NCBI GenBank assembly: GCA_022539475.1
Contig: VCMS01000088.1
Coordinates: 1-64,000 of the forward strand
DNA from: Gracilaria domingensis
Lineage: Eukaryota; Rhodophyta; Florideophyceae; Gracilariales; Gracilariaceae
Direction of reading: 5' to 3'
Length of the DNA stretch: 64,000 bases
The translations under genes and the position numbers were made by a program. The notes under the pieces were generated by a model. It had not been told where the DNA came from. It saw only the letters and a list, made by a program, of their open reading frames with translations, and searched no databases. Positions 1 through 64,000 of the stretch are shown here, piece after piece (the first letter of the stretch is position 1; each line of letters begins with the position of its first letter).

Positions 1-235
1 GTACAGTATTCCCAGTGTACTAGCTACACACGTGTACCCCGGAAACAACCCATTAGCGCCACAACACTTGTACAACCACAATGCATATGACCATTTGCAG
101 TAGCCAATCAGAAGCCCGTTTCACGTTGAGTTTGCGCAGAGGCGCATATGCGCTTTTCCAACGGCACCCTCCAAAACAGCCCATGCTCCCCAGCACTTTT
201 GGTTTTCAGTGACAGCACAGGGTCAACATCCAACA
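1..235 (-). repeat. Copia A1 3' LTR, cut by the window edge
   Basis: Seen: this stretch matches the other family LTRs at 10,353-11,123 and 16,421-17,202 in reverse orientation. It ends at 235 with the complement of TGTTGG, next to a C-run that is the reverse complement of the polypurine tract, and then the 3' end of the pol frame. It contains the 12-bp palindrome GCGCATATGCGC and the CCAAT-type box found in every copy of this U3 region. The rest of the LTR and the left target duplication lie outside the window. Confidence 0.9.
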
Positions 236-255
236 CCCCCCCTCTGTCACTGACT

Positions 256-3200
256 TCAAACTTCTATGTGGATCACTCCACCGGCTTCGCGGAACCTCTC
301 GTGCTTCACTCGCGCAAGTGGCTTATTCAGCATGTCGGCAACCATGGAATCTGTCGGGCAGTAGAACAGTACAATCGACTTGGCCTGCAGAGCTTCTCGA
401 GTGAAGTGGAACCGAATCTCAATGTGTTTGGTTCTCCTGTTTACCACTCCATTTCGAGCAAGGTCAATGCTGCCCTGGTTGTCAACATACATGGAGTTGG
501 TTCAACCAGCAGCTTTACAGACCCGTCTGCTTCCATGCCAATCACACTGCCAATGCCGTTCCAAAGTCGCCTAAGCCAGATCGCCTCCTTGGTGCCAGAG
601 CACAAGCTCACGTACTCAGCCTCTGCACTCGACAGAGCAACTACCTCCTGTTGACGAGACGACCACGACACAGCACCATCGCACATCATGAACAAGTATC
701 TACTAGTGGACTTGCGGTTGGCAACATCGCCAGCCCAGTCAGAGTCCACATAGCCGTGCAATTGCAAATCGGTGCTGGAGCCATACGTCAACCCGAACGT
801 GGTAATGCCATTGAGGTAGCGAAGAACACGCTTGACCGCCTTCCAGTGAGTGTTTCCCGGCTTCTCAACATACTTGGCCAGCTTAGCCACAGCATATGAG
901 ATGTCTGGACGAGTTCCCACAGACAGATACATGAGGCAGCCAATCGCCTGACGATACGGTACATGCGTGAGCACTTCCTCCTCAACAGACAAGTCCACAC
1001 CGCACTCCATAGGAGTGTCAACGGGTTTCGACAGCTGCATGCCAAATCGTCCAGGACCTTGTTCGTGTACGCTGACTGAGTCAAGCACAGCTCTCGCTTG
1101 GTTCTGTCTCGATGGATTTCAAATCCAAGAACCATGCGAGCTTCTTTGAGGTCCTTCATGCGGAAACGACTTGACAGCTCTGCCTTCACACGTTCCACGG
1201 TTTTCATGCTCGGACTCGCAATCAGCAAGTCGTCTACATACAGAGCAATGATAACCAAGAAACCCAGTATGATCCCGGTGTAGACACACTCGTCTGCGTC
1301 ATTCGGCTTGAGGTGCATTTCCCAACAAGGAAGGCGTATATCTTGGCGTGCCACTGTCTTGGTGCTTGTCTAAGCCCATAGATCGCTTTCTTCAGTCGGC
1401 ACACCAAGTCCTCCTTTCCCTGCTGTGTGAATCCCATTGGCTGCTCCATGTACACTGTCTCGTCAAGGTCACCGTTCAGAAAGGCAGTCTTCACATCCAT
1501 CTGGTGCAAGTGGAAGTCTCGTACGGCAGTCACTGACAGGATCATTCTGATGGATGTGAACTTCACCACAGGTGCATATGTCTCTGAGAAGTCCACACCC
1601 TCGATCTGCAGGAAGCCTCTTGCAACCACACGAGCCTTGTAACGCACTGTCGGTTCACCAGATGACGAAGCCTCATACTTCTGTACATACACCCACTTGG
1701 ACGAAATCACGTTGCTGTCTGCTGGCCTTGGCACTAGATCCCACGTGTCGTGCTCCATCAACGATTGATACTCACTCTTCATCGCCTTCTTCCAAGCTTC
1801 GGAATCAGGACGTGACACTGCGTCACCGTACGACGAAGGAGTATCATCACTGGCTGTAAGGAAAGCACTGGCACCACGCCACCACGAGGATGGCGTCTTT
1901 CTCTGACGCGTGGATCTACGAAGGGGCTGCATCTCTGTCACTTCCGGCTCATCTTGTGGGACTGGTGTGGTGTGTTCATCCGTACTGGCATTCGTGGTAC
2001 TCTCATGAGAAGCTGGTGCAGAAGGGTCATCTTCAGAATCATCGGCGGATGTGTCGGAGGTTGAGGCTTCAGCAGATCCCGACTTGTCACCAAGTCGATA
2101 TCCGCATAGTCCTCGTCTTCAGAGTGCTCGTCACTTTCAGTTGCAGAGCACTCGTCAAACCTCACATCTCGTGACACAATCACCTTCTTCTTCTGGCTGT
2201 CCCACAACTTGTACCCGTGGGAGCCTGAAGTGTACCCAATGAAGATGGCCTCCACTGCACGCTCTTCCAGCTTCTTCAACTTGTGATCAACCACCTTGTA
2301 CCAGCAACGGCTACCAAACACACGCAGATTGCTCAGATCAGGCTTCTGTCCATGCCACAGCTCAAACGGCGTCACGTCACTCGGAAGCGCTTTGCAGGTC
2401 ACTCTGTTGCGCACATACACAGAGACATTCAGAGCCTCAGCCCAAAAGCTTTTTGGCACATTCTTGTGATGCAACATTGTCCTGACCAAGTCCGTGAGTG
2501 TGCGGTTGAACCTCTCGGCTAGCCCGTTCTGCTGTGGATTGTAAGGCACAGTTCGTTGATGCTCAATACCGTACTGCTCAAGCTTTTCGGAGAACCGATT
2601 GGACAAGTACTCACCACCATTGTCAGTGCGCAATGCACGCAACACACTCTTGCGAGCGGTGATGGTTAACACTTTCCTGCCCATCTGGTTCTCCACAAAC
2701 CTGAGCTTGATGAACATCCGGAACACCTCATCCTTCGTCTTGAGCATGTACAAGAAGCAGTAGCGGCTGTGGTCATCGATGAATGTGACAAAGTAGTGCG
2801 AGCCTCCCAAGGACTTCACGTTCACTGGACCCGAATATCGGAGTGTACCAGGTCCAGTACGTGTTCAGCTCGTTCCCCCCCTTGCTTTGGAGTCGGAGCA
2901 CGGGTTGCTTTGCCCACTACACAAGAGCGCACACATCCAGCTTCTGAGCCACATCCACATTCAGACCTGACAAACACCATTTCGAGCCATCTGCTTGATG
3001 CCTTCCACATTCACATGAGCCATTCGAGCATGCCAAAGAGACAAGTCTGACACCAGCGCACTGTCCGTATCCGTGAACTGATCTGCAGCAGTGCAAAGGT
3101 AGTACAGGTCTTTGACGCGGCGCCCAACGGCAACCACTTTTGACCCCTTGTACACACATACCTTTTCTTTGTCAAACACTACCGTGCAGCCCAGATCACA

Positions 3201-4276
3201 AATCTGTGACACAGCAACAAGTGGTACCGTAAGTTGGGCACGTGTACCACCTGCTTTAGCTTGCACTTACGCTTGGACCCTTCAACTGTCAGATCGAGCT
3301 CCACGCTTCCGTGACCAACAGACTGCAACTTGGAATCATTGCCGATACTCACACCCGACGACACCTTTGTCTCGTACGTTTGGAACATTGAGTCATCATA
3401 AGTCATGTGCGCAGTAGCTCCAGAGTCAACAATCCAGTCACCGTTACTGGCCTTGTCGGCACCATTGCAATGAGGCATACAAAGTCAGAATCGCTGCCGC
3501 CCGTATCTTGCTCATTGTTGAGCGCGGTATGTACACTTGGGTGAGCAGCATCGATCTGATCCTTGTTAGCCCCATCACGTTGCTTTTTGAAACAGTTCTT
3601 CTGGATATGACCCTTTATGCCACAATAGTAACACACAACCGACTTCAATGACTTCCTACGAGACTGGCGTCCCAAGAGTGCAGCATCACTACCGGACTCC
3701 TCCTTGGCACGATCACTCATACGTTGCTCTTCTTTCAATAGACGGCTTTCACAAACTCCATAGTGAGTTGGCGATCTCCGATCGTGGTGTCAATTGCAAC
3801 AATGAGGTGCTCAAAACGATCCGGAAGTCCACATAGAGCAGCCATAGCAATGACCTCTTCATCAACGTTGACGTCCATACTCTTGAGGTCGGAGGCCAAG
3901 TGCCGAACACGATTGATGAATTGCAACATCTTCTCGTCCTCGCGCATTTTGACAGAGTAGAAGGCACGTCTGGCGTTGATTCGGTTAAGAAGAGTCTTAC
4001 GTTGAAACACATTGCAAATGGCCTTCCATGCGTCAGCAGCAGTCTCGATGTCTCGAATGTGATCCAGGTGCTCGTCGGCAAGCGTGAGTCTAATGATAGC
4101 CTAGCCCTTTCGTCGCGGATTTGCCACTTTACCAGTTCCTCTTCATCCGTGGGTGCAGAAGTGGTGAGATGGTTCTTGAGGTCTTTCAGTGCAAGTACAT
4201 ACTGAATCTTCTGCTTCCAAGTATGGAAGTTATCCTCACCCAACTTCTCGATCTTGAGCCCACTAAACGAGTCCAT
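256..4276 (-). pseudogene. Copia A1 gag-pol polyprotein, multiply frameshifted
   Basis: This is a Ty1/copia polyprotein read on the minus strand from the ATG at 4,276 (MDSFSGLK) to the stop at 256-258. In order it holds the gag capsid region, a CCHC zinc knuckle, an aspartic protease (DSGATAHMT), an integrase with HHCC and DD35E motifs, a copia-type reverse transcriptase (YVDDLL) and RNase H (DSDWAGDVANRKS). It is about as long as the near-intact copy at 23,630-27,664. The frame is broken at seven or more places, mostly by single-base losses, for example near 1,045, 1,318, 2,090, 2,940 and 4,082. One codon (Trp in the integrase, near 2,703) is cleanly deleted. Several breaks fall in short homopolymers, so some may be consensus errors. 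No functional product is expected if they are real. It lies inside the stack of copies that continues to 18,996. Confidence 0.93.
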
Positions 4277-4944
4277 GATGTAAGAGAGGAACTGCAGCGA
4301 ACCAGATAATGCGGTGGCAGACAGGCGGCAATAGCAAACGACAGCGGTAAACAACAACAGCAAACAACAACAACAAACAACAACAAACAACAATAACAAC
4401 AAACAAGAACAACAATAAAGATGAATAGTCGGGTGCAAAAGGAACTAAGATTCCTGGTACCCTAGGGAGTCGGACCCCTGACCCCCGGAGACTCTCCGCG
4501 TAAGAAACGACTTCTGCAGTCTACCACCTCCTGCGTTCTAGGAGAAGGTGCGTCGCTCTCTACGAGACTTCCAGAGGATGGTTAATGACCGAAGATATGC
4601 CTTCACCAAGTAAAACCCTCTCTGGTCTCTTGCAAGAACTTGCGCGACCCTGAAACTGCAGGTACTATGACAAACCGAGGTACGCTTCTAGCAAGCAAAC
4701 AATGAAGTTCACAAGCGGCCTGATCCTAAAAAGGAGGTCAGCCTACGACACGTCGCCTCCCCGCACCACCGAAGCAGTACGGATCAAAAGCTCGTTTCAG
4801 TTTGCCTTCGCCACAGATCAAGAACCCAACACAAAGTCAGGTCAGCAACAATAAAGGTGGACCACCTCCTGTCCAGTGCAGTACGTCACGGCACCCCGTC
4901 CACAAATGCCCCGCGAAGAATACCAGGTCTTTCGACCGACACCG
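4277..4944 (-). other. Copia A1 5' leader, proximal half
   Basis: This is the untranslated leader between gag and the primer binding site, read on the minus strand. Next to gag (about 4,330-4,420) it has a run of CAA-type trinucleotides that is shared by all copies of the family. The rest aligns with the leaders at 15,175-16,420 and 22,342-23,629. The leader is interrupted at 4,950 by element E-B and resumes at 9,803. No reading frame of note is seen in it. Confidence 0.85.
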
Positions 4945-4949
4945 TTATC

Positions 4950-6221
4950 TGTCAGAGTAACATCCTCAGACTTAGGCTCTCACTGTCTGTTGTTGATATC
5001 TGTTTGAACCGGAAGCTGTTGTCTTCGTTGCCATACGAAGGATGAGTAAGAAGTTCAGAGTTGTGACAAAAGGAGGTGTTCCAGAACATCCGAATCGTAC
5101 AGAACAGAACTATGATCTTGGTATACTGGTAGAATGGTACAGCTGTGGACTTGGACACACACTAACTGCACTTGATGTTTGATTGTCACCGTTGCACGTC
5201 GTAAGGTCTAAGTGCAGTAACGTTGGTTTCCTCATTACCCGACTGTTACTTAGCATGTACTGGGCAGCAGCGATAGTTGCTGAAGTCAGTAACAGAGGAG
5301 GGTGTTGGAAGTCATGCTGTCACTGGCATCAAGCAGTTGAGATGTGTGGAGTCTAGAATGGTACCTTGATACGTGAAACCGAGATTGATGTTGTTCTGTT
5401 TGGTATACTACGTTGCTGTGTGGTATACTCAGTATGGGTTGAACGTTTACGGCTACACTGGAACGCTATCGTTCAGCTGGGATGACCACAAGGTACAACG
5501 ATGACAGGTTGTACAGTGGTCATGAAGTACGGGTTGAAGGCTATGTATGTGCACACAAGGTACAGGTGGCAGCACTGTCAGTGTTGTGAAGTTTACACCA
5601 TGTTTGAGTTGTGCTACATGCAAATGTGTGTGTATGGATGAATGGAACATGTTGCAGCTAAGTGACTGACGTCATGTGGTTTACAGGTACTTGTTGATGA
5701 TGTGGGACTTGGGTATCTGGCACGTACACATTACGGTGTGGTGTACAGATTACAGCGTGCCAGCAACACGTGAAGTGTGATGTGATGTTCCGTAAGCATG
5801 GCTGGTCATGATGGTGAGGTGTTGCATTGTGTGTATGCATGGTCGTGTTACTATGGTGGGCTGTCATATTGTTGACTGCGTTGATGTGTGGTGCTCGTGG
5901 TGTGCTGTAGAAATGTGTCGGTACACTGTCAGGGACGTGCATGGCTACTACATTGGTGTGCATTGTTGTGCATTGTTGTTGTAAGCAGTTTGGCACTGTT
6001 ACCATGTTATGTCTGTAGATGATTGGTAGTATTGAGTGTCTCTGGTTAGTGAGTTGCATGTTGGTCAGAGTTGGAGTCGCATAATGGAGTAGCGAAGAAG
6101 TGCTATATAGGTTGTGACTCAAGCACCTCCAAGTAAATATGAGCCAGAGCTGGCGAACTTCCCTTGCATCCCCCCATCCTTCCTCATGTCAACTTTCTGA
6201 TCCCAGCTATAACCTCTAACA
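4950..6221 (+). repeat. E-B 5' LTR (1,272 bp)
   Basis: The LTR begins TGTCAGAG next to TSD TTATC and ends CTCTAACA. It has an internal module (5,281-5,303) that looks like a complete copia 3' junction: TTGAAGTCAG-type pol end, a purine tract and a second LTR start (TGTTGGAAG at 5,303). The last 150 bp match the R-U5 end of the copia LTRs, including the CAGAGCTGGCGAACTTCCC block. It differs from the 3' LTR mainly by a cluster of small indels at about 5,059-5,300; the rest is almost identical. Confidence 0.88.
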
Positions 6222-6237
6222 GGTTATGGGCCCAGCC
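6222..6237 (+). promoter_or_regulatory. Primer binding site for an initiator tRNA-Met half molecule
   Basis: GGTTATGGGCCCAGCC starts directly after the LTR. Its complement reads TGGGCCCATAACC, the anticodon arm of eukaryotic initiator tRNA-Met. Known: Drosophila copia uses the same internal tRNA segment, cut at about nucleotide 39, to prime reverse transcription. The same site follows the E5 LTR (22,342) and, in reverse complement, precedes the A2 and A4 LTRs. Confidence 0.85.
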
Positions 6238-7350
6238 CCGCTGACCTCTGCCGTTGTCGTTCGTCATGAGGTTTCCCTTTCCGCCGCTCTCCCTCACCGC
6301 CGTCCGTGTTGTTGAACGCCGTTGTTGATGTTTTCGATGTTTTTTCTCCGTCGTGTTTCTTGTCATTGACCGGTTTGGTGGTGTTGTATTTCCCTTTTGG
6401 TTTGCGTTCCTCCCTGAGGGCGTTCTGGTGGTAGTGGCTCGACGCTGTTCTACTTTCGTGATTCTGTTTGGTTTCTAGTTCATTTTCGTTTTCGTCGATC
6501 GCTATCCGCTTTGTTGGTTTCTCGCCTCTGTTTTCGTTGTTGTGATCCCCGTGTCGTGTTTGCGGGTTCTGATCCGAGGGGTTGAGTACCGTTGTCGTTG
6601 AAGTCTGTGCACTTGTGTGTTGTGCTCAGCATTCGTTGTTTCGTTGAAGTCCGGGCACTGCCTGTGTGCTCGGCATTTGTGGTGATCACTTGGGTTTCGG
6701 TGCGACGAGCGGTTGATCCGAGCAATCGGGGACGTTAGTCTGGCGGCTTGAACCAATTCGGACGCACTGTCGAGCGGGCTCCCACCGGTCCTTCGGGGCA
6801 GATAACGGTGTCGGTCGGAAGACCTGGTAGTACCGCGAGTGCTGAAGTTGACGGGGTGCCGTGACGTACTGCATCGAACAGGGGTGGTTCACCTTTGTTG
6901 TGTGTGACCTGACTGTGTGTTGGGTTCTTGATCTGTTGGGAAGACAAACTGAAACGAGCTTTTGATCCGTACTGCTGCGGTGGTGCGGGGAGGCGACGTG
7001 TCGTAGGCTGACCTCCTTTTCAGGATCAGGCCGCTTGTGAACTTGATTGTTTGCTTGCTGGAAGCGTACCTCGGTTTGTCATAGTACCTGCAGTATCAGG
7101 GTCGCGCAAGTTCTTGCAAGAGACCAGAGAGGGTTTAACTTGGTGAAGGCATATCTTTGGTCACTAACCATCCTCTGGACGTCTCGTAGAGAGCGACGCG
7201 CTTTCTCCTGGAACGCAGGAGGAGGTAGACAGAAGAAAGTCGTTTCCTACCCGGAGGGTCTCCGGGGGTCAGGGGTCCGACTCCCTAGGGTACCAGGAAT
7301 CTTAGTTCCTTATGCACCCGATCGCTTGCAGTTTGTTGTTGTTATTCTCG
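6238..7350 (+). other. E-B leader shared with autonomous copia copies
   Basis: About 1.1 kb of untranslated leader aligns along its length with the leaders of E5 (22,357-23,450) and of A1, A2 and A4 on the other strand. Homology runs to about 7,350, including the CTAGGGTACCAGGAATC block and a GTT-type run, and then stops where gag would follow. This is the part of the element most likely to hold shared packaging or dimer signals, but that is inference. Confidence 0.8.
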
Positions 7351-7357
7351 CTACAGT

Positions 7358-8452
7358 TCAGGAGGTGGAGTGTTTCCTGCCTGAGACTGTGTGTGTGAGA
7401 TTCGTTTATGACACTTCCTGGGTGTTTATTGTTGAACATGTCTGAGCTCTTCTTTGTATCAACTTTGGAAAGTTGAGATGTTACTTGTCCGTTGTTATCG
7501 TGACTTCCTTACGCAGGCTCAGAAGGTTGTCGTTATGTATGCCCGGGATGTGTGCTGTGCTCTTCGCTTTACTTCTGTTGTACCGGAAGGTTGCTATTTG
7601 TCTGCATGTCCGGTGTGTATGGAAGAGCTGTTTGACTCAGGAGGTTGAGTGTTTCATGCCTGAGTGTATTATTGATCACTTGTGATGTGTGTTTTGCTCT
7701 CCATGTTGTTCTCATGTTACCAGTAGGTTGTTACATGTATGCATGTCCTGGGTATGGAAGAGCTGTTTGACTCAGGAGGTTGAGTGTTTCATGCTGAGTG
7801 TATTATTGATCACTTGTGATGTGTGTTATGCTCTCCATGTTGTCTCATGTTACCAGAGGTTGTTACATGTATGCATGTCCTGGTTATGGAAGAGCTGTTC
7901 GATTCAGGAGGTTGAGTGTTTCATGCCTGAGTGTTTGTTTCATTGCTTGTGATGTTTGTTTTGCTCTTTGTTTCAGTTTGTTGTCACTGGAAGTTTGCTA
8001 TGTGTTTGCATGTCCGGTGTGAATGAAAGAGCTAATTGACTCAGGAGTTGAGTGTTTCATGCCTGAGTGTGTAGGACATCATTTGTATGGACGGGGCCTG
8101 GAAGGTTGTCATTTTGCATGTCCAGGATGCCTGTGTCGCAATTCTCTTTGTGTGTTATTCGCGGAAGGTTGCTGTGATTTTGAATGTCCGCTGTTTGAAG
8201 AGATTTGTTGAGCTGGAAGGTTGCTCTCTTTTGCATGTCCAGCTGTTACGAAGGTGATGTTGAACTGGAAGGTTGCTACTTGTTGCATGTCCGGTGTTCA
8301 GAAAATCGGTCTTGAATCAGAAGGTTGCGTGTGTTTGCATGTCTGGTTGAAGTACTGTGATTAATGGTGCTCCGAGAGGTTGTTATGTGTTACATGCTCG
8401 GAGCAACATTCGTTTTCGGTGTCTAGAATGTGGTCACTTGTGGACATCTAGA
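7358..8452 (+). repeat. Array of about 16 stem-loops with conserved loops
   Basis: Seen by eye: hairpins at 7,358-7,384 (TCAGG/CCTGA), 7,582-7,614 (ACCGG/CCGGT), 7,635-7,665 (ACTCAGG/CCTGAGT), 7,720-7,751 (CCAG/CTGG), 7,770-7,799 (ACTCAG/CTGAGT), 7,852-7,884 (ACCAG/CTGGT), 7,902-7,932 (ATTCAGG/CCTGAGT), 7,985-8,019 (CACTGG/CCGGTG), 8,039-8,068 (ACTCAGG/CCTGAGT), 8,097-8,126 (CCTGG/CCAGG), 8,161-8,191 (GCGG/CCGC), 8,211-8,244 (AGCTGG/CCAGCT), 8,264-8,295 (ACTGG/CCGGT), 8,315-8,348 (AATCAG/CTGGTT), 8,369-8,404 (GCTCCGAG/CTCGGAGC) and 8,422-8,452 (TCTAG/CTAGA). Loops are 16-24 nt; most start AGGTTG and end CATG or CATGT. The first loop reads AGGTGG and the last lacks the motif. Part of the array (7,635-7,932) is also a tandem repeat of about 135 bp. 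Stems change sequence but keep pairing, so selection on RNA (or single-stranded DNA) structure is the simplest reading. The role is unknown. Confidence 0.7.
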
Positions 8453-8507
8453 TCCCTTTTGTGAAGGACTCTGAGGTGCATTTTCGTTCCGAGAGAAGTT
8501 CAAAGCC

Positions 8508-8523
8508 AGTGAGAGAGGGAGGG
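8508..8523 (+). promoter_or_regulatory. E-B polypurine tract
   Basis: GTGAGAGAGGGAGGG sits directly before the 3' LTR start TGTCAGAG. Its context (AAGCCAGTGAGAG) resembles the copia 3' junction AAGTCAGTGACAGAGGG. It is the expected primer for plus-strand synthesis. Confidence 0.75.
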
Positions 8524-9797
8524 TGTCAGAGTAACATCCTCAGACTTAGGCTCTCACTGTCTGTTGTTGATATCTGTTTGAACCGGAAGCTGTTGTCTTC
8601 GTTGCCATACGAAGGATGAGTAAGAAGTTCAGAGTGTGTGACAAAAGGAGGGTGTTTCCAGAACATCCGAATCGTACAGAACAGAACTATGATCTTGGTA
8701 TACTGGTAGAACGGTACAGCTGTGGACTTGGACACACACTAACTGCACTTGATGTTTGTTGTCACCGTTGCATCGTAAGGTTAAGTGCAGTAACGTTGGT
8801 TTCCTCATACCCGACCTGTTACTTAGCATGTACTTGGCCAGCAGCGCTGGTTGCTTGAAGTCAGTAACAGAGGGAGGGTGTTGGAAGTCATGCTGTCACT
8901 GACATCAAGCAGTTGAGATGTGTGGAGTCTAGAATGGTACCTTGATACGTGAAACCGAGATTGATGTTGTTCTGTTTGGTATACTACGTTGCTGTGTGGT
9001 ATACTCAGTATGGGTTGAACGTTTACGGCTACACTGGAACGCTATCGTTCAGCTGGGATGACCACAAGGTACAACGATGACAGGTTGTACAGTGGTCATG
9101 AAGTACGGGTTGAAGGCTATGTATGTGCACACAAGGTACAGGTGGCAGCACTGTCAGTGTTGTGAAGTTTACACCATGTTTGAGTTGTGCTACATGCAAA
9201 TGTGTGTGTATGGATGAATGGAACATGTTGCAGCTAAGTGACTGACGTCATGTGGTTTACAGGTACTTGTTGATGATGTGGGACTTGGGTATCTGGCACG
9301 TACACATTACGGTGTGGTGTACAGATTACAGCGTGCCAGCAACACGTGAAGTGTGATGTGATGTTCCGTAAGCATGGCTGGTCATGATGGTGAGGTGTTG
9401 CATTGTGTGTATGCATGGTCGTGTTACTATGGTGGGCTGTCATATTGTTGACTGCGTTGATGTGTGGTGCTCGTGGTGTGCTGTAGAAATGTGTCGGTAC
9501 ACTGTCAGGGACGTGCATGGCTACTACATTGGTGTGCATTGTTGTGCATTGTTGTTGTAAGCAGTTTGGCACTGTTACCATGTTATGTCTGTAGATGATT
9601 GGTAGTATTGAGTGTCTCTGGTTAGTGAGTTGCATGTTGGTCAGAGTTGGAGTCGCATAATGGAGTAGCGAAGAAGTGCTATATAGGTTGTGACTCAAGC
9701 ACCTCCAAGTAAATATGAGCCAGAGCTGGCGAACTTCCCTTGCATCCCCCCATCCTTCCTCATGTCAACTTTCTGATCCCAGCTATAACCTCTAACA
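8524..9797 (+). repeat. E-B 3' LTR (1,274 bp)
   Basis: This is a direct repeat of 4,950-6,221 with the same ends (TGTCAGAG and CTCTAACA), followed at once by TSD TTATC. It too contains the internal purine tract and second LTR start, here at 8,879. From 8,885 onward I see almost no difference from the 5' LTR. Confidence 0.88.
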
Positions 9798-10352
9798 TTA
9801 TCTCCCTAAGGACCGGTGGGAAACTCGCAAGACGGAACAATGCTTTGGTTCAAGCCGCCAGACTAACGTCCCCGATTGCTCGGATCAACCGCTCGTCGCA
9901 CCGAAACTCAAGTGATCACCACACCTGCCGAGCACACACGCAGTGCACGGACTTCAACAGAAACGAATGCTGAGCACAACACACAAGTGCACAGACTTCA
10001 ACAACACAAGTCCTCAACCTCTCGGATCAGAACCCACAAAGACGACGTGGGATCCCAACAATAATAACAGAGGAGACCAAACGAAGCGGATAGCGATCGA
10101 CAACACGGCAACAACGAGCGCCAAACACAATCACGATAGAAAGTCAACGTCGAACCACCAACAAACGCCCTCAGGAGGAACGAATGACCGAAAGAAAAAG
10201 TCAACACCGACCAACGATACGGTCAACACACCCGACGCAACGGAGAAGGAACGAAAGGGAAAACAGCGAAGCGGATGAACGGCGGTGAGGAGAGCGCGAG
10301 AATCAGCGGCGAGAGGAACGATAACGGCAGAGGTCAGCGGGCTGGCCATAAC
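9798..10352 (-). other. Copia A1 5' leader, distal half, with degraded primer site
   Basis: The leader resumes after E-B and runs to the shared LTR at 10,353. It aligns with 15,840-16,420 but has lost one base at many short homopolymers, for example GGG to GG and CCC to CC. The primer site reads GCTGGCCATAAC where the A2 copy reads GCTGGGCCCATAACC. The pattern suggests uncorrected long-read indels. Confidence 0.8.
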
Positions 10353-11123
10353 TGATAGAGGTTGAAGCTGAAAGGGAAGGTTGAAGAAAGGATAGGGGAA
10401 TGAAGGGAAGTTCGCCAGCTCTGGCTCGGAATTTACTTGGAGGCGCTCGAGTCACCGCTTATATAGAACTACTTTGCGCAACCATCGCACAACTCCAACT
10501 CCAAGCAATACCTAAACCACTAGCTAGAGACACTCAATACTACCAATCATCTTCTAACATAACATGGTAACACTCCCACACTATCATGGCAGCTTACAAC
10601 AACAAAGCACAACACTGCACAACAGTGCACAACAACTTACGTGCCTACACATAACCATGACCATGCACAGATTCACATAGTGCCAACACACTGTAATCCG
10701 TACACGACACCATAACAGTTACGTACAAGCTCACCAACAACACGTCACCACAAACTCACTCCAAGTCCTACGTCACCAACAATACCACAGTGTAAACCTC
10801 TTGACAGCGCATCTACTCTTCACCATAGTGCCCAAGATACACCAAGCTGTCCTACATGTCCACGTACATACGTGTGTACCCTGTGCATCATGTACAGTAT
10901 GCCCAGTGTACTAGCTACACACGTGTACCCGGAAACAACCCATTAGCGCCACAACACTTGTACAACCACAATGCATATGACCATTTGCAGTAGCCAATCA
11001 GAAGCCCGTTTCACGTTGAGTTTGCGCAGAGGCGCATATGCGCTTTTCCAACGCACCCTCCAAAACAGCCCATGCTCCCAGCACTTTTGGTTTTCAGTGA
11101 CAGCACAGGGTCAACATCCAACA
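10353..11123 (-). repeat. LTR shared by tandem copia copies A1 and A2
   Basis: This single 771-bp LTR is flanked on the left by the A1 primer site and leader and on the right by the A2 polypurine tract and pol end. It therefore serves as the 5' LTR of A1 and the 3' LTR of A2. LTR-interior-LTR-interior-LTR arrays of this kind are known products of unequal recombination between LTRs. A TATA-type box (complement of TATATAAGC) is near 10,458. Confidence 0.88.
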
Positions 11124-11143
11124 CCCCCCCTCTGTCACTGACT

Positions 11144-14100
11144 TCAAACTTCTATGTGGATCACACCACCGGCTTCGCGGAACCTCTCGTGCTTCACTCG
11201 CGCAAGTGGCTTATTCAGCATGTCGGCAACCATGGAATCCGTCGGGCAGTAGAACAGTACAATCGACTTGGCCTGCAGAGCTTCTCGAGTGAAGTGGAAC
11301 CGAATCTCAATGTGTTGGTTCTCCTGTTCACCACTCCATTTCGAGCAAGGTCAATGCTGCCCTGGTTGTCAACATACATGGGAGTTGGTTCAACCAGCAG
11401 CTTTACAGACCCGTCTGCTTCCATGCCAATCACACTGCCAATGCCGTTCCAAAGTCGCCTAAGCCAGATCGCCTCCTTGGTGCCAGAGCACAAGCTCACG
11501 TACTCAGCCTCTGCACTCGACAGAGCAACTACCTCCTGTTGACGAGACGACCACGACACAGCACCACGCACATCATGAACAAGTATCCACTAGTGGACTT
11601 GCGGTTGGCAACATCGCCAGCCCAGTCAGAGTCCACATAGCCGTGCAGTTGCAAATCGGTGCTGGAGCCATACGTCAACCCGAACGTGGTAGTGCCATTG
11701 AGGTAGCGAAGAACACGCTTGACCGCCTTCCAGTGAGTGTTTCCCGGCTTCTCAACATACTTGGCCAGCTTAGCCACAGCATATGAGATGTCTGGACGAG
11801 TTCCCACAGACAGATACATGAGGCAGCCAATCGCCTGACGATACGGTACATGCGTGAGCACTTCCTCCTCAACAGACAAGTCCACACCGCACTCCATAGG
11901 AGTGTCAACGGGTTTCGACAGCTGCATGCCAAATCGCTCCAGGACCTTGTTCGTGTACGCTGACTGAGTCAAGTACAGCTCTCGCTTGGTTCTGTCTCGA
12001 TGGATTTCAAATCCAAGAACCATGCGAGCTTCTTTGAGGTCCTTCATGCGGAAACGACTTGACAGCTCTGCCTTCACACGTTCCACGGTTTTCATGCTCG
12101 GACTCGCAATCAGCAAGTCGTCAACATACAGAGCAATGATAACCAAGAAACCTAGTATGATCCCGGTGTAGACACACTCGTCTGCGTCATTCGGCTTGAG
12201 GTGCATTTCACCAACAAGGAAGGCGTATATCTTGGCGTGCCACTGTCTTGGTGCTTGTCTAAGCCCATAGATCGCTTTCTTCAGTCGGCACACCAAGTCC
12301 TCCTTTCCCTGCTGTGTGAATCCCATTGGCTGCTCCATGTACACTGTCTCGTCAAGGTCACCGTTCAGAAAGGCAGTCTTCACATCCATCTGGTGCAAGT
12401 GGAAGTCTCGTACGGCAGTCACTGACAGGATCATTCTGATGGATGTGAACTTCACCACAGGTGCATATGTCTCTGAGAAGTCCACACCCTCGATCTGCAG
12501 GAAGCCTCTTGCAACCACACGAGCCTTGTAACGCACTGTCGGTTCACCAGATGACGAAGCCTCATACTTCTGTACATACACCCACTTGGACGAAATCACG
12601 TTGCTGTCTGCTGGCCTTGGCACTAGATCCCATGTGTCATGCTCCATCAATGATCGTACTCACTCTTCATCGCCTTCTTCCAAGCTTCGGAATCAGGACG
12701 TGACACTGCGTCACCGTACGACGAAGGAGTATCATCACTGGCTGTAAGGAAAGCACTGGCACCACGCCACCACGAGGATGGCGTCTTTCTCTGACGTGTG
12801 GATCTACGAAGGGGCTGCGTCTCTGTCACTTCCGGCTCATCTTGTGGAACTGGTGTGGTGTCTTCATCCGTACTGGCATTCGTGGTACTCTCATGAGAAG
12901 CTGGTGCAGAAGGATCATCTTCAGAATGATCGGCGGATGTGTCGGAGGTTGGGGCTTCAGCAGATACCGACTTGTCGACCAAGTCGATATCCGCATAGTC
13001 CTCGTGTTCAGAGTGCTCGTCACTTTCAGTTGCAGAGCACTCGTCAAACCTCACATCTCGTGACACAATCACCTTCTTCTTCTGGCTGTCCCACAACTTG
13101 TACCCGTGGGAGCCTGAAGTGTACCCAATGAAGATGGCCTCCACTGCACGCTCTTCCAGCTTCTTCAACTTGTGATCAACCACCTTGTACCAGCAATGGC
13201 TACCAAACACACGCAGATTGCTCAGATCAGGCTTCTGTCCATGCCACAGCTCAAACGGCGTCACGTCACTCGGAAGCGCTTTGCAGGTCACTCTGTTGCG
13301 CACATACACAGAAACATTCAGAGCCTCAGCCCAAAAGCTTTTTGGCACATTCTTGTGATGCAACATTGACCTGACCAAGTCCATGAGTGTGCGATTGAAC
13401 CTCTCGGCAAGCCCGTTCTGCTGTGGATTATAAGGCACAGTTCGCTGATGCTCAATACCGTACTGCTCAAGCTTTTCGGAGAACCGATTGGACAAGTACT
13501 CACCACCATTGTCAGTGCGTAATGCACGCAACACACTCTTGCGAGCGGTGATGGTTAACACTTTCCTGCCCATCTGGTTCTCCACAAACCTGAGCCACTT
13601 GATGAACATCCGGAACACCTCATCCTTCGTCTTGAGCATGTACAAGAAGCAGTAGCGGCTGTGGTCATCGATGAATGTGACAAAGTAGTGCGAGCCTCCC
13701 AAGGACTTCACGTTCACTGGACCCGATATATCAGAGTGTACCAGGTCCAGTACGTGTTCAGCTCGTTCCCCCCCTTGCTTGGGAGTCGGAGCACGGGTTG
13801 CTTTGCCCACTACACAAGAGCCACACACATCCAGCTTCTGAGCCACATCCACATTCAGACCTGACACAACACCGTTTCGAGCCATCTGCTTGATGCCTTC
13901 CACATTCACATGAGCCATTCGAGCATGCCAAAGAGACAAGTCTGACACAAGCGCACTGTCCGTGTCCGTGAACTGATCTGCAGCAGTGCAAAGGTAGTAC
14001 AGGTCTTTGACGCGGCGCCCAACGGCAACCACTTTTGACCCCTTGTACACACATACCTTTTCTTTGTCAAACACTACCGTGCAGCCCAGATCACAAATCT

Positions 14101-15174
14101 GTGACACAGACAACAAATGGTACCGTAAGTTGGGCACGTGTACCACCTGCTTTAGCTTGCACTTACGCTTGGACCCTTCAACTGTCAGATCGAGCTCCAC
14201 ACTTCCGTGACCAACAGACTGCAACTTGGAATCATTGCCGATACTCACACCCGACGACACCTTTGTCTCGTACGTTTGGAACATTGAGTCATCATAAGTC
14301 ATGTGCGCAGTAGCTCCAGAGTCAACAATCCAGTCACTGTTAGTGGCCTTGTCGGCACCATTCGCAATGAGGCATACAAAGTCAGAATCGCTGCCGCCCG
14401 TACCTTGCTCATCGTTGAGCGCGGTATGTACACTTGGGTGAGCAGCATCGATCTGATCCTTGTTAGCCCCATCACGTTGCTTTTTGAAACAGTTCTTCTG
14501 GATATGACCCTTTATGCCACAATAGTAACACACAACCGACTTCAATGACTTCCTACGAAACTGGCGTCCCAAGAGTGCAGCATCACACCGGACTCCTCCT
14601 TGGCACGATCACTCATACGTTGCTCTTCTTGCAATAGACGGCTCTTCACAAACTCCATAGTGAGTTGGCGATCTCCGATCGTGGTGTCAATTGCAACAAT
14701 GAGGTGCTCAAAACGATCCGGAAGTCCACATAGAGCAGCCATAGCAATGTCCTCTTCTTCAACGTTGACGTCCATACTCTTGAGGTCGGAGGCCAAGTGC
14801 CGAACACGATTGATGAATTGCAACATCTTCTCGTCCTCGCGCATTTTGACAGAGTAGAAAGCACGTCTGGCGTTGATTCGGTTAAGAAGAGTCTTACGTT
14901 GAAACACATTGCAAATGGCCTTCCATGCGTCAGCAGCAGTCTCGATGTCTCGAATGTGATCCAAGTGCTCGTCGGCAAGCGTGAGTCCAATGATAGCTCT
15001 AGCCCTTTCGTCGCGGATTTGCCACTTTACCAGTTCCTCTTCATCCGTGGGTGCAGAAGTGGTGAGATGGTTCTTGAGGTCTTTCAGTGCAAGTACATAC
15101 TGAATCTTCTGCTTCCAAGTATGGAAGTTATCCTCACCCAACTTCTCGATCTTGAGCCCACTAAACGAGTCCAT
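11144..15174 (-). pseudogene. Copia A2 gag-pol polyprotein, four single-base breaks
   Basis: This polyprotein of the same family as A1 starts at the ATG at 15,174 and stops at 11,144-11,146. The middle segment from 14,572 down to 12,650 is one open frame that covers zinc knuckle, protease, integrase and the start of the reverse transcriptase. The segment 12,650-11,529 covers the rest of the reverse transcriptase (YVDDLLIAS) and most of RNase H. Four breaks separate otherwise sound blocks: near 14,587 (CACACC for CACTACC), 12,653, 11,566 (CACCACGCAC for CACCACCGCAC) and 11,316 (GTGTTGG for GTGTTTGG). Each is a loss of one base. If these are consensus errors, A2 would encode a full-length product; as written it cannot. 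Confidence 0.93.
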
Positions 15175-16420
15175 GATGTAAGAGAGGAACTGCAGCGAAC
15201 CAGATAATGCGGTGGCAGACAGGCGGCAATAGCAAACGACAGCGGTAAACAACAACAGCAAACAACAACAACAAACAACAACAAACAACAATAACAACAA
15301 ACAACAACAACAATAAAGATGAATAGTCGGGTGCAAAAGGAACTAAGATTCCTGGTACCCTAGGGAGTCGGACCCCTGACCCCCGGAGACTCTCCGGGTA
15401 AGAAACGACTTCTGCAGTCTACCTCCTCCTGCGTTCTAGGAGAAGGTGCGTCGCTCTCTACGAGACTTCCAGAGGATGGTTAATGACCGAAGATATGCCT
15501 TCACCAAGTAAAACCCTCTCTGGTCTCTTGCAAGAACTTGCGCGACCCTGAAACTGCAGGTACTATGACAAACCGAGGTACGCTTCTAGCAAGCAAACAA
15601 TGAAGTTCACAAGCGGCCTGATCCTAAAAAGGAGGTCAGCCTACGACACGTCGCCTCCCCGCACCACCGAAGCAGTACGGATCAAAAGCTCGTTTCAGTT
15701 TGCCTTCGCCACAGATCAAGAACCCAACACAAAGTCAGGTCAGCAACAATAAAGGTGGACCACCTCCTGTCCAGTGCAGTACGTCACGGCACCCCGTCCA
15801 CAAATGCCCCCGCGAAGAATACCAGGTCTTTCGACCGACACCGTTATCTGCCCCTAAGGACCGGTGGGAAACTCGCAAGACGGAACAAATGCTTTGGTTC
15901 AAGCCGCCAGACTAACGTCCCCGATTGCTCGGATCAACCGCTCGTCGCACCGAAACTCAAGTGATCACCACACCTGCCGAGCACACACGCAGTGCACGGA
16001 CTTCAACAGAAACGAATGCTGAGCACAACACACAAGTGCACAGACTTCAACAACACAAGGTCCTCAACCTCTCGGATCAGAACCCACAAAGACGACGTGG
16101 GGATCCCAACAATAATAACAGAGGGAGACCAAACGAAGCGGATAGCGATCGACAACACGGGCAACAACGAGCGCCCAAACACAATCACGATAGAAAGTCA
16201 ACGTCGAACCACCACCAACAAAACGCCCTCAGGGAGGAACGAACGACCGAAAGAAGAAAGTCAACACCGACCAACGATACGGTCAACACACCCGACGCAA
16301 CGGAGAAGGGAACGAAAGGGAAAACAGCGAAGCGGATGAACGGCGGTGAGGGAGAGCGGCGAGAATCAGCGGCGAGAGGGAACGATAACGGCAGAGGTCA
16401 GCGGGGCTGGGCCCATAACC
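15175..16420 (-). other. Copia A2 5' leader and primer site
   Basis: The leader between gag and LTR carries a CAA-type run at about 15,245-15,315. It ends in a full primer site, complement of GGTTATGGGCCCAGCC, at 16,405-16,420. It is the uninterrupted reference for locating the E-B insertion in A1. No gene is seen. Confidence 0.85.
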
Positions 16421-17202
16421 TGATAGAGGTTGAAGCTGAAAGGGAAGGTTGAAGAAAGGATGGGGAATGAAGGGAAGTTCGCCAGCTCTGGCTCGGAATT
16501 TACTTGGAGGCGCTCGAGTCACCGCTTATATAGAACTACTTTGCGACACCATCGCACAACTCCAACTCCAAGCAATACCTAAACCACTAGCTAGAGACAC
16601 TCAATACTACCAATCATCTTCTAACATAACATGGTAACACTGCCACACTATCATGACAGCTTACAACAACAAAGCACAACAACGCACAACAGTGCACAAC
16701 CGTGCACATCAAGTTACGTGCCTACACATAACCATGACCATGCACAGATTCACATAGTGCCAACACACTGTAATCCGTACACGCCACCATAACAGTTACG
16801 TACAAGCTCACCAACTAACACGTCACCACAAACTCACTCCAAGTCCTACGTCACCAACAATACCACAGTGTAAACCTCTTGACAGCGCATCTACTCTTCA
16901 CCATAGTGCCAAAGTACACAAGCTGTCCTACATGTCCACGTACATACGTGTGTACCCTGTGCATCATGTACAGTATGCCCAGTGTACTAGCTACACACGT
17001 GTACCCCGGAAACAACCCATTAGCGCCACAACACTTGTACAACCACAATGCATATGACCATTTGCAGTAGCCAATCAGAAGCCCGTTTCAGGTTGAGTTT
17101 GCGCAGAGGCGCATATGCGCTTTTCCAACGGCACCCTCCAAAACAGCCCATGCTCCCCACAACTTTTGGTTTTCAGTGACAGCACAGGGTCAACATCCAA
17201 CA
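16421..17202 (-). repeat. Copia A2 5' LTR (782 bp)
   Basis: The LTR begins TGATAGAGG (complement of the CCTCTATCA end) and ends at 17,202 with the complement of TGTTGGATG. It marks the right boundary of the A1/A2 tandem. The next bases, GTAGA (17,203-17,207), should be the target duplication; the partner copy lies left of the window. Confidence 0.88.
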
Positions 17203-18184
17203 GTAGATGACCTGCTGATTGCAAGTGAGAACATGAAAACCATGGAGCGTGTGAAGGCAGAGCTGTCAAGTCGTTTCCGCATGAAGGATCTCAAAGAAGC
17301 TCGCAGGTTCTTGGATTTGAAATCCATCGTGACAGAACAAGCGAGAGCTGTACTTGACTCAGTCAGCGTACACGAACAAGGTCGTGGAGCGATTTGGCAT
17401 GCAGCTGTCGAAACCAGTTGACACTCCTATGGAGTGCGGTGTGGACTTGTCTGTTGAGGAGGAAGTGCTCACGCATGTACCGTATCGTCAGGCGATTGGC
17501 TGCCTCATGTATCTGTCTGTGGGAACTCGTCCGGATATCTCATATGCTGTGGCTAAGCTGGCCAAGTATGTTGAGAAGCCGGGCAACACTCACTGGAAGG
17601 CGGTCAAGCGTGTTCTTCGCTACCTCAATGGCACTACCACGTTCGGGTTGACGTATGGCTTCAGCACTGATTTGCAACTGCACGGGTATGTGGACTCCGA
17701 CTGGGCGGGTGATGTTGCCAACCGCAAGTCCACCCCTGGATACTTGTTCATGATTTGCGGTGGTGCTGTGTCGTGGTCTTCTCGTCAACAAGAGGTAGTG
17801 GCTCTGTCAAGTGCGGAGGCTGAGTACGTGAGCTTGTGCTCTGGCACGTAGGAGGCAATCTGGCTTAGGCGACTTTGGAACGGCATTGGCAGTGCAATTC
17901 GAATCGATGCAGACGGGTCTGTGGAGCTGCTGATTAAACCAACTCCCATGTATGTTGATAACCAGGGCAGCATTGACCTTGCTCGTAATGGAGTGGTGAA
18001 CAGGCGAACCAAGCACATTGACATTCGGTTCCACTTCACTCGAGAAGCTCTGCAGGCCAAGTCGATTGTGCTGTTGTACTGCCCGACGGATTCCATGGTT
18101 GCCGATATGCTGAATAAGCCGCTTGCCCGAGTGAAGCACGAGAAGTTCCGCGAAGCCGGTGGTGTGATCCACATAGAAGTTTGA
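17203..18184 (+). pseudogene. Copia A3 pol 3' part: reverse transcriptase end and RNase H
   Basis: The fragment starts inside the reverse transcriptase active site (VDDLLIAS), because A1/A2 inserted between the Tyr and Val codons of YVDD. It continues through the reverse transcriptase C-terminus and RNase H (DSDWAGDVANRKS) to the conserved end HIEV and stop at 18,182-18,184. It has a frameshift near 17,310 and a TAG at 17,849-17,851 where other copies read a Lys codon. The 5' half of A3 is outside the window, beyond A1. Confidence 0.9.
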
Positions 18185-18204
18185 AGTCAGTGACAGAGGG
18201 GGGG

Positions 18205-18996
18205 TGTTGGATGTTGACCCTGTGCTGTCACTGAGAACCAAAAGTGCTGGGGAGCATGGGCTGTTTTGGAGGGTGCCGTTGGAAAAGCGCATATGCGTTT
18301 CTGCGCAAACTCAACGTGAAACGGGCTTCTGATTGGCTACTGCAAATGGTCATATGCATTGTGGTTCGTACAAGTGTTGTCGCGCTAATGGGTTGTTTCC
18401 AGGGTACACGTGTGTAGCTAGTACACTGGGCATGCTGTACATGAAGCACAGGGTACACACGTATGTACGTGGACATGTAGGACAGCTTGATGTGACTTTG
18501 GCACTATGGTGAAGAGTAGATGCGCTGTCAAGAGGTGTACACTGTGGTATTGTTGTTTACGTAGGACTTGGAGTGAATTTGTGGTGACGTGTTAGTTGGT
18601 GAGCTTGTACGTAACTGTTATGGTGGCGTGTACGGATTACAGTGTGTTGGCACTATGTGAATCTGTGCATGGTCATGGTTATGTGTAGGCACGTAACTTG
18701 ATGTGCACGGTTGTGCACCGTTGCGCGTTGTTGTGCTTTGTTGTTGTAAGCTGTCATGATAGTGTGGGAGTGTTACCATGTTATGTTAGAAGATGATTGG
18801 TAGTATTGAGTGTCTCTAGCTAGTGGTTTAGGTTTTGCTTGGAGTTGGAGTTGTGCGATAATTGCGCAAAGTAGTTCTATAAAAACGGTGAGTCGAGCGC
18901 CTCCAAGTAAATTCCGAGCCAGAGCTGGCGAACTTCCCTTGCATCCCCCCATCCTTCCTCATGTCAACTTTCTGATCCCAGCTATAACCTCTAACA
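18205..18996 (+). repeat. Copia A3 3' LTR (792 bp)
   Basis: A polypurine tract (AGAGGGGGGG, 18,195-18,204) precedes TGTTGGATG. The LTR ends CTCTAACA at 18,996. The following GAGTC (18,997-19,001) is the expected 5-bp target duplication inside the A4 protease region. Confidence 0.88.
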
Positions 18997-19886
18997 GAGT
19001 CATCATAAGTCATGTGCGCGGTAGCTCCAGAGTCAACAATCCAGTCACTGTTAGTGGCCTTGTCGCCACCATTTGCAATGAGACATACAAAGCCAGAATC
19101 GCTGCCGCCCGTACCTTGCTCATTGTTGAGCGCGGTATGTACACCTGGGTGAGCAGCATCGATCTGATCCTTGTTAGCCCCATCACGTTGCTTCTTGAAA
19201 CAGTTCTTCTGGATATGACCCTTTATGCCACAATAGTAACACACAACCGACTTCAATGACTTCCTACGAAACTGGCGTCCCACGAGTGCTGCATCACCAC
19301 CAGATTCCTCCTTGGCACGATCACTCATACGTTGCTCTTCTTGCAACAAACGGCTCTTCACAAACTCCATGGTGAGTTGGCGATCTCCGATCGTGGTGTC
19401 AATTGCAACAATGAGGTGCTCAAAACGTTCCCGAAGTCCACATAGAGCGGCCATGGCAATGTCCTCTTCTTCAACGTTGACGTCCATACTCTTGAGGTCG
19501 GAGGCCAAGTGCCGAACACGATTGATGAATTGCAACATCTTCTCGTCCTCGCGCATCTTGACAGAGTAGAAAGCAGGTCTGGCGTTGATTCGGTTCAGAA
19601 GAGTCTTGCGTTGGAGCACATTGCAGATGGCCTTCCATGCGTCAGCAGCAGTGTCAATGTCACGAATGTGATCCAAGTGCTCGTCGGCAAGCGTGAGTCC
19701 AATGATCGCTCTAGCCCTTTCGTCTCGGATTTGCCATTTCGCCAGTTCCTCTTCATCGGTGGGTGCAGAAGTGGTGAGATGGTTCTTGAGGTCTTTCAGT
19801 GCAAGTACGTACTGAATCTTCTGCTTCCATGTGTGGAAGTTATCCTCACCCAACTTCTCGATCTTGAGCCCACTGAACGAATCCAT
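18997..19886 (-). pseudogene. Copia A4 gag and start of protease
   Basis: The minus-strand frame opens at the ATG at 19,886 (MDSFSGLK) and runs through gag, the CCHC knuckle (CYYCGIKGHIQKNC) and the protease active site DSGATAHMTYDDS. It is then cut by the A3 LTR. The frame is open from start to breakpoint. The rest of pol must lie to the left of the window if it survives. The protein is very close to that of E5, with a few substitutions. This is the oldest layer of the copia nest by insertion order. Confidence 0.9.
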
Positions 19887-21146
19887 GTTGTCAGAAGGGA
19901 ACAGGGGAGCAAATCAAATACGGCGGTGGCGGGTAGACAGCAACGGCAAACAACGACAGCAAACAACGGCAGCAAACAACAGCTGTAAACAACAGCAGCA
20001 AACAACAGCAGCAAACAACAACAACTGCAAACAACAACAACGGCAAACAACAACAACAACAACAACAAAAAACTTCAATAGTCGGGACCACTGGCAGGAA
20101 CTAAATTCCCAGTACCCTAGGGGATCGGACCCCTGACCATGGGAGACCCTCCGGGTAGGAAACGACTTCTGCAGTCTACCTCCTCCTGCGTTCCAGGAGA
20201 AGGCGCGTTGCTCTTTACGAGGCGTCCAAAGGATGGTTAGTAACCAAAGATATGTCTTCACCACTTAACCCAATCTGGCCTCTTGCAAGAACTTGCGCGA
20301 CCTCGAAACTGCAGCTACTATGACAAACCACGGTACGCTCCTAACGAGCAGACAATAATGCCCACAAGCGGCCTGATCCTGAAAAGGAGGTCAGCCTTCG
20401 GTACGTCGCCTCCCCGCTCAACCGAGGTTGCACGGATCAAAAGCTCGTTTCGGTTTGCCTTCACCACAGATCAAGAACCCGACACAAAGTCAGGTCACCA
20501 ACAACAAAATTGAGCCACCCAAGTCCAACAGTGCGTCACGGCACCCCGTCAACTTCAGCACTCGCGGTACTACCAGGTCTCCCGACCGACACCGTTATCC
20601 GCCCCGAAGGACCGGTGGGAGCCCGCTAGACAGCACGTCCGCTTTGGTTCAAGCCGCCAGACTAACGTCCCCGATTGCTCGGATCAACCGCTCGTCGCTG
20701 GACCTCAGATGACAACCCCAAACGCTGAGCACACACAGTGCACAGACTTCAACAACTGCTGAGCACACACGCAGTGCACAGACTTCAACAACGAACGGTC
20801 CTAAACCTCTCGGATCAGAACCCGCAACACGACGCGGGGATCCCAACAATAACGACAGAGGGAGACCAAACGAAACGGATAGCGATCGACAACACGAGCA
20901 ACAACGAGCGCCCAAACACAATAACGATACAAAATCAACGTCGAACCACTACCACCACAACGCCCTCAGGGAGGAACGCAAGTCCGAAAGGAGAAGATCA
21001 ACACCAACCAACAACACGGTCAACACACCCGACGCAACGACCAAGAGAAGGAGAAGGGAAAACAGCGAAGCGGGTGAACGGCGGTGAGGGAGAGCGGCGA
21101 TAGACGAACGATAACGGCAGAGGTCAGCGGGGCTGGGCCCATAACC
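19887..21146 (-). other. Copia A4 5' leader and primer site
   Basis: The leader has a long CAA/CAG-type run at about 19,940-20,070 next to gag and a primer site (complement of GGTTATGGGCCC) ending at 21,146. It aligns with the E5 leader more closely than with A1 or A2. No gene is seen. Confidence 0.85.
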
Positions 21147-21394
21147 TGATGGAGGTTATAGCTGGAAAGGGAAGGTTGAGAGAAAGGATGGGGGGAATGA
21201 AAGGAAGTTCGCCAGCTCTGGCTCGGAATTTACTTGGAGGTGCTCGAGTCACCGCTTATACAGAACAACTTTGCGCAACCATCGCAAACCTCCAACTCCA
21301 AGCAATACCTAAACCACTAGCTAGAGACACTCAATACTACCAATCATCTTCAAACATAACATGGTAACACTCCCACACTATCATGGCAGCTTAC
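21147..21394 (-). repeat. Copia A4 5' LTR, first part (split by E5)
   Basis: The LTR starts TGATGGAGG after the primer site and breaks off at CTTAC (21,390-21,394), the left target duplication of E5. Confidence 0.88.
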
Positions 21395-22341
21395 TGTTGG
21401 AAGTCATGCTGTCACTGACATCAAGCAGCTGAGATGTGTGGAGTCTAGAATGGTACCTTGGTATGTGAAACCGATATTGATGTTGTTCTGTTTGGTATAC
21501 TATGTTTCTGTACGGTATACTCAGTATGGGTTGAACGTTTACGGCTACATTGGAATGCTGTGTTGGATGTTGAACCTGTGCTGTCACTGAAAACCAAAAG
21601 TGCTGGGGAGCATGGGCTGTTTTGGAGGTTGCCGTTGGAAAAGCGCATATGCGCCTCTGCGCAAAGTGAACGTGAAACGGGCTTCTGATTGGCTACTGCA
21701 AATGGTCATATGCATTGTGGTTCGTACAAGTGTTGTCGCGCTAATGGGTTGTGTCCGGGGTACACGTGTGTAGCTAGTACACTGGGCATACTGTACATGA
21801 TGCACAGGGTACACACGTATGTACGTGGACATGTAGCACAGCTTGGTGTATCTTGGGCACTATGGTGAAGAGTTGATGCGGTGTCAAGAGGATTACAGTG
21901 TGGTGTTGTTGGTGACGTAGGACTTGGAGTGAGTTTGTGGTGAAGTGTTGTTGGTGAGCTTGTACGTAACTGTTATGGTGTCGTGTAGGGATTACAGTGT
22001 GTTGGCACTATGTGAATCTGTGCATGGTCATGGTTATGTGTAGGCACGTAACTTGTTGTGCACTGTTGTGCACTGTTGTGCTTTGTTGTTGTAAGCTGCC
22101 ATGATAGTGTGGGAGTGTTACCATGTCATGTTAGAAGATGATTGGTAGTATTGAGTGTCTCTAGCTAGTGGTTTAGGTATTGCTTGGAGTTGGAGTTGTG
22201 CGATGGTTGCGCAAAGTAGTTCTATATAAGCGGTGACTCGAGCACCTCCAAGTAAACTCCGATCCAGAGCTGGCGAACTTCCCTTGCATCCCCCCATCCT
22301 TCCTCATGTCAACTTTCTGATCCCAGCTATAACCTCTAACA
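21395..22341 (+). repeat. E5 5' LTR, composite of E-B-type and copia LTR
   Basis: Bases 21,395-21,560 match the E-B LTR from its internal start TGTTGGAAG (5,303) to about 5,466. At 21,561 a complete copia LTR starts (TGTTGGATG) and runs to CTCTAACA at 22,341. U3 signals include a CCAAT-type box (ATTGG near 21,689), the palindrome GCGCATATGCGC and a TATA box TATATAAG at 22,223-22,230. Transcription should start some 25-30 bases later. Confidence 0.85.
22223..22230 (+). promoter_or_regulatory. TATA box of the E5 5' LTR
   Basis: TATATAAG lies about 110 bases before the LTR end, followed by a block conserved in all LTRs of both families. The same box occurs at the matching place in the other copies. 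It is the likely core promoter for the genomic RNA. Confidence 0.6.
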
Positions 22342-22356
22342 GGTTATGGGCCCAAC
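22342..22356 (+). promoter_or_regulatory. E5 primer binding site (initiator tRNA-Met half)
   Basis: GGTTATGGGCCCAAC follows the LTR without a gap. It pairs with the anticodon arm of initiator tRNA-Met, as in Drosophila copia. Confidence 0.85.
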
Positions 22357-23629
22357 CCCGCTGACCTCTGCCGTTTGTTGTTCGTCTTGAGGTTTCCCTT
22401 TCCGCCGCTCTCCCTCACCGCCGACCGTGTTGTTCAGCCCCGTTGTTGACGTTTTCGATGTTTGCTTGCCGTCGTGTTTCTTGTCGTTGACCGGTTTGGT
22501 GGTGTTGTATTTCCCTTTTGGTTTGCGTTCCTCCTTGAGGGCGTTGTGGTGGTAGTGGTTCGACGTTGTTCTACTTTCGTGATTCGGTTTTGTTTCTTGT
22601 TCATTCTCGTTTTCGTCGATCGCTATCCGCTCTTGTTGGTTTCTCGCCTCTGTTTTCGTTGTTGGGATCCCCGTGTCGTGTTTGCGGGTTCTGATCCGAG
22701 GGGTTGAGTACCGTTGTCGTTGAAGTCTGTGCACTTGTGTGTTGTCCTCAGCATTCGTTTTTTCGTTGAAGTCCGGGCACTGCCTGTTTGCTCGGCATTT
22801 CTGGTGATCACTTGAGTTTCGGTGCGACGAGCGGTTGATCCGAGCAATCGGGGACGTTAGTCTGGCGGCTTGAACCAAAGCGGACGTGCTGTCTAGCGGG
22901 CTCCCACCGGTCCTTCGGGGCGGATAACGGTGTGGGTCGGAAGACCTGGTAGTACCGCGAGTGCTGAAGTTGACGGGGTGCCGTGACGCACTGTTGGACT
23001 TGGGTGGCTCAACTTTGTTGTTGTTGACCTGACTTTGTGTCGGGTTCTTGATCTGTGGTGAAGGCAAACCGAAACGAGCTTTTGATCCGTGCAACCTCGG
23101 TTGAGCGGGGAGGCGACGTACCGAAGGCTGACCTCCTTTTCAGGATCAGGCCGCTTGTGGGCATTATTGTCTGCTCGTTAGGAGCGTACCGTGGTTTGTC
23201 ATAGTAGCTGCAGTTTCAAGGTCGCGCAAGTTCTTGCAAGGGGCCAGATTGGGTTAAGTGGTGAAGACATATCTTTGGTCATTAACCATCCTTTGGACGC
23301 CTCGTAAAGAGCAACGCGCCTTCTCCTGGAACGCAGGAGGAGGTAGACTGCAGAAGTCGTTTCCTACCCGGAGGGTCTCCGGGGGTCAGGGGTTCGATCC
23401 CCTAGGGTACTGGGAATTTAGTTCCTGCCAGTGGTCCCGACTATTGAAGTTTTTTGTTGTTGATGTTGTTTGCCGTTGTTGTTGTTTGCAGTTGTTGTTG
23501 TTTGCTGCTGTTGTTTGCTGCTGTTGTTTACAGCTGTTGTTTGCTGCCGTTGTTTGCTGTCGTTGTTTGCCGTTGCTGTCTACCCGCCACCGCCGTATTT
23601 GATTTGCTCCCCTGTTCCCTTCTGACAAC
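22357..23629 (+). other. E5 leader
   Basis: The untranslated leader of 1.27 kb is shared with A1, A2, A4 and E-B. Near its end is a 7-bp hairpin (CCCGGAG/CTCCGGG, 23,367-23,383) followed by a tRNA T-arm-like GGGGTTCGATCCCC (23,389-23,402) that contains a perfect B-box (GGTTCGATCC). A GTT/GCT trinucleotide run at about 23,453-23,580 lies just before gag. Confidence 0.8.
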
Positions 23630-26600
23630 ATGGATTCGTTCAGTGGGCTCAAGATCGAGAAGTTGGGTGAGGATAACTTCCACACATGGAAGCAGAAGAT
23701 TCAGTACGTACTTGCACTGAAAGACCTCAAGAACCATCTCACCACTTCTGCACCCACCGATGAAGAGGAACTGGCGAAATGGCAAATCCGAGACGAAAGG
23801 GCTAGAGCGATCATTGGACTCACGCTTGCCGACGAGCACTTGGATCACATTCGTGACATTGACACTGCTGCTGACGCATGGAAGGCCATCTGCAATGTGC
23901 TCCAACGCAAGACTCTTCTGAACCGAATCAACGCCAGACCTGCTTTCTACTCTGTCAAGATGCGCGAGGACGAGAAGATGTTGCAATTCATCAATCGTGT
24001 TCGGCACTTGGCCTCCGACCTCAAGAGTATGGACGTCAACGTTGAAGAAGAGGACATTGCCGTGGCCGCTCTATGTGGACTTCCGGATCGTTTTGAGCAC
24101 CTCATTGTTGCAATTGACACCACGATCGGAGATCGCCAACTCACCATGGAGTTTGTGAAGAGCCGTTTGTTGCAAGAAGAGCAACGTATGAGTGATCGTG
24201 CCAAGGAGGAATCTGGTGGTGATGCAGCACTCGTGGGACGCCAGTTTCGTAGGAAGTCATTGAAGTCGGTTGTGTGTTACTATTGTGGCATAAAGGGTCA
24301 TATCCAGAAGAACTGTTTCAAGAAGCAACGTGATGGGGCTAACAAGGATCAGATCGATGCTGCTCACCCAGGTGTACATACCGCGCTCAACGATGAGCAA
24401 GGTACGGGCGGCAGCGATTCTGACTATGTATGTCTCATTGCAAATGGTGCCGACAAGGCCACTAACAGTGACTGGATTGTTGACTCTGGAGCTACCGCGC
24501 ACATGACTTATGATGACTCAATGTTCCAAACGTACGAGACAAAGGTGTCGTCGGGTGTGAGTATCGGCAATGATTCCAAGTTGCAGTCTGTTGGTCACGG
24601 AAGTGTGGAGCTCGATCTGACAGTTGAAGGTTCCAAGCGTAAATGCAAGCTAAAGCAGGTGGTACACGTGCCCAACTTACGGTACCACTTGCTGTCTGTG
24701 TCACAGATTTGTGATCTGGGCTGCACGGTAGTGTTTGACAAAGAAAAGGTATGTGTGTACAAGGGTTCAAAAGTGGTTGCCGTCGGGCGACGCGTCAAAG
24801 ACCTGTACTACCTTTGCACTGCTGCAGAACAGTTCACGGACACGGACAGTGCGCTTGTGTCAGACTTGTCTCTTTGGCATGCTCGAATGGCTCATGTGAA
24901 TGTGGAAGGCATCAAGCAGATGGCTCGAAATGGCGTTGTGTCAGGTCTGAATGTGGATGTGGCTCAGAAGGTGGATGTGTGTGGCTCATGTGTAATGGGC
25001 AAAGCAACCCGTGCTCCGACTCCCGAGCAAGGGGGGGAACGAGCTGAACACGTACTGGACCTGGTACACTCTGATATTTCGGGTCCAGTGAACGTGAAGT
25101 CCTTGGGAGGCTCGCACTACTTTGTCACATTCATCGATGACCACAGCCGTTACTGCTTTCTGTACATGCTCAAGACGAAGGATGAGGTGTTCCGGATGTT
25201 CATCAAGTGGCTCAGGTTTGTGGAGAACCAGATGGGCAGGAAGGTGTTAACCATCACCGCTCGTAAAAGTGTGCTGCGTGCTTTGCGCACAGACAACGGT
25301 GGTGAGTACCTGTCCAATTGATTCTCCGAGAAACTGGAGCAGTACGGTATTGAGCATCAGCGAACTGTGCCTTACAATCCACAGCAGAACGGGCTTGCCG
25401 AGAGGTTCAATCGCACACTCATGGACTTGGTCAGGTCGATGTTGCATCACAAGAATGTGCCAAAAAGCTTTTGGGCTCTGGCTCTAAATGTTTCTGTGTA
25501 TGTGCGCAACAGAGTGACCTGCAAAGCGCTTCCGAGTGACGTGACTCCGTTTGAGCTGTGGCATGGACAGAAGCCTGATCTGAGCAATCTGCGTGTGTTT
25601 GGTAGCCGTTGCTGGTACAAAGTGGTTGATCACAAGTTGAAGAAGCTGGAAGAGCGTGCAGTGGAAGCCATCTTCATTGGGTACACTTCAGGCTCCCACG
25701 GATACAAGTTGTGGGACAGCCAGAAGAAGAAGGTGATTGTGTCACGAGATGTGAGGTTTGACGAGTGCTCTGGAACTGAAAGTGACGAGCACTCTGAACA
25801 CGAGGACTACGCGGATATCGACTTGGTCGACAAGTCGGTATCTGCTGAAGCCCCAACCTCTGACACATCCACCGATGATTCTGAAGATGACCCTTCTGCA
25901 CCAGCTTCTCACGAGAGTACCACGAATGCCAGTACGGATGAACACGCCACACCAGACACACATGATGAGCCGGGAGTGACAGAGACGCAGCCCCTTCGTA
26001 GATCCACACGTCAGAGAAAGACGACATCCTCATGGTGGCGTGGTGCCAGTGCTTTGCTTACTGCCAGTGATGATACTCTTTCGTCGTACGGTGACGCAGT
26101 GTCACGTCCTGATTCCGAAGCTTGGAAGAAGGCGATGAAGAGTGAGTATCAATCGTTGATGGAGCACGACACGTGGGATCTAGTGCCAAGGCCAGCAGAC
26201 AGCAACGTGATTTCGTCCAAGTGGGTGTATGTACAGAAGTATGAGGCTTCGTCATCTGGTGAACCGACAGTGCGTTACAAGGCTCGTGTGGTTGCAAGAG
26301 GTTTCCTGCAGATCGAGGGTGTGGACTTCTCACAGACTTATGCACCTGTGGTGAAGTTCACATCCATCAGAATGATCTTGTCTGTGACTGCCGTACGAGA
26401 CTTTCACTTGCACCAGATGGACGTGAAGACTGCCTTTCTGAACGGTGACCTTGACGAGACAGTGTACATGGAGCAGCCAATGGGGTTCACACAGCAGGGA
26501 AAGGAGGACTTGGTGTGCCGATTGAAGAAAGCAATCTATGGGCTTAGACAAGCACCAAGACAGTGGCACGCCAAGATATACGCCTTCCTTGTTGGTGAAA

Positions 26601-27664
26601 TGCACCTCAAGCCGAATGACGCAGACGAGTGTGTCTACACCGGGATCATACTGGGTTTCTTGGTTATCATTGCTCTGTATGTAGACGACTTGCTGATTGC
26701 GAGTCCGAGCATGAAAACCGTGGAACGTGTGAAGGCAGAGCTGTCAAGTCGTTTCCGCATGAAGGACCTCAAAGAAGCTCGCATGGTTCTTGGATTTGAA
26801 ATCCATCGAGACAGAACCAAGCGAGAGCTGTACTTGACTCAGTCAGCGTACACGAACAAGGTCCTGGAGCGATTTGGCATGCAGCTGTCGAAACCCGTTG
26901 ACCCTCCTATGGAGTGCGGTGTGGACCTGTCTGTTGAGGAGGAAGTGCTCACGCATGTACCGTATCGTCAGGCGATTGGCTGCCTCATGTATCTCTCTGT
27001 GGGAACTCGTCCAGACATCTCATATGCTGTGGCTAAGCTGGCCAAGTATGTTGAGAAGCCGGGAACCACTCACTGGAAGGCGGTCAAGCGTGTTCTTCGC
27101 TACCTCAATGGCACTACCACGTTCGGGTTGACGTATGGCTCCAGCACCGATTTGCAACTGCACGGCTATGTGGACTCTGACTGGGCGGGTGATGTTGCCA
27201 ACCGCAAGTCCACCCCTGGATACTTGTTCATGATGTGCGGTGGTGCTGTGTCATGGTCGTCTCGTCAACAGGAGGTAGTTGCTCTGTCGAGTGCAGAGGC
27301 TGAGTACGTGAGCTTGTGCTCTGGCACCAAGGAGGCGATCTGGCTTAGGCGACTTTGGAACGGCATCGGCAGTGTGATTGGCATGGAAGCAGACGGGTCT
27401 GTGAAGCTGCTGGTTGAACCAACTCCCATGTATGTTGACAACCAAGGCAGCATTGACCTTGCTCGAAATGGATTGGTGAACAGGAGAACCAAACACATTG
27501 ACATTCGGTTCCACTTCACTCGAGAAGCTCTGCAGGCCAAGTCGATTGTACTGTTCTACTGCCCGACGGATTCCATGGTTGCCGACATGCTGAATAAGCC
27601 ACTTGCGCGAGTGAAGCACGAGAGGTTCCGCGAAGCCGGTGGTGTGATCCACATAGAAGTTTGA
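23630..27664 (+). CDS. Copia gag-pol polyprotein (E5), one premature stop
   Basis: This 1,344-residue Ty1/copia polyprotein should be cleaved into capsid, protease, integrase and reverse transcriptase/RNase H in a cytoplasmic virus-like particle. Seen: gag at 1-215; CCHC knuckle C216-C219-H224-C229; protease DSGA at 285-288; integrase catalytic D482, D555, E591 with the DD35E spacing; reverse transcriptase YVDD at 1017-1020; RNase H DSDWAGD from 1182; end HIEV. The start ATG is the only one that matches all family copies and follows the trinucleotide run. Gag and pol are in one frame with no frameshift site, as in Drosophila copia and most plant copia elements. Codon 564 is TGA (25,319-25,321) where the other copies read CGA; it lies between the second catalytic Asp and the Glu of the integrase. 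Apart from that the frame is open. Confidence 0.95.
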
Positions 27665-27674
27665 AGTCAGTGAC

Positions 27675-27684
27675 AGAGGGGGGG
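27675..27684 (+). promoter_or_regulatory. E5 polypurine tract
   Basis: AGAGGGGGGG abuts the 3' LTR start and lies just after the pol stop codon. It should prime plus-strand DNA synthesis. Confidence 0.8.
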
Positions 27685-28484
27685 TGTCGGATGTGGACCC
27701 TGTGCTGTCACTGAAAACCAAAAGTGCTGGAGAGCATGGGCTGTTTTGGAGGGTGCCGTTGGAAAGCGCATATGCGCCTCTGCGCAAAGTGAACATGAAA
27801 CGGGCTTCTGATTGGCTACTGCAAATGGTCATATGCATTGTGGTTGGTACAAGTGTTGTGGCGCTAATGGGTTGTTTCCAGGGTACACGTGTGTAGCTAG
27901 TACACTGGGCATACTGTACATGATGCACAGAGTACACACGTATGTACGTGGACATGGAGGACAGCTTGGTGTATCTTAGGCACTATGGTGAAGAGTTGAT
28001 GCGGTGTCAAGAGGATTACAGTGTGGTGTTGTTAGTGACGTAGGACTTGGAGTGAGTTTGTGGTGAAGTGTTGTTGGTGAGCTTGTACGTAACTGTTATG
28101 GTGTGGTGTAGGGATTACAGTGTGTTGGCACTATGTGAATCTGTGCATGGTCATGGTTATGTGTAGGCACGTAACTTGTTGTGCACTGTTGTGCACTGTT
28201 GTGCACTGTTGTGGAGTGTTGTGCTTTGTTGTTGTAAGCTGCCATGATAGTGTGGGAGTGTTACCATGTTATGTTAGGAGATGATTGGTAGTATTGAGTG
28301 TCTCTAGCTAGTGGTTTAGGTATTGCTTGGAGTTGGAGGTTTGCTATGGTTGCGCAAAGTAGTTCTATATAAGCGGTGACTCGAGCACCTCCAAGTAAAT
28401 TCCGAGCCAGAGCTGGCGAACTTCCCTTGCATCCCCCCATCCTTCCTCATGTCAACTTTCTGATCCCAGCTATAAACTCTAACA
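27685..28484 (+). repeat. E5 3' LTR (800 bp)
   Basis: The LTR starts TGTCGGATG and ends CTCTAACA-like (CTCTAACA at 28,477-28,484), then CTTAC. It lacks the 166-bp prefix present at the 5' LTR. It contains a short GTTGTGCACT repeat (about 28,179-28,212) and the palindrome GCGCATATGCGC at 27,766-27,777. Confidence 0.9.
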
Positions 28485-28489
28485 CTTAC

Positions 28490-29019
28490 AACAACAAAGC
28501 ACAACAGTGCACAACAGTGCACAACAAGTTACGTGCCTACACATAACCATGACCATGCACAGATTCACATAGTGCCAACACACTGTAATCCCTACACCAC
28601 ACCATAACAGTTACGTACAAGCTCACCAACAACACTTCACCACAAACTCACTCCAAGTCCTACGTCACCAACAACACCACACTGTAATCCTCTTGACACC
28701 GCATCAACTCTTCACCATAGTGCCCAAGATACACCAAGCTGTCCTCCATGTCCACGTACATACGTGTGTACCCTGTGCATCATGTACAGTATGCCCAGTG
28801 TACTAGCTACACACGTGTACCCCGGAAACAACCCATTAGCGCGATAACACTTGTGCGAACCACAATGCATATGACCATTTGCAGTAGCCAATCAGAAGCC
28901 CGTTTCATGTTCACTTTGCGCAGAGGCGCATATGCGCTTTTCCAACGGCACCCTCCAAAACAGCCCATGCTCCCCAGCACTTTTGGTTTTCAGTGAGAGC
29001 ACAGGGTCATCATCCAACA
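28490..29019 (-). repeat. Copia A4 5' LTR, second part
   Basis: The LTR continues from 21,394 across the E5 insertion and ends CATCCAACA at 29,019, the outer end of A4. Base 29,020 starts the older flank. Confidence 0.88.
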
Positions 29020-29083
29020 TGTTTTACACATCTTGTTCACATTTTCCTCACTTCCCTTTTTCTAACCTGCGCACGCTTCGTTA
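29020..29083 (+). repeat. Fragment of a diverged LTR end (type C)
   Basis: The pyrimidine-rich stretch ending CTAACCTGCGCACGCTTCGTTA resembles, in shortened form, the end of the LTR-like stretch at 30,050-30,122 (CTAACCTGCGCGCC). It is the flank into which A4 inserted. Confidence 0.45.
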
Positions 29084-29467
29084 AAATGTGTCGGTACACT
29101 GTCAGGGACGTGTATGGCTACTACATTGGTGTGCATTGTTGTGCATTGTTGTGCACTGCTGTGCAGTAGTGTACGGAATTGTTGTGCACTGTTGTACACT
29201 GTTGTGCGTTGTTGTGCACTGCTGTTGTAAGCAGTTTGGCACTGTTACCATGTTATGTCTGTAGATGATTGGTAGTATTGAGTGTCTCTGGTTAGTGAGT
29301 TGCATGTAGGTCAGAGTTGGAGTCGCATGATAGAGTAGCGAAGAAGTGCTGTATAAGTTGTGACTCAAGCACCTCCAAGTAAATCTGAGCCAGAGCTGGC
29401 GAATTGCCCTTGCATCCCCCCATCCTTCCTCATGTCAACTTTCTGATCCCAGCTATAACCTCTAACA
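29084..29467 (+). repeat. 5'-truncated E-B-type LTR
   Basis: The stretch matches the last 310 or so bases of the E-B LTR (from 9,487) through CTCTAACA, with an extra block of GTTGTGCACT-type repeats at 29,127-29,224. No primer site follows, so it is a solo or truncated LTR remnant. Confidence 0.75.
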
Positions 29468-30122
29468 ATGGGAGCATCGGCACTTTTGAGCACCCTCGCG
29501 CGAAAAGCGCATATGCGCCTCTCCGAAAACCCAACGTGATACTGCAATATGATTGGCTACTGCAAATGCGTGTATGCAACGTAGTATGGACAAGTGTGCC
29601 TGGCTGTATGGGGCAGGAGTGGCGGATGCTACAAGTGGTGCGCTGTGATTGGCTGAAGTGTGCTAGTGCTGGCCAGTTATGCAGTAGCTGAGAATGTGCG
29701 AATACAGGCTGTTGTGGGCGGGTTTTGCTTTATGTGCGATTCTAGGCTAGTACAAAGGGTTTTGGAGCGAATGTGCGATTCTGAGCAGCGCGAGGGGGTT
29801 TGTTGCGCCAGACAGAAATTGTTGATTTTTTAGAGCGATTTATGGATCATGGAGTTGGCTTTGGATTTGGCGCGGTTTGATTTTGTTCTTTTGAATTCGT
29901 ATTATGATTTGCGCGCGCTTTCGTTGTCAAGGTGTACACTTTGACAGCGTGTGCTGTTATGTCGCATGCAGCGACGGCGGCAGTGCGCGGTTGGTACTAA
30001 TAGGTTGCGATCGTCCCCGATCACTGAACAAGGTCGAAGGTGGCCTACCCCCTTTACTTGTTCTACTCTTCTTGTTTGTCTCTTTGTCACCTCCTTTAGT
30101 CTAACCTGCGCGCCTTGCGTTA
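29468..30122 (+). repeat. Diverged LTR-like sequence (type C)
   Basis: The first 150 bases resemble copia U3: a GCGCATATGCGC palindrome, then GATTGGCTACTGCAAAT. The remainder is not alignable by eye to the other LTRs. It ends in a pyrimidine tract and CTAACCTGCGCGCC and abuts an integrase fragment. It may be the LTR of a related older family. Confidence 0.5.
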
Positions 30123-30925
30123 TCAGTGTTGAAGAAGGTACACTCTGATGATGCAAAGGAGTACATAGCTCTGCAGAAGAATCTGGTGATCGACGATACA
30201 TCGATCTCCGCCCCATACATTCCGCAACATAATGCCATTGCCGAGCGCATCAACCGTACCATGGAAGAAGCTGCTCGAGCTTTGCTCTTTCAAGCAAATC
30301 TACCAGAGTGCTTGTGGCCGTTCGCACTCAAACATGTTCTGTATGTGCGTAACCGTGTACCCCACTCTACAACTGGGAGTACGTCGTTCTTGTTGTTGAC
30401 TGGGAACAATCCAACGTTTAAGCACAATCGCGTGTTCGGTTGTTCTGCATTCGTCCTGAAGATGACTGGTGGAACCAAGTTCGAGTCCCGTGGACCTGAG
30501 GGGGTGTACTTAGAGAGTGTGGAGCATGGTGTCTACGACATTCTTGTTGCTGGCGATGATGGACTGACGCGGATCATGCGTTCCCGTCATGTCACATTTG
30601 ACAAAGATTCATTCCCCGGTGTAGAGTACTTGGAGGAGTACATGGAGGATGAAAGCGCATCTGATACTGACTTCATCTTGGATTCAGAGTCTCACAGCAC
30701 CGATGAGGACTCTAGCACAGGTTTTGATTTCCATGATGAGCTCTGTGTTGATGATATCACCAATGATCTCGGTACCACGCCAGAAGAATCTCAGCCCGAT
30801 GCTGCAGTCGTTGAAGCTGCACCAAATGTCCAGTGACGTGATAGTGACTTTGGCGGTGACGAGAGTGAAGATGATGGCTCCAGCGACAGTGATGCGCACG
30901 ATGACACCGTTAGTCGCATCTGCGT
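30123..30925 (+). pseudogene. Integrase fragment of a second copia family
   Basis: The frame encodes the second half of a copia integrase. HSDDAKEY holds the second catalytic Asp and HNAIAERINRT the Glu, followed by LPECLWPFALKHVLYVRNR and GCSAFV blocks typical of copia integrases and then a long acidic linker. The sequence clearly differs from the family at 23,630-27,664. A TGA at 30,834-30,836 interrupts the acidic linker, which resumes in the same frame (RDSDFGGDESEDDG) to a second stop near 30,925. Protease, gag and reverse transcriptase are missing. An ATG at 30,126 is fortuitous, since the start of the protein is lost. Confidence 0.85.
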
Positions 30926-30928
30926 AAG

Positions 30929-32394
30929 GTGATCTCCGCTACAATCAAGTCGATTAGGCTCAACGGTGTCGAGTTTCATGAATTTCAATATGGGTTCTCC
31001 AAGTACAATGGAACGGAACAATCGATTTTGCAGGTGAACCACATCATCACAAATGGCCATTCTCGTGTGAGTGTTTTGGATTTGACGAAGGCGTACGACA
31101 AAGTTGACCGAAAACTGTTGTCACAAGTATGCGCATCTAGGCTTCAACCGGAACATGCGGCGATGACAACTCTATTGCTGCAGCCAGTCGACGCTCAGAT
31201 TACTAGAAATTGGAACAAAGCTATGTTCGAATGACTCTTGGGGTGCCACAAGGTGACCCGTTCAGCTGTACATTGTTCAACATGTACATAGATTCGCTAC
31301 TGTATCGATTGCAGGAGGTTCCATATCATGTGTCGGATCGTGGTGCAAGCGCGTTTGCAGACGATGTGATACTCATGGCAAGGACAGATGAAGGTCTACA
31401 ACAACTTTTGGACACATGCACTAGTTGGAGGAATGAGATAACCATGCCGTGGAATACTGCAAATGGTAAGTCCATGGTACTCCAACTACCTGGAAACACA
31501 AATACCTCCACTCCATTCACTCTGGCGGGTGATGTACTGAGTGTTGTGAGTAGTGCAGTGTATCTTGGGATGACTTTAAACACCACCGGAGTTACACCAG
31601 ACAAGCATGTAGAACGCGTAGTATCTATACAACGTCGACTTGGAAGCCTCGCCGGAGCAGGGCTACACCGAAACGGATTCGATACGCGAAGCTGTGTAGG
31701 GCTGTACCCCGTATTAGTTAGGTCGATTTACGAATATGCGCTCGATCTTGTACCGCTTACGCCACAGTTGGAACTTGCCATTGTGAAGCTAGAGGCAACT
31801 TTCTTCAAACTGATCCTCGAGAAAATATCGTCTCGGTTCGGAACATATCGAGTTCCGATGATGCAAGCACTGTGTCGCTTGGAGTCAGCCGAACTGCGAC
31901 GGGTAGTGCTTGCAACAAAACGCCTTCGGCACTACCAATTTTGTCGTGAAAAAGCATTGGAAACGGAAATGAGAGACGGCGGTCGGCAGAAGAGGGTGAA
32001 TCGAGCATGTCGACAACTGTCGCTCTACACTTCACATCCGTCAATAACCTCTATGCGGGCGGATATTGAGAATATGATTAGTATTGAAATCGAACCGTTT
32101 CGAGTTCGGGAATGGAGAAATGCGTGTGCGAGACGTGCGCGCAAGATTCCATGTGGTACAACTGCAAGATATCCTCCGAATTTGCAGTTGAAAAAGCCGT
32201 CACAACGAATAATTGGAATAAGATGGTACTTTAATGAGTACCATCCGAAACCTGCAGAAGCACGTTCAGTGGTTGGAAGCGAGTACTGGAGGTACGAAAG
32301 GTTGAAAATACTGCTAGGATTGGATGAGTGGACACCTGTAAAGATGCAAGAGGTCACGAAAATTCCGAACATGTTAGAAGAGGTATTGGTGTAG
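30929..32394 (+). pseudogene. LINE-type reverse transcriptase, 5'-truncated
   Basis: A non-LTR retrotransposon reverse transcriptase. The first block, 30,929-31,234, holds QYGFSKYNGTEQ and LDLTKAYDKVDR (first catalytic Asp). After a frameshift near 31,215 the second block holds GVPQGDPFSCTLFN and the active site FADDV, then a thumb-like and C-terminal region rich in Arg. No endonuclease or zinc knuckle is present, so the 5' part is lost, as is usual when LINE copies are incompletely reverse transcribed. The frame from 31,210 to the stop at 32,392 is open for 394 codons, which suggests that the copy is not very old. Confidence 0.85.
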
Positions 32395-32513
32395 CTCACC
32401 AATACTACCGCTTAGTAAGCATCTTTTAGTAATCTACCCAGGCCAGTGTAACTCTGCTGCTTTTAATGGGACATTGAGAACATTATAAATAAATTGCATT
32501 TGATTCAAAAAAA
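32395..32513 (+). other. LINE 3' untranslated tail with A-run
   Basis: About 110 bases follow the stop and end in AATAAATTGCATTTGATTC plus an eight-A run at about 32,505-32,513. The next base begins the repeat unit described below, so this is the 3' junction of the LINE insertion. Confidence 0.7.
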
Positions 32514-32930
32514 AGAAATTCTCTTTCACTTCTTTGACATTCTTTGTCTTGACGAAGAAACACAAGAAGAGTCTATTCATCCTGCTGGTGCAACGCATAT
32601 CCAATTTGGCTCTCTTGTCGAGGGATAGGTAATAACACTTTCGCCACTTTTAGCTTGACTTTTTCGAACATGGTCCGTTGCCATAGTTTTTGTTCTAAAT
32701 ACGGACCCACACTTGATGCAGTAGTAACTCCTATTCATTTCCAAAGCGTCTGGTAATGATTCAAAATATATCACTGGGTACCGTTTTTTCTTCTTATCCG
32801 AGTTGTAAACTGTAACGACAGTCATTTAAGATGATTGTGTCAAAGGTACTGGGCTGCGTTCGAATACCATTCAAGCCCCACGCTCCGGTAACTGTTTTAT
32901 ACATATAATGATTCATTCCACCAAGTCTTT
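32514..32930 (+). repeat. Partial, diverged copy of the 2,996-bp unit
   Basis: The stretch matches 33,963-34,379 and 36,959-37,375 with scattered substitutions. It is cut on the left by the LINE and joins the start of unit 1 on the right through about 12 unmatched bases. Confidence 0.85.
32577..32825 (-). CDS. Small reading frame with a broken C2H2 finger (copy 0)
   Basis: I do not recognise the family. The 82-residue frame begins with ATG, has a basic stretch DKKKKR, and then CIKCGSVFRTKTMATDHVRK. In copies 1 and 2 this is a C-x2-C-x12-H-x4-H finger; here the last His is Gln, so the finger should not bind zinc. Three related copies in the window keep the frame open, which hints at a former protein-coding exon of a mobile element. 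Whether it is expressed is unknown. Confidence 0.35.
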   Translation of the reverse strand: MTVVTVYNSDKKKKRYPVIYFESLPDALEMNRSYYCIKCGSVFRTKTMATDHVRKSQAKSGESVITYPSTREPNWICVAPAG

Positions 32931-32941
32931 CGATTGATTGA

Positions 32942-35937
32942 GGCGCTTTTGATTTGGACCGGGTGTTCAACGAATACGCATTCACAGGCGCTTTTGCTCT
33001 TCTGAAAGACTGTCAGATCACACCGCTGTGTTTGAGTTGTTTTTCATCTTGCCGTTTAGCACCGCTTAAGTAGGCGGTGTGCTCCGTTAACTGCTTTTCC
33101 CAGAACCTTCTACTCAATACGATTAGCTTGCAAATATGTACTAAATTTTAGTTCAGTAGCTACGTGTATACTGCTTCTACAAGCGGAAGAGGGTGACCGT
33201 AAACCACTCGCGCGGTATAAATTCTCTAAAAGAAATCATCTCTAAAGCAGGTTAACAACTGCCTTATGTTTTCTCTTTCTGAAAACGACCGTAAAATCTG
33301 AGTCATTGGCTCTTCATTCGAAACGCATTGCAACGAAGGTGCCTTGGGGCAGCAGAACGTCTTGTAAGTACTTGCAAACTAGAAGGAGATTTGAAGGGCG
33401 TCAAGTGTATCCTCGGAGAAAAGAGCTCAAAATGTACTAGTTCGAACACATATGTACTCCCTTTTCCATCCACCGCCTTTAACGATTCTCTACACCCTAC
33501 CTGCATTCAAGTAGATATCCTTTGCGCACCTCTCAAATCGTTACTGAAAGGGTGTTTCCGTTGGTTCATCTATAAAATGTTATCTTGAGTAAAATTCCCA
33601 TCCGTATATGCAGCTGATAATTTCGACGCAGTAAAAGCTTTATCAAAGAAATACCGCGCACTTTACGTCTACATATTCCTGGCTGGATACCAACTACGAT
33701 TTGGCCAACGTGCTCTCATGAAGAAAGCTTTACACTATCATGTATGCTGTGCACTCTTCCTAGTTATGTACAATTCAAAGCCTCAGGCTTGATACATATT
33801 TCTTGCAGAGCGAAAAGAGGAACAATCTACTACCAGTTTCAATTTCAAGTTGAGTCCCTTAAGGCAGACCACTCTTTCCTTCGCTCACCGTTCACAAAGC
33901 AATTTTGTAGCTCGTTGATCAGCATCGGGCTAAACGAAAAGATTGCCAGCACTCAAGCAAACCAGATTCTCTTTCACTTTTTGGACTTTCTTTGCCTTGA
34001 CGAAGAACCATAAGAAGAGCCTATGCATCCTGCTGGTGCAACGCATATCCGATTTGGCTCTCTTGTCGAGGGATAGGTAATAACACTTTCGCCACTTTTA
34101 GCGTGACTTTTTCGAACATGGTCCGTTGCCATAGGTTTTGTTCTAAATACGGACCCACACTTGATGCAGTAGTAACTCTTATTCATTTCCAAAGCGTCTG
34201 GTAATGATTCAAAATATATCACTGGGAACCGCTTTTTCTTCTTATCCGAGTTGTAAACTGTGACGACAGTCGTTTAAGATGATTGTGTCAAAGGTACTGA
34301 GCTGCGTTCGAATACCATTCAAGCCCCACGCTCCCGTAACTCTTTTATACATATAATGATACATTCCACCAAGTCTTGACTTGCTAAAAATCTAACTCTG
34401 GGTAATGTTTTATACCAGAAGTGTATCGAAGGTTCTTCAACCTTTTTCTGTCGATATTTCCCACCGTAGAAAGCAAGGGTTTCTCCCTCTGTCTCTCCTC
34501 AGGTCTGCCCCAGGAACCAAAATGATGGGTTCAAACCAAAATTTTTGAAGAGCATAAGACCGAAATGGAAGGTAACGGGGTCCTCGGGATTACTGTACCT
34601 CTAATTGGACACAATGTGGCCGCCGACATCTGCCTCCAGATTTTAAAACACCTTGCCCTCCATCCTACATATATCTTCTCTTACTTCATGCCTTTCTATT
34701 TTGAACTTTCAGACGATATTCGTTTTCCCAAATAATGCAAAATATTGGTGAACAAGAGTTATCTACTTTCTTTTCACGAGGATGCGTGCCAGTTTTGTCT
34801 GTTTGAAAACAAATACTCAAAAATACAGATTACTGTTTAACACTGGGTCCAATGCGAGAATAAGGGGGTTTTTCTACGTTTTATTTCAAATGTTGTTATT
34901 ATTGATTTGCGATGCGGATACGTTCACTACGCAGCTTCCAGGTTGCACTGAATTATGCGCTCAAAGTCTTTGTTTCCTTTTCAATGCCTTCTCTTACAAT
35001 ATGAATCTCTCCAACTATTGCAAACGTTTACCGAAAATGGTAGCTCACATCATAGTACTGATGAGATTCTTTTCTCACCAATATAAAGTAATATTTCCGT
35101 CACAAGTACGAAGTGAAAGCTTTTCCGATCAAGTTACTAATAGAATGAAAAGATGGTAGAGACAGAGCTAGAAAGCATGCATATCTATCGCAGAACTGAC
35201 TTGGTCCTTTTGAGTCCGGTTTTCTAGATATATGACGATTTCGACAACCTTTCTTATAGCGTCACGGCGCTGCAAAACGTGCAAATGGCTTGCGATCATG
35301 GTATCATTCTACTAAACCTCGCCATCACATTATTCTTCTTTCAGCAACCTCGCCAATGGATTGTTGTACTTTATTTAGTTTATGATCATTCAAACTCTTG
35401 TTTTGGTCGCAACGTTTTTTGAAAATATGTAACTGTAGTGAACCCGAGAAGGAACTTTTGGGTTAATCCTGTACTGCCGGCAGTGAAAATACATGAGACT
35501 TACTAATGCTAAAGCAGAACAAGAAAAGGAAGTGTCTAAAGAGTAAAGCTCTCACAATATTGAAAGTCTTGACACCGGTTTTGTAGATATTTCGTGAATG
35601 TAAACATTGCCCAGCTGGAGCTATACTCATGACCAGTGGTCAATCTTTTCCATAAAGGGATGTGGATTTGTGTCGAGCTGAATAGCTTCACAGCTCTGTT
35701 GACATAAGGCTTGGTAGAATTTCTTCAAAGTAGTGCTGAGATAATTGACTTGGAAAGCTTACAACTGCCATTTTCATTTCAAACCCAAACCGGGGTACAT
35801 GCCAGGAATTTCAAAAATCTCAGTTATAGGTTTAATTTCGGATACAGTCTGCCTTTTGCTCTCGTCCGAGAAGTACATTGAGGCGGTGTGAAAGCATTCA
35901 TTTTCTTGTCTGGTCTCCACGGTCCTCAACGCAAAAT
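32942..35937 (+). repeat. Tandem duplication, unit 1 (2,996 bp)
   Basis: The unit is repeated at 35,938 with a constant offset of 2,996. I count about ten differences over some 2.84 kb. It carries short frames on the plus strand (33,328-33,588; 33,744-34,013; 34,782-35,159) without known motifs and a zinc-finger frame on the minus strand. It is A/T-rich compared with the copia region. The last 150 bases (35,790-35,937) are not present at the end of unit 2. Confidence 0.92.
33974..34252 (-). CDS. Small C2H2 zinc-finger reading frame (unit 1)
   Basis: The frame has a canonical C-x2-C-x12-H-x4-H finger (CIKCGSVFRTKPMATDHVRKSH) preceded by a basic DKKKKR segment and followed by a Ser-rich, basic tail. 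The upstream ATG present in copy 0 is ACG here, so translation would have to start at the internal Met (34,222) or be spliced to an upstream exon. A single finger of this sort could bind DNA or protein; no partner is visible. It is more likely an exon or remnant of a mobile-element gene than an independent gene. Confidence 0.35.
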   Translation of the reverse strand, partial: NSDKKKKRFPVIYFESLPDALEMNKSYYCIKCGSVFRTKPMATDHVRKSHAKSGESVITYPSTREPNRICVAPAGCIGSSYGSSSRQRKSKK

Positions 35938-38785
35938 GGCGCTTTTGATTTGGACCGGGTGTTCAACGAATACGCATTCACAGGCGCTTTTGCCCTTCTG
36001 AAAGACTGTCAGATCACACCGCTTTGTTTGAGTTGTTTTTCATCTTGCCGTTTAGCACCGCTTAAGTAGGCGGTGTGCTCCGTTAACTGCTTTTCCCAGA
36101 ACCTTCTACTCAATACGATTAGCTTGCAAATATGTACTAAATTTTAGTTCAGTAGCTACGTGTATACTGCTTCTACAAGCGGAAGAGGGTGACCGTAAAC
36201 CACTCGCGCGGTATAAATTCTCTAAAAGAAATCATCTCTAAAGCAGGTTAACAACTGCCTTATGTTTTCTCTTTCTGAAAACGACCGTAAAATCTGAGTC
36301 ATTGGCTCTTCATTCGAAACGCATTGCAACGAAGGTGCCTTGGGGCAGCAGAACGTCTTGTAAGTACTTGCAAACTAGAAGGAGATTTGAAGGGCGTCAA
36401 GTGTATCCTCGGAGAAAAGAGCTCAAAATGTACTAGTTCGAACACATATGTACTCCCTTTTCCATCCACCGCCTTTAACGATTCTCTACACCCTACCTGC
36501 ATTCAAGTAGATATCCTTTGCGCACCTCTCAAATCGTTACTGAAAGGGTGTTTCCGTTGGTTCATCTATAAAATGTTATCTTGAGTAAAATTCCCATCCG
36601 TATATGCAGCTGATAATTTCGACGCAGTAAAAGCTTTATCAAAGAAATACCGCGCACTTTACGTCTACATATTCCTGGCTGGATACCAACTACGATTTGG
36701 CCAACGTGCTCTCATGAAGAAAGCTTTACACTATCATGTATGCTGTGCACTCTTCCTAGTTATGTACAATTCAAAGCCTCAGGCTTGATACATATTTCTT
36801 GCAGAGCGAAAAGAGGAACAATCTACTACCAGTTTCAATTTCAAGTTGAGTCCCTTAAGGCAGACCACTCTTTCCTTCGCTCACCGTTCACAAAGCAATT
36901 TTGTGGCTCGTTGATCAGCATCGGGCTAAACGAAAAGATTGCCAGCACTCAAGCAAACCAGATTCTCTTTCACTTTTTGGACTTTCTTTGCCTTGACGAA
37001 GAACCATAAGAAGAGCCTATGCATCCTGCTGGTGCAACGCATATCCGATTTGGCTCTCTTGTCGAGGGATAGGTAATAACACTTTCGCCACTTTTAGCGT
37101 GACTTTTTCGAACATGGTCCGTTGCCATAGGTTTTGTTCTAAATACGGACCCACACTTGATGCAGTAGTAACTCTTATTCATTTCCAAAGCGTCTGGTAA
37201 TGATTCAAAATATATCACTGGGAACCGCTTTTTCTTCTTATCCGAGTTGTAAACTGTGACGACAGTCGTTTAAGATGATTGTGTCAAAGGTACTGAGCTG
37301 CGTTCGAATACCATTCAAGCCCCACGCTCCCGTAACTCTTTTATACATATAATGATACATTCCACCAAGTCTTGACTTGCTAAAAATCTAACTCTGGGTA
37401 ATGTTTTATACCAGAAGTGTATCGAAGGTTCTTCAACCTTTTTCTGTCGATATTTCCCACCGTAGAAAGCAAGGGTTTCTCCCTCTGTCTCTCCTCAGGT
37501 CTGCCCCAGGAACCAAAATGTTGGGTTCAAACCAAAATTTTTGAAGAGCATAAGACCGAAATGGAAGGTAACGGGGTCCTCGGGATTACTGTACCTCTAA
37601 TTGGACACAATGTGGCCGCCGACATCTGCCTCCAGATTTTAAAACACCTTGCCCTCCATCCTACATATATCTTCTCTTACTTCATGCCTTTCTATTTTGA
37701 ACTTTCAGACGATATTCGTTTTCCCAAATAATGCAAAATATTGGTGAACAAGAGTTATCTACTTTCTTTTCACGAGGATGCGTGCCAGTTTTGTCTGTTT
37801 GAAAACAAATACTCAAAAATACAGATTACTGTTTAACACTGGGTCCAATGCGAGAATAAGGGGGTTTTTCTACGTTTTATTTCAAATGTTGTTATTATTG
37901 ATTTGCGATGCGGATACGTTCACTACGCAGCTTCCAGGTTGCACTGAATTATGCGCTCAAAGTCTTTGTTTCCTTTTCAATGCCTTCTCTTACAATATGA
38001 ATCTCTCCAACTATTGCAAACGTTTACCGAAAATGGTAGCTCACATCATAGTACTGATGAGATTCTTTTCTCACCAATATAAAGTAATATTTCCGTCACA
38101 AGTACGAAGTGAAAGCTTTTCCGATCAAGTTACTAATAGAATGAAAAGATGGTAGAGACAGAGCTAGAAAGCATGCATATCTATCGCAGAACTGACTTGG
38201 TCCTTTTGAGTCCGGTTTTCTAGATATATGACGATTTCGACAACCTTTCTTATAGCGTCACGGCGCTGCAAAACGTGCAAATGGCTTGCGATCATGGTAT
38301 CATTCTACTAAACCTCGCCATCACATTATTCTTCTTTCAGCAACCTCGCCAATGGATTGTTGTACTTTATTTAGTTTATGATCATTCAAACTCTTGTTTT
38401 GGTCGCAACGTTTTTTGAAAATATGTAACTGTAGTGAACCCGAGAAGGAACTTTTGGGTTAATCCTGTACTGCCGGCAGTGAAAATACATGAGACTTATT
38501 AATGCTAAAGCAGAACAAGAAAAGGAAGTGTCCAAAGAGTAAAGCTCTCACAATATTGAAAGTCTTGACACCGGTTTTGTAGATATTTCGTGAATGTAAA
38601 CATTGCCCAGCTGGAGCTATACTCATGACCAGTGGTCAATCTTTTCCATAAAGGGATGTGGATTTGTGTCGAGCTGAATAGCTTTACAGCTCTGTTGACA
38701 TAAGGCTTGGTAGAATTTCCTCAAAGTAGTGCTGAGAAAATTGACTTGGAAAGCTTACAACTGCCATTTTCATTTCAAACCCAAA
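35938..38785 (+). repeat. Tandem duplication, unit 2
   Basis: This is the second copy of the unit at 32,942, near-identical up to 38,785, where it joins a reverse transcriptase remnant. The breakpoint shows GGGTACATGC on both sides (35,793 and 38,788 areas), a possible microhomology. Frames at 36,324-36,584, 36,740-37,009, 37,417-37,731 and 37,778-38,155 mirror or extend those of unit 1. Confidence 0.92.
36970..37248 (-). CDS. Small C2H2 zinc-finger reading frame (unit 2)
   Basis: This frame is identical in protein sequence to the one in unit 1, including the intact finger and the ACG in place of the upstream ATG. The duplication preserved it without change, but the units are so young that this says nothing about selection. 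Confidence 0.35.
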   Translation of the reverse strand, partial: NSDKKKKRFPVIYFESLPDALEMNKSYYCIKCGSVFRTKPMATDHVRKSHAKSGESVITYPSTREPNRICVAPAGCIGSSYGSSSRQRKSKK

Positions 38786-39475
38786 TGTGGGTACATGCAT
38801 TCGGCAAGCAGCAAGATTTTATTGTCGATAAACTGTACGTGACGGATCTTTACGTCAGTGACGTAAATCTTCATCTGCTGCGTATCGATGCGCATGGCAA
38901 GGTGGTTCACGATGGTAGAGCCATGCCAGCATCTCTTTGTAGGCTGCTCAACGATGCCGAGTCTTTCGAAGAGGGACTGAGGACCTTCCGTGCCACTGTG
39001 CAATACGCCACTGTATACACTAGCTGACCTGCTTGACTTGGAAGGCGCCAGAAGAAAGTCGTCGATATACAGGAGAACTCGGTAACATAATGAGCATCGA
39101 ATGTAGCGCACCATAACGCACGACATCTTCCTAAACAATAGGGCTGTACGGTTCCATCCGAACAGCACGGCAGAGCAGCCGAAATATCATCCCGCATATC
39201 GGAAGAGAAACTAATCTCGGATGTCTGGGAGGAGGTACATATGGCGAAACCCTCCCTTCACGTCCCAGAACATGAGCACGTCGTTCCGCTTCAGTCCCGG
39301 TACAAAATCTGGCCGTGCTTCGATGCGGACAGTCCCTTTCTTCAAACGCATATTCTGCCAATGGATGTTGACCACAAAGCGCTCCTTCTGTCTCCTTCGC
39401 CTGCCCACGTACTGAAAGCAGATGACATCATGCAACCGCGATCCAAACAAGAATTTGCGTAGAATGGTTCCACTT
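38786..39475 (-). pseudogene. Reverse transcriptase remnant, possibly DIRS-like
   Basis: The pieces, read on the minus strand, are LMFWDVKGGFRHMYLLPDIRD (block with the first catalytic Asp), a broken FGW-type block followed by FRKMSCVMVRYIR, and VLLYIDDFLLAPS (the YxDD active site). The order and the YIDDFL form resemble DIRS/tyrosine-recombinase retroelements, though a Ty3 relative is not excluded. At least three frame changes and several stops break it up. Downstream parts (RNase H, recombinase) are missing, since the fragment ends at the edge of tandem unit 2. Confidence 0.6.
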
Positions 39476-40322
39476 CCCCGTAAACTCCAGTTTGGATTCC
39501 ATAATTGACTTCTGCAATGGCGAATGCCTTGTTCTACTTTGTTTGGGGATTTTCTCCAATTTCGAGGCCTTGGAAGAACGGCTTGGCAGGCATATCGCGA
39601 AATCCAAATTGTATCGCCCTCATGAAGAACTCAGAAGCTAGAATGGACCGCCATGTAGCGGCCGCTCGGGAAGACTTTCGCCACAGAGATGCTTCTCATC
39701 AGCATTCTGCAGCGGCTCTCTTAAGTGACATTATTCATGCGGGGCGGCAGCACTGCCACCAGTTATTTCCTTCGAGTTCTCGGTTCTTTCTGTCGCAAGC
39801 TTCTTAGAAGCTGCAGTCTCCAGTTCGGTGTTGAGATATTCGCCCGCAGTTCTCTATGAGTGTGAGAAAAACGCGTCACATCCCTCTTTAACCAGAAAGA
39901 ACATCTGTGGTGCTATCTCCAAACCCTGCTGAGCGATATCGCGAAAGTATTCTGCTTGCATATGAAACACCTCTAGATTGGCCTTAAGAAATCTTTTCCC
40001 AGCGATATCATGCTTCCGAAGTCCTCGACGCTTCCAATAAGACCTACTATGAGAGACAAAACCGCCAGTTCTGTTTCGGTCTATACACCGGCTGCGTTAA
40101 GATACGCCCACTCCTTTGCAGATATCTAGTTTTTGGTATTCCAATCGTTGAAGAACGCGTCCGGAGGGGCCTCAAAGTACTCGAAATAGGTCGGGGGTAC
40201 GTAAGGGCCCCGCTCAGAAATAATGCCTTCTCCGCCCAGATTTTCAGCCTTGAGATCGTTCAAATCAGCTGCATAGTCTTGCATGGAAAGCTTTCCTGTA
40301 GTCCAGGAAGGTCTAGAAAGTT
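39476..40322 (-). pseudogene. Upstream coding remnant of the same retroelement
   Basis: On the minus strand a decayed frame contains stretches that look coding, for example ERGPYVPPTYFEYFEAPPDA and ISAKEWAYLNAAG, with TAG stops between them, and further on GDTIWISRYACQAVLPRPRN leading into the reverse transcriptase. It may be ORF1/gag and the pol N-terminus. I recognise no family motif. It ends at the proposed left end of the hAT element. Confidence 0.4.
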
Positions 40323-40460
40323 CAGGCCCGTACTTCGGACTTAATGACTAGAGCGTGAAATAAAGTATTCATGACTGACTGACTACAGAAATAAGGATGT
40401 AGTCTAGTCATTCTAGTCATGAGCTTCTAGAGACTCGTTTCATCGTCTCAGGGCCATAAC

Positions 40461-42120
40461 ATGCACCGTGAGCTGATCTTTCTGAAGCTCATAACAACAC
40501 AACACGAGCAAATCATAGTTTCAATCATGAATATCCGAGTAGAGCTGATTAGTCGACGACGGCAACGCTATTCGTTGAAAGCAAGTACATATTCCTTCTT
40601 TGACCTGACGCATTTTGCCAAGCTTCTTCATTCGTCTCAACCCATAAGCTTTGCACTATGCCAAAACGTAAAGCAACGAAACGTCTATATTGCAGATGAA
40701 GTTCAGGGACAACAAGAAAAACGTGTCAAAGAAAGCGTACAGAAGACAACTCAGCTACACCAACCCGATCAAAAGTTATTGTCCTTACAAACTGAGACCC
40801 AAAAACGAAGAAGAAAGACAAAACGTTCGCAAACATCCGATGCAATCACGTCTATCTGGAGTACTCATGCCGCAACACTGCATAAAAGCGGAGCGAAAAG
40901 TACGTTTTCATGTTCTGTTTGCGATCATGTTGGATCTGTTAACAGCAACATGTCCACTTCAAATATCATTACACACTACAGTAAGAAGAATACACCGCTA
41001 CGCGACGTATTGCAACAAATAAAGGTCTCAAAGGCTCCCTCCGATTCAATTGACACGGCTATTCGTCAGGAACGGAAACGCTGGAAAAAGAGAAATGCGA
41101 TAAGACCATCAAGAAGCTTCTTTCGGGATCACAAATTTTCAGCAACAGAGGCATCCGCAAAGCAAACCCAAATAGATCCAAAACTACTTCAAGCAATTCG
41201 ATCCGTTGCACGCTTGTGCGACAGAGTCCCCATTATCGGAAATAGGTTCGCCATTGATGCAAGTATTTATGGATATCTGCGGCGGTTGACTTACATTCGC
41301 CAGTAAAACCCCAGTTGAGGAACATCTCTCAACTATGTACAAAGCAGCCTGTTCTATTCTAAGAACTTCAGTCAACGAAGCAAAAAAACGGGCAGTTTAA
41401 CTGTAGAAGGTTGGAGCAATAATTCTAAGAATGGCATGGCACTTTATTGATTCTAATTGGGTATTGGGAAATGTTTCGATACCAGTTGTAAATATTGGAG
41501 ACGCTTCGAAGAATGGGAAACAGATGAAGGCTATAATGGAGAAGATTCTGGACCAGAACCCCATCGTAGATTAGGACGATATTCATGTATCTACTCCCAA
41601 AGCGATAACGAAGGAGCAAGAGCACTAGCCGTCAATTTATTAACAAATTACGTTGGATCTGTTCGCTGTGTGTTTCATATATTGTACTTTTCAGTGAAGA
41701 ATACATTTCAGAATGGGACACCGTGGCATAAGATGATGGCCCACGTTAACAAGATCACGTCTTACTTCAATTAGGACCCTAAAGCTTCACAGCTTTTGAT
41801 AGAGAAGCAGCTAAACGAAGGCGTAACGAACGATCGCATACAGAAGCTAAAGCACGATATTCGAACTATATTGCTTCCGAAGCTTAGTGCAACGCTCACT
41901 TATTTCACCAGGATGAGCAATATCGCGGCCGTAGCTAGCGAGATCCATATCAGCAGCGCCGAACTTCCACAATTGTCCAATGAGCAAAAGAACACATTGC
42001 CCGAGTTCTTCCATGTTCTTGCGGAAGTGAGACGTGTAGCTAGGCAATTAGAAGCGGACGAAAACCTGACAGTATTGAGAGCGCCGCAATTTCTGAGAGA
42101 GCTGTGTGAAAAATCGTGCA
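40461..42120 (+). pseudogene. hAT transposase, BED finger and central region
   Basis: A frame of 281 codons (40,461-41,306) contains CSVCDHVGSVNSNMSTSNI followed by a His, a BED-type zinc finger that hAT transposases use for DNA binding. After breaks come GSLTVEGWSNNSKNGM (the hAT block around the first catalytic Asp, here VEGW where DGW is usual), SDNEGARALAVNLLTNYVG with RCVFHILYFSVKN (second catalytic Asp and the C-x2-H motif) and TRMSNIAAVASEIH (in place of TRWNS). The order fits a hAT transposase of usual size. Stops near 41,306, 41,399 and 41,774 and frame changes make it a pseudogene. Confidence 0.75.
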
Positions 42121-42122
42121 CA

Positions 42123-42189
42123 CATCCTCATGGGCTGTCATACTCCGCCGCATTAGTAATCGGGGGTAGTATGACAGCCCATGAGGATG
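42123..42189. repeat. Perfect 22-bp inverted repeat with 23-nt spacer
   Basis: The left arm 42,123-42,144 (starting CATCCTCATGGGCTG) is the exact reverse complement of the right arm 42,168-42,189. It lies just after the recognisable part of the hAT central domain. It could form a strong hairpin or cruciform. It may be a fold-back insertion or a DNA-repair scar. Confidence 0.9.
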
Positions 42190-42512
42190 AATGGGCACAG
42201 TCTGCGACATTTGACATAATATTTGATGGCTCTACGTATGTCAATATAGGTACAGCGCTGCCGAGTCAACAGAGCATTGCAGTGTTCGCTATTGAGAGAG
42301 ATGACGCGCGTTCTCTTACGCTACTAGTTCTTCATGCCAAGAGATTGGCTCTAATTTTGGCCGAACACGTGAAAGAAGGCTTGGAGCATCTCCACCAGGC
42401 GTCACGAGCATGAAAGTAAAGAAGCGAAAAATGTGCTACGTGTAGCAAGCTGAGTAGATACCAGTATTTTTCTGTTTCGCTGATTTTCTCCCTGTCTGCC
42501 GCAACTTCAGCG

Positions 42513-43870
42513 GTGGTTGTTCAGCAAATAAAGTTCTCGTTGGTTCGTGTTCAACAGAGCAGCCTACTCTCTATGTTCTCATTGCTAAACACCGAGCTTG
42601 ACGGAGCTCTTGATGAGCTGCTGCAGGACATTCTCAGGAGCTCAGAAAGTGAGGAGAAAAGACCGCCACACGGAAAATCGAAGAAAACAAGAGCAGCTAA
42701 TTTTTGATCGCAACAGAGAGCATGGAGCACAGCAGCTCTACTTCGACTACTGGTCGCCAACTGCTGTGTACCTTGAAGGCTTCTTTCGGAGCAGGTTTCG
42801 CATATCGAGCACAGTTTTCTTTAAGGTTTGCTCAGCACTGTGCGAGATAGACCCGTATTTTGTCCAGAAACTAGATTGTGCAGGTCGTGCGGTCTTCACT
42901 CGAGAGCAAAAAGTGACGGCTTCTCTTCGTTTGTTGACGTATGCGTGTGCCACAGATGGCATTGATGAATATATACGCATGAGAGAATCTACAGCTTCAT
43001 AGTGCTTAAAAAGGTTCTGTATAGCTATTGTAAAATGCTTCGGAGACGAACACTTGCGCAGTCCCAACGAAGACAATCTGAAATGCTTAATGAATAGAAC
43101 AGCTGTACTTGGATTTACAGGGCTTATAGTCAGCATAGCTTGATCCAAATGGCTTCGGAAAAAGTGTCGTGTATCCTGAAGAAGAGAATATGAAGAAAAA
43201 GAGCGCCCTCCAGAGGTCACATTAGAAGCTATGGCAGACGACAAACTGTGGATGTGGAACGCATTTTGTAGGACACCAGGAAGCGCGAACGATATCAATT
43301 TACTTGAATCATCAAAGTTATTCAACAAAGTTGCTGATGAATCATTTCCACCTAAGGCAGAATACGCTCTCAATGCAAACGGAAGAGAAATTTCAAACTT
43401 TCTCTGCTATGGAGCTTATCTGAGATATCCCATATTTGTTCACACAGTTTATGAGCCCATTACAAAAAAGGAGAAAAACTTAGCGGTACGTCAGGAAGGT
43501 AGAAGGAAAGATATTGAGAGCGTATTTGGAGTCCTTCAAGGTAGATAGCATATAATACGTCGGTCTTCCCGGTTCTGAAGAGCAGAGACCATGAATAAAG
43601 TTATGTATTGCTGCATTGTATTACATAACATGATGGTGGAGAAAGGACTCACTGAGGAAGAACAAGCAGCGGGCATGAGAGGTGCGACAGCTGATCCGGT
43701 AACAGTACAGGCTGGAAGTCCGGTTTGGAAGGACACCGGAGAGCTTCTGCTTCGGCCAGGGTCAATCGCGGCGTTTTGTAAAACTGAGAGCTTTTCGAAC
43801 AAAGAAGGAACAACGAGCGCTGCAAGATAATGTCATGGATCATTTATGGAACTTGGCTGAAAACTGGTAA
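42513..43870 (+). pseudogene. PIF/Harbinger transposase
   Basis: The N-terminal block (YFDYWSPTAVYLEGFFRSRFR, EQKVTASLRLLTYACATDGIDEYIRMRESTAS) matches plant-type PIF/Harbinger nucleases. After a damaged stretch at 43,003-43,230 comes LWMWNAFCRTPGSANDINLLESS (second catalytic region, usually WIWH...PGSNNDINVL), then KKEKNLAVRQEGRRKDIESVFGVLQGR (third catalytic Glu/RKD block) and finally VMYCCIVLHNMMVEKG. All hallmark blocks are in order, so a whole gene was once here. At least three stops or frame changes inactivate it. No 3-bp target duplication was located. Confidence 0.8.
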
Positions 43871-43964
43871 TGAAACATTTCTAGCCCAAGAAAATTAGGC
43901 AGCTTCGCGGCCGAGGTACATTTCCAAAAAGCAACCCATCTTTTTCACAATAGAGCGTGCTGTG

Positions 43965-44280
43965 TCGAGGCGAGCTTTCGAGCGGAGAAACGCACGTTCT
44001 CTTGTGAGAGATTTGCGGATTCTATGAGAATTTGGCGTGCGTACTTTCGCTCGCAAGCTCGCTTCGGCACAGCACGTCCTATTGTGAGACGTTTGCGGGT
44101 TCTATGAGGCGTTGGCTTGCGTGCCTTCAACCGCAAGCACGCTTCGGCACAGTACTTTCTCTTTTGAGACGTTTGCGTGTTTCATGAGAGGCTGGCATGC
44201 TTGGCTTTGCTTTCAAACTCGCTTCCGTACAGTACGCTCTCTTGTGAGATTTTTGCGGGTTTTATGAGCGTTTCCGGCAA
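43965..44280. repeat. 80-bp minisatellite, about four diverged units
   Basis: Landmarks GCTTCGGCAC at 44,061 and 44,141 and GCTTCCGTAC at 44,221 are exactly 80 bases apart, and the words TTGTGAGA and TTGCGG-TTCTATGAG recur with the same period. An earlier, more diverged unit begins about 43,965. The array overlaps the 3' part of the reading frame at 44,182-44,688. Confidence 0.8.
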
Positions 44281-44688
44281 TTTCATCCTACAAACGTACC
44301 TGAAACGGAGCTCATTTGCAGCAGATTCTTGAACTGTCATAGACCTTTCTTTTGCAGCTTCCGACGCGAAAGATGTAGTCCATTCAATTCGGTTTTTCTT
44401 ATCTGCCTGCTCGTCGCTAGCCTGCCTTTTTCGCAACTTATTTAACACACGTTTGCTAAATACAAGAAAGCATTCCATTGTCTCAGGACTTGGTTTTACG
44501 TTACCGTTACACAGTGAAATATCATTCTGCCTCCGTATCTCCTCCGCTCGTTTGCGATGTAGTTTTAGAGCATTATGTGCTACCTTTATCTTCTCGTAAT
44601 GTTTTTGCTTGAAAAGCTGTATATAAACTACTTTTCGTCCAGTAGGGCCTTCGGCATGAGAAAAAGTCTTCCCTGGGCTCTTGGTCAC
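44182..44688 (-). CDS. Unrecognised 168-residue reading frame
   Basis: I do not recognise this protein. It is rich in Lys, Arg and Glu, with a probable helical stretch (KHYEKIKVAHNALKLHRKRAEEIRRQN) and no membrane segment. Its last third is encoded by the 80-bp minisatellite. It could be the accessory (Myb-like) protein that accompanies PIF/Harbinger transposases, as it lies next to one, but I see no Myb motif. It may also be a chance frame. Confidence 0.25.
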   Translation of the reverse strand: MTKSPGKTFSHAEGPTGRKVVYIQLFKQKHYEKIKVAHNALKLHRKRAEEIRRQNDISLCNGNVKPSPETMECFLVFSKRVLNKLRKRQASDEQADKKNRIEWTTSFASEAAKERSMTVQESAANELRFRYVCRMKLPETLIKPAKISQESVLYGSEFESKAKHASLS

Positions 44689-45590
44689 AGTACCGGCTTC
44701 GCTTCAGGATTTTTGTCATTGTCGCGAAGGTGGGCTTGTGTTGCTGCTATTCTCTGTTTTTGGAAATTGGTCTTCTACCGCAGACTTTGGATGTGACTGC
44801 AACGCATTTCAGGCTGTTTTGAATTTAAACTCTTCGCCATAATAATCTGTAGAAGAGCTCATTTTGACCCATAGTATAGAGTGGTTTCCATCATCATTTT
44901 GTCCTCGTCGTTAAATTCCGATGGGTTGAGTCGTGTTACTTTGGCTTAGCAACTAGAAAACAGAAAGAATTTGAATTTGATCAGTTTCACTCAGTTTCTA
45001 ATAGATTCCACTGAGCGACTGATACGTTTGCTAGGTTTAAGGACGTAATTGTATAGTTTCGCTACGGCCTCAAAAAATGTTTTCTTCTTCTGATCTGTGC
45101 CGACAATCGGATCCTCTGAAGTTTTAATATATGCGCCGGCAATGGCCGTGTCTTCTTTGCGGTGTGAAACTAGGCTTTCTTGTCCATTGCTTCTTGGTCT
45201 CTGTAGCGTGATATTTTGTTTTACGGAATGATCTGTCTGGACTCGGGAGCTGCTACTGGACGATGCGATGTATTCTATATCTGAAGTAGTTAGACTGTGT
45301 CGAACGTCATGGAGTTTCGGTTTTTCGTCGCCGAACCGAAAGCAAGAAGGTCAGTCATTGCTACACATACAGATTTTTTTTGCTGCAGCTGTTCTGAACA
45401 GGTCTGTATTTCCAAACTAAATGGACAGGAGTTCGCTCGGAAATCTGAACCTGTTCAAAACTTTGCTCCTATTTTCGCTCCAGTGAAGATGAATATTGAA
45501 GCAAAATGGTTATTTGCTCATTTGACTCTACCAATGGGGATGCTCTTAGGGCTTATTTCTAATATGGTCGACAAAAAGACGGCGGCATGA
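44689..45590. other. Interior of the hAT element without a clear gene
   Basis: No feature is recognised here. A 97-codon frame at 45,297-45,590 (plus) with CSCSEQVC and a hydrophobic end is the only longer frame; it carries no motif I can assign. Confidence 0.3.
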
Positions 45591-45949
45591 GCGCCAGAAT
45601 ACTAAGAAAATAGTAACAATATTCCTTCACAGGCCTTGGAATATTCCCCATCGATAAAACTGCGAAAATATGGAGCTTCCATTGGTTCATATCGCATCAA
45701 TGTTGAACGTGAACGAATGAGGTGTCGAATTTTTCGATATTTTTCCGACAAATGAGAAGGCATACGAACGACAGTTAGTTAGGGCTGTCATCAGGTAATC
45801 TATAGATGTTGACGAAGGTGTAACAAATCATTGTAAAGATTTAAAAGATGTGCTTAACATCTTTCACAATGTTATGAAAAATGAACTGTTGCAGAAGAAA
45901 CGCCCAGATTCCAAAATCGCTTAAGATATTAGAACGAAATAAAAGACTT

Positions 45950-46150
45950 TTACGGTTTTGTTAGTCTACTACCATTTAGTCGCATTGCACGAGCAGCGCT
46001 TTCAGCTCAGGCATTATGTGGTCCTGTCGAGCGGTTGTTTAGTAACCTTGGTCGCACAGAATATTTTATCAGAATCTCGTTGCTAACTAAAACGTTGTGT
46101 AAAGACCGAAAGTATTCTCTCGTTTGCTCATTCGGGGATCCAAAGCGTTC
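45950..46150 (+). pseudogene. hAT transposase C-terminal dimerisation domain
   Basis: The frame encodes SRIARAALSAQALCGPVERLFSNLG followed by RISLLTKTL. The pattern ...A...L...A...ER.FS..G......R..L is the signature of the hAT C-terminal (hATC) domain that mediates transposase dimerisation. It is on the same strand as the N-terminal part at 40,461, which supports a single element split by later insertions. Confidence 0.7.
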
Positions 46151-46704
46151 AAAGCGTACGAAATTCTATGTTACATTTAAAAGCTGCTTGAATTTGTCTT
46201 TTGATTGTGCAAATGTGCGGTAGGATTGATTAGAGTTAAAACAAATGGGTTTTACAAAGTTTGAAAGTTTTAATGTCTGGCCTTCTTGGCTTTTGTTTTA
46301 ATGACTATTTGATGACTATTTTGACTGACTTTGATCGAAAACACTTGAGTTCTGACTGTGCACTTTGCAAGAGTAGTCAGTCCGAAATAGGGCTCAGAAC
46401 AAGATGAGCACCGCTCTGAAGCTTGGACGAATTTCCCGGAACGAGAAATAGACAGCCAAAACGAGTTGTGCGGAATAGCGACTGGGTCGCCTTATATACG
46501 TGCACACTAATAGGTACGGTCGACGTTATGAATGCATAATGCATCTGCTCCCTACCTCTCAGATCTTCAAATCTATACACCAGTTTACAGCAACGTATAG
46601 AACGTGGTACAGGTGGTCACTGTAGATAATGTGTCCCATACTATTTGGAAAACATCGATTTCTGAGCACCTCACAGTAAGAGGTTTGGGCCACACTATAT
46701 CAGT

Positions 46705-46742
46705 ACCCACACTAAAATGCTTATGGCTTCATTAGTGTGGGT
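46705..46742. repeat. 11-bp inverted repeat near the DDE_1 remnant
   Basis: ACCCACACTAA (46,705-46,715) and TTAGTGTGGGT (46,732-46,742) are exact reverse complements. Further CACACTA words lie at 46,691 and 46,743. They may be part of a transposon end; a partner beyond 47,900 was not found. Confidence 0.75.
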
Positions 46743-46776
46743 CACACTAAAACAATGGAACAGTAATAGCGGAGCT

Positions 46777-47897
46777 TCAGTTGGAGCTCGACCCCACCGG
46801 TCCTCCTTCGAAATTTGCGCGATACTTGCGAATGATCGCTTGCAATTCAGGAAACAACTGTCGCTCCTCCCACACCCCATTCAAGTTCAAAGCCATAACA
46901 CACCTTATCATAGCCTTACGTGCATAGGGCACAGCCTCTTCGTCCCTCTGAGCGCTGACACCTCGCACAGACTGCGCAGTAAGTTTGAAAATGTGCCGTT
47001 TCCCTGGATTCGTCAGTTTACCGGACGCCTTTTCTCCCTTTACCCACATCTCTTTTGCTAACAGATCCATTTTGAACTCCTCCTATTCCTTCCGCCAGTA
47101 TGTCTTAAACTCCCGAATCACAAAACTATCAGCCGGCAGCACCTATTGCCTTGCGTTACATGGGAAAAAGTGAATCTCAGTGTTACTTTGCGCCAGAGCA
47201 GCACTAACCTCTTCTGTTATGTCGTGCGTGTTAAGGTTCTCGATGTGAAAAATGCGTTTGCGCCCGTTCGTCAGCGGCTGGAAAACTCGTTTCTCCTTCA
47301 CCCACTCTAGAAAAACGCGTTTGTCCATCCAAGCTTTAGGTCCAGTCCTATACACAACACCAGGAACATCATCACGCAATCCACGGATTGGGTAGTTTTT
47401 GTCCGCATTCTTGAAGATAAGCATGGGAATTTCGAGGCGTCCCTGAGGTCCACCAGCAATTAATATCATCATCGTAATGACATCGTCTCCCGAAACGACA
47501 TCCGCATACCGCACACTTGTATCTCTAATTAGGGCGAGTGTCTTGTGGTTGTTTATATTTATGCAGAAATGCGTCTCATCTGCTTGAAAGAAGTCCTTCT
47601 CTAGTCCCAGGGGAACATTTGGGTGGTGTATGTACGATTCATGTCGCATGTGTGTTCATTATATAATTCAGATGTGGACTTCATAATAAGGTTTAGGGCC
47701 AGCTCGCGCAACAAGCAAGATTTAAATTTCACACCGGTCCTTCTCATGCGGTTGAACTCATCCAGTAAACCTCCCTTTCGAGCTTGCACCCATGGTGTTA
47801 TACAGCGACCCTCTGAGAAATGGCTTTGCAGAAGTGGCGCTCTAGTCCCGTCTTGGTTGAGTGAACTTGTTGGTTTTAGACTTCTTATTATGAACAA
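46777..47897 (-). pseudogene. DDE_1 (pogo/Tigger-like) transposase
   Basis: On the minus strand, the first part (47,601-47,897) resembles the segment before the catalytic core. The next frame (47,649-47,143) holds FFQADETHFCIN (first catalytic Asp region), VSGDDVITMMILIAGGPQGR, IFKNADKNYPIRGL and FHIENLNTHDI. A TAA follows, and the frame resumes with SFVIREFKTYWRKE, corresponding to the QPLD...FK.. block of DDE_1 transposases. The usual second Asp (DNA..H) is replaced by ENLNTH, so the catalytic centre seems altered. Stops at 47,143 and 47,080 also disrupt it. Confidence 0.75.
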
Positions 47898-47929
47898 CTA
47901 CTAACTGGTGTCGTTGTTTCTAATACATG

Positions 47930-48620
47930 CTTGACTTTTGTATATTTGCCTTTTTGTTTCCCCGATAGTATTGACGGAACTGCTTGTAGAGGAAAAACCC
48001 AGCGATGGGATCGTCTTTCAAGGCTTTCGAGTCCTTGCCCTCTAGACGGGGTGAACTCAGTTGTCAGCCCTCCAAACACGGATAAAGCGTGTGTAAGACC
48101 GCCCGTGGTACGGGATACACCTACGGAGGTTGAGGGGTGAACGGGCCTGCTCCAAGAGTCTGGCGAAAGGTGACGGAATAGTCGAGAGGAAAGGTACCGT
48201 AAAGCGGTGTAGGCCCTAGGTAGAAGGGGAAAAGAAGGGAAAAACCAAGAAGTAACCCTCAACGGGGCGTGCGACAAGCCGCAACAGACCCGGTGACGGG
48301 AGACCGGGGTTGTGTATTAAGCCCACACGGCAATAACTCTGTACAGAGACGGAAAACCCACCTGACACAGGTAAGCAGTAATCTGCAGGTAAATATGGGA
48401 AAAATAATATTCCAAAGACGGAGATAAGCACGAGGGCAACAGGTCTGTAAGTCAGTAGTGACTGAATGATCCCGAGGGATCAAGCTAGTTCGTAAAGTAC
48501 GCGGTGACACTCCTGAGGGAGTTGTGCACTTCGCGCAGGCGAACGTAGTTCAGAGCCGAGCTCGTTTACCCTTTACTGAAGGAGGAGGTGACCGGGGGTC
48601 ACCTCTTATATCGTAACCGA
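47930..48620 (+). other. Unassigned, structure-rich stretch
   Basis: No protein is evident. The stretch has many short inverted repeats, for example ATCCCGAGGGAT (48,469-48,480) and GAGGTGACC/GGTCACCTC (48,587-48,607), and a G/A-rich style that resembles structured RNA, perhaps a retroelement leader or a self-splicing intron. I could not find the domain V motif of group II introns or a hammerhead core. It precedes the gag-like frame at 49,044. Confidence 0.3.
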
Positions 48621-48949
48621 TAAACTAGTTACACTAAATTAAATAATCTAATGCACACCTAAGCAGGTCCATACACGTGGTGCACGTGACAATCTGCGGC
48701 AGCAACCAGTAAAATATTCGACAATCATCCCAAAACATGTGTGAACACACCTGTTCCTGCACACACGTACACGCGACCAGCACTCGTCCATGCCACGTCA
48801 TGCCCGACCCCTCAGGGTGCCACAGCTCACTACTGCTGAAAAGCATCCCATCCGTGGGCCGATACTCATACCTTCCGAGTACCCGGAATCATTCCTACCA
48901 AGGATTCATGAAGACCATCCCCGTGCATCGGGCGCGCACGTTTTGCTCT

Positions 48950-48974
48950 ACTCCCCCCCCCCCCCCCGCCCCCC
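48950..48974 (+). repeat. Poly-C tract
   Basis: About 21 cytosines with a single G interruption lie 70 bases before the gag-like reading frame. Length in the assembly is probably unreliable. Confidence 0.85.
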
Positions 48975-49043
48975 TTAGTGCAGGAAACATCCGGTTTGCA
49001 ACCAGAGAGTCGTCAGCGAGCGGGTATATAAGCACGGCTCATA

Positions 49044-50225
49044 ATGGACAAATCCGAGATTCCGGTTCCTCGTCACAACGAGACACAATCACAAGCGCCT
49101 TCCCCTTCTCTGCATTCAGACGATTCAGTACTTGATGTTTCACCTACGATCGACGACTGGATGAACCCTCACCAGCGCGACGAGCAGCATCCCCAAGCCA
49201 GGGCTCCGAACGCTTCGAGTCCCGTAACTCCTGCCACAGGCTACCTTGGCGGCTTGGCCTCCGCCCCTCTGCCTCAGAGTCAGCATCATACGGCTAGCCC
49301 GAACCCGGTCGACGTTGCGGCGTGGAATTCCGCGCAAGCGGTGGCCTTGTTGGCAACTCCAGCGGGCTAGATAGCGCGTGAATCGCTCCTCGTTCAGGAT
49401 CCGACTACCGGAAGAAGCTGGACCTATTCCAGAGCGCTCTGGTTCCATCCGACAGCGGTTCGCAATGGTACGTTGATGAACTCATACACCGAGAACGGTA
49501 TGCTGCCTGGCGGCCTACACCGAGATATGGTGGATTCCTGGGATTGAAGAAACCGTGTGACGGTTCCACTTCACGTTTTGTCACGGAAACGGGGTGGCCG
49601 TGGATACGAAACGCCGGATGAAGCGCGCGCGGCTTTGGCGTGATTGGCACACTTTCGGAAGGACCGAGCCTCGTTTCCCGAGAGGATTCCCGAGTCATAC
49701 GGATTCGACCTTTCCCGGTTCCGAACTTACGGAGAGATCAAGTATGGGGCGAACCTCGCGGACTTCCAAGCGGCGGAAAATTTCCTGGAGTCGATGCCGG
49801 CGGACATTCTCCTGTTCAACAGGCTTATCTTGCGAGCAGAGTTTCGTTATTTACACCGCCCTTCGGGACCGGGAAGCTTTCTCAACCGACTGTGGAACCA
49901 ACGCAAGTGGAGATTCCGATTCGGGTACCCGGTCCCGTACCAGAATTCAGAGATTGAACGTTTGCGTCCGGACGCACTCGCGGGTCGATTTGCTCCACTC
50001 CCATCGTGGTGGGCTCACTATGAGGTACCACGCGAAGGTTTCCCGGAATTGCCACCTTGCATCTCCTATGTGGGGTTACGCATGATTGCGAATCCGTACT
50101 CGGAGTACTGGATGCTCTTCATCGCCGAATGGGCCGCTCGCGTTGGTCCATTCATGCTGTGGGAATCATACGATAAGAACCCTGTTTGGTATTTGCCTCC
50201 GAGATTACAAAATGTGATCAGATAA
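49044..50225 (+). pseudogene. Unrecognised gag-like protein with three in-frame stops
   Basis: One reading frame runs for 394 codons from the ATG at 49,044. It is interrupted only by TAG at 49,368, TGA near 49,549 and TGA near 49,639; after the last stop 193 codons are open. The first 108 residues are Pro/Ser/Gln-rich and acidic, like the N-terminus of many gag proteins. The second part is rich in Trp, Tyr, Phe and Arg (WWAHYEVPREGFPELPPC) and looks globular. I find no zinc knuckle. It could be a capsid protein of a retroelement, but it is on the opposite strand to the Ty3 pol next to it, so it is either another element or an inverted piece. Confidence 0.5.
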
Positions 50226-50300
50226 CTGGACTTATAAACCGCACTCGGTTCCGACGACAACGTCAGGTAAGGTATTAGCCTTATCGATCTCATCGATTTC

Positions 50301-50857
50301 ATGGATTGGAGTACCGTTCCAGCGGAAAACGTCCCCAGGGGAACTCGTTCGCATCACGACCGTTCGCCAGGGCGAAGACATCCGGGTGCCAGAGACTTAA
50401 TGTATTATGATCCCTGGGATGGAGTTACCCTCCCGAAAGAGCGGGCTCTTGTCCTACGCGGACTTCCTCCGGTGGTTCTGAACGATCACCCATTGGGATT
50501 ATGTTTTCCGACAACTATTACTCCGTAGTGGAGGAGGACGATCAATGGTGGACGATACTGTGGAAGACCCGGCAACGGGAGGTTCGTCGATGGCTTCCGC
50601 AGCAGTTCCGGCTGTCGGAAGGGCGGTTACGCTAATTGCTCCTATTGGTTGGGGCGTGGGGCCTTCGTAGGGTAACATCGACCCTCGCGTGATAGCGATG
50701 CGCGACCAACTCCTCGGAATCGGAGTGCCTGTTCCACCAAATATGTACGACCCCGCCCAACTGTTGGCATTAGACGCGCTGCCATTCGCGAATCAGCCTT
50801 CCCAGGCGGGGCCGTTTAACCCTGGAGGTGCCGGTCCTTCGACAGGATGGCAGTGAT
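50301..50857 (+). pseudogene. Downstream continuation of the gag-like region
   Basis: A 75-codon frame (50,301-50,528) is followed in another frame by MVDDTVEDPATGGSSMAS from 50,545, with one TAG near 50,668, to a Gly/Pro-rich end (QAGPFNPGGAGPSTGWQ) and stop at 50,855. The style resembles the disordered tail of a structural protein. I do not recognise it. Confidence 0.35.
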
Positions 50858-51007
50858 CCTAAAAGTGGGTTCCCTACTTGATGGGCTGTGGTAGGCTTTT
50901 CGACCAACGCACTCTGTAATAGCTAGAGGTACGACTACTCCTCAGAATAATATCGACTTCGATATCACTTTCTTCATAACCGGTTTACGGTTTAATGCTT
51001 TTGCGCA

Positions 51008-52092
51008 TCATCGTTCCAATACGATTTCCCAATATACGTGTGACTTCACGACATGTTCACATGGACCGTTAAACCGTAGTTCGCTTCTTTCCGATAAATC
51101 AGCGTCTGTCAGGCGAAAACCATCTTTCTTCTTCATCCCTTTGATACTTACTTCCTTAGGAACAAACCAAACTTCTTGATAGTACCATTCTTCCACGAGT
51201 GGGTCCGTCGATTGCCGTCACGACGCGGTGGCACTGTCACCCTACTTGGGCTTTATCCAAATCTGGAGGCAGCGCTTGACGCTTACGCCGATAGTAGGCG
51301 AGAACCTTCCATCGAGGTTAGTGTTCGATCGGGTCGAGAGTATCCTCCTCAAGGAAGTATCCCTACCAAACGGACTTGATTCAATTTCCCCATCGGGGTT
51401 TACGACATGAATCACGATACGTTCGATAACGAATTCCTGTGGGTACACTTCCCGTTCGCGAGCCTCCATGACATATGGGCCATTCCTGCTGGCGCAGTAT
51501 CACCTGAAGAGGTTCTGTAGCTGCCTAAAATCACTCAGGGAAAGCTTTCCAAGTGTTGGAGACGGGCTTACTTTCACGGTTTTCCACGAATTCCGCTGCG
51601 GCGGCCATGCTGTAACTCGCGTCCTACGCGTCCTATTCTCAAGCTAGAGAGTTAGTTACAAAGCTCTCGAACAGACGAGTCCAACGGTGTCACGTGCTTT
51701 TCTGATAATCGAAAGACCGAAAAACGGTAGTACTTCCGTTTGACGAGTTTTCCGGCCTTCACGGGGATAACCGTTTCGGTGACGGAGGTTGTGTACGGCA
51801 CTCCCTTGGCAGTGCGGCGGTTCACCCGGCCACGGGGCATGTGCAACGAGCTCTGAATGGCTATACGTCACAGATTGGCGACCACGGCAAGCGTGCGTGT
51901 GCCGTGCTCGGCCATCCGTTCACGAAAGATCGGCGATCGCTCATTAGGGCTTTCTAGGTTGTAACGTGCATCGCGTGGCACGCACCAGTTGCTGTCAGGC
52001 CCGGTGTCACGGAGATTGCACTCTTGCAGTGGCGGCGGGGTTCCAAATCCCCACACGCGACGTGATTCACACTGTAGAGTGTCGGCTTCCAA
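51008..52092 (-). pseudogene. Unrecognised coding remnants downstream of Ty3 pol
   Basis: On the minus strand, a frame of about 145 codons (52,092-51,652) is broken by one TGA at 51,868; its second part is basic (VKAGKLVKRKYYRFSVFRL). Further frames lie at 51,469-51,242 and 51,196-51,008. They have no motif that I know. Position downstream of integrase would fit an extra ORF of a Ty3 element, but this is a guess. Confidence 0.3.
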
Positions 52093-52184
52093 GAAAGCGT
52101 TAAAAGTTTCACAAGGGAATCCATAATGAATGGTAACATTCCGCGCAACTCGTTCAAGAGACTTTCCCCTTCAGGGAGGCAGTG

Positions 52185-54227
52185 CTATTCTTCTGCCTGC
52201 GGCAGCTGATCCAGGTCAGCGGAAACCGTTTTCACAGTTCGGCTGTGCTTCGTACAATCCGTGGTACCGGAGACCGATACGGCGGAGTCCTCACGATTGG
52301 GGTGCGACAAGGCAACTGTGCCACTAGATTCTCCTACGGGACCGACTGGGTTGTCACTGTGGATCACATTTCCCGTGGTCGGGGAACCGGGCGACAACGG
52401 AGTATCAATGCCATTCGCAACAGCTGCGGTATCCTCCCCCTCCTTAGGTGGCGTCACGGGCTCCATCAGGAGATGGTGTGGGGGGGGGGGGGTTCTTTTC
52501 TAATTACTCGTGCAGAGTCGTTGGAATTAGTCCCAGTAGTAGCAAGTTCAGTTCTGTGGTCAGAAGTGCCTACTGTAGGTAGATCAATTAATCTTCGATT
52601 CGGGTGCGAAAGAATCACCGGGCGCGCCGGTAAGGTAGCGGCCGTTGACGGTTCTGCCTTCTGTTGAGGATCCTCTGATTGGGTATTTGCTGAGGTAGCG
52701 GTGGGTGGAGTCGGAGCGGGCACAACGCGGTCAGGAGAGATTCGTTCATGACGTCCGTCAATGTCGAGTGCGACATTATCCGAGTTGATGGAAACAACGC
52801 GATATGGTCCATCCGCGATGGGAGAGAGCTTGTGTCTCTTCTCCTTGTCGGGATTGTAATACTCCTTTCGAAGGAACACAAAGCTGTTTGGCTCTACCAC
52901 CACTGATGTACCGCGAAGTCGGCGATCGAAATTACCCTTGTACGTAAGCTGTGCCTTGTCCATGGCCTTCCGAGCTACCGGTACCATTTTGGTAAACCAA
53001 TTTTTTCAAGTGTCTTTTTACATCCGTGGTGACGGGAAAGACTATAGCGTCGGTTGTGATTCGATTGCTACCGGTGGTGGTATTCTCGAAAGAACGAGTT
53101 CAAACGGCAAAAGCTTCGCTACCCGATGCACCTGGGTGTTACACGCGTACGTAATAGCATCGGTGTACAAGTCCCAATTCTTTGGGTGATCCGCAACATA
53201 GGATCGTAATGCGTTTAGCATTGTACGATTAAATCGTTCTACCTGCCCATTACACTGGGGATGATAGGTTGTAGTAAACAAACTCTTGACATCCAAGATA
53301 CGGCATACGTTTATAAAGAACTTTGACGCAAACTGCGAGCCATTGTCTGAAAGCAGATTAACGGGTGGTACGTAAGTGAAGACCCAATGCGTAACAAATG
53401 CTTGTGCCACTGCTGCTGCAGTGATCCGATTCAACGGAACCGTTCGCATTAACTTCGAAAACCTGTCCGTGATAACCAGGAGATACCGGTGACCGCGTGC
53501 GGTTCGAATTAATTCGCCCAGAATGTCGATAGCGACGAACTCCAAAGGAGCCCGGGCTGGAAACAGTGCCATTGACTTCGAATTTCGTCGGAATTTGACG
53601 TTGTTCTTGGCACACTCCGTGCAAGAACGCCGTACTGCATAGCAGTCAAATGCCATAGCTAGCCGACAAAAGTCACTTCGGAGAGTAGATACAACTTCCT
53701 GCCACAAGGGTGTCCCCCAATCTTTGAATAATGGGATATATGGAGAACTCTCTATTGTAGAGAGTGTGGAACCACAATTTGAGGGCGTGGCCCAACAATC
53801 CTAACAAGGAATCCCTGATCCTTGGTGAAGAAGGGTATCTTGAATCCCCCGTTGAGTCGGACCCTTATCTGAGTACAGAAAGGATCCCCGTGTTGTTTAC
53901 GTATTACCTCTTCGGCGGTAATGGGTTCAAATGGGCCAGGCGGTGACTCGACCGTTTCTGCGGTGAGAATATCGTCACAGACGTCATCCGTAATTTTGGA
54001 GTGTTCCTCGAAGCCTTCCACCAAGAAGCATGGTATGTCGTCGTCATCGACCGGTTCTTCTTCACCAGACGTTCCTAACCGGGAAAGTGCATCATTCTGC
54101 GTGTTCAAGATGCGTCGTTTGTACCGGAAATCAAAATCGAATTCCGATAGGCGGAGGCGCCAACGCATAAGGCGACCAGATGGCTCTGAGATCTGCATAA
54201 GCAAGCGAAGGGCCGAATGATCGGTAT
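52185..54227 (-). pseudogene. Ty3/gypsy pol 3' part: RNase H end, integrase, tail
   Basis: On the minus strand, the RNase H end (DHSALRLLMQISEPSGRLMRW ... NTQNDALSRL) is followed by an integrase with CTEC of the zinc finger, AIDILGEL (Asp), LLSDNGSQF (Asp) and NGQVERFNRTM (Glu), then a GPY-type block (PIADGPYRV) and a Pro-rich tail that runs through a C-run with a frame change near 52,480 to 52,185. The breaks are a frame change between RNase H and integrase, stops TAG, TAA and TGA at 52,988-53,041, and the slip at the homopolymer. The start of RNase H lies at 62,398 and beyond, on the far side of the inserted transposon. Confidence 0.88.
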
Positions 54228-54944
54228 CCCTACAAGAAAATTTGCAATTTTTGGAACGCAGATTGAGTGCAATTTTACATATCGCAGTGCTCGAAATTAG
54301 CCAATTGAGAAGGGTACTTTATGTCAAAATTTGGAGGCCAATATGAGTGCCATTTGACGCCGCAACACTCCAACTGGCCTCAGGGCATCTTCACAGTAGC
54401 CGTTTGAACCTTAAATAGACAAAGTAGCAAATTTTTGAAAGAGCCGTTCATTGCAACGGTCATATGGTTGGATGTCGCGCATACTGGGGATTGATCTCAG
54501 GCTCGGGGAGTTCAGAGCTCAGCTGCCACGCCATAGAAGAGCTTCTCATAACTTTATGGCGACACAAACAAACATTAACTAGAGCAAACCATACCCTCCC
54601 TACCACCTCAGAATCGACGACACCCTAAAGTGACAACAGACATATGCGTTCTACACCAATTAAAATCTCAGAAATTGGACAACGCCACCGTTTTCACCAA
54701 CACAGGCCTCAATCGGAACCTGGCTAGTTCTTGCAAAAGTCGCACGAGCTTTGCGAAACTCACGCCGCAGGCGTCTCGTCGCCATTAGACGGCAGCGTTT
54801 GGCCTCCCGAGCAGGACCAAGTTCGACTAGCCTTCGAATATCTGCCGCTGGCTCCTTATATGCAGCTTTATCCTAATCGTTGTCCTTCAAACCGCGACTT
54901 CTTTTTCCGCTCTGTTTGCTTTTCCTTTCGCATTTGAAGCGCTT

Positions 54945-56362
54945 CTAAAACACTCTCGGAAGTGAAATGGGAACCAGCGGTCGTATTGACTCGGATGTGA
55001 CCGCTGTCGTCCACGCAAGAACCCCTATGCAAATTACATCCTTTCTTCGAAAACCTATCCAACAACTCTGCACATTAACCGCATCAATTCTGGTTCCTAA
55101 TCGGCGCTCCATGTAGAGCCTAAGCGGCTCGACGTTTGTACCGATCACTTCAGAATCCCATATGCCACTTCTCTGGAAACCGGAGCGGATATTGGGTGCA
55201 TTGTGAGAACGAGCATATGCGTCATGGATACATTGTCCAACATCAAAAGCATTCAGTCTGGTCTTCTGCCTTGCAGCTTTATGCAGCTCCTGCTGCAAAA
55301 ATGACTTATACGAATTGAAAACACTCACATCTAGTGGCTGCGTGACGTGAGAGGTGTGCGCAGGCAGAGCCAGAACAATTACATTGTTATCTCGAAATAG
55401 CTTTAGCGTTCGATAGTGGATGTGCGCACCATATCAATCTAAAATCATGAGAAGACGCTGTCTATTTGCGCGAAGTGATTTTGTCTCGTCCAAGAAACAC
55501 TTTGCCCATTCAAACACAATCTGTGCGTCTGCACCGGGAGGATTACGTTAGAAAAGATAGCATTCTGGTAGCACAGAATGCAAAGTTTGAGTAACGTTTC
55601 GAACTCTTCTGTAGTGCGCAAGTTTTCCCGGAAAGATGACCACCGGTTTGAAGGCTCGTCCATCAGCCGAGACGACGGGCATTATAGTGACACGATCAAG
55701 CCTTCCTTTGGTAGTTCATGCCTTCTGTGCAAGAGTCATGCCCTTTGTGCCGATTCCTTTACGCAAGCTTCGGCCTTTCATTTTCTTGAATGATGCCCCA
55801 GGCTGGTCTGTGTTAAAGTTATGCGCCGGATTCTTAATATTATGCGCTTCATTGCCGCGTCCACCTTGGCAATGTTTTTGGTCAGATTCTCTGGAGTGAC
55901 TGCCTGCAATCGCTTGTCGTCTATCATCTGAACATGCTGTATGTGAAGACAATTGCGCCGCAGAAAGTTTGTTACCCAACGATTAGACGGCCGGCTGTCA
56001 TGAAAGTTGATTTGTTCCTGTCGTTCTGAGGACAGAAGAGAAACATATTCTTGCACAAAGTCGCGTAGATCATTTAGGGAAAGCGCGGTATTGTTCTCAG
56101 CGTAGTACACTACTGCTTCTGCAATAGTTTGTTCGTCAGTAATACTCAGCTTCGTAGGTCTACCCCGGCAATTGAACATGAACTTTATATCTTCTGGGCA
56201 TTGCGGTTGGGCTTCGGCTGCTTTTGTAGATTGCCATGCGGGCCGTATAGTCATTACGGGGATGTCATATCGCTGAGAGAGGACGTTCCAGGGCGTTGTC
56301 AAGGAAAAGCGTTGAAAAACGGCCTCTCGAAGAGACTCGAGACTGAAAGCCATTGCAGGCAT
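54945..56362 (-). pseudogene. Pogo-like (DDE_1) transposase
   Basis: The N-terminal frame (56,362-55,778) has the pipsqueak-type HTH (TPWNVLSQRYDIPVMTIRPAW) and a CENP-B-type second HTH (GRPTKLSITDEQTIAEAVVYY ... RPSNRWVTNFLRRNCLHI), as in pogo/Tigger and Jerky proteins. The core at 55,780-55,330 is damaged, but it ends in ALPAHTSHVTQPLDVSVF, the signature before the third catalytic position. The last part (55,328-54,945) reads FNSYKSFLQQELHKAAR ... FQRSGIWD. Several stops and frame changes occur. It is probably the original transposase of the 54,228-62,394 element. Confidence 0.8.
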
Positions 56363-56485
56363 TGCCGGTCGTACTCATGGGGCAGTTGTGCTGGTAGGAA
56401 ATTATAAGCGTTGAATTCGGAGTTGGTGCGTCGTAGAAAGCGCGCGCTTTTTCTAACTGTTCGCTTGAGAGAGCGAGGTCGCTTT

Positions 56486-56507
56486 ACATCTCTCTTAAGA
56501 GAGATGT
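56486..56507. repeat. 22-bp perfect palindrome centred on TTAA
   Basis: The sequence from ACATCTCTC through TTAA to GAGAGATGT is its own reverse complement. Two weaker inverted repeats (CGCT/AGCG and GCGA/TCGC) lie directly to its left. It sits about 125 bases upstream of the pogo-like start codon and may be a regulatory or recombination site. Confidence 0.85.
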
Positions 56508-57089
56508 GAAGCCGGCAAGAGTGTGGTTTATTTGGGAGGGGAGCAGAACTGGAAGATATTGTGGTGTTTTGGCGTTTTCAATTTATTGGAATCTTGTCAA
56601 ATTAGGGATCGGACAGTTATCAACTGCCAAAACCGTTTCCATTTGGCTATACGTTTAACATGCAAGCCAAATTGTGGAACGAATCACATTAACTCACGTC
56701 TCGTCTCTTTCACGTTGGCGCCAATTTGGCGCCAAGTCCAAAAAGCAACTCTATGACATCATTTCAACACGAATATGGTCTTGTGAATTCGTTCGCAGAT
56801 GAGCACAAGAGCACAAGAAACATTTCCAGCATGGTGGAGAAGACAGACGAAGTGTCTACCACGGGCCCTAATTTCACTCTATCTAAAGATCTTGCGCTCG
56901 CACATTCTTAAATATCAGCGTCACAGTCTGTTCTCGAGCAGAACGTGGACAAATTCTCGGAAAGCGTTCTCAAGGTATTCCAGAAACAACCAGGAGCTAT
57001 TCTATCACACAGTGCTTCGCAAGAAATTGTAGCTAGTTTGCCGTCTTTTGGGTTGTGATACTGTCCCTCCAGAGACTTTCAGCAATTCT

Positions 57090-57684
57090 TCCAATGCAGA
57101 TGCATGCAGTCAAAGCAACCGACGCATCCTGGGAACCCAGCGGACGCGTACTCAGCTTCATTGTTTTGCAATTCGTGTAATGTTGGTTCAAGATTAAGAT
57201 ATTTACTACCTTATCGGCGACGTATCATTTGCAGGACAATGGTAAAGTATTGGCGTTGGCTCTCCGGAGACATGCGAACGATGTCGTGTAATTGTTCAAA
57301 GGACAAACCAGTTGCAAGTCTCCGTTGTTTTTCCAGTAATTTCTGGTGTGGTGTGTGACCTAACCCTCTAGCGCCATTCTTTCTCTGCAGCAAACGGAGC
57401 TCCTCTCTAACGAGATCGTTTTACATAATCCAATACATTTTGAGGGGTATGTGAAACACCTGCCAAAACTTGGACGCGGGATAAACTGGATGGGGTGAAA
57501 GATAATCTGCATACCAGCGACATTGTCCTCTTGAGACTGTAACGCTTTGAGCTGCTCTACCAGAGTTGATTGCGCTCGTGCAAGCTTGTTGCAGCAGTTC
57601 AACTACAGCGGCAGACGCACGAACCCCACAGTGTTCGTCATCGCTGAAAATGTCGATGTCTTCATCGGAAGACGTCTCCGACAT
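57090..57684 (-). pseudogene. PIF/Harbinger transposase N-terminal remnant
   Basis: On the minus strand the frame gives FWQVFHIPLKMYWIM, a TAA, then an NDLVREE-type stretch, GLGHTPHQKLLEKQRRLATG and LSFEQLHDIVRMSPESQRQYF, which is the DNA-binding and leading part of plant-type Harbinger transposases. Beyond 57,211 only short matches such as GSQDASVALTACICIG remain. The catalytic region is missing or unrecognisable. It is distinct from the Harbinger copy at 42,513. Confidence 0.65.
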
Positions 57685-57847
57685 AACGGCGTTTGTGTCG
57701 GACAGGTGCAGCGCGATGCTGGTACTGATTTGGCATCTGGCGTTGCACTGATAGGGGTGCGTAGGAAAAAGCCAAATCTGAGCTTGGCATTTTAGCTTTT
57801 TAGCTCTCAGATTTGCCTAGGCTGATAGATGTGCTCTAATCCGAGGC

Positions 57848-58576
57848 GTGCGTGCGACGTGCAAGCAGTCACCTGTCGGGCCGTCGTTGGTGTCGGGCCG
57901 CCTTTTATCGTCGCGCAATTCATCTGAGCCTGGAGAGCCTCGTTTTCTTCAAACGCGTGGCGGCGGCTGTCGCTACGTGCGCAACGCGCCCGTGGGACAT
58001 CCGCCGCCGCAGCCGTCGCGCCCTTCGTGGGCACTCTCGTCGCAACGCGCCGCGTCCCGTCAGCTCGGAATGTCTGTCTGTTTTTTCAACGCCCTCCCGC
58101 TGCCGGCCGCGGAGTTGCCGTTCTCGTACCCGGTGCTGGCCGTCAGCGCGTTCGTGCCGCGCATCGCTGCGCCAAGAGCGGGCCACGTGACGCCTATGCC
58201 GCCGCTGCGCATGACGTTTGAGGCGGACGTTTTCGGGAACGAGAACTCGTACGCCTTGGAGCTCGAGCAGACTGCCGCCTACATTGTGTCGCGCAACTCT
58301 GGCATTCTGGCGATCGACGAGTCCATGTATTGGTGGGAACACCAACAATCAGCGCCGCACAGCACGTTTATGACTGATCTAACTCTATGTTCAAAGTGTT
58401 CGTTGGTGAACGGGTGGGACGGCACCAAGCCGTGTATCGGTTGTTGTCGACACCCAAAATGTGCGTTAGCAATATATCAACCTGAGATGTTGGCTCGTGA
58501 AGCTGTTGAAATGATGAAGTGTCAACGGCGTGAACCGGTGACGCGCTATGACCAAGAAAAGTTTCTGAACCAGTAG
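57848..58576 (+). CDS. 242-codon frame with a GC-rich first half; possibly piggyBac-like
   Basis: The first half lies in a strongly GC-rich patch (57,848-58,230) unlike its surroundings. From about residue 150 the protein reads SGILAIDESMYWWEHQQSAPHS, which resembles the DESM motif around the first catalytic Asp of piggyBac-type transposases, followed by a Cys-rich stretch (CSKC, CIGCC). Further plus-strand frames to 59,231 (GAAMPISMLQETDEHANPL with NSWIYSNT; KSWFVRLLMYVVKHGATDESD) recall later piggyBac blocks. The match is loose and I give the family only as a possibility. Confidence 0.3.
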   Translation: MRATCKQSPVGPSLVSGRLLSSRNSSEPGEPRFLQTRGGGCRYVRNAPVGHPPPQPSRPSWALSSQRAASRQLGMSVCFFNALPLPAAELPFSYPVLAVSAFVPRIAAPRAGHVTPMPPLRMTFEADVFGNENSYALELEQTAAYIVSRNSGILAIDESMYWWEHQQSAPHSTFMTDLTLCSKCSLVNGWDGTKPCIGCCRHPKCALAIYQPEMLAREAVEMMKCQRREPVTRYDQEKFLNQ

Positions 58577-59231
58577 TACACGGAGCTGCAATGCCGATAT
58601 CGATGCTGCAGGAGACAGATGAGCACGCCAATCCACTGAAGCTCGTAAACTCTTGGATATACTCTAACACTAACGGTTCTTCACCCAATTATGAACCATT
58701 TTGTACGGATTGACGTCCGTTTAAGAAGTTGCCGCCTTTGATCGTTGTTTACCGACTAGCTGGAAGTGGCAGAAGTTACTTTGCCGAACGTCTCGCCAAT
58801 CGGAACGCCAGGTTTGTTCGGACACAATCGGCTATAGAGATGCATGCAGATCCGTTGTATCAAACGCAGCACAGAAAGTCATGGTTTGTGCGGTTGTTGA
58901 TGTATGTAGTGAAACACGGAGCGACAGACGAGAGTGATTACGTTCTGCGTTCTATCCAAGCTCTGCGGCAATCCTTTGCATGGCGCCTGGGCAAATAGTT
59001 TGCATGCTGAATGCTGCGCGACGATGGAGTCAGCGCAAAATACCACAAGCATACTGTGTACATGGGTGCAATGCAGATTGGTATGACCAGGAGAGTTACG
59101 AATGTACTGGTTCTGATGATGTGGAGGCGGGGTACAGATGTGTATATTATGTTTATAACAGGAGTTCACTTGAAGCTCTCGTGAGTCACATAGGGCGTCT
59201 GTCTATGGCTGGTAAGAACGTCCAGAGTTAG
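58577..59231 (+). pseudogene. Continuation of the possible piggyBac-like remnant
   Basis: Two short plus-strand frames (58,729-58,998 and 58,980-59,231) in different phases look like pieces of one protein broken by frame changes. The first has ANRNARFVRTQSAIEMHADP and KSWFVRLLMYVV; the second has CVHGCNADWYDQESYECTG, perhaps part of a C-terminal Cys-rich finger. Function is uncertain. Confidence 0.25.
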
Positions 59232-60896
59232 CCCTTTCAACAATGACTATTGTTTGAGTGTTGTCTATACTCATCTTCTTAATTGAATTATGTCTTAAGC
59301 TGATTGGTGGCCTGTGTTATTTACGTCGGTGGGTCCGATCAAGCCTGAGGAGCCGCACGGCGAGGGGCAACATAGAGGCCAGCAACTCGCTCTTCTTGGC
59401 GGAAACGACGTCTGCTGGGGTGGTGCAGATCGCTGCAAGCGCAGAGCAGCGCATTTCGCTGCTTCGCTTAATCTCAAGTGGACGACACGCCACCGTTCCG
59501 CCGCCGTGCGGCACCCCCACCACGGTGAACATCTATAATCGCGCTACGCTCCACCCAACCGGCCGAGGTAGGGCTACCACTCCCTCCAGCACGCATAGCT
59601 CCATTGTTCACTGCCCCACCATGGCCAAACACGCTCTCTCCAGAAAGTTTCGTCGCCCCGAAAAGAGAACTGTACTACACAGCGTGTAGCCTCCATCTTT
59701 TGAACTTTGCTGGCGTGGTCGCACCTGTCCATGACTGTGTCGAGCCAAACATGATAACTTATCATCCTTGAAGAAGTTTGCTCCGAAGTTAACGAGGAAC
59801 TCTGCTTCATATCGCTTTGCTGTAGAAATCGTACTTCACATCTTGTCGCAGTGAGAGGAAGAAGATAAGTAACTTCATACAGGATGTGAGAGTTCTTAGC
59901 ATGTGCAGGAATGTTCGCAAGAAACACTGCACATCCTGTTCTAATCTACTGGTATTCTCTTACCAGTGAAGTACTCCTCTTTTCTACTGGAATATGGAAC
60001 GAGGCCCTCAGGCTCCCAAACGCTGCCGTGTTATCAACCAACGAGTTAAATTAAGTGCGGTGCTCTCCATCGCTTTCAATCTCTGCAAGTGTGCATTGTT
60101 GCGCCCTTCCAGTCATGACATTTCCTACCCGCTTCATCACGTGATCCCACCTTGATGACCACGTGATGGTACTCCATCCGTAAAGAAAGCCCTAGTTTCC
60201 GAACCTGGGCACAGAAATACATTCTTATGAAGCAAGAAGCAGATATAGCTTTCTTTCATCAGCAAAAATTCTGATTAATGACAGCTTTCCAACCATGTGA
60301 TCCACTCAAACCAAACAAAGAAGTTCAGCATCAATTCCTCGTCCGTTATCGCCAACGCCTTCATGTGGACGTGAGAGGGAAGAGATACCCGAGGTATCTC
60401 GTGCTCGGGATTGACGCACTGTATTGCTCTATTTTCTTACTTCCCGGAGACAGAACAAAGTCGAGAAGCGATCTGGGTCAAACAAGGCAGTGACGATTTG
60501 CCAATAATGAGGCTGCGAGCGCCTCGAAGTGGATGAGAATGAGATGATTAGTAAATGCAGTTTTTATATTTTTTGAAATTTTATTACATAGTACGTTTTT
60601 AAAGCATAAATCTGTTAGTTAATTCTATACCACCCAGAGCGTGCTGCTGCGTTAATCCATCGATAGGCTTAAAGACTCTTTCAATGTTGATTCCCTTACA
60701 ACATCCTCGGCCATAAGAGTCGTTAGATGGTGCTTCGCATGGCTGAAACATGGCCTATTCTTCTCGCACCCCAAGAGCCTCCCTCCAAAATTATGTAGGC
60801 ATTGTTGTTTGTTAGATTATATCAGTATTATCAGAAATTCGTTGCATATGACAAGTTTATCACTCCTTACATTCACATATTACGTCGCTCCGTTGC
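59232..60896. other. Stretch without a recognisable gene
   Basis: A GC-rich patch (59,330-59,540) has overlapping frames on both strands and none convinces. A 9-bp inverted repeat CATCACGTG/CACGTGATG lies at 60,135-60,143 and 60,160-60,168. The part from 60,540 to 60,860 is A/T-rich and empty. Confidence 0.4.
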
Positions 60897-62230
60897 TTGT
60901 TGCATTCGCATACCTCTACAGAGATAGTTACGCGCTTTCTTGCTGAGAGGCCTGAATATGCTGTTCGTCTTCCATCTTCACTTTATGTTGGGGTTCAAAG
61001 AGGCGAGGTTACTGTTGGGGAGTGTGCATCGCGTTGTCGTAAATGGAGTGCACGTCAAACAGTCTGCCATTGGTATTGATGCCCTTGACAAAGGCAATCA
61101 TGCCCTGGATTATGAAGAACGGATGTTTGTTTTCCACGAGCCTGTTAAGGTTGAATTTGATACGATTTACCTCTCCACTCTCCGGAATGAGGGATGGCAT
61201 ATTTACACGGGCGGTAGACGTGGCCCCAGCATCCTCCAATTCCGTTCGGATGCAGAATGGGATGAGCACCGAAGCACTTCCATTTAGTAGACCCGCACTG
61301 GGCAAAGGTGCAACGTTATCTCCGCCACAGCCTGACGTGGGTGAAGATGTGTTGTACAACCATCTGCATGTGCGCGCGCGCGTCATTGATACGTTGAAGC
61401 ACAAAATTGCTCATGTGCTCGGTATTCCGATGCTCAGCGAGAGTGACCGGCTGCACGCCGATTCTGCCCTGCATGTCTGCAGCCATGGGAAGATGCATCG
61501 TTGCGTTGGAGTTATCAACCAAATCCTCGACGCAATCTGACGCATCACGGTTAGCACACTGTTCATCCACTCATCATCGCCCGATAACATGGGCTGCAGC
61601 GCATCCGACGCGCTCGCTATGAATTGCGCTACGCGCCATTTGACTGACACGTGCAGCAGTTTACGCAACCCGTTCGCGGCGCAAACATTCTCATTCTGCA
61701 TATCGGCCAGAACGCGCACCACCGACGTCGCGTCATTGGCCACGCGCTCCTGCTCGCAGTAGTAGAAAAACTTTTCAATGGAGCGGATGTGGGTCTGCAT
61801 GGGCGTAGTCTTCTGCAGCAGAGAGCGAGACGCCGCGGCGAGAACTGGGCTTTGACGCCGAATCCACGGCGGGCATATGGGCAGGGAAGACGCTACAGTT
61901 GCCATGTGACAGCGTCCCGGTGGACATGCGTTGGAAAGAGCACAAGCATCCCACATGCCGCGAACTGATGGGGAATGAAAACGGCCTGCTCACACATGGT
62001 GCACGCGACGGCAGCGAGCATGGGCGGAAGCCCGACGTAGTCCAGCATGAACGACAAGATGGCATCAGCGGTGTAGATCAGTGCAAAGTTTATGCGTGTA
62101 AAGAACACTGGAATAGCAATTACTGCCAGACGGCAAACGGAGAGCACATGGAGCGTGACCGGGGGCAGACATCAAAGTGTGAACTGCCGTTGTCGGAAGT
62201 GATTCCAGATAGAGCTTTTGCGCTCTAATA
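60897..62230. other. Overlapping unassigned frames on both strands
   Basis: Frames of 84-181 codons overlap on both strands: plus 60,940-61,287, 61,043-61,540 and 61,899-62,228; minus 61,009-61,404, 61,411-61,956 and 61,893-62,147. The last would be very hydrophobic. I cannot tell which, if any, is real. The stretch is G/C-richer than its left neighbour and could be captured host sequence in the transposon. Confidence 0.25.
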
Positions 62231-62397
62231 TGTTGCACTCCTATCGAGTAGAGAATGCTGGCATCTGCGCATTATCAAAATCATGTGATCAAGCGCTGAT
62301 CTCATTCTGAGCTCAGACTACGATCACTTTGCCCTAGTTGTTTCCAATTGCCATCCAAATACCCTCAGAATTTTTGAAAAAAGTTCTTGTAGGGTAT

Positions 62398-63913
62398 GTA
62401 CCTGAAAATGGGTTCCCATGAGATAGGGTCTTAAAGGAGGCAGCACCCAGACGACGGCGAGGCACTCTTTCTCAGAGACTGAGTAATTACGCTCATGCAC
62501 GTTCAATGAACGAGACCAGTACCCAACTGCACGTCGCTTGCCTTCTTTCGAGACTTAAAACAATGCACACCCCACTTGGTGGTTACTGGAATCAGTACCA
62601 AACTTATATGGAAGCCCTGATGTGGGCAACACCAAAATCGGCAGACACGTAACATCGTCAATTAACGAAGAAAAAGCAGACGCTTTCGCATTGCCAAAAC
62701 GTTCCAGTTTAACTGGCTGTCCTTTTTTGAGGAGAGAGTTGAGGGGAGCCGCAGTGTCAGCAAAATTCTGGACGAACCGACGGTAGATATTACACAAACC
62801 GAGAAATGATCGAAGTTCCGTCTGAGTTGTCGGATGTTTTGATTCCTTCAGTGACTTTACCCTTACCTCGTCGGTTGAGAGTTTTCCACGGCTGATAATG
62901 TGACCCAGGTATTTCACCGAGGTGATAAAGAATTCGCATTTCTTGAGCTTCAAGGTAACACCTGCGTCACGCAGAACCTACATCATTTCCCTCACATGGG
63001 ACATATGTTCCTCCATACTGTTGGAGAATACGACAATTATGTCCAAGTACACGAGACAAGTCTCCCACTTGAATCTGGCCAACAGAATGTCAATCGCGCG
63101 CTGAAACGTAGCGGGAGCATTCGTTAGCCCGAAGGGCATCCGTTTGAAAGGGTACAGTCTTTGATGACATACAAACGCGGTCTTGTCGCGATTTTCCTTC
63201 CGAATTGGAACCTGCCAGTAACCCCAACTGAAGTCAAGGGCGGTAAATACTCTGATCCTTCCCAGCGAGTCGATTTACTCATCCATCCGTGGAATTGGGG
63301 ACACGTCTTTGACGCTAACGGCGTTCAGTCGCCTGTAATCGATGCAAAAACGCCATGATCAATCCGACTTCGGAACAAGTACGACGGGCGATGCCCATGA
63401 CGACTGAGCTGGCTCAATTACGTCGGCACGTAGCATCTTCTCGACTTGAGACTCTTCTTCTTCCCGCGCTTTCGGGCCTGCCCGATACGGGTGTTGCGCG
63501 ATTGGGCGAGTATCTGGGAGCAGATCAATACCGTGCTCCGTAATTCCAATTGTTCCAGGGGAACCGTCCCACATGGGAGTAAATTCTCTAAGCATGTCTC
63601 GCCACTTCTCGCGACGACACGCTGGGACATGGTCTAGATTCAAATCCCCTAATTCCTCAACAGGATTCGTCTGTTCTATGCCAGGAGGCAGCGCTGATTT
63701 AATCGGAGTGAACGGTCGTTCGTGACCCGAACTAACTAGATTCACCTCGTCAGTAGCAACTGCTCCCGGTACGGTGGAGATTCCATTTCTGGAGGCATCC
63801 AACAAAACGGGGTTTCCGGAACGCACTTCCCCCTCCTTAGCTTCGAGCACACCGAAAACCTCAGAAGTTAGCATTCTCGTCTGTACGAGCCCCTTCGGAT
63901 GCGGCAGGACCAA
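62398..63913 (-). pseudogene. Ty3/gypsy reverse transcriptase and start of RNase H, dead active site
   Basis: The minus-strand frame enters from the right edge of the window. It has the pre-RT segment (IGITEHGIDLLPDTRPIAQ; EEESQVEKMLRADVIEPAQS), SSWASPVVLVPKSD, then FTALDFSWGYWQVPI (first catalytic Asp), YPFKRMPFGLTNAPATFQ and CLVYLDIIVVFS. The canonical active site is YLDD; here the second Asp codon is ATA (Ile), so the enzyme cannot work. It continues through KCEFFITSVKYLGHIIS and FLGLCNIYRRFVQNFA into RNase H (DSSNHQVGCALF; NYSVSEKECLAVVW). Stops occur near 63,357, 63,273 and 62,980. It is joined to 52,185-54,227 across the inserted transposon. Protease and gag should lie beyond 64,000. 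Confidence 0.9.
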
Positions 63914-64000
63914 ACTCAGTACCTGGTGTTTGACTAGCTACTAACTGGTTTTGCCAAAGTTGGCAACCAGTACCTTGAAACGTCGATCGGGGCTCGATTG

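Follow-up and report, generated by a model that had tools for sequence, protein, structure and literature searches.

Hairpins with a fixed internal loop and covarying stems in a gene-less Copia-type LTR element of Gracilaria domingensis

The 64,000-nucleotide stretch of DNA that we analysed (the window) contains an LTR element, named E-B in the first-pass annotation (4950-9797), in which a row of hairpins lies where a relative begins its genes. This raises the question of whether the row is a selected RNA structure, and what it would do for an element without genes, or whether it is a decayed tandem repeat. Our best explanation, to which we assign as a whole a probability of about 0.4, is that, in this non-autonomous Copia-type element, the array is an RNA feature under selection and a multivalent protein platform, with helper Gag as the likeliest single ligand. 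The parts of this statement differ in strength. We are rather confident that the array is a selected RNA structure, we lean towards a multivalent platform for a putative binding protein, and we name helper Gag as its ligand tentatively.

E-B is a gene-less Copia-type element that carries the hairpin array between its leader and its polypurine tracts (PPTs) (Table 1). We found in it the features of a non-autonomous Copia-type LTR retrotransposon, namely two LTRs (98.7% identical) with a target-site duplication, a primer-binding site (PBS) and PPT, no gag-pol, and an autonomous relative. The PBS, GGTTATGGGCCCAGC, is presumably complementary to the anticodon arm of the eukaryotic initiator tRNA-Met, and we take priming to be of the copia kind, with a half-tRNA. 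The region had been described as coding-free, and indeed no stop-to-stop open reading frame (ORF) of 150 aa occurs within 6222-8523. The longest ATG ORF between 7000 and 8880 has 80 aa, and a coding reading of the array region was rejected because it holds short ORFs only. By copy, the LTRs measure 0.92-1.27 kb and the internal domain between them about 2.3-2.7 kb. In the copies that start at the third PPT, the LTR corresponds to 5303-6221 of the window E-B; this suggests that LTR length is set by PPT choice, and the long-LTR window copy has a clean target-site duplication. The LTR of the window copy is about 353 bases longer (4950-5302 and 8524-8878) than that of the third-PPT copies (L042, L050, L065). 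Near 5979/5980, many other copies apparently have about 42 extra LTR bases, as matches end at query position 1030 and resume about 42 bases on.

Table 1. Features of E-B and of its Copia relative, in window coordinates
Position	Strand	Feature	Basis or remark
4945..4949	.	5' target-site duplication TTATC	identical five bases at 9798-9802
4950..6221	+	5' LTR of window E-B	begins at first PPT
6222..6236	+	PBS	directly 3' of 5' LTR
6222..7346	+	leader	common to E-B and autonomous-type Copia element
7356..7386	+	hairpin, inner stem GGA:UCC (both sides changed from UGA:UCA)	alignment, covariance model; different fold when alone
7516..7549	+	weak sixteenth hairpin (model match 7517-7548)	E 0.15
7581..7615	+	hairpin ACCGGA/UCCGGU	alignment, covariance model
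7635..7665	+	hairpin ACUCAGG/CCUGAGU	alignment, covariance model
7718..7752	+	hairpin, decayed in window copy	alignment, covariance model, folding
7770..7799	+	hairpin in 132-nt tandem unit absent from 38 of 43 aligned arrays	alignment, covariance model
7850..7884	+	hairpin, decayed, in same 132-nt extra tandem unit as 7770	alignment, covariance model, folding
7902..7932	+	hairpin AUUCAGG/CCUGAGU	alignment, covariance model
7985..8019	+	hairpin CACUGGA/UCCGGUG	alignment, covariance model
8039..8068	+	hairpin with one-base deletion in AGGU	alignment, covariance model
8096..8127	+	hairpin CCUGGA/UCCAGG	alignment, covariance model
8159..8193	+	hairpin GCGGA/UCCGC, inner stem broken in window copy	alignment, covariance model, folding
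8211..8244	+	hairpin AGCUGGA/UCCAGCU	alignment, covariance model
8263..8296	+	hairpin ACUGGA/UCCGGU	alignment, covariance model
8315..8348	+	hairpin AAUCAGA/UCUGGUU	alignment, covariance model
8370..8403	+	hairpin CUCCGAG/CUCGGAG, inner stem UGU:ACA	alignment, covariance model
8512..8523	+	first PPT	LTR of window copy starts immediately 3'
8524..9797	+	3' LTR of window E-B	LTR comparison
8643..8652	+	second PPT-like run	followed by TGT
8867..8878	+	third PPT	5' LTR begins 3' of tract in three other copies checked (L042, L050, L065)
9798..9802	.	3' target-site duplication TTATC	matches 4945..4949
21560..28484	+	autonomous-type Copia relative (likely helper lineage)	LTRs ~21560-22341 and 27684-28484; gag start ~23630

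Fifteen hairpins are recognised by a covariance model between 7356 and 8403 on the plus strand, where the first-pass annotation had placed them, and the stems that it listed are present. Within the 64-kb window these units score E values of 8.7e-10 to 5.8e-5, a recovery that follows by construction since the model was built from the same 15 hairpins; no other match below E 1 was found there beyond these units and the sixteenth. Thus, of the claimed count of about 16, 15 units stand and the last is weak, and of the claimed extent (7358..8452), hairpins fill the part up to about 8405, the inverted repeat at 8420-8454 being unmatched by the model. Each unit runs, in order, through an outer stem arm (7), AGGU, UGN, an apical loop of 5-9 bases, N'CA, UG and the other outer stem arm (7). 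AGGU and UG form an internal loop, UGN:N'CA forms an inner stem, and the outer stem and apical loop are variable. The annotation had described a single loop, AGGTTG with CATG, shared by at least 14 of 16 hairpins. By our count it is exact in 11 of 15 units; AGGU and UG are indeed fixed, but as an internal loop next to an inner stem that itself covaries. A motif-and-stem scan gave 10 matches with at most one mismatch in the region, where 200 first-order Markov sequences averaged 0.03. Degenerate units at 7415, 7464 and 7516 were left out of the 15-unit alignment (A1), and a repeated AGGTTGTTCACAAACATG sequence was rejected as a further hairpin, as its flanks form no matching outer stem. Rfam gave no match at gathering score in the window and none up to E 5 in 4950-9797.

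The support for structure comes from covariation. Pairing is present in 89.9% of 148 cells, compared with 69.4% when partners are shuffled (the observed value is reached by 0 of 500 shuffles) and 21-50% when they are slid. Both sides are changed in 40 cells against 13.8 in shuffles (0 of 500 reach 40), and the weakest of five covariation measures is reached by 13 of 500 shuffles, all of these shuffles ignoring relatedness. Such two-sided changes occur at nine of the ten pairs; of the three inner pairs, two are among these nine (UGC:GCA, UGA:UCA, UGU:ACA, GGA:UCC). In a column-pair G-test, six of the ten structural pairs rank among the first 15 of 496, and the remaining ones come at 31, 65, 95 and 229.

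Since the 132-nt tandem units seem to have been duplicated recently, we repeated the test on nine single-representative units. Among these, AGGU and UG are 100% identical and the outer arms 44% and 48% identical. Outer positions pair in 59 of 63 cases when both arms come from one unit and in 332 of 504 when they come from different units, and not one arm shuffle in 20,000 attains 59, with the caveat that the nine are not fully independent (7356 and 7635 share the innermost five pairs, and three units share one arm). The earlier claim of paired stem changes around a fixed loop is therefore borne out. Upstream, the 18-nt flanks of the nine units share 35% identity, just over the 95th percentile for randomly placed flanks (33%); downstream they share 27%, about the random mean (28%). 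In addition, G-U cells outnumber A-C cells by 14 to 3 in the full set (21.9 and 14.1 are expected if columns are independent) and by 5 to 0 in the nine units, an excess that points weakly to the sense RNA.

Folding energy adds little to this. Against dinucleotide-shuffled controls, the comparison that the annotation had proposed, the whole region folds modestly better in sense (z -2.17, with 1 of 20 shuffles as good; z -2.59, with 1 of 40), and we rejected whole-region folding as proof of structure for that reason; what supports structure is covariation. The antisense values are larger (z -7.03, reached by 0 of 20 shuffles; z -6.21, by 0 of 40), as is the mean unit z (-2.38 antisense, -1.77 sense), which we think arises because G/U-rich sense shuffles also fold well. 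The drawn shape is the minimum-energy fold in 10 of the 15 window units, and those at 7356, 7718, 7770, 7850 and 8159 fold otherwise alone. In the context of 7100-8880, the mean outer-stem pairing probability is at least 0.95 in 8 of 12 units examined, with lower values at 7635 (0.49), 7902 (0.28), 8159 (0.25) and 7718 (0).

The window also holds the likely helper, a copy in which an in-frame stop splits the gag-pol frame. Among its ORFs are matches to Copia gag, including a CCHC knuckle, to parts of integrase, and to RVT_2; the CCHC match lies in the first ORF, which has 74 protein relatives, the nine with a named organism all being from Chondrus crispus at 35-42% identity and two others standing at 81-83%. 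E-B 5951-7343 is 88% identical overall to helper 22061-23461 (the LTR part alone about 77-82%), the PBS sequence is common to both, and the PPTs are alike (91% over 34 bases). The likeness ends about 170 bases upstream of the helper's gag start, and E-B carries the array there instead. Both the sense orientation and the position right after the leader, where the relative's gag starts, are as the annotation had claimed. In a covariance-model search of the 64-kb window, the helper copies were without the hairpin. The helper was consequently rejected as the hairpin source, the best score outside the array and the weak sixteenth being at most 11.6 bits (E 1.5). To judge from these window copies, Gag has no such site in the helper's own RNA, and we therefore only infer that helper Gag would package E-B.

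In four loci (L059, L060, L066, L067), a helper-type LTR adjoins an E-B leader and array. These chimeric copies are consistent with co-packaging followed by template switching, and are suggestive, no more, of mobilisation of E-B in trans by the helper. Five leader matches without a known array were fetched: L065 proved to be a complete E-B copy, L066 and L067 combine the helper-type LTR with the first part of an array, and in two of the five (L061-L064) the leader is cut off by another element and no array was seen. One locus with an LTR, about 7 kb and an array (L042) was considered as an autonomous array-bearing element and rejected, as its gag-pol apparently comes from a nested Copia element with its own 122-base end repeats.

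An internal loop that stays fixed between interchangeable stems usually marks a protein site. In E-B, such a site would be repeated for avidity, and the transcript would be a multivalent platform in sense RNA. Fifteen sites in a row may serve avidity or dosage, and the varying unit number is what a redundant array would allow. A gene-less RNA would have to win Gag in trans, and many weak sites might let it compete for helper-made particles. The zinc knuckle of helper Gag is of the CCHC kind that binds exposed guanosines. For HIV-1 nucleocapsid, more than two dozen leader sites are described, the first a weakly paired [UUUU]:[GGAG] element (see PMC7395439). Because E-B RNA would need Gag in trans, Gag has a zinc knuckle, and HIV-1 offers a precedent, we rank Gag capture first among specific ligands, with a host protein close behind. 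A broader proposal is that E-B is a retrotransposon satellite whose genes were replaced by a multivalent hairpin array that captures helper particles, which would make the array the equivalent, among retroelements, of the packaging signals dispersed in viral RNAs; we hold this to be unlikely. The array is a candidate determinant of how gene-less LTR elements enter the particles of others. As it is compact, with about fifteen repeats, a short internal loop and swappable stems, compensatory tests would be unusually clean, and the hairpin model can be used on related genomes.

Instead of Gag, the ligand may be an RNA-binding protein of the host, with the array serving the export of the RNA from the nucleus or its stability, or acting as a factor sponge. 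We consider this improbable by itself, and yet the closest competitor. Untranslated E-B RNA would need such help, the same covariation evidence applies, and helper copies without the hairpin in the window fit a need special to gene-less RNA. There are also precedents in CsrB-type sponges and in retroviral transport elements with their repeated internal loops. Against this stands the distribution of the motif in the genome (77.9 Mb, 680 contigs). The patterns AGGTTGC..GCATG, AGGTTGA..TCATG, AGGTTGT..ACATG and AGGTTGG..CCATG occur 268, 215, 102 and 36 times, versus 62, 48, 66 and 217 times for their reversed controls, and we estimate that the excesses are about those expected from some 50 E-B copies. 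At 27 other loci (20 pattern sites and seven earlier ones) we saw no convincing hairpin, the best reaching 17.3 bits and E 0.008 (L083) and the rest E 0.08 or above. The pattern places listed thus gave no host RNA that carries the motif.

A less probable explanation, to which we give a small share, is that the array is a functionless decayed tandem repeat whose matched stems arose from quasi-palindrome correction by template switching. The two tandem periods (132 and 52 nt) and the modest sense folding energy would agree with it. On the other hand, flanks of the nine units are near chance (slightly above it on the 5' side), whereas all nine have the same AGGU and UG, and a stem-copying process would not keep an unpaired internal loop. 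The array query gave at least 41 genome matches (40 of 61 candidates scored). Loci L001-L050 contain 49 stretches of array longer than 500 bases, and the covariance model gave 635 matches in 56 loci at E 0.001. Leaders are 96-100% identical to that of the window in the 40 scored of 307 candidates, older copies having 92-95%; arrays are about 85-99% identical to the window array, and unit number differs between copies. In many copies, the leader (6222-7346) is about 99% identical to the window's and the array (7347-8420) about 90-96%, as if the leader had been separately swept or recombined.

The evidence from these copies is mixed. We aligned 43 arrays (the 49 stretches less three short ones and three duplicates; arrays in L058-L060 and L065-L067 lie outside the alignment) and built trees from 41 of them, leaving out L005 and L006. 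Units 7770, 7850 and 8039 (7754-7889, 8039-8068) were excluded from the tree and split tests. Within the family, diversity is 0.042 in hairpins and 0.047 in spacers. Internal versus terminal changes in the 41-array tree show no difference between hairpins (79/118) and spacers (104/134; p 0.49), nor do they in a second tree (69/117 and 97/142; p 0.48). Changes from the paired state keep or break pairing at ratios of 20:20 and 12:17 on internal branches of the two trees, and of 20:40 and 22:38 on terminal ones, and L001 and L040 differ more in hairpins than in spacers (20/364 versus 10/401). Hence uncompensated stem changes in other copies, which the annotation had named as evidence for decay, do prevail among young copies, where hairpins change about as much as spacers. 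We read this absence of constraint as neutral decay after insertion.

Such a result is expected if most differences postdate insertion, and we therefore compared the deepest split (L031, L034 and L036 against 37 arrays). With the other base tolerated up to a frequency of 10% in the main group, differences lie at 1 of 378 positions in hairpins and at 25 of 464 in spacers (p 3.5e-6), and the single near-fixed hairpin difference lies in an apical loop. Strictly fixed differences number 1 in hairpins and 21 in spacers (p 3.8e-5); at a 30% limit the counts are 10 and 33 (p 0.004), and at the loosest limit, 50%, they are 14/378 and 37/464 (p 0.013). Besides L005 and L006, L035 was left out of this main test. 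Three younger splits show no constraint, with hairpin and spacer differences of 3 and 5, 9 and 5, and 0 and 1, and neither does L035 alone (25/401 versus 32/471). Differences thus avoid hairpins across the deepest split, contrary to what a decayed repeat would show, and the shortage suggests constraint on the hairpins; as this split was selected after the tree was seen, the result is good, not final, evidence.

It is also rather improbable that the hairpins serve reverse transcription, with structure upstream of clustered PPTs setting RNase H cleavage or strand transfer. About 110 nt separate the end of the last hairpin from the first of three PPTs, and Sireviruses have multiple PPTs together with a stem-loop at the terminal PPT, for which inverted repeat Bousios et al. 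propose such a role (see PMC2829016). Nevertheless, 15 hairpins over 1 kb would far exceed what a PPT cue needs, and the helper has its similar PPT while its window copies are without hairpins. Finally, a structure acting in DNA or antisense RNA (a cruciform, a transcription factor site or a small-RNA precursor) would agree with the larger antisense z values given above, yet we regard it as very improbable, since G-U cells outnumber A-C cells, stems of 7 + 3 pairs are short for small-RNA processing, and palindromes of the Sirevirus type keep their stem sequence whereas that of E-B varies.

The preferred reading, a selected array acting as a protein platform, can be set beside known systems. 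The annotation knew of no LTR element with such an array, which has to be narrowed: gene-less LTR elements with conserved RNA structure (LARDs and TRIMs) are already known, as are Sireviruses with palindrome arrays and multiple PPTs, but their design differs. In the parts of the open-access literature that we searched, we found no description of an LTR element with a paralogous hairpin array that keeps its internal loop. LARDs have very long LTRs (about 4 kb), unlike the 0.92-1.27 kb of E-B, and TRIMs are almost without the internal domain that in E-B exceeds 2 kb. Retrozymes carry a hammerhead ribozyme, and E-B has no Rfam match of that kind. CsrB/RsmZ sponge RNAs and roX RNAs have several stem-loops with a short shared motif, but are bacterial regulators or dosage-compensation RNAs and not mobile elements.

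LARDs and TRIMs, like E-B, are LTR elements without genes for which movement in trans is assumed, and are said to specify well-conserved RNA structures; the consulted parts of that source describe no paralogous hairpin array with a fixed internal loop (PMC7215508), and E-B is of Copia type and from a red alga. E-B resembles LARDs in its long non-coding core domain (about 2.3-2.7 kb) and in conserved RNA secondary structure, seen here as covariation and reported for LARDs. Sireviruses are likewise Copia elements with a repeat array and multiple PPTs: the palindromes of their repeated motifs (RMs) number 8-32, their PPTs cluster before the 3' LTR, stems are kept, with a CGG-CCG core in all but one element, and the RMs lie in LTRs or before env (as described in PMC2829016). 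E-B, in contrast, keeps the internal loop and varies the stem (arms 44-48% identical in nine units), and its array lies in an internal domain with no coding genes. In MS2 and STNV, dispersed packaging signals at multiple RNA sites contact the shell in cooperative assembly (see PMC8384211). E-B would share the multiple sites in one RNA, its own being putative; MS2 and STNV are coat-protein viruses.

Elsewhere in the window, a 2.86-kb direct repeat (32942-35802 and 35938-38798, 99.6% identical) lies in a lower-GC stretch, and a tandem repeat at 43992-44268 has 3.5 copies of 80 bases. An ORF at 31207-32394 matches RVT_1 and is possibly part of a non-LTR element.
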